Shown here: positions 1-38,610 of the stretch, piece after piece
How the letters are laid out: every line of letters starts with the position of its first letter
Position numbering within the stretch: position 1 is the stretch's first letter
Assembly (NCBI GenBank): GCA_016786495.1
Contig: JAEUUJ010000065.1
Coordinates: 1 to 38,610, forward strand
Source: Cyclobacteriaceae bacterium
GTDB taxonomy: Bacteria > Bacteroidota > Bacteroidia > Cytophagales > Cyclobacteriaceae
Reading direction: 5' to 3'
DNA length: 38,610 nt
Notes under the pieces: model-generated
The model's input: only the letters and a program-made list of their open reading frames with translations
What the model was told of the DNA's origin: nothing
The model's database searches: none
Program-made: the position numbers and the translations under genes

Positions 1-233
1 TGTCAAAGATTTCAGGTATTCTTTTCCAATCCCTGATTTCAAGTACTTCTCTCGCTTTCTAGCTTCCGGTCGGGTTTGGTGAACCTCGACTAAAATCACC
101 TTAAAAGGAGCGTAAGGTCTTGTCGTTTTGTTTTGACCGGAGGAATGTTCCAAAAGTCTCTGATCAAAATTTTTTGTCAATCCAACGTAAACATAGTTTC
201 TACGCTGGCTTTTATCGCATAAACAAAGAACAT
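1..233 (-). pseudogene. GIY-YIG nuclease, frameshifted, cut by window edge
   Basis: On the minus strand an ATG at 233 opens MFFVYAIK. One base out of frame the sequence continues as SQRRNYVYVGLTKNFDQRL and then a typical C-terminal part containing REKYLKSGIGKEYLK. Joining the two frames needs one extra A in the A-run read from positions 213-210. The joined product starts like the short GIY-YIG endonucleases common in Bacteroidota, with the second YIG-like motif seen as YVG and the conserved Arg in QRLLEH. In the frame of the body there is no ATG, GTG or TTG between an upstream stop and YVYVG, so the frame is probably broken rather than started elsewhere. A sequencing error or programmed slippage is also possible. 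The 3' end lies beyond position 1. The family cuts DNA as a single-domain nuclease; the cellular role of these short versions is not settled. Confidence 0.75.
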
Positions 234-250
234 CTTTCTTAGTCTATCTT

Positions 251-315
251 CAGCCCGTTTAAGCGTGCCGTGTCTACCAACCTGCCTGCCGGCAGGCAGG
301 TTTCACCGCCTGGGC
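251..315 (-). pseudogene. tRNA-Leu 5'-half remnant split by a palindrome
   Basis: Read on the minus strand, GCCCAGGCGGTGAAA (315-301) matches the acceptor strand and 5' D-arm of a bacterial tRNA-Leu. TTGGTAGACACGGC (280-267) matches the rest of the D-loop, the D-arm and the turn into the anticodon arm. The two blocks are in the right order and would join seamlessly if the 20-bp palindrome at 281-300 were removed. The anticodon stem that follows does not pair properly (CACGC against GGCTG), and no variable arm, T-arm or 3' acceptor strand follows before the GIY-YIG gene. It is therefore a remnant, not a working tRNA. Confidence 0.72.
281..300. repeat. perfect 20-bp palindrome (REP-like)
   Basis: CCTGCCTGCCGGCAGGCAGG is identical to its own reverse complement over all 20 bases. 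It lies between the two matching halves of the tRNA-Leu remnant and 47 bp upstream of the GIY-YIG start. No second copy was seen in the window, so multicopy status is an inference that a whole-genome search must test. Confidence 0.85.
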
Positions 316-339
316 ATCTTGATCAGTCGAAAAAGGCAT

Positions 340-368
340 AAAAAAAGCCCTTTCTGACCGAACAGGGC
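340..368 (-). terminator. intrinsic terminator of the attenuator leader
   Basis: On the minus strand GCCCT (368-364) pairs with AGGGC (351-347), and seven T residues (346-340) follow directly. It lies about 100 bases past the stop of the leader ORF at 471-587. Its 5' arm, CGCCC, can instead pair with GGGCG at 424-420, which would act as an antiterminator. Confidence 0.65.
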
Positions 369-407
369 GACAAATGTAATAAGCTTTAGGTGTATTAACA
401 AGGCATC

Positions 408-466
408 GCGCTCACGCAGCGCCCATCCGGCACAGTAAGATGTGAGGTGAATAAACCTACCGTACC
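408..466 (-). promoter_or_regulatory. attenuator hairpins between leader ORF and terminator
   Basis: The minus-strand transcript can fold GGTACGGTA (466-458) with TACTGTGCC (437-429), a nine-pair stem with two G-U pairs that begins five bases after the leader stop codon. A second small hairpin pairs GCGCT (422-418) with AGCGC (412-408). The stretch GGGCG (424-420) lies inside or next to these structures and is complementary to the 5' arm of the terminator at 340-368. This arrangement allows two exclusive folds, as in ribosome-mediated attenuation. The folds were drawn by eye and not by energy calculation. Confidence 0.5.
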
Positions 467-470
467 TTCT

Positions 471-587
471 TTATTTATGAGACCATGCCCAGTGCACGAG
501 TTCAACGCCAGAAACTGTCTTGTACAATTTAGTCACGCTCCAAAAAAACAGCGTAAAAAACATTATGGTTGTTGTTACAGCTATCAT
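471..587 (-). CDS. putative attenuator leader peptide (aromatic-rich)
   Basis: This 38-residue ORF is preceded by AAGGAG, seven bases from the ATG at 587; a second in-frame ATG at 593 is too close to that site. A Shine-Dalgarno match stands out because the other genes here lack one. The peptide begins MIAVTTTIMFFTLFFW and ends with HWAWSHK, so it holds four Phe and three Trp codons, with a Trp-Ala-Trp group just before the stop. Hairpins and a U-tract terminator follow. The position of the Trp codons resembles trp-type leaders and the FFTLFF block resembles phe-type leaders. I infer control of an aromatic amino-acid operon to the left, but that operon is outside the window and may be displaced by the GIY-YIG/tRNA-Leu element. 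The antisense 78-residue frame at 447-683 is not favoured. Confidence 0.55.
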   Translation of the reverse strand: MIAVTTTIMFFTLFFWSVTKLYKTVSGVELVHWAWSHK

Positions 588-791
588 AATCATGCTCCTT
601 TCCCGTTTAAATTGAACTATACAAAGCAGCCATTTTATCGCAGACGTTGCGGGGTTATTCGGGTTCGATCAGCACAGAAGTAATATTTGGCACGGTTTTG
701 CCATTTTAAGGATGCCGTTGGTCAGATTTGAGCATGAAATGCCCGTTTTTGACGTTATTTTGCATGAAAATTTTTACTCAACGCTATCCGA

Positions 792-2471
792 ATGATAAAA
801 GCCAGATTTTTTCTACTCGCTGTATGCCTTGTTTTTACCGCCTCTGAACAGGTTTTTTCACAATCCGCTACCGACACGACTGACTTCCTGAAAGATTGGT
901 TCTTACGTGACCCGGAAACCGACAAGGTACAGGGGCTGAGCGTTGAAAAAGCCTACGCCACCATTTTGAAAGGCCGGCCTTCAAAAACCATTACCGTAGC
1001 AGTTATCGACTCCGGAGTAGATTTCGACCACGAAGATCTGAAAGACGTGATGTGGGTAAATACCAAAGAAATTGCCGGGAATGGAATCGATGATGACAAA
1101 AATGGCTACGCAGACGACATCCATGGCTGGAGCTTCATTGGCGGGAAGAACGGAAACGTTACGCGCGACACCTACGAAGTTACCCGCGAGTACGCCCGCC
1201 TGAAGCCCGTATATGGCAATCTTGCCGAATCGGATGTTCCGGCAAAAAGCAAAGACGAGTATGCTTACTGGCTGAAAATTAAAGCCGCGTACACCGAAGC
1301 GCGTGAGCAGAATGAGTCTGATGCCAAATCCTGTACGGATATCCTGTCGCAATACGATCAGTTTCACCGCGGTCTTACATCCGCTATTGAGTTCGTAAAA
1401 TCGGAATACAAGGTAACCACCATCACCCCGCAACTTGTTGATACGCTCAAAGGCGGAGCCAAAACCCGCGCGGCACAATCCATCCTGAAATTCGTTTTTG
1501 AAAATGAAGGCCCCGAAGCTGACGTGGACAAATTCTCAGCCGAATTAAAAGAGGTCATTGAAAGCAATCGTGAGGTGTGTGAGAATTATGAAAATGCAGT
1601 TTTGTATGGGTATAACCCTGACTTCAATCCAAGATCCATGGTCGGTGATAATTATGCGAACACCGAAGAAAGGTTCTACGGTAGCAGTGATGTGAAAGGA
1701 ACCTTTCCCGCTCACGGCACAGAGGTTGCGGGGGTTATTGGCGCCAATCGGAAAAATGAACTGGGTATTAAAGGCATCGCTGACAATGTTCGCATCATGG
1801 CCATCCGGGCGGTACCAAACGGAGACGAGCGCGACAAGGATATCGCTAACGCGATTCGCTATGCGGTAGACAACGGAGCTAAAATTATTAACATGAGTTT
1901 TGGTAAAGACTGGTCGCCACAGAAAGATGCGGTTGACAAGGCCGTGAAATATGCGGATTCAAAAGGCGTGTTGATGATTCATGCAGCAGGAAATGATGAC
2001 GACAATAATGATATTAAACCCTCTTACCCAACTCCTTTGTACAAAGACGGAAAATCGGCAACGCTTTGGATTGAAGTAGGCGCATCATCGTGGGGTGCCG
2101 ACAGCACACTGGTTGCTGAGTTTTCGAACTATGGAAAAAAGGTCGTGAATGTTTTCGCTCCTGGAGTACAGATACACTCCACTGCGCCCAACAACACATA
2201 CGATGATGTTGACGGAACAAGTTTCGCTTCCCCGGCAACAGCCGGAGTAGCAGCGTTGGTAATGTCGTACTTTCCGAACCTCACCCCGGCTCAGGTAAAG
2301 GACGTGCTGATCAAATCCAGCCGGAAGTTTGATAACCTGATGGTTAAAAAATCCGAGAAAACGGGTGTGGTAAAATTCAGCGACCTCAGCAGCTCAGGCG
2401 GTTTGCTTAATGCCTATGAAGCTGTGAAACTCGCACAGTCGATGGAAACAAAAGCTCCGGAAAAGAAGTAA
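792..2471 (+). CDS. secreted S8 family (subtilisin-like) serine protease
   Basis: The 559-residue protein begins with a Sec signal peptide ending near residue 24 (VFSQ). The catalytic triad is visible: Asp73 in VAVIDSGVD, His308 in AHGTEVAGVIG and Ser477 in DGTSFASPATAG. It should cleave proteins in the periplasm or outside the cell. Asp and His are 235 residues apart, against about 30 in classical subtilisins, because a mostly helical and charged insert follows the Asp motif. No N-terminal inhibitor prodomain and no T9SS sorting domain is evident; the C-terminus ends in a short Lys-rich tail. The gene converges on the cyanophycinase gene with only two bases between the stop codons. It may supply peptides to the neighbouring SusCD locus, but it is not in the same transcript. 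Confidence 0.93.
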   Translation: MIKARFFLLAVCLVFTASEQVFSQSATDTTDFLKDWFLRDPETDKVQGLSVEKAYATILKGRPSKTITVAVIDSGVDFDHEDLKDVMWVNTKEIAGNGIDDDKNGYADDIHGWSFIGGKNGNVTRDTYEVTREYARLKPVYGNLAESDVPAKSKDEYAYWLKIKAAYTEAREQNESDAKSCTDILSQYDQFHRGLTSAIEFVKSEYKVTTITPQLVDTLKGGAKTRAAQSILKFVFENEGPEADVDKFSAELKEVIESNREVCENYENAVLYGYNPDFNPRSMVGDNYANTEERFYGSSDVKGTFPAHGTEVAGVIGANRKNELGIKGIADNVRIMAIRAVPNGDERDKDIANAIRYAVDNGAKIINMSFGKDWSPQKDAVDKAVKYADSKGVLMIHAAGNDDDNNDIKPSYPTPLYKDGKSATLWIEVGASSWGADSTLVAEFSNYGKKVVNVFAPGVQIHSTAPNNTYDDVDGTSFASPATAGVAALVMSYFPNLTPAQVKDVLIKSSRKFDNLMVKKSEKTGVVKFSDLSSSGGLLNAYEAVKLAQSMETKAPEKK

Positions 2472-2473
2472 GA

Positions 2474-3307
2474 TCAGGGCAACCTGAATTTTTCTCCCGG
2501 AAGATACACGTCAATGGAAAGTTTCCGGGCACCGAGCTTTTCGTTTTTGGAGGTTCTCGACTTTGCAGGATTTTTGTAAACCAGAACCTGCGAAGCTCCG
2601 AGTACTTCAACATTTTTTCCATTCACCAAAATCGCGGTCGATTCGTCAATGCCGATACCGGTCATCTCCGGATGTTCGATGATGGCCGTTAACAGACGGT
2701 TGTGCCGGCTGCGGATCAGAAAATGCTGATCGATGATGGTTGTGGTGAGTAGTCCGAGGCCTGTTTTGATTTCGATGTTGTTGGATTCAATTGTTTCAAA
2801 CGTAGCAGAATATTCCTTTTTCTTAAGTTCGTTACCGGTGATCATCAATTTACTCATTACAGCTGCTCCTGCGCTTGTTCCGCTCACAACAGCCCCATTG
2901 CGATAAGCATCATGGATCGCGGTGACTATTTCAGTTCCCTCCGCAATGCCCATGAACCGCGTTTGGTCGCCTCCCGTAATGTAAATCAGGTTAGCGGTGC
3001 GAATAGAATCAATCCACGAAGCTTTGATTGGCTGATCTTTTTTAAAATTAAAACCATAGAGATTTTTTATTCCGCGCTCAAGAAATTGCTGACTGGCATA
3101 GTAAACCGAAGAATCGGGATCTTCACTTGACATGGGCAGGATCACACAGTAGCCACCCGCACGCAACCCTGACTCCGCGATGATTCGCTCCACCAGGTCG
3201 TCAGGCCGCGAGCCGCCGCCAATGATAATCAGCTTGCCCTTTACAGACTGTGCCTGTGCACCCGCAACTACAATCAGCGCAACTAAAAAAATCACGAGTT
3301 TTTTCAT
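2474..3307 (-). CDS. exported cyanophycinase-like peptidase (family S51)
   Basis: The start is placed at ATG 3307, giving MKKLVIFLVALIVVAGAQAQ, a clean Sec signal peptide; a start at 3343 would add 12 residues in front of it. The 277-residue protein has the S51 nucleophile Ser146 in GTSAGAAVMS, His195 in IIDQHFLIRSR and Glu222 in GIGIDESTA. The 27-residue His-to-Glu spacing equals that of the catalytic residues described for cyanobacterial CphB, as I recall them. Family members cut cyanophycin (poly-Asp with Arg side chains) to beta-Asp-Arg dipeptides. The N-terminal signal places it in the periplasm or outside the cell, unlike the cytoplasmic cyanobacterial enzyme. It is the last gene of the six-gene minus-strand cluster, 56 bases after the preceding gene. 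True substrate specificity cannot be read from the sequence. Confidence 0.85.
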   Translation of the reverse strand: MKKLVIFLVALIVVAGAQAQSVKGKLIIIGGGSRPDDLVERIIAESGLRAGGYCVILPMSSEDPDSSVYYASQQFLERGIKNLYGFNFKKDQPIKASWIDSIRTANLIYITGGDQTRFMGIAEGTEIVTAIHDAYRNGAVVSGTSAGAAVMSKLMITGNELKKKEYSATFETIESNNIEIKTGLGLLTTTIIDQHFLIRSRHNRLLTAIIEHPEMTGIGIDESTAILVNGKNVEVLGASQVLVYKNPAKSRTSKNEKLGARKLSIDVYLPGEKFRLP

Positions 3308-3363
3308 AGGAATTAAAAAGCTCATGCCCCCTTTCGGAGACATGAGCGCTGTGTTAAAGTTTA

Positions 3364-4515
3364 TTATTCTCTTCCAATGGCAAGACCCTGGACTACTTTC
3401 CCTGTTAACCAGGTTTGTGTCCCAGTTCCGTCAAGGTTTGCACGTTTCACGACTTCATTGTTTCGATCTGCCCAATAAATCTTTTCATTTATTCTGTCGT
3501 AAGCAAGTCCGAAGATTACGCGCGACACTCCCGTGGTTACCGTAGCAATACTAGACCCGTCAAGGTTTGCGGATTTTATATGTATGTCACCCGATGCAAC
3601 ATAGACATCATAGAATATCCGAGATCCGATAATAACTGTGCTTCCACCTCCACCACCGGGACCAGCACCGTCAAGGTCAGGTATGACCTCCTGCAAGCCT
3701 GATCCATTTTTGTTTTTCCGCCACACGCCTGCATTGTAGGTATTCCAATATACAAAGCCGGTTACCGGATCGATCGAAACACCTTCCGGGTCTTCGTCTA
3801 CTTGGCCAGTGACGAAATCTTCCATCTGGTTTAAGCTCGTGTTATTCAGATCTGCCTTTCTAATACCATCGTCCGTGTCCCAGTAGATCACTTGAGCTTC
3901 ATAGTCGATGGCCATACCGTCTGCTCCCCCTGTGTTTGTTCTGAAGTCATGTAAATCAGAGCCATCCAGATTAGCAACTAGGATTTTATCGGCATCGTAG
4001 TCAGATATGTAGAGTTTAGCGTTAACAGTGTCAATTGCTATTCCATACGAATCTTCCAGTGCGGTGATTCCGATTGATACCGAAATAGGATCATCTTCAT
4101 TTATAAGAGCCTTGAATACGGCATTTCCATCCGTGAAGAACACGGGGATTCCAGTTGCATTTTGATCCAGAACCACTACTTTCTGAACATATTCCGTGGC
4201 TTCCGCAAGTTTAAAACTGGTAATGGTAAGCTTTACGTTATACACACCGGGAGCGACATACTCGTGTACCGGGTTTGTTTCGGCAGACGTACCTCCGTCA
4301 CCGAAAACCCAGGCATACGCAACTTCGCCTGCACGCTCAGGAACTATTGATTGATCTGTGAAGGTTGCTGTGGCAGGAGCAAACCCGTCGTTGGTTAACG
4401 AAACCGAAAATTTAGGTACCGTGCTGGCGGGTGGCACAGGAAAGCCGTCATCCGAGCAGCTTTCCCATGTCACAATACTCACTCCCACCAATAATATCAA
4501 TAGTATTTTCCTCAT
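3364..4515 (-). CDS. PKD plus YWTD-type beta-propeller lipoprotein
   Basis: The 383-residue protein starts with a lipoprotein signal (MRKILLILLVGVSIVTWESC), Cys20 being the likely lipidation site, although the residues before it are atypical. A PKD domain spans about residues 32-112, with the hallmark WVFGDGGTSAETNPVHEY. The rest forms LDL-receptor class B (YWTD) type repeats such as KLYISDYDADKI, VIYWDTDDGIRKADL, VYWNTYNAGVWRK and IYWADRNNEVVKRANLDG, expected to fold as a propeller. Such proteins bind ligands rather than catalyse. It sits 16 bases after a second propeller lipoprotein in the SusCD operon, the place usually held by SusE/F-like surface binding proteins. Its ligand is unknown. 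Confidence 0.8.
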   Translation of the reverse strand: MRKILLILLVGVSIVTWESCSDDGFPVPPASTVPKFSVSLTNDGFAPATATFTDQSIVPERAGEVAYAWVFGDGGTSAETNPVHEYVAPGVYNVKLTITSFKLAEATEYVQKVVVLDQNATGIPVFFTDGNAVFKALINEDDPISVSIGITALEDSYGIAIDTVNAKLYISDYDADKILVANLDGSDLHDFRTNTGGADGMAIDYEAQVIYWDTDDGIRKADLNNTSLNQMEDFVTGQVDEDPEGVSIDPVTGFVYWNTYNAGVWRKNKNGSGLQEVIPDLDGAGPGGGGGSTVIIGSRIFYDVYVASGDIHIKSANLDGSSIATVTTGVSRVIFGLAYDRINEKIYWADRNNEVVKRANLDGTGTQTWLTGKVVQGLAIGRE

Positions 4516-4531
4516 CGTGCAAAAGTTTTAC

Positions 4532-5428
4532 TTACTTAATAAACAGACCACGCGGACTTGACAAGCCGGTCTTCAATGTAATTTTGTTTTGTCCGTCAAG
4601 ATCTGCGCTATAGATCTCTCCATTGTCGCGGGCTGACCAGTATATTTTTCCAGCGGCATTATCTACTGCAATTCCATAAATTCTGGATGCTGTTGCGTCT
4701 ACGGTTTCAACTCCGCTGCCGTCCAGGTTTGCCATTCTCAATACGCCATCGCCTTCGTTTTGGTCATCGAAATAAATTTTACCATTCTTGGTGTCTACAG
4801 CAACTGCATAGCCGTAAACGTCCGGCACCACAATTTCAGCATTTTGTCCGTCAAGATCGGCAATCCACAAGTCACCAAATTCATCATCATCTTCCACATC
4901 GTAGAAATAAATCTTGTCATGCTTCAAATCCAGTGCAACTGCACGGAAGTAAGCATCGGGCATGGTGATCAGCGGCACTACATTTGAACCATCCAGGTTT
5001 GCGCGGTAGATGTGTCCGATACCATCGAGATCATAGTCGTCTGCGTAATAGATTTTACCGTCGCCAAGGGCAATGCCATAGGGTGAGTAAATTCCGGTGA
5101 TAATATCATCCAAGCCGGTAGCATCTGTTTTCATCGTCCAGATTTTACCTTCTTCATCAACTTCAAAATCACTGAAGAATATCTTATCAGTCTTCTTGTC
5201 ATATGCGAGACCTACGCCTCCGAAGCCATTGACGTCAAGTACAGTTGACATATCGGCCGGGTTACTGATGGTAAACTTTTGAATAAGTCCATCGGAATAA
5301 TCTGTGAAATAAAGTTCTTCAGCAGGAGTGGCCTTCTTGGTTGTTTCGTCATCGCTACACGCGCCAACAAAAGCTGCTACAAAAGCCAGCAGCAGGCAGG
5401 ATAATAACAGGTTGAATTTTTGTTTCAT
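4532..5428 (-). CDS. YWTD-type beta-propeller lipoprotein
   Basis: The 298-residue protein has a good lipobox (FVGAC, Cys24) after a hydrophobic signal. The whole mature part consists of repeats of about 40 residues with cores such as KIFFSDFEVDEEGKIWTM, KIYYADDYDLDGIGHIYRAN, KIYFYDVEDD, KIYFDDQNEGDGVLRMANLDG and KIYWSARDNGEIYSADLDG, the pattern of LDLR-B/YWTD propellers. Many acidic residues suggest calcium or cationic-ligand binding, which would suit an Arg-rich polymer, but this is only an inference. It follows SusD after 23 bases and shares ANLDGS-type repeats with the next gene, so the two probably arose by duplication. Confidence 0.8.
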   Translation of the reverse strand: MKQKFNLLLSCLLLAFVAAFVGACSDDETTKKATPAEELYFTDYSDGLIQKFTISNPADMSTVLDVNGFGGVGLAYDKKTDKIFFSDFEVDEEGKIWTMKTDATGLDDIITGIYSPYGIALGDGKIYYADDYDLDGIGHIYRANLDGSNVVPLITMPDAYFRAVALDLKHDKIYFYDVEDDDEFGDLWIADLDGQNAEIVVPDVYGYAVAVDTKNGKIYFDDQNEGDGVLRMANLDGSGVETVDATASRIYGIAVDNAAGKIYWSARDNGEIYSADLDGQNKITLKTGLSSPRGLFIK

Positions 5429-5451
5429 ATAGTTTGGTTTAAAGTTTACAA

Positions 5452-6774
5452 TTAATAGTCCGGATTTTGTTTCATGTCCGGATTGGTGTTGGTAAGAATT
5501 TCCGATAACGGAATTGGGAACAGTGTTTTACTTAGCTTCGTCACGTTCGGCAAAACATCCATCGCGCGATTGGTTCTTACGAGGTCGAACCAGCGGTGTC
5601 CCTCGAACGCAAATTCAACCCAGCGCTCCTGCTCAATGGCTTCCAGAAGTTCCGGAAAGGTATTGGCCGGAGTGTCGCCCAGTTCAGCACGGTTACGGAT
5701 CATATTGATGTCGCCCTGTACCAACGCCAGGTTCTGCGCCAGCCGCGCATTGGCCTCCGCACGAATTAAATACATCTCCGACAAACGCAACACAATCACA
5801 TTGTCGGCTCCGGTAGAAAGATCGTCATATTTAATGGCGTATGGAAGCGTACCATCAAAGGCAATTGACGCGTCAGCACGTGTATCACTCGGTTCAAATG
5901 CGCCCAGAATATCAGGTGTTGGTGCTAGTTCGCGTCTTCCGTTCAGCGATTTCGGAAAATTGTATTCCGCGATTCGGTTGCGAGCCTGGATGGTGAAGTC
6001 TATTTCAAAAATAGACTCAGCGGAGCCATCCGTAAATACATCTGCATAGTCATCAACAAGTGCGTAACCGCCATCATCGATCACCTCGGTAGCCCGGGTA
6101 ATGGCATCGGCATACGCGCCCATATATAAATGCACACGCGCCAACAACGCTACTGCCGCATATTTCGAAGCCCGGGTTTTTACCGACGATTCAGGCAGGT
6201 GTTCTTCGGCATATTCCAAATCCTCAACAACCTGCGCGTAAACTTCCGCTTTGGGTTTCCGCGGAACGTTCACTTCATCGGGACTGAGTGTTGGCGTTGT
6301 TTTAACAGGAACGTCTCCAAAGTAAATCATCAGGTTAAAATGATTGAGTGCACGAATGAAGTACAATTCGCCTAAAGCAATCTGCTTCTCCTCATCCGTC
6401 ATGTCTGACATGTCAGGAACTTTCGCGATAACATTGTTTGCACGATTAATTCCCTCATATGCTGAAGCCCAGATTCCCTCCACTGCACTGTTTTCCGGCT
6501 GAATATTATTATTATCGATTTCGCGGTAGTCACTTGAGGTACCATCTACCGGCTGTTCAAGATTGTCTGCGGAGAGATCCGAAAAAGTGAGGTATGATCG
6601 TCCGTAATAACTAAGGTACTGAAACGGTCCATACGAACCGAGTATACCTTTTTCTATTCCCGTTTTGTCTTTAAATGCATCGTCCTTCGGTATTCTGTTC
6701 GTTGGTTTAACATCCAGCACATCACAAGCTGAAAAGATGCCTAGTGAAATCAATGTGAAAAATATCTTTCTCAT
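5452..6774 (-). CDS. SusD/RagB-family nutrient-binding lipoprotein
   Basis: The 440-residue protein has a lipoprotein signal MRKIFFTLISLGIFSAC (Cys17). Typical SusD features are the N-terminal block DVKPTNRIPKDDAF, the helical TPR-like part with ALNHFNLMIYFGDVPV, the motif EGHRWFDLVRTNRAMDVLP and the C-terminal FPIPLSEI...PDY. It would sit on the outer leaflet as the lid of the SusC transporter and bind the oligomer to be imported. It is on the short side for the family (often 450-600 residues). It begins six bases after the susC stop, so translation is probably coupled. Confidence 0.95.
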   Translation of the reverse strand: MRKIFFTLISLGIFSACDVLDVKPTNRIPKDDAFKDKTGIEKGILGSYGPFQYLSYYGRSYLTFSDLSADNLEQPVDGTSSDYREIDNNNIQPENSAVEGIWASAYEGINRANNVIAKVPDMSDMTDEEKQIALGELYFIRALNHFNLMIYFGDVPVKTTPTLSPDEVNVPRKPKAEVYAQVVEDLEYAEEHLPESSVKTRASKYAAVALLARVHLYMGAYADAITRATEVIDDGGYALVDDYADVFTDGSAESIFEIDFTIQARNRIAEYNFPKSLNGRRELAPTPDILGAFEPSDTRADASIAFDGTLPYAIKYDDLSTGADNVIVLRLSEMYLIRAEANARLAQNLALVQGDINMIRNRAELGDTPANTFPELLEAIEQERWVEFAFEGHRWFDLVRTNRAMDVLPNVTKLSKTLFPIPLSEILTNTNPDMKQNPDY

Positions 6775-6780
6775 ACTTGC

Positions 6781-9726
6781 TTAAAATTTAAGATTAAGAC
6801 CTATCGTAAGCGATCTGGCTTGCGGGAACGTAAAGAAGTCAGTTCCCACCTGATATGTGTCGTTACCGCCATAGTTTACCTCCGGGTCAAGCCCGGAGTA
6901 TTGCGTAAACGTGAAAAGATTTTGGGCACTCACATATAAACGGAGACTCGAAACATGAACCCGCTCAAGCAGTTCCTTATTGAAGTTATAACCAAGCGTG
7001 ACGTTCTTGATGCGCAAGTAGGAGCCATCTTCAATAAAACGTGACGAAACACGTTTATTATCTGCTGCCACAGGTTCAAGCGTTGCCCGGGGAATATCAG
7101 TAATATCACCTGGGTTTTTCCACCGCCTTAGCACAGCCGTAGTTTGGTTATCACCGCCCTGCAATGACTCCAGAAACAACCGTGAACCATTAAATATGTC
7201 GTTACCATAACTAAACTGCAGGAAAACGCTCAGGTCAAACCCGGCATAAGCAAATGTATTGGTGAAACCGCCAATGAACTTAGGTTGAGGATTACCGACA
7301 ATAACACGATCTTCTATACCATCATTATTTTTATCGAGATACACAATGTCACCGGTAGAAGGGTCCACACCGAGTGATTTCAAGCTGTAGAAAATTCCCA
7401 AAGGTTGTCCCACCATAACGCTGTTGCCTCCTCGGCCAACATCAACGATTGGCTGGTTTTCGTATAGTTTTGTAACCTTGTTACGGTTCGCTGACAGGTT
7501 CAAGTTTGTCGTCCAGCGAACGGGGCCAAAGTCATGCCCGGCGCCAATGGTAAGTTCCACTCCCTGATTTTCCAACTGCCCAAGGTTTTCTGTTACTGAT
7601 GAAAACCCAGAGCTTAGCGGAAGGGGACGAGCCAAAAGCAAATCTTTTGTTTGCTTGTTATAATAATCTAACGTCACTGTTATTTTGTCATCGAACAGAC
7701 CCACATCGAGACCAAGATCAAATTGAACCGTACTTTCCCACTTTAAATTTGGGTTCGGCATGTTATCCGCGAACAGACTTGGTTGTCCTAAGTATGTGCC
7801 AGAAGCATAGTACGAAGCATACTGGAATGGTGCTGCGGCATCGTTACCCAGCAGGCCATAGCTCGCCCGTAACTTCAGCTGGGAGATTTGTTCAACATTG
7901 TCGCGGATAAATGATTCTTCACTTAATCGCCAGGCAGCAGACACTGCCGGAAAAAATCCATTTTTGTAATTCTCACCAAAATTGGTCGAGGCATCAATCC
8001 TGCCGGACAAACCAAAGAGATATTTGTTATCGAAATTATAGTTGGCCTTTCCAAAGAACGAACGAAGGCCTCTATCCAGAGCACTTGCACTAGGATCAAC
8101 AAATGTTGATGCCGAATTTAAATATTGGAGATCAGGGCTGGCATAGTCCTGGCCGCGAATGTAAATGTCGCGCACTTGTTTCTTTTCAAAGCTGTAACCC
8201 AACAAAACGTCAACGTTATGCTTATCGAACGATTTTTCGTACCGAAGAATGTTGTTGCTCACCAGGTTCAACGCATTGGTATAGGTTTCAAACCCAAGGC
8301 CGTTGTATTTCTGGCCCTGAACCGTGTTGAACTCAAAGGCGTGCTCGCGCAGGTTGTAAAAATCCATACCCCACTTCGTGGTGAACGTTAACCCGGGCAG
8401 TATCTGATACTCGGCAAATACGTTACCGATTACACGATACGTAAAGTTTTCGTTGGTTGCTTCGTTCGCGATAGAAACGGGGTTTGAGTATGTTCCATCC
8501 TGGTTATAGCTTCCGTCATCGTTGTACACGGGAAAGATCGCCGGCATGGATATCCCGTTTGGCAACGGTCCGTGCAGGGATGCATCACCTTCAATCCGAT
8601 TGCTTTTAGAGTTGGTCAAGCCCATGCTCACCCCGATGTTCAGCTTTTTGTTTACACGGTGATCCAGGTTAAAGCGTGCATTGATACGCCTGAAAGCCGA
8701 TCCGATCACAATACCATCCTGTTGAAAATAACTACCCGAAGCAAAGAATTTTGTTTTATCATCGCCGCCCGTGATGGACAGGTCGTAGCTCGACATGGGC
8801 GCAGAGCGGAAGATCACGTCTTGCCAATCGGTGTTGGGAATTGTCGGATCGTTCATGTCTGCTTCCGTGTAAACCTCTGAATCAGTCAGGTCGTTGCGGT
8901 ATTCCATCCATTGACGTTTATCAAGCATATCCAGTGTACGCCATACCTGCTGCACGCCCTGATACGTATTAAAAGCAATTACAGAGTTGCCTTTCTTTCC
9001 GCGTTTGGTATTGATGAGCACAACACCGTTTGATGCACGGGCTCCATAAATCGCGACTGCCGCTGCATCCTTCAACACGCTGAACGACTCTACTTCATTC
9101 GGGTTAAGATCGGACAGCGCGCTGATGCCCTGTCCTTCATAACCTACTTGTGCATAGTCATCGGTAGTGACCGGAATTCCATCGATTACATAAAGCGGCT
9201 GGCCGGAGCCGTTGATCGAGGTCGTTCCGCGAATGCGCACCGACATGGCTCCGCCCGGCGTACCGGAGTTTTGCGAAACTTGAATTCCAGACGTTTGACC
9301 CTGAAGAATTCCATCGATTGAACCTACCGGGAGATCTTTGATGGCATCCGCTTTTACAACACCGACCGATTCGTTCAGCAATCGTTTATCTACGGAAGTA
9401 TATCCGGTAATAACTATTTCTGAAAGCTGTTTGGTGTCTGTTTGCAGCGTCACATTTATCGCTTCGCGATTATCAATCGCAGCCTCCTGCGTGATATACC
9501 CAATGAATGAAAACACAAGGGTATTTTCACCTGAAGCAACTTCCAGCTGATACGAACCTTCCTGATCGGTTACCGTTCCTTTGCTCGTGCCTTTAACAAA
9601 CACACTTACACCGGGAAGACCTGTGCCGTCTTCCGGACTGATCACTTTTCCGCGAACAATTTTGTTTTGAGCATACAGGCTGCACGCCAGAAAGGAAAAA
9701 ATTAAAAATAGTAGAACTTTCCTCAT
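6781..9726 (-). CDS. SusC/RagA-family TonB-dependent outer-membrane transporter
   Basis: The 981-residue protein has a signal peptide ending at LYAQ, then a CarboxypepD_reg-like beta-sandwich (about residues 22-105), a plug with the SusC signatures PLYVIDGIPV and LKDAAAVAIYGARASNGVV, and a long beta-barrel ending in LTIGLNLKF with the usual C-terminal Phe. There is no N-terminal STN domain, so anti-sigma signalling is not expected. It imports oligomers across the outer membrane using TonB energy, together with SusD encoded six bases downstream. It follows the T9SS-tagged S51 peptidase by 58 bases in the same direction. Length and motifs are normal for the family. Confidence 0.96.
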   Translation of the reverse strand: MRKVLLFLIFSFLACSLYAQNKIVRGKVISPEDGTGLPGVSVFVKGTSKGTVTDQEGSYQLEVASGENTLVFSFIGYITQEAAIDNREAINVTLQTDTKQLSEIVITGYTSVDKRLLNESVGVVKADAIKDLPVGSIDGILQGQTSGIQVSQNSGTPGGAMSVRIRGTTSINGSGQPLYVIDGIPVTTDDYAQVGYEGQGISALSDLNPNEVESFSVLKDAAAVAIYGARASNGVVLINTKRGKKGNSVIAFNTYQGVQQVWRTLDMLDKRQWMEYRNDLTDSEVYTEADMNDPTIPNTDWQDVIFRSAPMSSYDLSITGGDDKTKFFASGSYFQQDGIVIGSAFRRINARFNLDHRVNKKLNIGVSMGLTNSKSNRIEGDASLHGPLPNGISMPAIFPVYNDDGSYNQDGTYSNPVSIANEATNENFTYRVIGNVFAEYQILPGLTFTTKWGMDFYNLREHAFEFNTVQGQKYNGLGFETYTNALNLVSNNILRYEKSFDKHNVDVLLGYSFEKKQVRDIYIRGQDYASPDLQYLNSASTFVDPSASALDRGLRSFFGKANYNFDNKYLFGLSGRIDASTNFGENYKNGFFPAVSAAWRLSEESFIRDNVEQISQLKLRASYGLLGNDAAAPFQYASYYASGTYLGQPSLFADNMPNPNLKWESTVQFDLGLDVGLFDDKITVTLDYYNKQTKDLLLARPLPLSSGFSSVTENLGQLENQGVELTIGAGHDFGPVRWTTNLNLSANRNKVTKLYENQPIVDVGRGGNSVMVGQPLGIFYSLKSLGVDPSTGDIVYLDKNNDGIEDRVIVGNPQPKFIGGFTNTFAYAGFDLSVFLQFSYGNDIFNGSRLFLESLQGGDNQTTAVLRRWKNPGDITDIPRATLEPVAADNKRVSSRFIEDGSYLRIKNVTLGYNFNKELLERVHVSSLRLYVSAQNLFTFTQYSGLDPEVNYGGNDTYQVGTDFFTFPQARSLTIGLNLKF

Positions 9727-9784
9727 AAGTTAAGGTTTACGTAGCAATTAAAGTTTTTCTGAGCCGATTCAAAAGGGATGCTCC

Positions 9785-11776
9785 CTAGCGAATCAGTTTC
9801 AGTGTATATTTTTTCTTACCGGAAACAACCGTCAGATAATACATGCCTGGTGCACACGAAGACAGATCAACAACATCATTCTCTCCGACAGCGGTAGTCT
9901 GAAGAATTTTGCCAACCGTATCTGAAACAGTCATCGTGGTGGGGAAAGCCATAGGACTTATTCTGACTTGAAAAATACCATTCCGGGACGGATTTGGAAA
10001 CACTTTTAGCGACAATACTTCGTCTTCTTGCGTTGCGGTGACCACTTCCGGCACGTAAGGCTCATCCGCTGACGGTTGCGCAATTCCAGCGAACAATTGT
10101 TCGGTTCCGTTCAGCAAAACATACTTCATTTCAGAAAAGCCCGCATAGTTGCGGATGTCACCCTGAGCGTTGACCGGTTTAAATGCTAATCGGGCAGGTG
10201 TCCCTGAATTCACAGCGATAATGTTGGTGAATTCACCTTCCGATTTCAAAACATTTATTCCGGCCTGCTGAGAAAAATTGACGTAGCTGTTTCGATTCAG
10301 GTAAATTCCATAGTGGAGTTTTTCTGAAATCATCGCATACGGAATGGCAGCCGTGGTGTTTTCGTAAAAGTCAGCGGTGAATTCATCATACGTATTTGAC
10401 ATTACCGATGTGGTTTGCAAAAGCGAAAGACCCTGGCGGAATTCCAATTCTCCGTAATATGCAGCCAACGCATCCGCGAGATGGTTGGTAACAAAAGTTT
10501 TTCCCGCGTAGCGACTATCCTCCCCCACAAAAGCGTTAATCATTCCGTTTCTGCGTATGTGACTGTAAATGAGTTGCCCGGTTGGCCCGTTGTCGAGAAA
10601 ATCAAATAGCGCATCATCATCGTTTTCAACAAACAAAACTTTCTTTGTTTTCCGAATATGATTTCTCAACCGTGTTCGCGATGCTACATTATCATCATCT
10701 GTTAGTTCAACAACAACTGGCTCCACCCCCAGCGACTTGATCTCCTCAATAAATGCCTGACCATTACCGGGACTTGTGATTACCAAAACAGAATCGGTGG
10801 GAGTACCGGCTTCCAGAATAAAATAGTTCAACAGGGCTTCATTGGACGAAAGACCCTCGCTGCCACTCAGAATCACTTCATAATTCCCCGTTTCGGAAGA
10901 CAATTCAGGGATAACCATCTCCTCAGAGCCTTCCAGAATTTCCAGCGTTTGAAGGTTGATGGCATTACCATATAATAATTGAGTGACGTGAACCGAGTCG
11001 CTCACCATGTTATCACCGTTCGATACGCGGAAATTCCCCGCATTATATATTGATACGGTTCCTGTTCCATACACATGTCCCACGTAGTCCTCGTCAATAC
11101 AAAGAGCCGTGCGATCGTCAACGCCTACGCCCGTCAGCAGTACACCAGACGTGGCATACCAGTTTGCCATAAAGGCCAGCAAGCGCGCACCGCGACCGCG
11201 TTCTGTGAAGTGCGTATCGGCAATAATACCCGGCAAGAAGGGAAGGAAGTCATCACGCAACGTGATGTCAGAATCTTTAAAATTTTGAAGCGCCTCGTCC
11301 GGGTATACCGAGTTATTGAGTGCTGCGTAAATAACCCCCGACAAAATCGCCATCCCGGCCGAGGTCCCGCTCATCACACCTCCGCTGTTGAACTTTTCGA
11401 CTATAGCCTGTTCGGTTTTGGTGTCGCGGAAATAATTATAGTAGTACGATTGATCGCCCCCTTTGAAAAAGAAGGCATCGTATTGCATAAGCAGATCGTA
11501 GGTTGACTGAAGATCAGCTTTAGACCGGCTATCGAGTTTTATGTTGTCGGCCGCAACCGCTCCCAGTGACTTAAAATAATCCGGGATCCAGTTATCTTCG
11601 TCTGTATAGCTGATGACGGCAACTTTTTTGTTTGGGGCCTGATTGACGATCCATGCATACGGCTCGTCACTCCAACTGTTTGCCGCTTCCGAACCTCCGC
11701 CCACGAGCACTAGTTTGCCCTGCGCACCTGCCGAAGTAGCGGCAAGCATTAAAATAAGACACCATCGCACCTTCAT
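9785..11776 (-). CDS. cyanophycinase-like S51 peptidase with T9SS sorting domain
   Basis: The 663-residue protein begins with signal peptide MKVRWCLILMLAATSAGAQ. Residues 20-260 form an S51 domain: Ser139 in MSGTSAGMAILSG, His189 in IADTHFTERGRGARLL, and Asp221 in GVGVDDRTA, where the paralogue at 2474-3307 has Glu. About 330 residues of unassigned sequence follow. The last 75 residues (VFPNPSRNGIFQVRI to GMYYLTVVSGKKKYTLKLIR) form a type A T9SS sorting domain, so the enzyme should be released or anchored at the cell surface. It is the first gene of the SusCD cluster. In that place it would cut a polymer outside the cell so that SusCD can import the fragments. Cyanophycin is the family substrate, but other peptides are possible. 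Confidence 0.85.
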   Translation of the reverse strand: MKVRWCLILMLAATSAGAQGKLVLVGGGSEAANSWSDEPYAWIVNQAPNKKVAVISYTDEDNWIPDYFKSLGAVAADNIKLDSRSKADLQSTYDLLMQYDAFFFKGGDQSYYYNYFRDTKTEQAIVEKFNSGGVMSGTSAGMAILSGVIYAALNNSVYPDEALQNFKDSDITLRDDFLPFLPGIIADTHFTERGRGARLLAFMANWYATSGVLLTGVGVDDRTALCIDEDYVGHVYGTGTVSIYNAGNFRVSNGDNMVSDSVHVTQLLYGNAINLQTLEILEGSEEMVIPELSSETGNYEVILSGSEGLSSNEALLNYFILEAGTPTDSVLVITSPGNGQAFIEEIKSLGVEPVVVELTDDDNVASRTRLRNHIRKTKKVLFVENDDDALFDFLDNGPTGQLIYSHIRRNGMINAFVGEDSRYAGKTFVTNHLADALAAYYGELEFRQGLSLLQTTSVMSNTYDEFTADFYENTTAAIPYAMISEKLHYGIYLNRNSYVNFSQQAGINVLKSEGEFTNIIAVNSGTPARLAFKPVNAQGDIRNYAGFSEMKYVLLNGTEQLFAGIAQPSADEPYVPEVVTATQEDEVLSLKVFPNPSRNGIFQVRISPMAFPTTMTVSDTVGKILQTTAVGENDVVDLSSCAPGMYYLTVVSGKKKYTLKLIR

Positions 11777-11833
11777 CGATGCAAAATATCCTACTCTTTC
11801 CCGACAGTTCCTATAAAAATTACATGAGGGGAG

Positions 11834-12301
11834 TTATCGTGTTGACGGAGTCCAAAGGCCGAGCCAGACATTTAAGGAAAGGCCACCCAACACGAGCAGG
11901 CGAATGAGTACCGGCAAAAATTTCTGTGCACGTCCTGTCACCGCCAGAAAAATCATCATCACACCACTTAAAGCCATGCTTGCCAAACCAATGAGCAATT
12001 GTTCCTTCGCTCCGGGCAACCTCATGATTGTAAAAAGTAAGCCGATAACGCTAACGGAACTTGCAATCTGAAAAACCTGGGATACAATGATCAACACGTT
12101 GCCCTCCTGCCTTTGGATAAAAGCCGTAAGAAAGTAAAAACTGGCGAGCACCAACATGGCGAGCATCAAAGCGTCTTCCGATCTCTGAATGTTAGAGAAT
12201 TTCATGGCCACCGCCAGCACGACCAGCGCTGCAAAAATGATCTCCAGAATAATCTCGCGATCCTTTACCCAGCGGGAAATGCTCTCGGGGAGTTGAGTCA
12301 T
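11834..12301 (-). CDS. small multi-pass membrane protein, unknown function
   Basis: This 155-residue protein has four predicted membrane segments: EIIFAALVVLAVAMKF, DALMLAMLVLASFYFLTAFI, VLIIVSQVFQIASSVSVIGLLFTI and QLLIGLASMALSGVMMIFLAV, with a further hydrophobic stretch at the C-terminus. I do not recognise the family. It lies 57 bases upstream of the S51/SusCD cluster in the same direction and could be co-transcribed with it, although nothing in the protein suggests a role in uptake. Confidence 0.7.
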   Translation of the reverse strand: MTQLPESISRWVKDREIILEIIFAALVVLAVAMKFSNIQRSEDALMLAMLVLASFYFLTAFIQRQEGNVLIIVSQVFQIASSVSVIGLLFTIMRLPGAKEQLLIGLASMALSGVMMIFLAVTGRAQKFLPVLIRLLVLGGLSLNVWLGLWTPSTR

Positions 12302-12445
12302 GGAAAGTGATTTAGCGATGTTAAATTAAACTTATCTGTGAAAATATTTCTACGCCGGTTGCGGCATATTAAATGAAAATCATGGCTTCTGGTAGTTTTT
12401 CGACTGGCGCACAATTTGTTTCCGGCTTTGTAAACTTCTATCACG

Positions 12446-12598
12446 ATGACAACCGCTACTTTACAGCATCCGAATTCGTCACAGGCCGGACAGGCCGTTC
12501 AGCACGTTGTTAAAACTGCCATCAAACTTAAGGCAACAACCGCTGCGATTTGTGGCTCCGCATTGAAACGCTGGAGCATTGTTTGGTCAAATCAGTAA
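12446..12598 (+). CDS. possible small protein, 50 residues
   Basis: An ATG at 12446 opens a 50-residue frame, MTTATLQHPNSSQAGQAVQ... ending in GSALKRWSIVWSNQ. It has a polar N-terminus and a basic, amphipathic C-terminal half. It fills part of the 433-base gap between the membrane protein and the TonB-domain lipoprotein. The balanced composition and lack of a competing frame make it plausible, but I recognise no family and see no ribosome binding site, as is usual in this phylum. Another frame of 46 residues starting at 12373 overlaps it and looks worse. Confidence 0.4.
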   Translation: MTTATLQHPNSSQAGQAVQHVVKTAIKLKATTAAICGSALKRWSIVWSNQ

Positions 12599-12628
12599 CA
12601 CCGTATTCATCAAATGAGGTGAGGTCAC

Positions 12629-12637
12629 TGTGGATAA
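12629..12637 (-). other. perfect DnaA-box 9-mer
   Basis: TGTGGATAA is the exact complement of TTATCCACA, the strong DnaA box. It lies in the intergenic region upstream of the TonB-domain lipoprotein. A second perfect copy occurs at 15364-15372. By simple base counting about 0.3 copies are expected in a window of this size, so chance cannot be excluded. Confidence 0.35.
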
Positions 12638-12734
12638 AAGTCCCCGGTGTTAGTTCTCTATTGTGAAAAACCTGCCCGTGTGAGCGCTAATGGTATTGGC
12701 ATCATTCTTACCTGCGTTAATCAAAAATAACCTT

Positions 12735-13316
12735 ATGAAAAATATTATCATCCTTTTCGCCTGCGCAGGCGCTTTAACGCTCACCCAGTGTGGAAATAAA
12801 AAAGAAGTATCTACCGATGCTCCTGTAACAGCCGAGCAAGCCGCGACATCTGTTACAACAGCAGAAACCGCTGACGAGAGACGCGCGCGCATTAAGCGTG
12901 AACGCGAAGAATACGCAGAACGAACACGACTCGCCAATGAAGAGCGTGCGAAAACAAGTCCAACCTATAAAGATTCGGAAGGTCGTACCGTTTACAACTC
13001 AGCCGAAGTAATGCCCTCTTTCCGCGGAAGCGAAAACGAGCTTGAACAATATATTCAGGATAATGTTAACTACCCGACCGATGCACAAACCGACCGGATT
13101 GAAGGAACTGTGTTTGTCGAATTCGTGGTGGGTGCCGACGGAAAAGTTCGCAATGCCGAAGTACTTGAGGCTACCAGCGATACCGTAAAACAAAATTTTA
13201 GTGATGAAGCGATTCGGGTGGTTTCGAACATGCCAACCTGGACGGCCGGTACGCAAGACGGCAAGCCCGTTGATGTACGCGTCACGCTACCCATTACGTT
13301 CCAACTGGAAATGTAA
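12735..13316 (+). CDS. TonB C-terminal-domain lipoprotein
   Basis: The start is placed at ATG 12735 because MKNIIILFACAGALTLTQC is a lipoprotein signal (Cys19); the frame is open upstream to 12690 without signal character. The 193-residue product has a charged, coiled-coil-like linker rich in Arg and Glu (about residues 40-75) and then a TonB_C domain: YPTDAQTDRIEGTVFVEFVV, DGKVRNAEVLEAT, AIRVVSNMPTWTAGTQDGKPV, VRVTLPITFQL. Canonical TonB has an N-terminal transmembrane anchor, so a lipid-anchored version is more likely a structural or signalling relative than the energy transducer. A strong terminator follows at 13346. Confidence 0.8.
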   Translation: MKNIIILFACAGALTLTQCGNKKEVSTDAPVTAEQAATSVTTAETADERRARIKREREEYAERTRLANEERAKTSPTYKDSEGRTVYNSAEVMPSFRGSENELEQYIQDNVNYPTDAQTDRIEGTVFVEFVVGADGKVRNAEVLEATSDTVKQNFSDEAIRVVSNMPTWTAGTQDGKPVDVRVTLPITFQLEM

Positions 13317-13345
13317 TCCGTAATACTTTTACAGGTTTTTACGGG

Positions 13346-13373
13346 GAAGGCGCGGAAACGCGCCTTCTTTGCG
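13346..13373 (+). terminator. intrinsic terminator after TonB-domain lipoprotein
   Basis: GAAGGCGCG (13346-13354) and CGCGCCTTC (13359-13367) form a perfect nine-pair stem capped by a GAAA tetraloop, followed by TTTGCGTTT. It stands 30 bases after the stop at 13316. Confidence 0.8.
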
Positions 13374-13427
13374 TTTAGGCCGGGTTACCCCGGCAGCGCG
13401 CGGCCGATTTAGTGCAAAACTTTTAAT

Positions 13428-13435
13428 TACCTTAG
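13428..13435 (+). promoter_or_regulatory. possible -7 box upstream of lemA
   Basis: TACCTTAG differs by one base from the Bacteroidota -7 consensus TAnnTTTG and lies 26 bases before the lemA ATG, just after the preceding terminator. No clear TTTG -33 box is present at the expected distance. Confidence 0.3.
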
Positions 13436-13461
13436 TTGTCTAATCTGTAAACCCTCAGTCT

Positions 13462-14019
13462 ATGATTATTGTATTGGTTATCGTTGGCGTTCTGCTCCTC
13501 CTCGGTATCGGCATTTATAACAACCTGGTAGGTGCGCGCAATCAGGTAGAAAACGCTTTCGGAAGTATTGACGTAATGCTTAAAAAACGTTACGACCTGA
13601 TTCCAAACCTGGTGGAAACTGCAAAAGCGTATATGAAGCACGAGCGTGAAACGCTCACCAGCATAACAGAAATGCGCACGCGGGCTATTGCACCGAATAT
13701 TTCAACAGACGAAAAAGTACAACTGGAAAACCAGATCAGCGGCATGATGAAAAGCGTAATGGTTTCTGTTGAAAATTATCCCGACCTGAAAGCCAGCGAG
13801 CAGTTTACCATGCTTCAGCGGAGCTGGAACGAAACGGAAGAACAAATCTCGGCCGCCCGCAGAAATTATAATGCATCCGTAACGGCTTACAACAATGCCG
13901 TGGAGAAATTCCCGTCAAACATTTTTGCTTCGATGTTTGGCCACAAGCGCAAGTATGTTCTCGAAATCCCGGAAACGGAACGGCAGAACGTGAGCGCGAA
14001 AGCGATGTTTAACTCCTGA
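13462..14019 (+). CDS. lemA: LemA family protein
   Basis: The 185-residue protein begins with a single membrane anchor (MIIVLVIVGVLLLLGIGIY) followed by the LemA signature NNLVGARNQVENAFGSIDVM and LKKRYDLIPNLVETAKAYM. The remainder is the expected helical bundle, ending around FASMFGHKRKYVLEIPETER. Length matches the family. LemA proteins are membrane-anchored with a helical soluble domain; their exact role is unclear. The DUF3137 gene begins five bases after its stop, a pairing I recall as common, so the two probably act together. Confidence 0.93.
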   Translation: MIIVLVIVGVLLLLGIGIYNNLVGARNQVENAFGSIDVMLKKRYDLIPNLVETAKAYMKHERETLTSITEMRTRAIAPNISTDEKVQLENQISGMMKSVMVSVENYPDLKASEQFTMLQRSWNETEEQISAARRNYNASVTAYNNAVEKFPSNIFASMFGHKRKYVLEIPETERQNVSAKAMFNS

Positions 14020-14024
14020 TCGGC

Positions 14025-14966
14025 ATGGCAACTGAAGAATCGTTCCGGGCATTTTACGATGCCACGCTTCTTCCTGTGCTACAGGAAATAGAAACTGAGC
14101 GAAAAAAAGTTTTAAATGCTTTTTTGATCCACATCGGCATTGGCATTGGTGCCGGTCTGCCATTATTTGCCTTCGTTAGTCCCATTGTCGGAATTGTTTG
14201 CGTGGTAGTAGCCGCCATCGTTTTTTTTATCCGTTTCGGTGGCAAGATCGGTGAACTCAAGAAGCGTTTCAAGCAGGAGGTTGTGGGCAAGATTGTCACG
14301 TTTATTCATCCCGATTTGGCGTTCGATCATACCCGCTTTATCCCGCAATCGGTTTACAATAAAAGTAAACTGTACCTGAGCAGTATCTCACGCTACAACG
14401 GAGACGACATGGTAAGTGGCACCGTTGGAAAAACCACGATCCGGTTTAGCGAGTTGCATACCCAGCAGGTTCGTAAAAGCGGTAAAAACACCACAGTGGT
14501 TACCATCTTCCGCGGACTATTTTTTGTGGCGGATTTCAATAAACATTTTGTCGGCGAAACGTTTGTGCTTCCCGACGTAGCGGAAAGTACGTTTGGCGGA
14601 TTGGGAACATTTTTTCAGAAAATGAATATGTCGCGGCCGAGTCTGGTAAAACTCGAAGACATTGAATTTGAGAAAGCATTTGCCGTATACGGAACAGATC
14701 AGATCGAGGCACGGTACATTCTTTCTACCGCGCTCATGCAGCGGATTGTGGCGTTTAAAAAGAAAACAAAATGCGATGTGTCGATGTCATTTATCGACTC
14801 AAGTGTTTTCATCGGAATTCCGGTAGGCCGGGACTTGTTCGAAGCGCCCATGCTCAGCAGCATGATTAACTATTCCATGATTGCCGAATACTTCAGCTAC
14901 CTGATGTTGTGCATTGGCATTGTGGAAGATCTTGATCTGAACACCCGGATTTGGTCAAAGGAGTAA
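14025..14966 (+). CDS. DUF3137 membrane protein, LemA partner
   Basis: The 313-residue protein has two adjacent membrane segments near residues 38-80 (HIGIGIGAGLPLFAFVSPIVG, IVCVVVAAIVFFIRFGG) and then a large soluble part with FSELHTQQVRKSGKNTTVVT and IFRGLFFVADFNKHFVGETFVLPD, which I recognise as the DUF3137 pattern. The family has no known activity. It lies five bases downstream of lemA, forming a two-gene unit, and its stop codon directly abuts the stop of the convergent gene at 14967. Confidence 0.85.
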   Translation: MATEESFRAFYDATLLPVLQEIETERKKVLNAFLIHIGIGIGAGLPLFAFVSPIVGIVCVVVAAIVFFIRFGGKIGELKKRFKQEVVGKIVTFIHPDLAFDHTRFIPQSVYNKSKLYLSSISRYNGDDMVSGTVGKTTIRFSELHTQQVRKSGKNTTVVTIFRGLFFVADFNKHFVGETFVLPDVAESTFGGLGTFFQKMNMSRPSLVKLEDIEFEKAFAVYGTDQIEARYILSTALMQRIVAFKKKTKCDVSMSFIDSSVFIGIPVGRDLFEAPMLSSMINYSMIAEYFSYLMLCIGIVEDLDLNTRIWSKE

Positions 14967-15308
14967 CTACTCTGAATAAATATATTTTTTCAGAATCTGC
15001 TCAATCGCTTTGTAGAAGACTTTTTCATTGCCCTGCGAAAGCGCGGCACTTCCGGTTTCGGCAATGGCTTCCACAACCTCGCGGTAGTGCTCGGCGTCAA
15101 GCGGAGATTGGATTAATAACTTGAGATCCCGTTTGATGAATTCGACCTTTACGCGCGAAACATCCATCATCCGGTACTCTTTTGACAGATATTCGATCAG
15201 ATTACGTTCGTCCAGGAAGTCTTTAATCAGGTCATTCCGAAGTTTCAGCACAATCTCGTTCGGGTTAAATGCCTGCTGATCAGTTGAAAAAGTGGTTTTT
15301 GAATTCAT
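14967..15308 (-). CDS. hypothetical helical protein, 113 residues
   Basis: The sequence is strongly helical and charged, with no signal peptide and no membrane segment (for example LRNDLIKDFLDERNLIEYLSKEYRMM and VFYKAIEQILKKYIYSE). I do not recognise the family. It is convergent with the DUF3137 gene with no base between the two stop codons, and divergent from the small gene at 15440 across 131 bases. It is probably cytoplasmic. Confidence 0.65.
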   Translation of the reverse strand: MNSKTTFSTDQQAFNPNEIVLKLRNDLIKDFLDERNLIEYLSKEYRMMDVSRVKVEFIKRDLKLLIQSPLDAEHYREVVEAIAETGSAALSQGNEKVFYKAIEQILKKYIYSE

Positions 15309-15363
15309 CGCAGCTTAAAAAGTGGTACTTGAATGGTCAAAAATACATGGAAGGCCACTCAAG

Positions 15364-15372
15364 TTATCCACA
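15364..15372 (+). other. perfect DnaA-box 9-mer
   Basis: TTATCCACA, the strong DnaA box, lies in the divergent intergenic region between two hypothetical genes. It pairs with the inverted copy at 12629-12637 as the only two exact matches noticed, both outside genes. Confidence 0.35.
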
Positions 15373-15439
15373 TAAGTGGGAATGTGACAGAACCTGTCAG
15401 CGAATAGCAATAATTTTAAGGAACTAAAGTTTAGTAGCC

Positions 15440-15703
15440 ATGGAGCCAGTGATGAGAGTTTCGGTGCGGAACGGGCAGGAAATACCTGCAGAAGGGATGT
15501 TGATCGATGCGTTTGGGCTTGCAGTCGTGTTTGGCACACTAACAGAAGCAGCCAGCAGTCGCATATATGTATACGAAGGTGTTCAATTTTGGCGTTCCAA
15601 CAACGCGTTTGTGATCGCCTATGGCGGAGACTCGTTCATTGTTCGAAACGAGATCGGATTGGAGGCCTTTCATTCACTGCTGCTCAAACAAAAGGCTTCG
15701 TAA
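15440..15703 (+). CDS. hypothetical protein, 87 residues
   Basis: The product starts MEPVMRVSVRNGQEIPAEGM and is a small soluble, mostly beta-strand protein without signal peptide or membrane segment. An internal ATG at residue 5 is an alternative start. I do not recognise the family. It ends four bases before the stop of the convergent gene at 15708. Its coding potential is supported by the clean fit between neighbours rather than by homology. Confidence 0.55.
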   Translation: MEPVMRVSVRNGQEIPAEGMLIDAFGLAVVFGTLTEAASSRIYVYEGVQFWRSNNAFVIAYGGDSFIVRNEIGLEAFHSLLLKQKAS

Positions 15704-15707
15704 GTAA

Positions 15708-16568
15708 CTAATTCCGAAATTTGATTTCGTATACCTTCCATGATCCGGCATACTCTGTAAAGACAATCTCTTCGAGAATTTTGCTTTTCTGAAACTTGTA
15801 AACGAGTAACATAGATTTGTCCTCCAACAGCCGCAGTTCAGGAGTTGCCTCACTTTTTTCGACTTCAAAAACGTGTCGAAGACTTTTCTTTGATCCAAAC
15901 AAACGGTCGCACAGTTCACTATTCTGATTCAAATACTCCGCTCGGGCTGCACCCTGGTATGCAATGACTTTTTCACCGGCATACACCTCAACGTCCGGGG
16001 CCAACCAGTACAGTATTTTTTCATGATCTTTGGAAAGGATGGCCTTGCTAAAGCCGTCAAAGTCCGGAAAATTTTCGGTGGTTTTATTTCTTAGTATACT
16101 TCCAAAAATTTGAATTCCATAGAGTTTACCGGCCTCGTCAATTTCAACACTGTAGTTGGTCCCTTCAAAGTACCTGACGATAACTTTCGGATTATCAATT
16201 GTGTCTGTCTGATTAAAATCACCGAGTTGAGCATCAACATCTTGTTCGTTAGCCCCCAACCTCAGGCCCTTGAAAGGATGCATTTCATTGTACTCCCTAC
16301 CATTTAACTGGATGGCATAAATTCTCAACGTGTCTGCGGCAGAATATTTGAACAGCGCGTAAACAGATGTGTCTGGTCTTATTTTGTGGAATTCGTATAT
16401 CCATCCGTCATCGGTATCTACTCTTTGCAGGGGTGGACCGAGCTCATTATAAACTGCTTTTCTATATTGACCAAGCAAAAAACCGCTCAGCTCAATTTCG
16501 CCTTTTATTTGAGCTATTGTCTCAAGGCAGGCAACATGACAAATTATAATTAAAATCCAAACCCTCAT
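15708..16568 (-). CDS. secreted protein with possible NTF2-like C-terminal domain
   Basis: The start is placed at ATG 16568, giving MRVWILIIICHVACLETIAQ as a Sec signal peptide; the longer frame from 16583 adds five residues and would overlap the upstream permease gene by eight bases. The 286-residue protein has an N-terminal half with repeated beta-strand units (LGPPLQRVDTDDGWIYEF, LRLGANEQDVDAQLGDF). Its C-terminal part (ILSKDHEKILYWLAPDVEVYAG to GSWKVYEIKFRN) resembles a SnoaL/NTF2-like fold. I infer this fold from the pattern only. It follows the FtsX permease by seven bases and is likely co-transcribed with it. Confidence 0.65.
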   Translation of the reverse strand: MRVWILIIICHVACLETIAQIKGEIELSGFLLGQYRKAVYNELGPPLQRVDTDDGWIYEFHKIRPDTSVYALFKYSAADTLRIYAIQLNGREYNEMHPFKGLRLGANEQDVDAQLGDFNQTDTIDNPKVIVRYFEGTNYSVEIDEAGKLYGIQIFGSILRNKTTENFPDFDGFSKAILSKDHEKILYWLAPDVEVYAGEKVIAYQGAARAEYLNQNSELCDRLFGSKKSLRHVFEVEKSEATPELRLLEDKSMLLVYKFQKSKILEEIVFTEYAGSWKVYEIKFRN

Positions 16569-16575
16569 AAATAGA

Positions 16576-19002
16576 TCACTCACTTCGTAACGAATCCACC
16601 GGATTGCGAATGGCTGCCCGGATTGAATGATAGCTCACCGTAATAAGTGAAACAACGATGGCGATTATTCCCGCAAGACCCGCTACCAGCAAATTAAAAT
16701 CAACCCGGTATGCAAATCCTTTCAGCCACTCAGTCACTGCATACCACGTCACCGGTAACGCAATGGCAAACGCGATGGCAATAAGCTTCACAAAGTCTTT
16801 TGAAAGCAGCACCACCACTTGCTGAACGGAAGCGCCCATCACCTTACGAACGCTGATCTCTTTTGCACGCTGCTCAGCCGTGAACGTAGCCAGGCCAAAT
16901 AATCCCAAACACGCGATAATCACCGCCAATGACGTAAATACAACGATCACACTGCTTAACTGCTGCTCGGCCCTGAACTTTGCATTGATGTTCTGATCGA
17001 CAAACGAATACTCGAATGGAGCCGTGGGTGCAAATTTTTTCCAGATGCCCTCAAGTCGCTTAATTTTTTCCTCCGGATTTCCGGGTGTCAGGCGAACGGC
17101 CACACCCCAGTTGGGCGAAGGCCCCAGCGTGATAACCAGCGGCCGGATGTTACTCCGCAACGACTCGTAATTAAAATCTTTTACCACACCAATAATTTCC
17201 AAACCCCTGCCCTGCAGATCGCCCGGAATCTTTAGTTTCTTACCCTGCCACTCTTTGAGGTTCATTTGGCGCACAGCAGCTTCATTCAATACAACCGCCA
17301 TCGTATCGGATGGAAAGTCGCGCGAGAAATACCGGCCTTCCACCATCTCCAGTCCGAGTACCGCGAGGTGGTCGTAATCGGTTTGGTAATATCCGGTTAA
17401 GTAATTTGCATCCGATTCAGAAGTTTGAAATGTGCCAAACCAATCCACATTGGGTGGCAGGCGGTTGCAATAGCTTACGGCCGAAAACTCGGGGTACTTT
17501 AATACTTCCTGCTTAAACGCTTCCGCATTCTTTCCCAGGTTCATGGTATGCATGAGGCCGACAACGTTTTCCTTGTTGAAGCCTACGCTGTGTTCCTGCA
17601 GATACTTCAATTGATGATACACCATGATGGATGAAATGATCAGCGCGATAGAAATAAAGAACTGAAACACAACCAGGGTATTCCGGACGCCTGAACTGCG
17701 GGCCCCGGAACGTATTTTACCTTTCAATACTTCGACCGGCTGGAAGGCCGTCAGATAAAATGCGGGATAACTTCCGGCCAGCAGCCCGATAATGATCATG
17801 AACGCAATGAAGCCAACGATAAACACCGGCTGAAGCAGCATGGATGCCGTGAGTACTTTGCCCGACAACATGTTAAACGGAGTCAACAGCAGGTACACCA
17901 GCCCGCAGGAAAGTACAAACGCCACGAGCACATATACAAATGACTCAAGTATGAACTGAAGAACAAGTTTGTTGCGGGCGGCGCCAATCGTTTTCCGGAC
18001 ACCGATTTCTTTCGCCCGGTTAGCCGACCGTGCAGTCGACAGGTTCATAAAGTTAATGCACGCCAATACAACAATGAACGCAGCAATGATGCTGAACAAG
18101 TACACATATTGAATATTTCCATTGGGTTCAAGCTCATCGTTCAATTGCGAATGCAAATGAATGTCGGTCATCGGAACGGCAATAAATTTGATGTGACCAC
18201 CCTGCTTGGTAAACTGATCGAGGGATACGTTGAGGAATTGTTGCAATTCGCGCGCACAATACTTCTCCACAAAGCCGCTTAGCGTTTTTTGAACGGTCGC
18301 CACATCGGTTTCCGGATACGTTTTGAAATATGTGTAGACTTCCGAGTTTAGCCATATTGGATTGTTGATATATCCGGAAGTTTCGAGCGACATAATGAAA
18401 TCAAAAACGATATGCGAATTGTTTGGCGGATCGACAGCTATACCGGTAACTTCTGCGGTGATGTTTCCATCACTTCCAACAACCATTGTTTTTCCAATCG
18501 GTGATAAATCTCCCGGGCCTTTATACCCGAAGTATCGCTTCGCTGCGCGTTCCGAAATAACAATCTTGTTTGGGCCCAGTAGCACCTCCGCAGGATTTCC
18601 GTGAACTAATGGAAAGTTAAAAAACGAGAAGAAGTTTGAATCTGCCAGCATAAAATGCATCTCGGTGAACGTATGATCCTCATACCGAATCGGGCAGGTT
18701 GGCCATTTGTCGAGCCTGACTACAGATTCAATCCCCGAAGCTTCCCGCTGGATCGCGTCAGCAATTGGCAGACCCGTGGTTGCGGTAACTAATGGCTCAT
18801 CCTGAATCTTTCCGTGAAAATCAACCCGGTAAATTCGTTCGGCATCCGGATGGAAACGGTCGTAGCTAAGTTCATCGGCCACGTATAACAGAATCAGCAA
18901 CGAGGCTGTGATCCCGGTTGTAAGTCCGAAAATGTTAATGGCAGAGTAAATTTTCTGGCGTTGCAGCATGCGCCAGACGATCGTCAGGTAATTCTTGATC
19001 AT
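16576..19002 (-). CDS. MacB/FtsX-type ABC transporter permease
   Basis: The ATG at 19002 (MIKNYLTIVWRMLQRQKIYS) is preferred to a TTG seven codons upstream. The 808-residue protein has an N-terminal membrane segment, a large periplasmic MacB-like domain, three membrane helices, a second periplasmic domain and three C-terminal helices. The FtsX motif occurs twice: RANRAKEIGVRKTIGA and RAKEISVRKVMGASVQQVV. Such proteins pair with a separate ATPase that is not encoded nearby. They are common in Bacteroidota as paralogues and usually move substrates or transmit force across the envelope; the substrate here is unknown. A second, divergent paralogue lies at 21419-23929. Confidence 0.9.
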   Translation of the reverse strand: MIKNYLTIVWRMLQRQKIYSAINIFGLTTGITASLLILLYVADELSYDRFHPDAERIYRVDFHGKIQDEPLVTATTGLPIADAIQREASGIESVVRLDKWPTCPIRYEDHTFTEMHFMLADSNFFSFFNFPLVHGNPAEVLLGPNKIVISERAAKRYFGYKGPGDLSPIGKTMVVGSDGNITAEVTGIAVDPPNNSHIVFDFIMSLETSGYINNPIWLNSEVYTYFKTYPETDVATVQKTLSGFVEKYCARELQQFLNVSLDQFTKQGGHIKFIAVPMTDIHLHSQLNDELEPNGNIQYVYLFSIIAAFIVVLACINFMNLSTARSANRAKEIGVRKTIGAARNKLVLQFILESFVYVLVAFVLSCGLVYLLLTPFNMLSGKVLTASMLLQPVFIVGFIAFMIIIGLLAGSYPAFYLTAFQPVEVLKGKIRSGARSSGVRNTLVVFQFFISIALIISSIMVYHQLKYLQEHSVGFNKENVVGLMHTMNLGKNAEAFKQEVLKYPEFSAVSYCNRLPPNVDWFGTFQTSESDANYLTGYYQTDYDHLAVLGLEMVEGRYFSRDFPSDTMAVVLNEAAVRQMNLKEWQGKKLKIPGDLQGRGLEIIGVVKDFNYESLRSNIRPLVITLGPSPNWGVAVRLTPGNPEEKIKRLEGIWKKFAPTAPFEYSFVDQNINAKFRAEQQLSSVIVVFTSLAVIIACLGLFGLATFTAEQRAKEISVRKVMGASVQQVVVLLSKDFVKLIAIAFAIALPVTWYAVTEWLKGFAYRVDFNLLVAGLAGIIAIVVSLITVSYHSIRAAIRNPVDSLRSE

Positions 19003-19155
19003 AACGCGGGGTTTGGAGTGCAAAGTAAGCTAACGAAAAAAATGCCCGCCGGTTATGCGAAACGACAAAAAGGTTGAAACAAAACCCAGGCTATCGCCCG
19101 GAAAGACGGCAAATGGGAATTTTTCTTCCCTGAAACGTATCGACAATTACTCAGC

Positions 19156-19770
19156 TCAATCCGGCAGAATTTTGATCATAATGTCTTTGTACATCACCTT
19201 ACTGCCGGGGTCGTGGCCCTGCAGGGCAACCGTTCCGCCTGTTAACCGACCGTTCTCACCTTCGGTGAAATCGTTTACAACGTTGTCATTAAGTTTCACG
19301 GTAATTCGTTTGCCCTGAACAGTAATATGCATGTCAAACCATTCATTATCCTTCATGTAAACTTCTTTTACATCCTGCACGGCATAAATGCTGGCGGTTC
19401 TTCTCCAGTCGCTCTGGGTATTATTTACCTGAACTTCATACCCCTTCGATGGCCATCCTTCCTGTTGGTACACAGTATGAATAAAGATTCCGGAATTAGC
19501 GCCCGGAAACGTCATCACTTTCAGCTTAAGTTCGAAATTTTTAAAATCATGATTATTAACTGCGCCCTCATAAAAGAGGTGGGCACGGTCGCCATACACC
19601 ACAATCGCTCCGTCTGCCACGGTAAATGTTCCCGGATGTTCGGCGGCTTTCCAGCCGTTGAGCGTTTTGCCATCGAACAGGCTGACCCATTCGGATAAGT
19701 TGTCGGATGTCATGGACGTCATGCCGATCAAACAGATCAACAACACAAGCACGGTTCGAAGTAATTTCAT
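19156..19770 (-). CDS. DUF1080 (3-keto-disaccharide hydrolase-like) secreted protein
   Basis: The 204-residue protein has a signal peptide (MKLLRTVLVLLICLIGMTS) and then the DUF1080 pattern: WVSLFDGKTLNGWKAAEHPG, FELKLKVMTFPGANSGIFIH, GYEVQVNNTQSDWRRTASIY and GGTVALQGHDPGSKVMYKDI. The fold is a concanavalin-like jelly roll. Some members hydrolyse 3-keto-glycosides, while many are uncharacterised. It begins eight bases after the stop of the 142-residue protein and is probably in one unit with it. Confidence 0.88.
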   Translation of the reverse strand: MKLLRTVLVLLICLIGMTSMTSDNLSEWVSLFDGKTLNGWKAAEHPGTFTVADGAIVVYGDRAHLFYEGAVNNHDFKNFELKLKVMTFPGANSGIFIHTVYQQEGWPSKGYEVQVNNTQSDWRRTASIYAVQDVKEVYMKDNEWFDMHITVQGKRITVKLNDNVVNDFTEGENGRLTGGTVALQGHDPGSKVMYKDIMIKILPD

Positions 19771-19778
19771 AGTCGGTT

Positions 19779-20207
19779 TTATTTGAAAATAAAGGTAATG
19801 GTTCCAAGCTTACGATCCTTTTGCCCGCGGTCATCGGTATAGTAGAAGTCAAGCTGGTAGCGAACATTGGACTGATGTGTTCCAATCAACTCCCGAACCG
19901 GCACCCGAAAGTATGCACCGATCACCGGGTCCTGTTCAATTGTTCTCAATTCTTCTTTCCCTTCCCGCACGGTGAGCAAACTGGCACCCGGTTGACCGGA
20001 ATCGTAACTGAACGAAACGGTAACGTCTTTTATCTCTCCGGGCTTCACCACAAGCTCATGCACACCGGGTGAAGAGCTGTTGACATTTCCGGTCAGGATT
20101 ACCGTCTTACCATACGAGATAGTCCAGAACGGTATTGTATCGTTTGCCTGATTCGCCTTTGATGTAACGGCTGCCGAAAGCAAACCCATCAATAAAAAAT
20201 ACTTCAT
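19779..20207 (-). CDS. small exported beta-rich protein, unknown function
   Basis: The start is placed at ATG 20207, where MKYFLLMGLLSAAVTSKANQ makes a signal peptide; the open frame reaches 20303 but overlaps the preceding gene. The 142-residue product consists of beta-strands with an immunoglobulin-like rhythm (LTGNVNSSSPGVHELVVKPG, VTVSFSYDSGQPGASLLTV, YQLDFYYTDDRGQKDRKLGTI). I do not recognise a named family. It lies between the nucleoid-associated protein (31 bases) and the DUF1080 gene (8 bases), all in the same direction. Confidence 0.7.
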   Translation of the reverse strand: MKYFLLMGLLSAAVTSKANQANDTIPFWTISYGKTVILTGNVNSSSPGVHELVVKPGEIKDVTVSFSYDSGQPGASLLTVREGKEELRTIEQDPVIGAYFRVPVRELIGTHQSNVRYQLDFYYTDDRGQKDRKLGTITFIFK

Positions 20208-20238
20208 TGCGCCTGTAATCAACGGACTAACTGAAATT

Positions 20239-21243
20239 TCAGCTTTCCTCCTGGTAATACAACTTATAATACTTTCGGCCATTTTCATCTGTACCCCGCT
20301 CAATCAGTTCGCGGTTTCCATGAATATAAACGTGAAAATTCTTATCCAATTTCAGTACCGACTTAAAAATCCGCGCCTGACGTTTTACGGCTTGCTGTGA
20401 AATATCGAATTCACGATTTACCTCAAACAAACCGTCTTTATCATACGACTGAAACGCATCGATCACCTGCTTGTCTTGCAGTACCTCATCTTCAAACTCC
20501 TGCAGGGTAAACGAGTCGCGGTTTTTTAAATATTTGACCGAGCGATTCAATAAGTCAATCTGATCGGCTTTTTCTATTTCAAACTGCTCCGGCAACGAGT
20601 CCGTAATGAACGACTTGGCGAGCGACATGAAGCGGCTGGTGTTGTTAAGCGGATCCTGCTTGAGCTGAATGTTGAGGAAGTCATTCTTCCAATACTCTGC
20701 ATCTACCGGAGCATGATCAATGCTGAACACTGTAAAGGGTTCGTTCGTAAAAACAATTAAGCAGGCCTTGTCGTGTTTTCGGCCACTGATCCCTCTGCGG
20801 AATTTCAATTCGCCCTTACCGCCCCGAAGACTGCTCTCGACAAAGGTCTCTTTATTCTCGACTTTATAAATGCCCAGTGCTTCGCACAGGTTGCCATCGT
20901 ATACCACATCCGCGAAGCGAATCACAAAAACGTCACCGTCTTTGATGTTCGGGTGCGTGGATACGGATTTCAAATGCTTACAGATATTTACAGAGCCGAT
21001 TACAAAGTTCCCCTCGGCATGAAGTTCTTTCGCTAACGCACAAAGTGGATTGGAGTCAGTGTCTTTGAATTGCCACGTGGCTCCGGCCGAAAGAAAAGGC
21101 TTCAGAAAGATATTCTTGATAAGTCCATTCTCTTCTTCGTTGCTGATATCGGTTTCTTCGGTATTGAGTTGCGTGTTCGCTTCATCGGTGCTGAGGCGAT
21201 GGAAAATGAGTTTATCGGCAACAGCCTGTTCAATCGAAAGCAT
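20239..21243 (-). CDS. nucleoid-associated protein (NdpA/YejK family)
   Basis: The 334-residue protein has no signal peptide and matches the 37-kDa nucleoid-associated family: an N-terminal VADKLIFHRLS, a central AEGNFVIGSVNICKHLKSVS, an R/K-rich ELKFRRGISGRKHDKACLIV, and a C-terminal domain ending with NRELIERGTDENGRKYYKLYY. Members bind DNA and associate with the nucleoid. It is the first gene of an apparent three-gene unit with the exported protein and the DUF1080 protein, although the functions seem unrelated. Confidence 0.82.
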   Translation of the reverse strand: MLSIEQAVADKLIFHRLSTDEANTQLNTEETDISNEEENGLIKNIFLKPFLSAGATWQFKDTDSNPLCALAKELHAEGNFVIGSVNICKHLKSVSTHPNIKDGDVFVIRFADVVYDGNLCEALGIYKVENKETFVESSLRGGKGELKFRRGISGRKHDKACLIVFTNEPFTVFSIDHAPVDAEYWKNDFLNIQLKQDPLNNTSRFMSLAKSFITDSLPEQFEIEKADQIDLLNRSVKYLKNRDSFTLQEFEDEVLQDKQVIDAFQSYDKDGLFEVNREFDISQQAVKRQARIFKSVLKLDKNFHVYIHGNRELIERGTDENGRKYYKLYYQEES

Positions 21244-21265
21244 GGTAGGTAGTGGTTAAAACGCC

Positions 21266-21297
21266 CAAAGGTCATGTTTTACGAACTAACATTCAAG
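21266..21297 (-). promoter_or_regulatory. possible promoter of the nucleoid-protein gene
   Basis: On the minus strand GACCTTTG (21273-21266) differs by one base from TAnnTTTG. CTTG (21297-21294) stands 20 bases upstream of it as a weak -33 box. The ATG follows 22 bases later. Confidence 0.35.
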
Positions 21298-21320
21298 GCT
21301 CAAGGGGACAACGGGGATTT

Positions 21321-21345
21321 TTACCGGAATTTTTATATCCGGTAA
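21321..21345. repeat. inverted repeat TTACCGGA / TCCGGTAA
   Basis: Perfect eight-base arms at 21321-21328 and 21338-21345 are separated by nine AT-rich bases. The repeat lies in the divergent intergenic region between the nucleoid-protein gene and the FtsX permease gene. No U-tract follows on either strand, so it looks like a protein-binding site rather than a terminator. Confidence 0.5.
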
Positions 21346-21418
21346 GCGAGCGTTCCCGTTAATACCGTATCTTCTTTCAGTTTTTTGTAGGAACCTCGGA
21401 TTATTAACCCCCCTTCCC

Positions 21419-23929
21419 ATGTTCTCGAACTACCTGCTCCTGGCCATCCGGAATATCCTTAAACAGCGCGGCTATGCCATCGTTAACACGCTGGGTCTGG
21501 CGGTCGGCCTGGCGGCTGCCATTTTCATTCTATTATATGTGCGCGATGAACTCACCTTCGATACGATTCATCCGAACGCACCCCAAACATACCGGATGGG
21601 TTACTGGCTACAGCAAGCCAACGGTGAAGTGAACAAATTTCCGGAAGTACCGGCCGGATGGGACAATTACCTCCAGGATACATATCCCCAGGTTACACAC
21701 GCGGGCAGTTACCTCCAGTACGGCATGCCAACCAGCATTCACGATGAGGCGACCGATAAGATTATTCTCACAGAATCAATTATCTGGGCCGAGCCGGGCA
21801 TGCGCGACATGCTTGCGATCTCGTTTATTACCGGTGATGCAAACACGGCACTTCAGGAACCGAACAGTTTGATTATCTCCGAATCAGCCGCGCAAAAATT
21901 ATTCGCAAATGGCGATGCACTCGACAAGCGCGTCACGATCACCCACCAGTGGGTGACCAACAATGAGAAGGTAGATATGGTAGTGAAAGGCGTTTATCGG
22001 GATTTTCCGACCAACTCCCACATCAGGCCGCAATACATTGCGAACGTTTATACGCTTAAAAAATTTAATGAAAACCTGGAGAAAAGTTTAAACACCAGCA
22101 TGGGTGCAGAAAATGACTTATTATGGACGCAAAGTTATTTCACCTGTACCGATGAAAAACAAATTCCGGTTATGGTGGATGATCTCCAGAAGCGGGCCAA
22201 TGCCATCATCGCTCAACTGAAGTTAGACATCAAATTCAAGCCGATGATCCGAAAACTCACCGACGTGCACTTCGATAAAGAAATGGACTGGTCGGTGTCG
22301 CATAAATCGGCCGACAAAAATTACATGTACATTTTTATCACCATTGCCCTACTCATCCTCGTTGTGGCAAGTGTTAACTACATTAACCTGGCGGTTGCCA
22401 AATCGGTAACGCGGGCAAAAGAAATTGGTCTCCGAAAAACATTCGGGAGCCAGCGTACGCAGTTGTTTATCCAATTCATGCTTGAGTCGTTTTTGCTGGT
22501 GATGCTGGCCGTTATGATTGCGCTGTTATTTGTAATGCTGCTGCTTCCGCAGTTTAACACACTCACGCAGAAAACATTTTCCATCAGCCACCTATTTGCG
22601 CCCGGCATGATCTTGATTTTGCTTGGGGTAATTGCATTTGTAACGCTGTTGGGGGGAAGTTACCCGGCTCTGTTCATTTCAGGTTTTCAGCCGGCCGCAG
22701 TATTGAAAGGAAAGTTTGCATTCCGGAAAGGATCGAATGTCTTCCGGCAGTTTCTGATTGGCCTGCAATTTACAGTTGCCTTGATTCTCCTGATCGGAAG
22801 CGTGGTACTTGTTCGCCAGATGGATTTGATGCGGAACTCCAAACTCAACGAAGCGGGCGACCAGGTAGTTTCGATCCGCTTTGGTGGCTTTGGCGGAAAA
22901 ACAACCGATTCACAGTACAATGTTTACAAGAATACATTGCTTCAGGATCCACAAATTGAATCCGTAACGTTAGCGAATCATTTACCGCGGCTTGATCACT
23001 TTGGGCCGATCGGCATGCGGTTCAAATTTCCCGACATCCAGGATGAACCGCTTGAATGGTTTCAGTTGAATGGCGATTATGATTTTCCAAAAACCTTCGG
23101 CTTGAAGTTTATTGCAGGCCGCACGTTCGATCCGCAGAACGTAACCGATTCCTCCGCGGTAATCCTGAACGAGACGGCCGTAAAAGTATTGAAACTGGCA
23201 CCGAGCGAGGTGATTGGCCAGGCGGTAATGCGACCGGCCAGCAGCTACTATTACCTTGACCCCAACGACACCACATCAAACAACTATAAGCCGCTTTATG
23301 GAAAAGTAATTGGCGTTGTGGAAGATTTCCCGTTCCGGTCGATGAATCATAAAATTGAGCCGCTCGGCATTTCAGGCAAACCGCACTTTGATGACCGGAT
23401 TATTCACGTTCGCGTGAATGCAAAAAACATCGGTGAAAAAATTCAGTCGATGGAAAAGATGTGGAGCCAGATTTTCCCACAGTTTGGTTTCGACTATTGG
23501 TTTCTTGATGATGAATTCGGCCGGATGTACGAACAGGAAACCAAGATTGCCGGACTCACTGAAAAGTTTTCAATTTTGGCCATGCTAATTACGTGCATCG
23601 GCTTGTACGGGCTCGCTTCCTTCATGGCGCAGCAGCGCACCCGCGAGATCGGCATCCGCAAGGCATTGGGCAGCAGCAGTGCGCAGATTGTTACCCTCTT
23701 GCTGAGTGTCTTCGGGAAGTTACTGTTGATTGCTTCATTGGTTGCCATTCCGGTCACCTATCTGCTGACCTCGAAATGGCTTCAGCGCTTCGCCTATCAA
23801 ACTCCGTTGTCGATTTGGGTGTTTGCAGTTTGCCTGCTGGTGATTGCGGCAGTTACCTTACTGACGGTTGGTTTCGAAACGTGGCGCGCTGCCCGCACAA
23901 ATCCGATTGAGTCGCTGCGGCATGAATAG
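21419..23929 (+). CDS. MacB/FtsX-type ABC transporter permease
   Basis: The 836-residue protein starts MFSNYLLLAIRNILKQRGYA and has an N-terminal membrane segment, a MacB-like periplasmic domain, a membrane block around residues 303-430, a second periplasmic domain and a C-terminal membrane block. FtsX signatures are RAKEIGLRKTFGSQRTQLFI and RTREIGIRKALGSSSAQIVT. No ATPase is encoded next to it. It is a diverged paralogue of the permease at 16576-19002 and is transcribed away from it. Substrate unknown. It ends 15 bases before the convergent lipoprotein gene. Confidence 0.9.
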   Translation: MFSNYLLLAIRNILKQRGYAIVNTLGLAVGLAAAIFILLYVRDELTFDTIHPNAPQTYRMGYWLQQANGEVNKFPEVPAGWDNYLQDTYPQVTHAGSYLQYGMPTSIHDEATDKIILTESIIWAEPGMRDMLAISFITGDANTALQEPNSLIISESAAQKLFANGDALDKRVTITHQWVTNNEKVDMVVKGVYRDFPTNSHIRPQYIANVYTLKKFNENLEKSLNTSMGAENDLLWTQSYFTCTDEKQIPVMVDDLQKRANAIIAQLKLDIKFKPMIRKLTDVHFDKEMDWSVSHKSADKNYMYIFITIALLILVVASVNYINLAVAKSVTRAKEIGLRKTFGSQRTQLFIQFMLESFLLVMLAVMIALLFVMLLLPQFNTLTQKTFSISHLFAPGMILILLGVIAFVTLLGGSYPALFISGFQPAAVLKGKFAFRKGSNVFRQFLIGLQFTVALILLIGSVVLVRQMDLMRNSKLNEAGDQVVSIRFGGFGGKTTDSQYNVYKNTLLQDPQIESVTLANHLPRLDHFGPIGMRFKFPDIQDEPLEWFQLNGDYDFPKTFGLKFIAGRTFDPQNVTDSSAVILNETAVKVLKLAPSEVIGQAVMRPASSYYYLDPNDTTSNNYKPLYGKVIGVVEDFPFRSMNHKIEPLGISGKPHFDDRIIHVRVNAKNIGEKIQSMEKMWSQIFPQFGFDYWFLDDEFGRMYEQETKIAGLTEKFSILAMLITCIGLYGLASFMAQQRTREIGIRKALGSSSAQIVTLLLSVFGKLLLIASLVAIPVTYLLTSKWLQRFAYQTPLSIWVFAVCLLVIAAVTLLTVGFETWRAARTNPIESLRHE

Positions 23930-23944
23930 CCGGACTAAAACGCC

Positions 23945-24280
23945 TCAGAACTTCCCAAAGAAACTGCTGATATCGAAGTAGAAATCCTTTTTCGTGCCGT
24001 CCTGCAGTCTTACCGTAAGCACATCATAAGGCTTTCCTTTGTATTTAGTTAACGCCTGCCGCAGCACCTGACCTCCGGGATGGTTCTTTTTCAGCCAGTT
24101 GTATTCATCCGGAATACTCTTGGCGATGATCGCCTTTTCATACGAAGTACCATCGCGTTCTGAAACTGAAACTTCATCGGTTGTTTGCGTGCTTTCCGAG
24201 GACGTTCCAACCTGACTTGATGATTTGCAAGCGGTGAGAGCCGATGCTACACATAGGGAAATAATAAATACATATCTCAT
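23945..24280 (-). CDS. small lipoprotein, unknown function
   Basis: The 111-residue protein has a clear lipobox (SALTAC, Cys18) and a Ser/Thr-rich linker. It then has a compact domain ending in YKGKPYDVLTVRLQDGTKK and DFYFDISSFFGKF. I do not recognise the domain by name. It stands alone between convergent and tandem neighbours. Confidence 0.7.
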   Translation of the reverse strand: MRYVFIISLCVASALTACKSSSQVGTSSESTQTTDEVSVSERDGTSYEKAIIAKSIPDEYNWLKKNHPGGQVLRQALTKYKGKPYDVLTVRLQDGTKKDFYFDISSFFGKF

Positions 24281-24433
24281 AATGCATGAAGCTTAGGGTA
24301 CATTTCAGATGCAAGTTGCCTCGATTTTCCACACCCGAAACTTCGCGCTGCAGGTATTTTTTACCCCAATTATTTTAGTCTTTTATAAGATGTTTTTGAA
24401 ATTATCGATCCGGACGTTAAAACCTTGTTGTAC

Positions 24434-24459
24434 AAAAAACGCCACCCTTTCGAGTGGCG
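24434..24459 (-). terminator. terminator after Spy-like gene
   Basis: On the minus strand CGCCAC (24459-24454) pairs with GTGGCG (24445-24440), followed by six T residues. It lies 24 bases after the stop codon at 24483. Confidence 0.7.
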
Positions 24460-24482
24460 CTTCAACCTAAACCTGTTCAACC

Positions 24483-24926
24483 CTATCCTTCATGTTCTAT
24501 TCTTTCAACGTGTTGCCTGCGATGATGTCCCTTCCGGAGCTTTTCATGGCGTAAACCTGGGTGATGTCTTCCGTGGTGAAACCGGTGCTCAGGGCTACGG
24601 GTTTCGCGGAGTTCATCCCACTTCTTACTCTGCTCCGGTGTAAACACGGTTCTCAATTCGCGCTGGCGTTCCCGTTGCAGGCTGCGCATCGTTTCACGCT
24701 CCTCCATCCGTCTTTTCATAAACCGCGCATGTTCGTCATCCCGCTTCCGGGAATATCTGGAATCAATATCCTTTACCGAGGCATACTGCTTGTCGGTCAG
24801 GGCTAGTTCACGCTTCATCCGCTCAGGACCCTGGTCTTTAACGTTACGGGAATTTTCTTCTGACCGCTGGGCAAAAATGGTTGTGCTGATTATCATGGCA
24901 ACCATCACTAACAACCGTGTTTTCAT
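24483..24926 (-). CDS. Spy/CpxP-like periplasmic protein
   Basis: The start at ATG 24926 gives the signal peptide MKTRLLVMVAMIISTTIFAQ; the frame is open to 24983 without such a signal. The 147-residue protein is helical and very rich in Arg, Glu and Lys, and has two LTxxQ-like motifs (LALTDKQYASVKDID and VFTPEQSKKWDELR) typical of Spy/CpxP relatives. The His/Arg-rich C-terminal tail (HRFHHGRHHPGLRHEKLRKG) could bind metals. Related proteins act as periplasmic chaperones or stress sensors. A terminator follows the gene. Confidence 0.72.
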   Translation of the reverse strand: MKTRLLVMVAMIISTTIFAQRSEENSRNVKDQGPERMKRELALTDKQYASVKDIDSRYSRKRDDEHARFMKRRMEERETMRSLQRERQRELRTVFTPEQSKKWDELRETRSPEHRFHHGRHHPGLRHEKLRKGHHRRQHVERIEHEG

Positions 24927-25015
24927 AGTTTTAATTTTTATAGCTCTTAGAGTCAGGAAGCGATCCGAAAGTTTATCCGGCAATGTTAATTATGGTTAAA
25001 CAGCCGACATCTGAA

Positions 25016-25039
25016 ACAAAAAGCGGGCTTTCGCCCGCT
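25016..25039 (-). terminator. terminator after yiaA-like gene
   Basis: On the minus strand AGCGGGC (25039-25033) pairs with GCCCGCT (25028-25022) across a GAAA loop, followed by TTTTGTTT. It lies seven bases after the stop codon at 25046. Confidence 0.8.
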
Positions 25040-25045
25040 CAATAC

Positions 25046-25474
25046 TCAAATTAGTTTATTGATGTCCTGTTGCTTCTCTGCCCACTGATGATCGCGCGTG
25101 TTCTTTTGCACTGCAATCGCTCCGAAAATGCTCTGTGTAAACGAGATGGCATAAAAGCCTTTCTCGCTGCGAAGTAAGGTAGCGTTCCACAGGCCAACGG
25201 TAAGCAGCACAATGGTTAACACAACTGAGAACCAGGCAAGGCTGTAGTAAATGTTTGTAACCGGAACGCCTTCGAGCTGATCGCGCACGGCTTTCTGCAG
25301 TGATACTGCAGCAAATAGTCCGAACATCAGTACGGTGAAATAGTATCCTTTTTCATTTAGCTCCATTTCTGCGTTCCATAATCCAATGATGAATGCCAGC
25401 ATCCCCGAGAGAAGGGCAATCCACGAGGCCGCAATAAATGCATTGGACGGCCTTTGATACACATTGTTTTCCAT
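25046..25474 (-). CDS. yiaA: YiaA/YiaB two-helix domain membrane protein
   Basis: The 142-residue protein contains two copies of the same unit, each with two membrane helices and a conserved tail: [24 protein letters not shown]...[25 protein letters not shown], and [24 protein letters not shown]...[25 protein letters not shown]. This is the YiaA-type arrangement in the inner membrane. The role is unknown. The upstream region has a consensus -7 box and an FNR-like site placed as for an activator, and the neighbouring gene encodes a Crp/Fnr protein. A terminator ends the transcript, so it is expressed on its own. Confidence 0.85.
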
Positions 25475-25497
25475 GGTTTTTTAGTTTTTTGATGAAT

Positions 25498-25541
25498 CAA
25501 ATGTATTGGCGATCCCAGACCGCTCATTTGACATAAATCAA
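25498..25541 (-). promoter_or_regulatory. yiaA promoter with FNR-like box
   Basis: On the minus strand TTGATTTATGTCAA (25541-25528) matches the FNR consensus TTGAT-N4-ATCAA except for one base. TACATTTG (25505-25498) is a perfect TAnnTTTG -7 box. The -33 position is poor, as expected for an activated promoter. If transcription starts about six bases past the -7 box, the site is centred near -42, the classical class II activator position. A second symmetric motif, TTGATTCATCAA, overlaps the probable start at 25500-25489. Confidence 0.6.
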
Positions 25542-25568
25542 AAAAGAAACTACGTTTTAGTGCAGAAA

Positions 25569-26132
25569 TCAGGATTTGGCCCGGATGCGGCTGAGTGTCT
25601 CCTGGGTCATGCCGAGGTAAGACGCCACGTGGCCCAAGGGTACGCGCTGTAAAATGTGAGGCGCACGGGCCAATAAATTTTCATACCGGTCGCGTGCCTC
25701 TCTGAAGTGGTTGCTCACGAAGCGTTCCTCCAGCATCACATAATAACGCTCGTTCATGATCCGGCCAAGCGTATTAATATCGGTATGTGTTTGATATAGT
25801 GTCTGGAGATCATCGTACGCGATCGCCCAAAGTTTGCAGTCCTCGAGTAGTTGAATGTTCTCCATACCCGGAAGGCGGGTAACGAAACTAAGCAGGGACG
25901 TCACGAAGTTGTTCTCAAACGCAAACCAGTACGTGATCTCACGGCCATCCACATTGTAAAATCCGCGCAGGCAACCCCGTTCGAGAAAGTAAACATGTTG
26001 GCAAACCTTGCCTTCTGTGATCAGTAACGAACCCTTCTCAAGCTCAACGGGCTTTAATACGCTTCCGAGGCGATGAAGAGATTCGTCACTCAGCTGACAG
26101 TATTTTCGAATGTGTGAAAAGAGGGTTTGCAT
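25569..26132 (-). CDS. Crp/Fnr family transcriptional regulator
   Basis: The 187-residue protein has a cyclic-nucleotide-binding-type beta barrel (about residues 15-115; KGSLLITEGKVCQHVYFLERG, ITYWFAFENNFVTSLLSF), a dimer helix and a C-terminal helix-turn-helix, VPLGHVASYLGMTQETLSRIR. The recognition helix carries Glu178, Ser181 and Arg182 in the order E-x-x-S-R, which in FNR reads TTGA half-sites. The N-terminal cysteine cluster of true FNR is absent (a single Cys at 12), so an oxygen-sensing iron-sulfur cluster is unlikely. It lies 18 bases after an ABC exporter gene and 94 bases before yiaA, whose promoter has a matching site. Confidence 0.9.
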   Translation of the reverse strand: MQTLFSHIRKYCQLSDESLHRLGSVLKPVELEKGSLLITEGKVCQHVYFLERGCLRGFYNVDGREITYWFAFENNFVTSLLSFVTRLPGMENIQLLEDCKLWAIAYDDLQTLYQTHTDINTLGRIMNERYYVMLEERFVSNHFREARDRYENLLARAPHILQRVPLGHVASYLGMTQETLSRIRAKS

Positions 26133-26150
26133 TCACTCCCGCATTTCGGT

Positions 26151-27911
26151 TTAGCTATTAATCTCCACAGCATCCTTCTCACCGATCTGCTGACGCCACA
26201 TCGCGTAATACAATCCTTTCTCGGCAAGTAAATCGTAGTGACGGCCCGACTCGATGATGTTACCACGCTCCAGTACGAAAATTTTATCGGCATGCATGAT
26301 GGTCGACAGCCGGTGCGCAATCAAAATAGTAATGTGATCTTTAATAACCGACACTTCACGGATCGTTTCAGTAATCTCTTCTTCGGTTATGGAATCAAGC
26401 GAGGATGTTGCTTCATCAAACACCAAAATGTCCGGCTGACGAAGCAGCGCACGTGCGATCGATAACCGCTGTTTCTCACCACCTGAAACCTTCACGCCCC
26501 CCTCTCCAATCACGGTATCAAGGCCTTTGTCGGCACGATCCAGCAACGACTGACATGCGGCTTTCTTCAAAACCTCCATGCACTCTTCATCGGTTGCATT
26601 GGGGCGCACAAAAAGCAGGTTCTCACGAATCGTTCCCGAAAACAGCTGTGTATCCTGCGTTACAAACCCGATTTTATTGCGAAGGTCATTCAGATCAATT
26701 TCCGTTCCCGGGACATTATTATAGAGTACGCGCCCTTCTTTCGGAGCATACAACCCCACCAGCAGTTTTACCAGCGTTGTTTTACCCGAACCGGAAGGAC
26801 CAACAAACGCGATCGTCTGGCCATTATTGGTAGAGAATGAAATGTCGTTCAGCGCATTGGTGCGCGCAGACTGGTGCTTGAAACTGACGTGGTCGAAACT
26901 CAGGTTGGTGATGCGGCCAACCGCCACCGGATTCTCAGGTTTGGCTTCTTTCGGAAGATTAATAATCCGATCAAAGTTCAGCAACGAAACTTCTGCCTCG
27001 CGATACGCAATGATCACGTTACCCAGTTCCTGAACCGGGTTGAATAAAAAGAATGAGTAAAACAAAAACGTAAAATATTGCCCGGCTGTAAGCTCTTTGT
27101 CAAAAATCAGCAACAGCAGGATTACCACCATTACGCTTCGTACAAAGTTTACGGTGGTTCCCTGCAAAAAACTCATGCTGCGCACATGCTTCACTTTCTT
27201 CAGCTCGAGGCCAAGAATTTTATAGGTTGTGTTGTTCAGGCGGTTGATCTCCTGGTTGGCAAGGCCCAGGCTTTTCACGAGTTCGATATTTCGCAATGAC
27301 TCTGTGGTAGATCCGGCAAGCGCAGTGGTTTCTTTTACAATGCTTTTTTGAACGGTTTTAATTTTCCGGCTCAGCAGCCAGCTGGTTAATGCAATGATCG
27401 GAACCGCGGCAAAGTATACAAGGGTTACCTTGTAGCTTACGGTCATGGAGTAGATTACCACAAACACCATCCCCACCAGACTGGCGAATAACACGCTGAT
27501 GAAGGAGGTAATGAACTTCTCGGAATCGGTACGCACTTTTTGAAGGATGCCGAGTGTTTCCCCGCTGCGCTGGTCTTCAAAGGTCTGGTAGGGCAACTCC
27601 AGTGAATGTTTTAATCCATCGGCATACATTTTCGCGCCAAGCTTTTGCACTACAATGCTGGTAAAATAATCCTGCAGGTTTTTTGCGATCCGCGATACCA
27701 TGGCCGCCCCGATGGCAAGGCCCACCAGTGAAAGAATGCCCATCGTAAACGCATGGCGGTCAAGTACATCTTTCTTTTCGATAAAATTGTCAACAATCCG
27801 GCCTGTAATGTGAGGATCAAGCAGGGAGAAGACCTGATTAATCGCAGCCAGAAATAAGGCTAACGCCACAAGGCCTTTATAATTCTTTAAGTAATTGAGC
27901 AGTATTTTCAT
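26151..27911 (-). CDS. ABC exporter, fused membrane and ATPase domains
   Basis: The 586-residue protein has a six-helix type I exporter domain (residues 1-310) and a nucleotide-binding domain with Walker A GPSGSGKT (371-378), signature SGGEK (476-480), Walker B ILVFDE (495-500) and H-loop His533. It is a half-transporter that should work as a dimer in the inner membrane. The architecture is that of MsbA/LmrA-like lipid or drug exporters; the substrate cannot be determined. It is followed after 18 bases by the Crp/Fnr gene, and the two are probably co-transcribed. Confidence 0.92.
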   Translation of the reverse strand: MKILLNYLKNYKGLVALALFLAAINQVFSLLDPHITGRIVDNFIEKKDVLDRHAFTMGILSLVGLAIGAAMVSRIAKNLQDYFTSIVVQKLGAKMYADGLKHSLELPYQTFEDQRSGETLGILQKVRTDSEKFITSFISVLFASLVGMVFVVIYSMTVSYKVTLVYFAAVPIIALTSWLLSRKIKTVQKSIVKETTALAGSTTESLRNIELVKSLGLANQEINRLNNTTYKILGLELKKVKHVRSMSFLQGTTVNFVRSVMVVILLLLIFDKELTAGQYFTFLFYSFFLFNPVQELGNVIIAYREAEVSLLNFDRIINLPKEAKPENPVAVGRITNLSFDHVSFKHQSARTNALNDISFSTNNGQTIAFVGPSGSGKTTLVKLLVGLYAPKEGRVLYNNVPGTEIDLNDLRNKIGFVTQDTQLFSGTIRENLLFVRPNATDEECMEVLKKAACQSLLDRADKGLDTVIGEGGVKVSGGEKQRLSIARALLRQPDILVFDEATSSLDSITEEEITETIREVSVIKDHITILIAHRLSTIMHADKIFVLERGNIIESGRHYDLLAEKGLYYAMWRQQIGEKDAVEINS

Positions 27912-28059
27912 TCGGGAGGGACTTTACGCGATGGTTAAAGCAACAAGGTTCTGAAAAAGTTCCGGTATTCACACGTTTTCGAACGCGCCCGAACAGTTGT
28001 ACGGCTGAGTTTTTCTGAACAAATTTTGAAGCGCACTCGTTTACAGGCTTTGGCGGACT

Positions 28060-28089
28060 TTTGCAAATGCACCGTTTATCCTATTTTTG
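28060..28089 (+). promoter_or_regulatory. promoter of the small secreted protein gene
   Basis: TTTG (28060-28063) and TATTTTTG (28082-28089) match the Bacteroidota -33 and -7 elements, with an 18-base spacer. The predicted transcript starts near 28095, about 40 bases before the TTG start at 28135. Confidence 0.6.
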
Positions 28090-28134
28090 TTCGCAAATCG
28101 GGTCAGCTATACTCTAAACCCTTTGAATCAAGCT

Positions 28135-28479
28135 TTGAAACCCCTGTTCAAATTTCCTGTAACGCTGCTCATCCTGCTTCTGGTTGGGTACACCCAGGTG
28201 TTTGCACGCGGCTATCAGGAAGATTTCGCCGAAACTGCGGTTAAAAAGGGGTCAGATGTAAATCACGTTCAGGCACCGGCAGAAAAACATGTCGGATTCG
28301 AAAGCTACCTCTTCGAGGAAGAAGAAAACAAGCGTGATGATAACGTTTCATTCGATTTTCTCTGCACAGATCTTTCTGTGTTCTATTTCCCCGGCATCAA
28401 ATGCGCTTCGCTCATCAGCGACCATTTATCCGTCCCTTTCTTTTTAAAGTCTCCCTTATTTCGCGTTCTCCGAATATGA
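28135..28479 (+). CDS. small exported protein with TTG start
   Basis: The frame has no ATG. A TTG at 28135 begins MKPLFKFPVTLLILLLVGYTQVFARG, a well-formed Sec signal with a basic start, while the earlier TTG at 28087 lies inside the promoter -7 box. The 114-residue product continues with an acidic stretch (FEEEENKRDDN) and a hydrophobic C-terminal part ending LFRVLRI. Similar short exported proteins with an acidic middle and a Val-Arg-Ile-like end occur in Bacteroidota as far as I recall; no function is known to me. It precedes the RND efflux operon in the same direction but has its own promoter. Confidence 0.6.
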   Translation: MKPLFKFPVTLLILLLVGYTQVFARGYQEDFAETAVKKGSDVNHVQAPAEKHVGFESYLFEEEENKRDDNVSFDFLCTDLSVFYFPGIKCASLISDHLSVPFFLKSPLFRVLRI

Positions 28480-28491
28480 GATCCGCTGAAT

Positions 28492-28509
28492 AGGTAATTC
28501 CCGTTACCT
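28492..28509. repeat. inverted repeat upstream of efflux operon
   Basis: AGGTAA and TTACCT (28492-28497 and 28504-28509) flank six bases. The repeat lies between the small exported protein gene and the adaptor gene. No U-tract follows, so a repressor operator is as likely as a weak hairpin. Confidence 0.35.
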
Positions 28510-28632
28510 GTTCATTCACGCTTTACATTGTTCGTGGCACTATGCGTAAGGCTGACGCCATGGGCATTCCCAAGGCTTATACCTCTTTTCAACCTATACA
28601 TTAAAATCAAATTGTTTTTAACGATTAACACT

Positions 28633-29721
28633 ATGACGAGTAAAATTCTCATGTTGATGTGTTTCTGCGCAATCCTTGGATTTACAGGCTGCGGGTCACA
28701 TAAAGAAGAACATGAATCAGAAACCCACTTCCTGGTAACAAGTCCCCTGAAAAAAGACACGGTTGTTACCCGCACCTATGTGTGTCAAATCCATGCTATC
28801 CAGCACATTGAGCTTCGCTCACGCGAAAGCGGTTACCTGGAAAAAATTTACGTGGACGAAGGTCAGTTTGTAAAAAAAGGCCAGCTGATGTTTCAAATCA
28901 TGCCGCTGCTGTTTAAAGCCGAAGTTCAAAAAGCAGAAGCTGAAGCACGGTTCGCAGAAATTGAATACCTGAATACCAAGCAGCTTGCCGACAGCAACGT
29001 GGTTTCTCCCAACGAGCTTGCACTGGCACAAGCGAAGTTCGATAAAGCCAAAGCCGAAGTGGCCTTAACAAAAGTTCACCTCGGGTTTACCGAAATCAAA
29101 GCACCGTTCAGCGGCATCATGGACCGCTTTTATGTACGGGAAGGAAGTTTGATAAACGAAGAAGACCTGCTCACCATGTTGTCTGACAACAGCGAGATGT
29201 GGGTGTACTTCAACGTGCCGGAAGCAGAATACCTCAACTACAAAATGAATGCAAAGAGAGACAGCTTAATGCGTGTAGAGCTGCAGATGGCAAACAATCA
29301 GATTTTTGAATACCCCGGTTTTGTGCGGGCAATCGAAGCCGACTTTAACAATGAAACGGGTAACATCGCATTCCGGGCAACCTTCCCAAATCCAAAAGGA
29401 TTGCTTCGCCACGGTGAAACGGGTAACGTACTCGCCTCCGCTCCTTACCGGAATGCACTGATCATTCCGCAAAAGGCAACCTTCGAAATTCTGGAAAAGA
29501 AATATGTTTTCGTAGTCGATAAAGACAACATCGTCCACCAGAAGGAAATCACGATTGCTGAAGAAATGCCCGACATCTACATCATTAAGGACGGCATTAC
29601 AGCAACTGATAAGATCATCTATGAAGGGATTCGTAAAGTTCGTGACCAGGAAAAAATCGGGGAATACAAATACGAAGATCCGAAGACGGTTGTAAACCAC
29701 CTGAAGGTTTATGTTGAATAA
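28633..29721 (+). CDS. RND efflux periplasmic adaptor (membrane fusion lipoprotein)
   Basis: The start at ATG 28633 gives MTSKILMLMCFCAILGFTGC, a lipoprotein signal with Cys20; the frame is open further upstream without a signal. The 362-residue protein has the adaptor order: barrel-sandwich half (RESGYLEKIYVDEGQFVKKG), a short coiled-coil hairpin (KAEAEARFAEIEYLNTKQLA to LALAQAKFDKAKAEVAL), the second half (FTEIKAPFSGIMDRFYVREG), a beta barrel (WVYFNVPEAEYLNY) and a membrane-proximal domain. It links the pump at 29736 to the channel at 32932. It is the first gene of a three-gene operon, with 14 bases to the next. Confidence 0.93.
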   Translation: MTSKILMLMCFCAILGFTGCGSHKEEHESETHFLVTSPLKKDTVVTRTYVCQIHAIQHIELRSRESGYLEKIYVDEGQFVKKGQLMFQIMPLLFKAEVQKAEAEARFAEIEYLNTKQLADSNVVSPNELALAQAKFDKAKAEVALTKVHLGFTEIKAPFSGIMDRFYVREGSLINEEDLLTMLSDNSEMWVYFNVPEAEYLNYKMNAKRDSLMRVELQMANNQIFEYPGFVRAIEADFNNETGNIAFRATFPNPKGLLRHGETGNVLASAPYRNALIIPQKATFEILEKKYVFVVDKDNIVHQKEITIAEEMPDIYIIKDGITATDKIIYEGIRKVRDQEKIGEYKYEDPKTVVNHLKVYVE

Positions 29722-29735
29722 TAAAACCAGAAAAA

Positions 29736-32700
29736 ATGTTTAGTTCATTTATTCATAGGCCGGTATTCGCGATTGTAATATCCCTGCTGATCCTGTTTTT
29801 AGGAGGCTTGGCTATTAAAATGCTGCCGACATCACAATTCCCGGAAGTTGCACCACCTGTGGTGATGGTGAGCGCTTCGTATCCGGGTGCAAGCGCAAAG
29901 TCGCTTGCCGAATCTGTTATTATCCCGCTGGAACAATCCATCAACGGTGCATGGGGCATGCGCTACATGACGTCGGATGCTACCAGTGCCGGTGAAGCCA
30001 ACATCCAGGTTGTGTTTGAACCGGGAACGGACATCAACCAGGCCCTTGTGCAGGTCTCGAACCGCGTACAGCAGGTAACAAACCGTTTGCCCATCCTGGT
30101 ACAACGCGAAGGGGTAATCATTACACCGGTTATTCCAAGTATGTTGATGTACGTTAACCTCTACAGCGAAGACAAGAACGCGAACATGAAGTTCCTGTTT
30201 AACTACGCAGGGGTTAACATGGTGCCGGAACTACAGCGCATCAATGGTATCGGGCAGGTAAGGATTCTCGGAAGCCGCCAGTATGCGATGCGCATTTGGC
30301 TGAATCCGGAACGCATGCGCGCCTACTCCATCTCGCCTGATGAAGTGATGGAAGCGCTTGACGAACAAAGTATCATCGGTAAGCCCGGTCGTATCGGCCG
30401 CGGTGACGCCAGCCAGGCTGAAGCGCTGGAATATGTACTGGCCTACTCCGACCGTTACAACGATCCGAAACAATACGAGAACGTCATTATCAAAGCAAAT
30501 CCCAACGGGGAAATACTGCGGCTAAAAGACATAGCCACGGTTGCGCTCGGAAGTGAGTACTATGATATCTATTCGAACATGAACGGCCACCCTTCGGCCG
30601 CGCTCGTGCTCAAGCAGACATACGGCAGTAATGCGAGTGACGTAATTGCGAAAGTAAAAGCCAAGCTTGATGAGCTGAAGCAGTCGTTCCCTCCAGGAAT
30701 GAAATACGAAATCAGTTATGACGTATCAAACTTCCTGAACGCGTCTATCGACAACGTGATTCACACGCTCCGTGATGCGTTCATCCTGGTGGCACTGGTG
30801 GTATTTGTGTTCCTGGGCGACTGGCGGTCAACGCTGATCCCGACTCTTGCCGTTCCGGTTTCGCTGATCGGTGCATTCTTCTTTATGCAGGTGTTCGGAC
30901 TCACGATTAACATGATCACGCTGTTTGCGCTCGTATTGGCGATTGGTATTGTGGTTGACAACGCGATTGTGGTGGTGGAAGCGGTGCACGCGAAGATGGA
31001 GGAAGAACCTCATCTTTCACCGTACAAAGCTGTACAGAAAGTATTGGGTGAAATCAGCGGTGCGGTTATCGCGATTACCTTGTTGATGACGGCCGTGTTC
31101 GTTCCGGTAACCTTCATGACCGGCCCGGTAGGTACCTTCTATCGTCAGTTCTCCATCACCATGGCCTCGTCTATCGTGTTGTCGGGTGTTGTGGCCCTTA
31201 CGGTTACACCGGTGTTGTGTGCCATCATTTTGAAAAACAATCACGGCAAGCCGCGCAAAAAAACCTGGCTGAACCGTTCGCTTGACGCCTTTAACCGCTG
31301 GTTCGAAAAGGTCACTGCCAAATATGTTTGGCTGATCGGATTAATCGCCCCGCGCAGACTGGTTACGCTTGGCATGTTCCTGTTGTTTTCGGTTGGAATT
31401 TTCCTCCTCGCGAACTCGCTGCCAACCGGTTTTATTCCGAGTGAAGACCAGGGTATGTTGTATGCCATCATCCAAACACCTCCCGGATCAACGCTCGAAA
31501 GAACAAACGACCTCTCGAACAAACTTGTTGAGTTGATCAACGAAGTAGAAGGTGTGCAATCCGTGTCATCAATTGCCGGTTACGAAGTTCTCACGGAAGG
31601 TCGCGGTTCCAATGCGGGTACCTGTTTGATCAACCTCAAGCCGTGGTCGGAACGTGAAAATTCCATCACCGACATCATTGAAGAGCTTGAAGTGAAAGCG
31701 AAGGAAATTCCCGGAGCGACCATCGAATTTTTCGATCCGCCAGCCGTGCCGGGCTTCGGTGCTGCCGGTGGTTTCTCGCTGCAGCTCCTCGACAAAACAA
31801 ACTCTGGCGATTATAAACAGCTTGAAAAAGTTACGTCTGATTTCATGGCCGAACTCAAGAAGCGTAAGGAAATCACCGGGTTGTTCACCTTCTTCAGTGC
31901 GAACTATCCGCAATACGAAATTGAAATTGATAATCAGTTAGCGATGCAAAAAGGGGTGACCATCGGCAACGCGATGAATACCCTTTCGATTTTTGTGGGT
32001 AGTACTTACGAGCTCGGTTTCATCAAGTACCAGCGCTTCTTTAAAGTGTTTGTGCAGGCTGCGCCTGAATTCAGAAAGCTGCCGTCAGACGTTCTGAATC
32101 TCTGGGTGAAAAACGACAAAGGTGAAATGGTGCCGATGTCAGCCTTCATGAAAATCAAAAAGATGCAGGGCGCCAACGAGATCAACCGGTATAACATGTA
32201 TAACACTGCTGCCATCCGCGGGGGTCCGTCACGCGGATACAGTTCCGGTGAGGCGATTGCTGCCGTAAAAGAAGTTGCCGTGACGTTACCACACGGTTAC
32301 GACATCGACTGGGCTGCGCTTTCATACGATGAAACGAGACGCGGAAGTGAAGCGATCTACATCTTCATTGTCGTGCTGGTGTTTGCGTACCTGGTACTTG
32401 CGGCACAGTACGAAAGCTTCATCATCCCGCTGGTCGTTATTCTGTCGCTGCCGGCCGGGGTATTTGGATCGTTCCTGCTGGTCAAGGGAATGGGGCTTGC
32501 GAATGATATCTATGCACAGGTGGGGTTAGTCATGCTTGTCGGGCTGTTGGGTAAAAATGCCGTGTTGATCGTGGAGTTTGCCGTTCAGAAACAGCGCGCG
32601 GGGGCAACCGTACTCGAAGCAGCAATTGAAGGCGCACGCGTTCGTTTCCGTCCTATTTTGATGACATCGTTCGCATTCATTGCCGGTTTGATTCCGTTGG

Positions 32701-32942
32701 TGTATGCGCATGGCGCGGGTGCGATTGGAAACCGGACCATCGGTTCATCAGCCCTGGGCGGTATGTTACTCGGAACCGTGTTCGGTGTAATCGTTGTGCC
32801 AGGCTTGTACTTCGTCTTCGCCCGCATGGTGGAAGGCCGCAAGCTGATCCGCGATGAAGAAGACAGTTCGTTAACAGAAGGCCTCGTGCACTCGGTAGAC
32901 AGTTTCCCACAAACAAACGACAGTGAAAACCATGAACATTAA
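29736..32942 (+). CDS. RND multidrug efflux pump (AcrB/HAE1 type)
   Basis: The 1068-residue protein has the typical start MFSSFIHRPVFAIVISLLIL, two large periplasmic loops and twelve membrane helices. The proton-relay region in helix 4 reads GIVVDNAIVVVEAV: Asp408 is present, but the following residue is Asn409 where AcrB has a second Asp. The helix 10 lysine is kept in GLLGKNAVLIVEF. It exports drugs, bile-salt-like compounds or cell metabolites using the proton gradient; the substrate is not predictable. It overlaps the channel gene by 11 bases, and the three parts form a complete tripartite system. Confidence 0.95.
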   Translation: MFSSFIHRPVFAIVISLLILFLGGLAIKMLPTSQFPEVAPPVVMVSASYPGASAKSLAESVIIPLEQSINGAWGMRYMTSDATSAGEANIQVVFEPGTDINQALVQVSNRVQQVTNRLPILVQREGVIITPVIPSMLMYVNLYSEDKNANMKFLFNYAGVNMVPELQRINGIGQVRILGSRQYAMRIWLNPERMRAYSISPDEVMEALDEQSIIGKPGRIGRGDASQAEALEYVLAYSDRYNDPKQYENVIIKANPNGEILRLKDIATVALGSEYYDIYSNMNGHPSAALVLKQTYGSNASDVIAKVKAKLDELKQSFPPGMKYEISYDVSNFLNASIDNVIHTLRDAFILVALVVFVFLGDWRSTLIPTLAVPVSLIGAFFFMQVFGLTINMITLFALVLAIGIVVDNAIVVVEAVHAKMEEEPHLSPYKAVQKVLGEISGAVIAITLLMTAVFVPVTFMTGPVGTFYRQFSITMASSIVLSGVVALTVTPVLCAIILKNNHGKPRKKTWLNRSLDAFNRWFEKVTAKYVWLIGLIAPRRLVTLGMFLLFSVGIFLLANSLPTGFIPSEDQGMLYAIIQTPPGSTLERTNDLSNKLVELINEVEGVQSVSSIAGYEVLTEGRGSNAGTCLINLKPWSERENSITDIIEELEVKAKEIPGATIEFFDPPAVPGFGAAGGFSLQLLDKTNSGDYKQLEKVTSDFMAELKKRKEITGLFTFFSANYPQYEIEIDNQLAMQKGVTIGNAMNTLSIFVGSTYELGFIKYQRFFKVFVQAAPEFRKLPSDVLNLWVKNDKGEMVPMSAFMKIKKMQGANEINRYNMYNTAAIRGGPSRGYSSGEAIAAVKEVAVTLPHGYDIDWAALSYDETRRGSEAIYIFIVVLVFAYLVLAAQYESFIIPLVVILSLPAGVFGSFLLVKGMGLANDIYAQVGLVMLVGLLGKNAVLIVEFAVQKQRAGATVLEAAIEGARVRFRPILMTSFAFIAGLIPLVYAHGAGAIGNRTIGSSALGGMLLGTVFGVIVVPGLYFVFARMVEGRKLIRDEEDSSLTEGLVHSVDSFPQTNDSENHEH

Positions 32943-34365
32943 GAGAATATCGGTGTATGCGGGGATAACTTTTCTGTCCCTGTTTTACACAGCCTGTGTT
33001 AAACCGAATGTAGTGTCGCGTGCGGAAAATAAAAATACGCCCACGGCTTTCGCTTCCTCACAGGATTCAACCAACAGCGCAAAGATCAACTGGCGTGAAT
33101 TCTTTACCGATCCGAATCTAACGGCCCTGATTGATACAGCCCTGAAAAACAATCAGGAGCTGAACATCATTCTGCAGGAGATTAACATCGCGAAGAATGA
33201 AGTAATGGTTCGCAAAGGAGAATATCTTCCGTTTATTGATCTGCAGGCAGGTGCAGGAATCGAGAAATCGAGCCGCAACACGCGTACCGGTTCGGTAGAA
33301 GAGAACCTGGAGATTGAACCGGGTAAAAAATTTCCTGATCCCTTACCGGATTTTATGGTAGGCGCACGCCTGTCGTGGGAAGTGGATATCTGGAAGAAGT
33401 TACGCAATGCGAAGAAGTCGGCTATGATGCGATACCTCGCTTCTACAGAAGGCAAGAACTTCATGGTTACGCGTTTGATTTCGGAGATCGCCAATTCATA
33501 CTACGAATTGATGGCGCTTGATAACCAACTGGAAATTCTGAGAAGCAACATCCGGATTCAGCAGAATGCGCTGGAGATTGTCAAGTTGCAAAAGCAAACT
33601 GCGAAAGTAACCGAGCTGGCGGTACGAAGGTTTGAAGCCGAACTGCTGAAAAACCAAAGCCATCAGTACGTTCTCGTGCAGCAGATTGTTGAAACCGAGA
33701 ACCGGATTAATTTTTTGGTGGGTCGTTTCCCGCAACCGGTTCAACGCAATTCGCAAAACTTTAACGACCTGATGCCGGCCATCATTAAAACCGGGTTACC
33801 CGCTCAACTGCTTGCCAACCGGCCCGACATCCGTCAGGCGGAATTGGAGCTTGCTGCGAGCAAACTGGATGTAAAGTCTGCGAAGGCAAACTTCTATCCT
33901 TCGCTTTCGCTTGATGCCGCACTTGGCTTGCAGGCTTTTAAAGCTTCGTACCTGATAACAAAACCTGAGTCGATGTTTTATACACTGGGCGCAGGATTGA
34001 TGCAGCCGCTCGTTAACCGGAACGCCATCAAGGCATATTACTACACAGCGAACTCGAAGCAGATTCAGGCAGTGTATGACTACGAGCAAAAAATCCTCAC
34101 GGGCTACATTGAAGTGGCCAACCAGTTGTCGAACATCAACAACCTGGAGAAGAGTTATAACCTGCAGGCACAACAGGTGGAAACGTTGAATCAGTCGACC
34201 GACATTTCCATACAGTTGTTTAAATCCGCCCGTGCCGATTACATGGAAGTGCTGCTCACACAACGTGATGCGCTGGAATCGAAATTTGAACTGATTGAAA
34301 CTAAAAAACAGCAGATGAATGCCGTGGTTAACATGTACCAGGCATTGGGAGGCGGATGGCGATAG
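32932..34365 (+). CDS. outer-membrane efflux channel (NodT/OprM family)
   Basis: The ATG at 32932 is preferred to the GTG at 32923. It overlaps the pump gene by 11 bases. The 477-residue lipoprotein has a signal ending in FYTAC (Cys22), then the TolC-like repeat domain: NWREFFTDPNLTALIDTALK, LSWEVDIWKKLRNAKKSA, a LANRPDIRQAELELAASKLDVK motif (residues near 290) and the closing DYMEVLLTQRDALESKFELIE. It forms the trimeric exit duct for the RND pump. A terminator follows the gene. Confidence 0.94.
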   Translation: MNIKRISVYAGITFLSLFYTACVKPNVVSRAENKNTPTAFASSQDSTNSAKINWREFFTDPNLTALIDTALKNNQELNIILQEINIAKNEVMVRKGEYLPFIDLQAGAGIEKSSRNTRTGSVEENLEIEPGKKFPDPLPDFMVGARLSWEVDIWKKLRNAKKSAMMRYLASTEGKNFMVTRLISEIANSYYELMALDNQLEILRSNIRIQQNALEIVKLQKQTAKVTELAVRRFEAELLKNQSHQYVLVQQIVETENRINFLVGRFPQPVQRNSQNFNDLMPAIIKTGLPAQLLANRPDIRQAELELAASKLDVKSAKANFYPSLSLDAALGLQAFKASYLITKPESMFYTLGAGLMQPLVNRNAIKAYYYTANSKQIQAVYDYEQKILTGYIEVANQLSNINNLEKSYNLQAQQVETLNQSTDISIQLFKSARADYMEVLLTQRDALESKFELIETKKQQMNAVVNMYQALGGGWR

Positions 34366-34388
34366 TGCGTTAGGCGTCTGACTGTTTT

Positions 34389-34434
34389 AAACGGGTCTTT
34401 GATTTGAGGTATCGAAGGCCCGTTTTTATTTTGT
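34389..34434 (+). terminator. terminator of the RND efflux operon
   Basis: AAACGGG (34389-34395) pairs with CCCGTTT (34419-34425). The inner part (CTT with AAG, GAT with ATC) extends the stem with single mismatches. TTTATTTTG follows. Confidence 0.75.
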
Positions 34435-34445
34435 TAGGGATCAGC

Positions 34446-35288
34446 CTAAACATCACCCGACAACTTATTTTGGTAGAGATCAATCCTCGCCCGAATCCAC
34501 GTTCGTCCAAAAAACATAAACAATACCAACACAATTCCCGTGATCGCGATGGTAATGTTATCGAGTTGAACCGCACGCGCTCCGTAATCCTCGACCGTTA
34601 ATAATCCCAACTCATTGACTTCCGGATCCGGCAAACTGAAGAGTAAGTTCCAGAAAAAGTGAAACCCCACGGGCGCCCAGATCGACCGGGTGACGATGTA
34701 CAGGTAAAATAAAATGATGGAAAGAATGAATACCCCAATGGCCCAGAACGGTGTGATTGTATTCATATCGTAACTGAATACGTGTGTTGCCGTAAACAGC
34801 GTGGAAGAAATCAGGGCCGTCCAAACAATGCTTACCTTTTTAGCAAGCAATGTGTTCACCAACAGTCCGCGGAAATAAAATTCTTCCCAGGCACCGACTA
34901 CCAGCGTGGCCATGATGAACTGGAAGGCTACCGCCCAATCATTTTCAGGACCGGTCAGCTCTGTACACGCAATACCTGCCAGACATGCGAATACAAGCGT
35001 AGCCGTGAAGAACCCGGTAGCGAACGTTATTCCGGTGAAGAATGGACGAACAGTGTTTGAAAAATCAAATCCATATTGCCGGGCAGATAATCCATTGAGT
35101 CTGCGGTTAATGATTCGAACGGAAATATAGACGACTATTGCCAGGCTGGTATCCGACAACATTGCGAACGTGGTCAGTCCCGATTCATCGAAGAATTCCG
35201 TCACCTGTTCCAGCAAAAAATACAGCACAACAATTCCGACCAGCAATACAGTAACTACAACGATCGTGGTCAGCAGGCGATTTCTCAT
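34446..35288 (-). CDS. CPBP family intramembrane metalloprotease
   Basis: The ATG at 35288 (MRNRLLTTIVVVTVLLVGIVV) is chosen; the open frame to 35405 would overlap the penicillin-binding protein gene. The 280-residue protein has seven or eight membrane helices and the ABI/CPBP motifs: Glu135-Glu136 and Arg140 in EEFYFRG, His169 in FTATHVF, and His210 with Asn214 in GFHFFWN. Family members are membrane-embedded proteases of the Rce1 type; the substrate here is unknown. It is divergent from the penicillin-binding protein gene across 109 bases. Confidence 0.9.
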   Translation of the reverse strand: MRNRLLTTIVVVTVLLVGIVVLYFLLEQVTEFFDESGLTTFAMLSDTSLAIVVYISVRIINRRLNGLSARQYGFDFSNTVRPFFTGITFATGFFTATLVFACLAGIACTELTGPENDWAVAFQFIMATLVVGAWEEFYFRGLLVNTLLAKKVSIVWTALISSTLFTATHVFSYDMNTITPFWAIGVFILSIILFYLYIVTRSIWAPVGFHFFWNLLFSLPDPEVNELGLLTVEDYGARAVQLDNITIAITGIVLVLFMFFGRTWIRARIDLYQNKLSGDV

Positions 35289-35397
35289 GAGGACTTGGTT
35301 TTGCTCAGGATGAAGTAGCCCCGCATTTAGTTGTAGGGCGCGACTCACCGGTAACAACAATTCCAAATTTCCGTACTTTAGGGAGCATTGAATTTCG

Positions 35398-37683
35398 ATG
35401 AGCACCCCAACCTCCCCCTCTCCCGGCCTCGTTCACAAGCTTCGAAAACTGGCGGCTATTGAAAGGCCGTGGTTTCGAAAAGTTGTACGGATCGTATGGA
35501 TACTTTTCTTCTGCTGGCTTTTTGGAGTTCCTCTCTATATCTATACCGTGAGCATCGACTTGTTTGGTATGTATGGCGGCTTGCCCGATCTGAAAGCCAT
35601 TGAAAATCCCGAAAATGATTTCTCATCGGAAGTGCTTTCAGCCGATGGCGTGTCACTGGGCCGTTATTTTGTTTTCAACCGGGCACAGGTTCGCTATGAA
35701 GATCTGTCTCCCGCACTCGTCAAAACACTGATTATCTCCGAAGATCACCGGTTCTACGAACATTCCGGCATGGATTTCTGGGCTTACCTGCGCGTAGCGA
35801 AAGGGATGCTGATGCTCAATCCGGAAGGTGGCGGAAGTACCCTCACGCAGCAGGTGGCCAAAAACCTGTTTACGCAAAACAAAGAACTCGATCTGAACGG
35901 CTGGATTGTAAAGGATTTTTTAAAAGGCGATTACCCGAGGCGCGCCATCGAGAAAACCAAAGAATGGATCATCTCCGTACACCTCGAACGAAACTTTACG
36001 AAAGAGGAAATCATCACGCTGTACTTTAATACCGTTCGCTTTGGCGATGTTGGCGGCATTCAGGTGGCTGCAAAAACATTCTTCAACAAAAAAGCAAACG
36101 AACTGAATATCCAGGAGACTGCCGTACTGATCGGCATGTTGCAGGCCAACTCAGCGTTCAATCCGAAAATCAATTACGACCGTTCGCTGAACAAGCGCAA
36201 CGAAGTGCTTGGCAAATTGTTAACGCATGGATTTCTCAAAAGCAAAAAAGCACTTGATTCACTTTGCGCACTTCCGATCGAACTGCATTACCGCGTACAA
36301 AATCAAAACCAGGGACTGGCCACCTATTTCCGGAGTGCAATCCGGCCGGAGCTGTCGGCATGGGCGCGTGAACGCGGGCTTGACCTGAACACCGCCGGAT
36401 TAAAAATTTACACCACCCTCGACAGTCGCATGCAGCAATACGCAGAAGATGCTGTAGCCGAAAACATGCGCAGGCTGCAGAAAGAATTCTTATCGAAATG
36501 GGGCGGCCGTAATCCGTGGATTGACGACAACCGGAATGAAATTCCCGGTTTTCTTGAATCGCGTATTCAACAAACCGATGTATATCGCGAACTCGCAAAA
36601 CGGTACGGAGAAAAGTCCGATTCGCTCAACATTCTGCTGAACGCCAGGAAGCGCATGCGGGTGTTTACGTGGCGGGGCGATCGCGACACCCTGTTCAGCT
36701 ATATGGACTCCCTCAACTACTACAAGAAAATGCTTAATGCCGGCTTTATGTCGATGGATGCACACACGGGTGAGATTCGGGCGTGGGTTGGCGGAATCAA
36801 TCATCGCTATTTCAAGTACGATCACGTGCGGCAAGGCAAGCGGCAGCCGGGCTCCACGTTTAAAACATTTGTGTACGGAGCTGCTATTGACGCGGGCTTC
36901 AGTCCGTGCGATGTACGCCAGGATATCTCTCCGCGGATTCCCGTTCCGGGAGGTGAATGGATGGTTGAAAACTCCGGTGGCGGACATGGTTCCGGACAAT
37001 CCATGACACTCCGCGAAGCGATGGCCAAATCTGTTAACTCAATCACCGCCCAGGTGATGATGGCCGTTACACCGGCAAACGTAGTTGAGTTCGCCCGCAG
37101 TGCCGGAATAAAAAGTAAACTTGATGCAGTACCCGCACTTTGCTTGGGCGTGAGTGATGTTTCATTGTATGAACTGGTAGGTGCGTACGGATCGTTTGTA
37201 AACGAGGGCATTTATACCGAACCCCGTTACATCACGCGCATTGAAGATAAGAATGGTAATGTGTTGTTTAGCGCCATTCCCAAAAGCCGGCAGGCGATGA
37301 GTGAAGAAACGGCCTACAAAATTATTTACATGTTGCGCGGTGGCGTTGAGATTGAAGGCGGAACGTCAGGCGGAATTCCGGCCGACCTGAAAGAAGACAA
37401 CGAGATTGGTGGTAAAACGGGTACCACAGACAATGCTTCCGATGGCTGGTACATGGGCGTAACAAAAGATTTGGTATCAGGTGCGTGGGTTGGTGGTGAC
37501 GAACGCAGCATTCACTTTTCTAACTGGACGGATGGCTCCGGTGCTAAAACTGCGCGACCAATCTTCACTACATTTCTTCAAAAAGTGTATGCCGACAAAC
37601 GGCTTCCGTATAAGAAAGGATATTTCAAGATGCCTGACAAGGCGTTGAATTTGGAATGTGATGTTCCGAACGACTTGCCGTAA
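35398..37683 (+). CDS. class A penicillin-binding protein (PBP1A-like)
   Basis: The 761-residue protein has a cytoplasmic basic start, one membrane anchor (VRIVWILFFCWLFGVPLYIY), a GT51 glycosyltransferase domain with catalytic Glu115 in IISEDHRFYEH and the motif GGGSTLTQQVAKNLF, and a transpeptidase domain with Ser486-x-x-Lys489 (PGSTFKTF), Ser545-Val-Asn547 and Lys673-Thr-Gly-Thr. It polymerises and crosslinks peptidoglycan in the periplasm. All catalytic residues are present and the length is normal. It converges with the next gene with three bases between stop codons. Confidence 0.96.
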   Translation: MSTPTSPSPGLVHKLRKLAAIERPWFRKVVRIVWILFFCWLFGVPLYIYTVSIDLFGMYGGLPDLKAIENPENDFSSEVLSADGVSLGRYFVFNRAQVRYEDLSPALVKTLIISEDHRFYEHSGMDFWAYLRVAKGMLMLNPEGGGSTLTQQVAKNLFTQNKELDLNGWIVKDFLKGDYPRRAIEKTKEWIISVHLERNFTKEEIITLYFNTVRFGDVGGIQVAAKTFFNKKANELNIQETAVLIGMLQANSAFNPKINYDRSLNKRNEVLGKLLTHGFLKSKKALDSLCALPIELHYRVQNQNQGLATYFRSAIRPELSAWARERGLDLNTAGLKIYTTLDSRMQQYAEDAVAENMRRLQKEFLSKWGGRNPWIDDNRNEIPGFLESRIQQTDVYRELAKRYGEKSDSLNILLNARKRMRVFTWRGDRDTLFSYMDSLNYYKKMLNAGFMSMDAHTGEIRAWVGGINHRYFKYDHVRQGKRQPGSTFKTFVYGAAIDAGFSPCDVRQDISPRIPVPGGEWMVENSGGGHGSGQSMTLREAMAKSVNSITAQVMMAVTPANVVEFARSAGIKSKLDAVPALCLGVSDVSLYELVGAYGSFVNEGIYTEPRYITRIEDKNGNVLFSAIPKSRQAMSEETAYKIIYMLRGGVEIEGGTSGGIPADLKEDNEIGGKTGTTDNASDGWYMGVTKDLVSGAWVGGDERSIHFSNWTDGSGAKTARPIFTTFLQKVYADKRLPYKKGYFKMPDKALNLECDVPNDLP

Positions 37684-37686
37684 AGA

Positions 37687-38421
37687 TTACAGTTGTACGG
37701 GCAGCAGGCTTGATGTTCGCACATAGCCTTCTGATTCACCGAGGCGCACTTTCGTCCAGATGTCTTTTGTGCCGAGCACATCTACCCGATGACCGTCACG
37801 CACAACGGCCATTACCGAGGCGCCTGCTGATGGACCATTCATCATGTACGTATTGTTTTTCGAGATGATTGCCTTTTCAAACAAGGCCGGCTGACTGAGG
37901 TGCATGATCAGCAACCCCGACACGATGCACAGCGCCACGAATTCTCCCACCGGCTTGTTTTTCATCATCAGCCGTTGCGTTAGCGCGATGGCCATGGTGA
38001 GTACAGCCAGGCCGAGCAACACCCAGGTGATCAGATCGCGGTGGGTGAGGTAAAATGAAAGCAACCGGTCAGACTCATCGGTGGAGTATCCTTCAAGCCG
38101 GTTTTTGGTGGCCAGTTCCTCGAGTTTTTTCAGCACATCCTGATCCTGCGTGGCGAGGTAGTATAAATTCAGGTAATATGCTGATTGCGAGACATTATTG
38201 AGGCCCTCTTCCACATATGCCATCCGGAGCAGCATGGCCGGGGTGTAGCGGTGATCGTCAAATAATTTCCGGTAAAGCTCGAGCGACTGGATATAACGCT
38301 TCTGGGCGAACAGAGAATCGGCCCGCACGAGCAGCGGATTATTGGTCTGCGCGGCTGCAATAGTGCCAAAAAACAGCAGGAACACCGATAATTTCACAAT
38401 TTTTAAAACCCTGTTTTGCAT
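37687..38421 (-). CDS. TPR and SH3-domain membrane protein (BatE-like)
   Basis: The 244-residue protein has a signal peptide (ending GTIAAAQ), a TPR-like helical part (ADSLFAQKRYIQSLELYRKL, PAMLLRMAYVEEGLNNVSQSAYYLNLYY), two membrane helices (LITWVLLGLAVLTMAIAL and VGEFVALCIVSGLLIMHLS) and a C-terminal SH3 domain (GASVMAVVRDGHRVDVLG to RLGESEGYVRTSSLLPV). The order TPR-membrane-SH3 resembles BatE-like proteins, but no other bat genes are near. Its start codon overlaps the -33 region of the divergent tRNA-Lys promoter. Confidence 0.78.
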   Translation of the reverse strand: MQNRVLKIVKLSVFLLFFGTIAAAQTNNPLLVRADSLFAQKRYIQSLELYRKLFDDHRYTPAMLLRMAYVEEGLNNVSQSAYYLNLYYLATQDQDVLKKLEELATKNRLEGYSTDESDRLLSFYLTHRDLITWVLLGLAVLTMAIALTQRLMMKNKPVGEFVALCIVSGLLIMHLSQPALFEKAIISKNNTYMMNGPSAGASVMAVVRDGHRVDVLGTKDIWTKVRLGESEGYVRTSSLLPVQL

Positions 38422-38445
38422 ATCATTCGTGTTCTGCTACCTTTG
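38415..38445 (+). promoter_or_regulatory. consensus promoter of tRNA-Lys
   Basis: TTTG (38415-38418), a 19-base spacer and TACCTTTG (38438-38445) match the Bacteroidota promoter exactly. The start is expected near 38452, leaving a leader of about 80 bases before the tRNA. Confidence 0.75.
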
Positions 38446-38449
38446 CGTC

Positions 38450-38519
38450 CTCAATTACGGAAAAGCTGCCAAAACAGCCAAAAAATTGAGACTTTGAAGC
38501 ACACCAACGGCCTCAAAGT
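38450..38519 (+). other. two hairpins in the tRNA-Lys 5' leader
   Basis: CTCAATT (38450-38456) can pair with AATTGAG (38484-38490), enclosing a small GCTG/CAGC hairpin. Directly after it, ACTTTGA (38491-38497) pairs with TCAAAGT (38513-38519). The two seven-base stems are adjacent and fill most of the leader between promoter and tRNA. They may be processing signals or a small RNA. Confidence 0.4.
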
Positions 38520-38534
38520 ACTGTAGAAGGTAAA

Positions 38535-38607
38535 GATCTCGTAGCTCAGTTGGTAGAGCATTACACTTTTAATGTAAGGGTCCTGGGTTCGAATCCCAGC
38601 GGGATCA
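38535..38607 (+). tRNA. tRNA-Lys (anticodon UUU)
   Basis: The 73-base cloverleaf has a paired acceptor stem (GATCTCG with CGGGATC, one G-T pair), a D-arm with AGCTCAGTTGGTAGAGC, an anticodon stem TTACA/TGTAA with loop CTTTTAA, a T-arm CTGGG-TTCGAAT-CCCAG and discriminator A. The anticodon is TTT. No CCA is encoded. Confidence 0.97.
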
Positions 38608-38610
38608 CAA

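Follow-up and report, generated by a model that had tools for sequence, protein, structure and literature searches.

We identified a six-gene cluster in a 38,610-nucleotide stretch of the genome of a Cyclobacteriaceae bacterium (hereafter the window) that is probably a cyanophycin utilization locus, and we put the probability of this reading as a whole at roughly 0.8. Cyanophycin is a nitrogen-storage polymer of other bacteria. A T9SS-exported tandem S51 protein, with its first copy active, would clip exogenous cyanophycin at the cell surface, while two propeller lipoproteins and SusD would hold the polymer or its oligomers. SusC would then import (beta-Asp-Arg)n oligomers, and an exported CphB-type S51 protein would trim them to beta-Asp-Arg in the periplasm. 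In this lineage, inner-membrane uptake and the final isoaspartyl cleavage would be carried out by proteins encoded outside the locus. From the evidence below we infer the substrate, the surface and periplasmic locations, the division of labour and the import of oligomers.

Organization of the locus

The sequence-only reading of the window had listed six co-directional genes encoding a T9SS-tagged S51 peptidase, SusC, SusD, two propeller lipoproteins and an exported S51 peptidase. All six open reading frames were recovered at their positions on the minus strand (Table 1), and family scans agreed with the assignments. Gene order, protein families, the T9SS tag, active-site residues and conserved context are thereby established at the level of sequence. 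The intergenic gaps were called as 58, 6, 23, 16 and 20 nt, and these hold except at one start: the exported S51 gene most likely begins at 3307 (MKKLVIF...) and not at 3343, because its homologue in locus L029 of a near relative starts likewise, so that the real gap before it is 56 nt. This gap contains a 12-bp hairpin followed by Ts, and a hairpin lies at the corresponding place in many relatives. Scans of the window for terminators (15 found, 12.0 expected by chance) and sigma-70 promoters (17 found, 15.7 expected) gave counts near chance expectation, so the case for the hairpin is based on stem length and relatives rather than on scan counts.

Table 1. Features of the candidate cyanophycin utilization locus.
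Feature	Position	Strand	Evidence
T9SS-exported tandem S51 protein (CphE-like putative surface cyanophycinase), 663 aa	9785..11776	-	PF03575 33.9 bits, TIGR02069 101 bits, TIGR04183 44 bits
S51 domain 1 (catalytic): GGDQ, GTSAG, DTHF..R.R..R	10991..11725	-	residues aligned to CphB/CphE
S51 domain 2, degenerate pseudo-domain	10187..10909	-	AF2, Foldseek, profile comparison
Type A T9SS sorting domain, residues 592-662	9791..10003	-	TIGR04183 44.3 bits
SusC/RagA outer-membrane TonB-dependent transporter	6781..9726	-	TIGR04056 889 bits, cut-off 368
SusD-like lipoprotein (C-DVLDV, by eye)	5452..6774	-	PF14322 101 bits, PF07980 91 bits
Propeller lipoprotein, DUF5050/LDLR-B, N-terminus C-SDDE (by eye), surface export signal-like	4532..5428	-	PF16472 52.5 bits, PF00058 26.5 bits
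PKD + LDLR-B propeller lipoprotein, N-terminus C-SDDG (by eye), surface export signal-like	3364..4515	-	PF18911 47 bits, PF00058 25 bits
Terminator-like hairpin, 12 bp, before last gene	3320..3347	-	stem length, relatives
Exported CphB-type S51 cyanophycinase, start corrected from 3343	2474..3307	-	TIGR02069 164 bits

The SusC and SusD genes are adjacent, with the 6-nt gap between them, as expected of a SusCD-type uptake locus, and the two S51 genes flank the pair, placing putative cyanophycinase genes in a cluster with a transporter. SusCD polysaccharide utilization loci comprise a SusC/SusD pair, lipoproteins, and surface and periplasmic enzymes that are glycoside hydrolases. The locus described here shares the SusC/SusD pair, the lipoproteins and a predicted surface and periplasmic enzyme, with peptidases replacing the glycoside hydrolases. 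We identified export signals and lipoprotein cysteines by visual inspection, and the N-termini of both propeller lipoproteins were compared with the LES consensus SDDDD/SDDFE given in the available text of PMC5080379.

The two S51 proteins

The small exported S51 protein scored 164.3 bits against the cyanophycinase model TIGR02069, above the curated cut-off of 126.6, and phmmer matched it to 7uqv (E 4.6e-28) and 3en0 (E 3.8e-22). The surface S51 protein reached 101.2 bits, below the same cut-off, and is therefore named cyanophycinase-like, although CphE-type residues are kept. An AF2 model of the whole surface protein (mean pLDDT 82) had the cyanophycinases 7uqv, 7uqw and 3en0 as its best Foldseek matches (TMt 0.75-0.81). 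Domain 2 was modelled with a mean pLDDT of 95.5 and matched 7uqv and 3en0 (TMq 0.67-0.72), and its profile matched 3en0 with an E of 7.1e-7. A first hhalign comparison of the two halves with 10 sequences detected nothing (2-4%), a result overturned by a 53-sequence alignment, in which domain 2 gave 95.6% against the small S51 protein but only 35.7% against domain 1. The surface enzyme carries two S51 copies in tandem, of which the second looks dead.

Residue roles were taken from CphB and CphE as described in the available portion of PMC3235067. Q101, S132, D172, H174, R178, R180 and R183 are kept in both S51 proteins of the window and in a third, unlinked S51 protein of the genome, all three retaining the Ser-His pair and the Gln/Asp/Arg pocket of CphB. 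By comparison, Q101, D172 and R178 are missing from each of 12 further short S51 proteins taken from relatives (three PepE by model, seven below the cut-offs of both models and two not scanned). R180 is common to all 12 and R183 to three, so these two positions do not discriminate. Leaving gaps aside, the cyanophycinase residues show little or no variation across 82 surface-type and 42 small-type sequences. At the catalytic Glu position (E201) the small protein has Glu and the surface protein Asp; the 78 surface homologues with a residue there have D (57), E (14) or another residue (7). This replacement of the CphB catalytic Glu, together with the score of the surface protein under the TIGR02069 cut-off, counts against the cyanophycin reading.

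All nine residues compared with CphB of Synechocystis (PDB 3en0, 7uqw) are kept in the small S51 protein; CphB is intracellular, whereas the small protein carries a signal peptide by eye. CphE, the extracellular cyanophycinase of Pseudomonas, is described in that portion of PMC3235067 as an exported S51 protein in which Thr occupies the position of CphB Gln173, as in the surface protein, which differs from it in its T9SS tag, its second, degenerate S51 domain and the Asp at the catalytic Glu position.

Alternatively, the cluster may encode a general peptide-import system of the RagAB type, in which the S51 proteins would be PepE-like aspartyl dipeptidases acting on protein fragments. The S51 family does include PepE, the SusC/RagA model cannot separate sugar from peptide importers, and the small S51 protein has a weak match to the PepE model NF003642. 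However, that match (39.6 bits) falls far short of the cut-off of 156, and the surface protein had no PepE match among the matches listed. The three discriminating pocket residues are lacking in the control proteins, true PepE included, and the dipeptidases linked to the locus in relatives match isoaspartyl families. We thus regard peptide import as decidedly unlikely.

Conservation in relatives

The gene order is conserved: it recurs in eight other genomes, namely those of the sampled set with a large and a small S51 gene close together on one contig, and in seven further named loci, and because of this recurrence it is not due to chance. Some copies deviate. The surface S51 gene is split in L014, and both it and the SusD gene are split in L015, which has one propeller only. 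Among the seven named loci, L059, L074 and L075 have a single propeller gene, and in the latter two the small S51 gene is preceded by an additional gene. The components are also present in other genera, and two named strains, Chryseolinea serpens and Pseudochryseolinea flava, carry the six-gene core. The paired locus was not seen in the two same-genus genomes sampled (G065 and G122), a point against the cyanophycin reading.

Removal of four duplicate contigs left 78 surface-S51 loci, which by BLAST best match include a DcuC-family transporter in 32, IadA in 11 (504.6 bits in L036, over a cut-off of 331) and IaaA in 8. Within a 19-genome set, all 14 genomes outside the Chryseolinea-type lineage have IaaA, which is no more than 10 kb from an S51 gene of the locus in nine, at 23-39 kb on the same contig in four and on another contig in one. 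The substrate proposed by the sequence-only reading, cyanophycin or a close beta-Asp-linked polymer, is therefore supported from three sides: the residue comparison with other S51 proteins, the lack of a detected synthetase in the genome (see below), and the same components beside IaaA, IadA or a DcuC-family transporter in relatives.

A different beta-aspartyl polymer, or a Lys-rich variant of cyanophycin, might be the substrate instead of arginine cyanophycin, since the argument builds on homology to CphB and CphE, isoaspartyl dipeptidases show promiscuity, and certain CphA1 enzymes add lysine (PMC10206079). Yet the pocket arginines and Gln are kept, and arginine deiminase- and dihydrolase-like genes, both below curated cut-offs, adjoin S51 genes in two of the 78 loci, the closely related L050 and L051; such a substrate appears unlikely.

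Synthetase, final dipeptidase and inner transporter

We did not find a cyanophycin synthetase (CphA1) in the host genome, where the best match reached 114 bits against a cut-off of 850, and scavenging therefore fits; the scavenger genomes tallied in PMC10206079 also lack cphA1. The S51 proteins might otherwise recycle the cell's own stored cyanophycin, as many genes for cyanophycinases lie in clusters with cphA1 (PMC10206079), but the missing synthetase, the T9SS tag on the surface protein and the N-terminal signals read by eye on both S51 proteins make this very improbable.

The window was earlier noted to lack an isoaspartyl dipeptidase, and the same was found genome-wide: IaaA (Asparaginase_2) had no match and IadA only one of 22.7 bits, below its cut-off. 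A clustered iadA or iaaA gene, present in some relatives' loci, is absent at this locus, and a DcuC-type transporter was found neither in the host genome nor in four allied genomes. Because of these three absences, the earlier description of the pathway as complete is too strong, and they also weigh against the cyanophycin reading. What differs here, judging from the genome sequences, is a lineage that lacks the final enzyme and the inner transporter normal for such kits.

The near relative carrying L029 (G148) has one Asparaginase_2 match, of 234 bits and of a lower-scoring kind, which we take to be glycosylasparaginase-like. A DNA search of the host for the neighbourhood of this gene, run without a positive control, was empty, and a protein search found its 471-aa neighbour in G148 and G136 and not in the host. 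Since that neighbour is missing too, the absence of Asparaginase_2 from the host may reflect an assembly gap or loss of a block. Arginase-family genes occur in 19 of 19 genomes, with three in the host, and so do not discriminate.

The gene after the surface S51 gene frequently encodes IadA or an M14 peptidase. Where an M14 gene directly follows (15 loci), it overlaps the S51 gene by 4 nt in nine; among 22 M14 matches, three are weak, with 25-27% identity. We consider the M14 peptidase, of which the protein of L071 is an example, a candidate for the missing isoaspartyl dipeptidase. IaaA, IadA and M14 never occur together in any of the 78 loci, a pattern that follows lineages and truncated contigs and is thus not an independent test. 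M14 homologues scoring 149-185 bits also lie outside the locus in three genomes that have IaaA (G107, G153 and G154), so the mere presence of M14 is not very informative. In the host, a distant 539-aa M14 homologue (65 bits) and a fragmentary match (22.6 bits) were not accepted as the missing enzyme.

We tentatively suggest a broader scheme for Bacteroidota, Ignavibacteria and allies, which as a whole is possible rather than probable. A tandem S51 protein with one active and one dead copy would be the surface cyanophycinase, and the last step would fall to one of three unrelated peptidases whose genes take interchangeable places: IaaA, IadA or an M14 enzyme that is exported. On this scheme the M14 enzyme would act as a hitherto undescribed isoaspartyl dipeptidase in this group, and the window's own Chryseolinea-type lineage would rely on yet another dipeptidase, unlinked to the locus.

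Relation to known systems

The available texts of PMC10206079 and PMC6243061 cite a 'cyanophycin utilization locus' of Salinivirga cyanobacteriivorans (Ben Hania et al. 2017). As described there, it resembles the locus studied here in that one of its two S51 proteins bears a Por (T9SS) domain (PMC6243061) and in its pairing of cyanophycinase genes and a transporter to scavenge the polymer (PMC10206079); it differs in including iadA. The available text of PMC10206079 also cites a cluster of Flammeovirga pacifica WPAGA1 as cyanophycin-scavenging. The F. pacifica locus L059 reads surface S51-SusC-SusD-propeller-small S51-IaaA-DcuC, which is the order of the window with one propeller gene instead of two, continued by IaaA and a DcuC-family gene. 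Citromicrobium is an alphaproteobacterium. In Citromicrobium sp. JLT1363 a cyanophycinase gene has a TonB-dependent transporter gene nearby, and cyanophycin was proposed from gene context as a TonB-transporter substrate in 2012, in an account whose available text mentions no SusD, lipoproteins or second S51 protein (PMC3400609). Going by the available texts, cyanophycin-scavenging loci are already in print (PMC10206079, section 6; PMC3400609), and the present locus belongs to a known kind.

The isoaspartyl dipeptidases of Firmicutes and Bacteroidota with cphA1 'remain undiscovered' (PMC10206079). The loci collected here provide a concrete candidate, the M14 peptidase, and a lineage without a linked known dipeptidase, and thus make the question of the missing dipeptidase testable. 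They would also give a comparative footing to a peptide-polymer version of the Sus system, and suggest that many Bacteroidota and allies may be equipped to eat a nitrogen-rich polymer from other bacteria.

A conserved SusCD locus with two S51 peptidases

An open reading frame (ORF) listing gave the same coordinates for the six minus-strand genes as the sequence-only reading, which had described a SusCD locus for cyanophycin or a similar polymer built around two S51 peptidases, and Pfam and NCBIfam scans bore out the gene identities that it had named. Its intergenic gaps of 58, 6, 23, 16 and 20 nt stand as called, apart from the last. The ORF of the small S51 opens at 3343, and its homologue in the near relative L029 (locus of genome G148) begins at the equivalent of 3307; with the start set there, the last gap widens to 56 nt, room that holds a hairpin and a run of Ts. 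Upstream of the locus, L029 carries a 1542-aa ORF (L029:4846-9474), and its counterpart in the window (about 12301-12690) is short and holds no comparable ORF.

The arrangement mirrors that of polysaccharide loci, with SusCD, a surface enzyme, lipoproteins and an exported enzyme. Judged by eye, the small S51 has a plain signal peptide, and a number of relatives have an N-terminal lipobox-like Cys on this protein. The N-termini of both propeller lipoproteins read C-S-D-D by eye, matching the surface export signals SDDDD and SDDFE given in the available part of PMC5080379.

TIGR02069 matches occur in 74 of the 148 genomes of the family, over cut-off in 29. In nine genomes, including the host, a large and a small S51 gene share a contig at a distance of about 8-9.5 kb, and the gene order proved intact in six of the other eight; in L014 the surface S51 is split, and in L015 both the surface S51 and SusD are split and there is one propeller. 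Both S51 kinds are present on separate contigs in three further genomes (G112, G077 and G002). Neither of the two genomes sampled from the same genus showed the paired locus; a single S51 was seen in G065 and none in G122. A scan of named genomes matched at least 503 relatives, and among the 80 best the same core was found in L029, L031, L033, L049, L059 (Flammeovirga pacifica), L074 and L075.

Features located in the window and the host genome
Feature	Location	Strand	Remarks
Degenerate second S51 domain of the surface S51	10187-10909		residues 290-530
Terminator-like hairpin with T run	3320-3347	-	between last lipoprotein gene and small S51 gene
Third S51 of the host	L002:1255-2259 (G000:C62)		full cyanophycinase residues; unlinked in host

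Cyanophycinase residues and a second S51 domain

Against the curated cyanophycinase cut-off of 126.6 bits, the small S51 passes (164 bits) and the surface S51 falls below (101 bits). Alignment to the critical residues of the cyanophycinase CphB and their CphE equivalents (available part of PMC3235067) revealed that the small S51 keeps the full CphB set and that the surface S51 carries the CphE set, with Thr for Gln173 and Asp at the acid position. Twelve short S51 proteins with weak matches, drawn from the 148-genome survey, served as controls; Q101, D172 and R178 are absent from all 12, and R180 (12/12) and R183 (3/12) have no discriminating value because they also occur in these controls. 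Ten of the 12 were scanned with models: three are PepE over cut-off and seven fall under both the PepE and cyanophycinase cut-offs.

Across 82 surface-type sequences, window included, the key positions are invariant where a residue is present (77-79 of 82), with two exceptions: R183 is kept in 76 of 77, and at the acid position 57 of 78 have D, 14 have E and 7 another residue; the Gln173 position is Thr in 52, Ser in 25 and Gln in none. In the 42 small-type sequences, some from loci without SusCD, positions are likewise invariant where present, except R178 (41/42) and R183 (37/42). The AlphaFold2 model of the surface S51 grouped with solved cyanophycinases in Foldseek. The third host S51 has homologues at 40-48% identity in surface-S51 loci L017, L021, L050 and L057.

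The surface S51 is predicted to contain a second S51 fold (AlphaFold2 pLDDT 95.5), whose top Foldseek matches are cyanophycinases (TMq 0.67-0.72) and whose profile aligns to nearly the whole length of 3en0 (E 7.1e-7). By hhalign it scores 95.6% against the small S51, versus 0.1-0.2% for five column shuffles, and only 35.7% against domain 1. In the CphB alignment the catalytic Ser position is Gly418 (Gly in 47 and Ser in 3 of 53 sequences) and the catalytic His position is Thr462 (His in 0 of 53), so we read it as a pseudo-domain, perhaps with a role in binding or as a dimer partner within the same chain. Of the 82 surface-type sequences, 66 have 200 or more residues in this second half.

A hairpin before the small S51 gene

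A hairpin lies 5' of the small S51 gene in all four other Chryseolinea-type loci folded (L029, L031, L009 and L011; z -3.2 to -5.8). Among 21 relatives' loci folded, which include two near-identical pairs (L013/L014 and L074/L075) and one, L041, in which the preceding gene is an ECF sigma gene, z is at or below -2.5 in 14, -2.2 in L010, and between -1.7 and 1.1 in six (L008, L018, L020, L034, L036 and L059). The hairpins at this site differ in sequence in many relatives. The hairpin may lower transcription into the small S51 gene, and a single uniform operon is therefore not to be assumed.

Partner genes in related loci

We surveyed 96 loci, after removal of four duplicate contigs, each ending at about 10 kb or at a contig end; judged by the best BLAST match, 78 have a surface-type S51. 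By the same measure these 78 include SusD in 25, a small S51 in 32, a DcuC-family gene in 32, M14 in 22, the isoaspartyl dipeptidases IadA in 11 and IaaA in 8, ECF-sigma-like genes in 9, and arginine dihydrolase- plus deiminase-like genes in 2. The IadA loci and L050/L051 contain the window's components in a different order. IadA representatives (504.6 and 478.3 bits) exceed their cut-off of 331; those of IaaA match PF01112 (360.6 and 345.8 bits) and miss the beta-aspartyl-peptidase equivalog cut-off of 567. Transporter representatives match PF03606 (313-356 bits) and the YfcC equivalog at 341-398 bits, under its cut-off of 500, so the YfcC label is loose. Arginine dihydrolase-like and arginine deiminase-like genes lie directly 3' of IaaA at L050:16425-19477 and L051:15538-18201; those of L050 (154.5 and 264.8 bits, respectively) are both below the curated cut-off.

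The gene right after the surface S51 (n=73 loci) is SusC in 15, M14 in 15 and IadA in 7, the rest being other genes, the opposite strand or a contig end. Nine of the 15 directly following M14 genes overlap the surface S51 gene by 4 nt. The M14 peptidase is a candidate isoaspartyl dipeptidase. The M14 genes in surface-S51 loci are L071:11980-13473, L068:11950-13452 and 20 others. In L071, L068 and similar Ignavibacteria loci, the surface S51 is accompanied by a receptor weakly resembling SusC, a PorV-like protein, an RpiR-type regulator and a T9SS-tagged protein, and BLAST gave no match to SusD.

The host lineage and previously described loci

DcuC-family genes occur in 14 of the 19 genomes with the whole or partial locus and were not found in the other five (host, G136, G127, G148 and G149). 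These five carry the surface S51 closest to the window's (54-76% identity), and we call them Chryseolinea-type after L031 (C. serpens). The sequence-only reading had noted that the window has no isoaspartyl dipeptidase and had suggested looking elsewhere in the genome; the host genome yielded neither Asparaginase_2, present in 18 of the 19 and not found in the host alone, nor IadA over cut-off, which was found in none of the 19. G127 and G149 also have high-scoring Asparaginase_2, outside the genes seen beside the locus. The gene adjoining Asparaginase_2 in G148, conserved in G136, is likewise not found in the host, so the missing Asparaginase_2 may reflect an assembly gap.

Cyanophycin-scavenging clusters are described in the available part of PMC10206079, which credits the term 'cyanophycin utilization locus' to Ben Hania et al. 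In S. cyanobacteriivorans, PMC6243061 distinguishes two types of S51, of which one bears a Por domain. PMC3400609 (2012) put cyanophycin forward as the substrate of a TonB transporter, on the grounds that a transporter gene in Citromicrobium lies close to one for a cyanophycinase. The parts available of PMC11573002 and PMC10100682 describe no cyanophycin locus with SusC/SusD, and SusCD was not found named in such a locus in the accessible open-access literature, subscription papers being largely outside this scope.

From sequence comparison, we conclude that the window locus is a real, conserved, predicted cyanophycin-scavenging locus of a kind already known, in a lineage-specific reduced form. 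Two new leads emerge: the pseudo-S51 domain of the tandem surface enzyme and the M14 peptidase as a partner.
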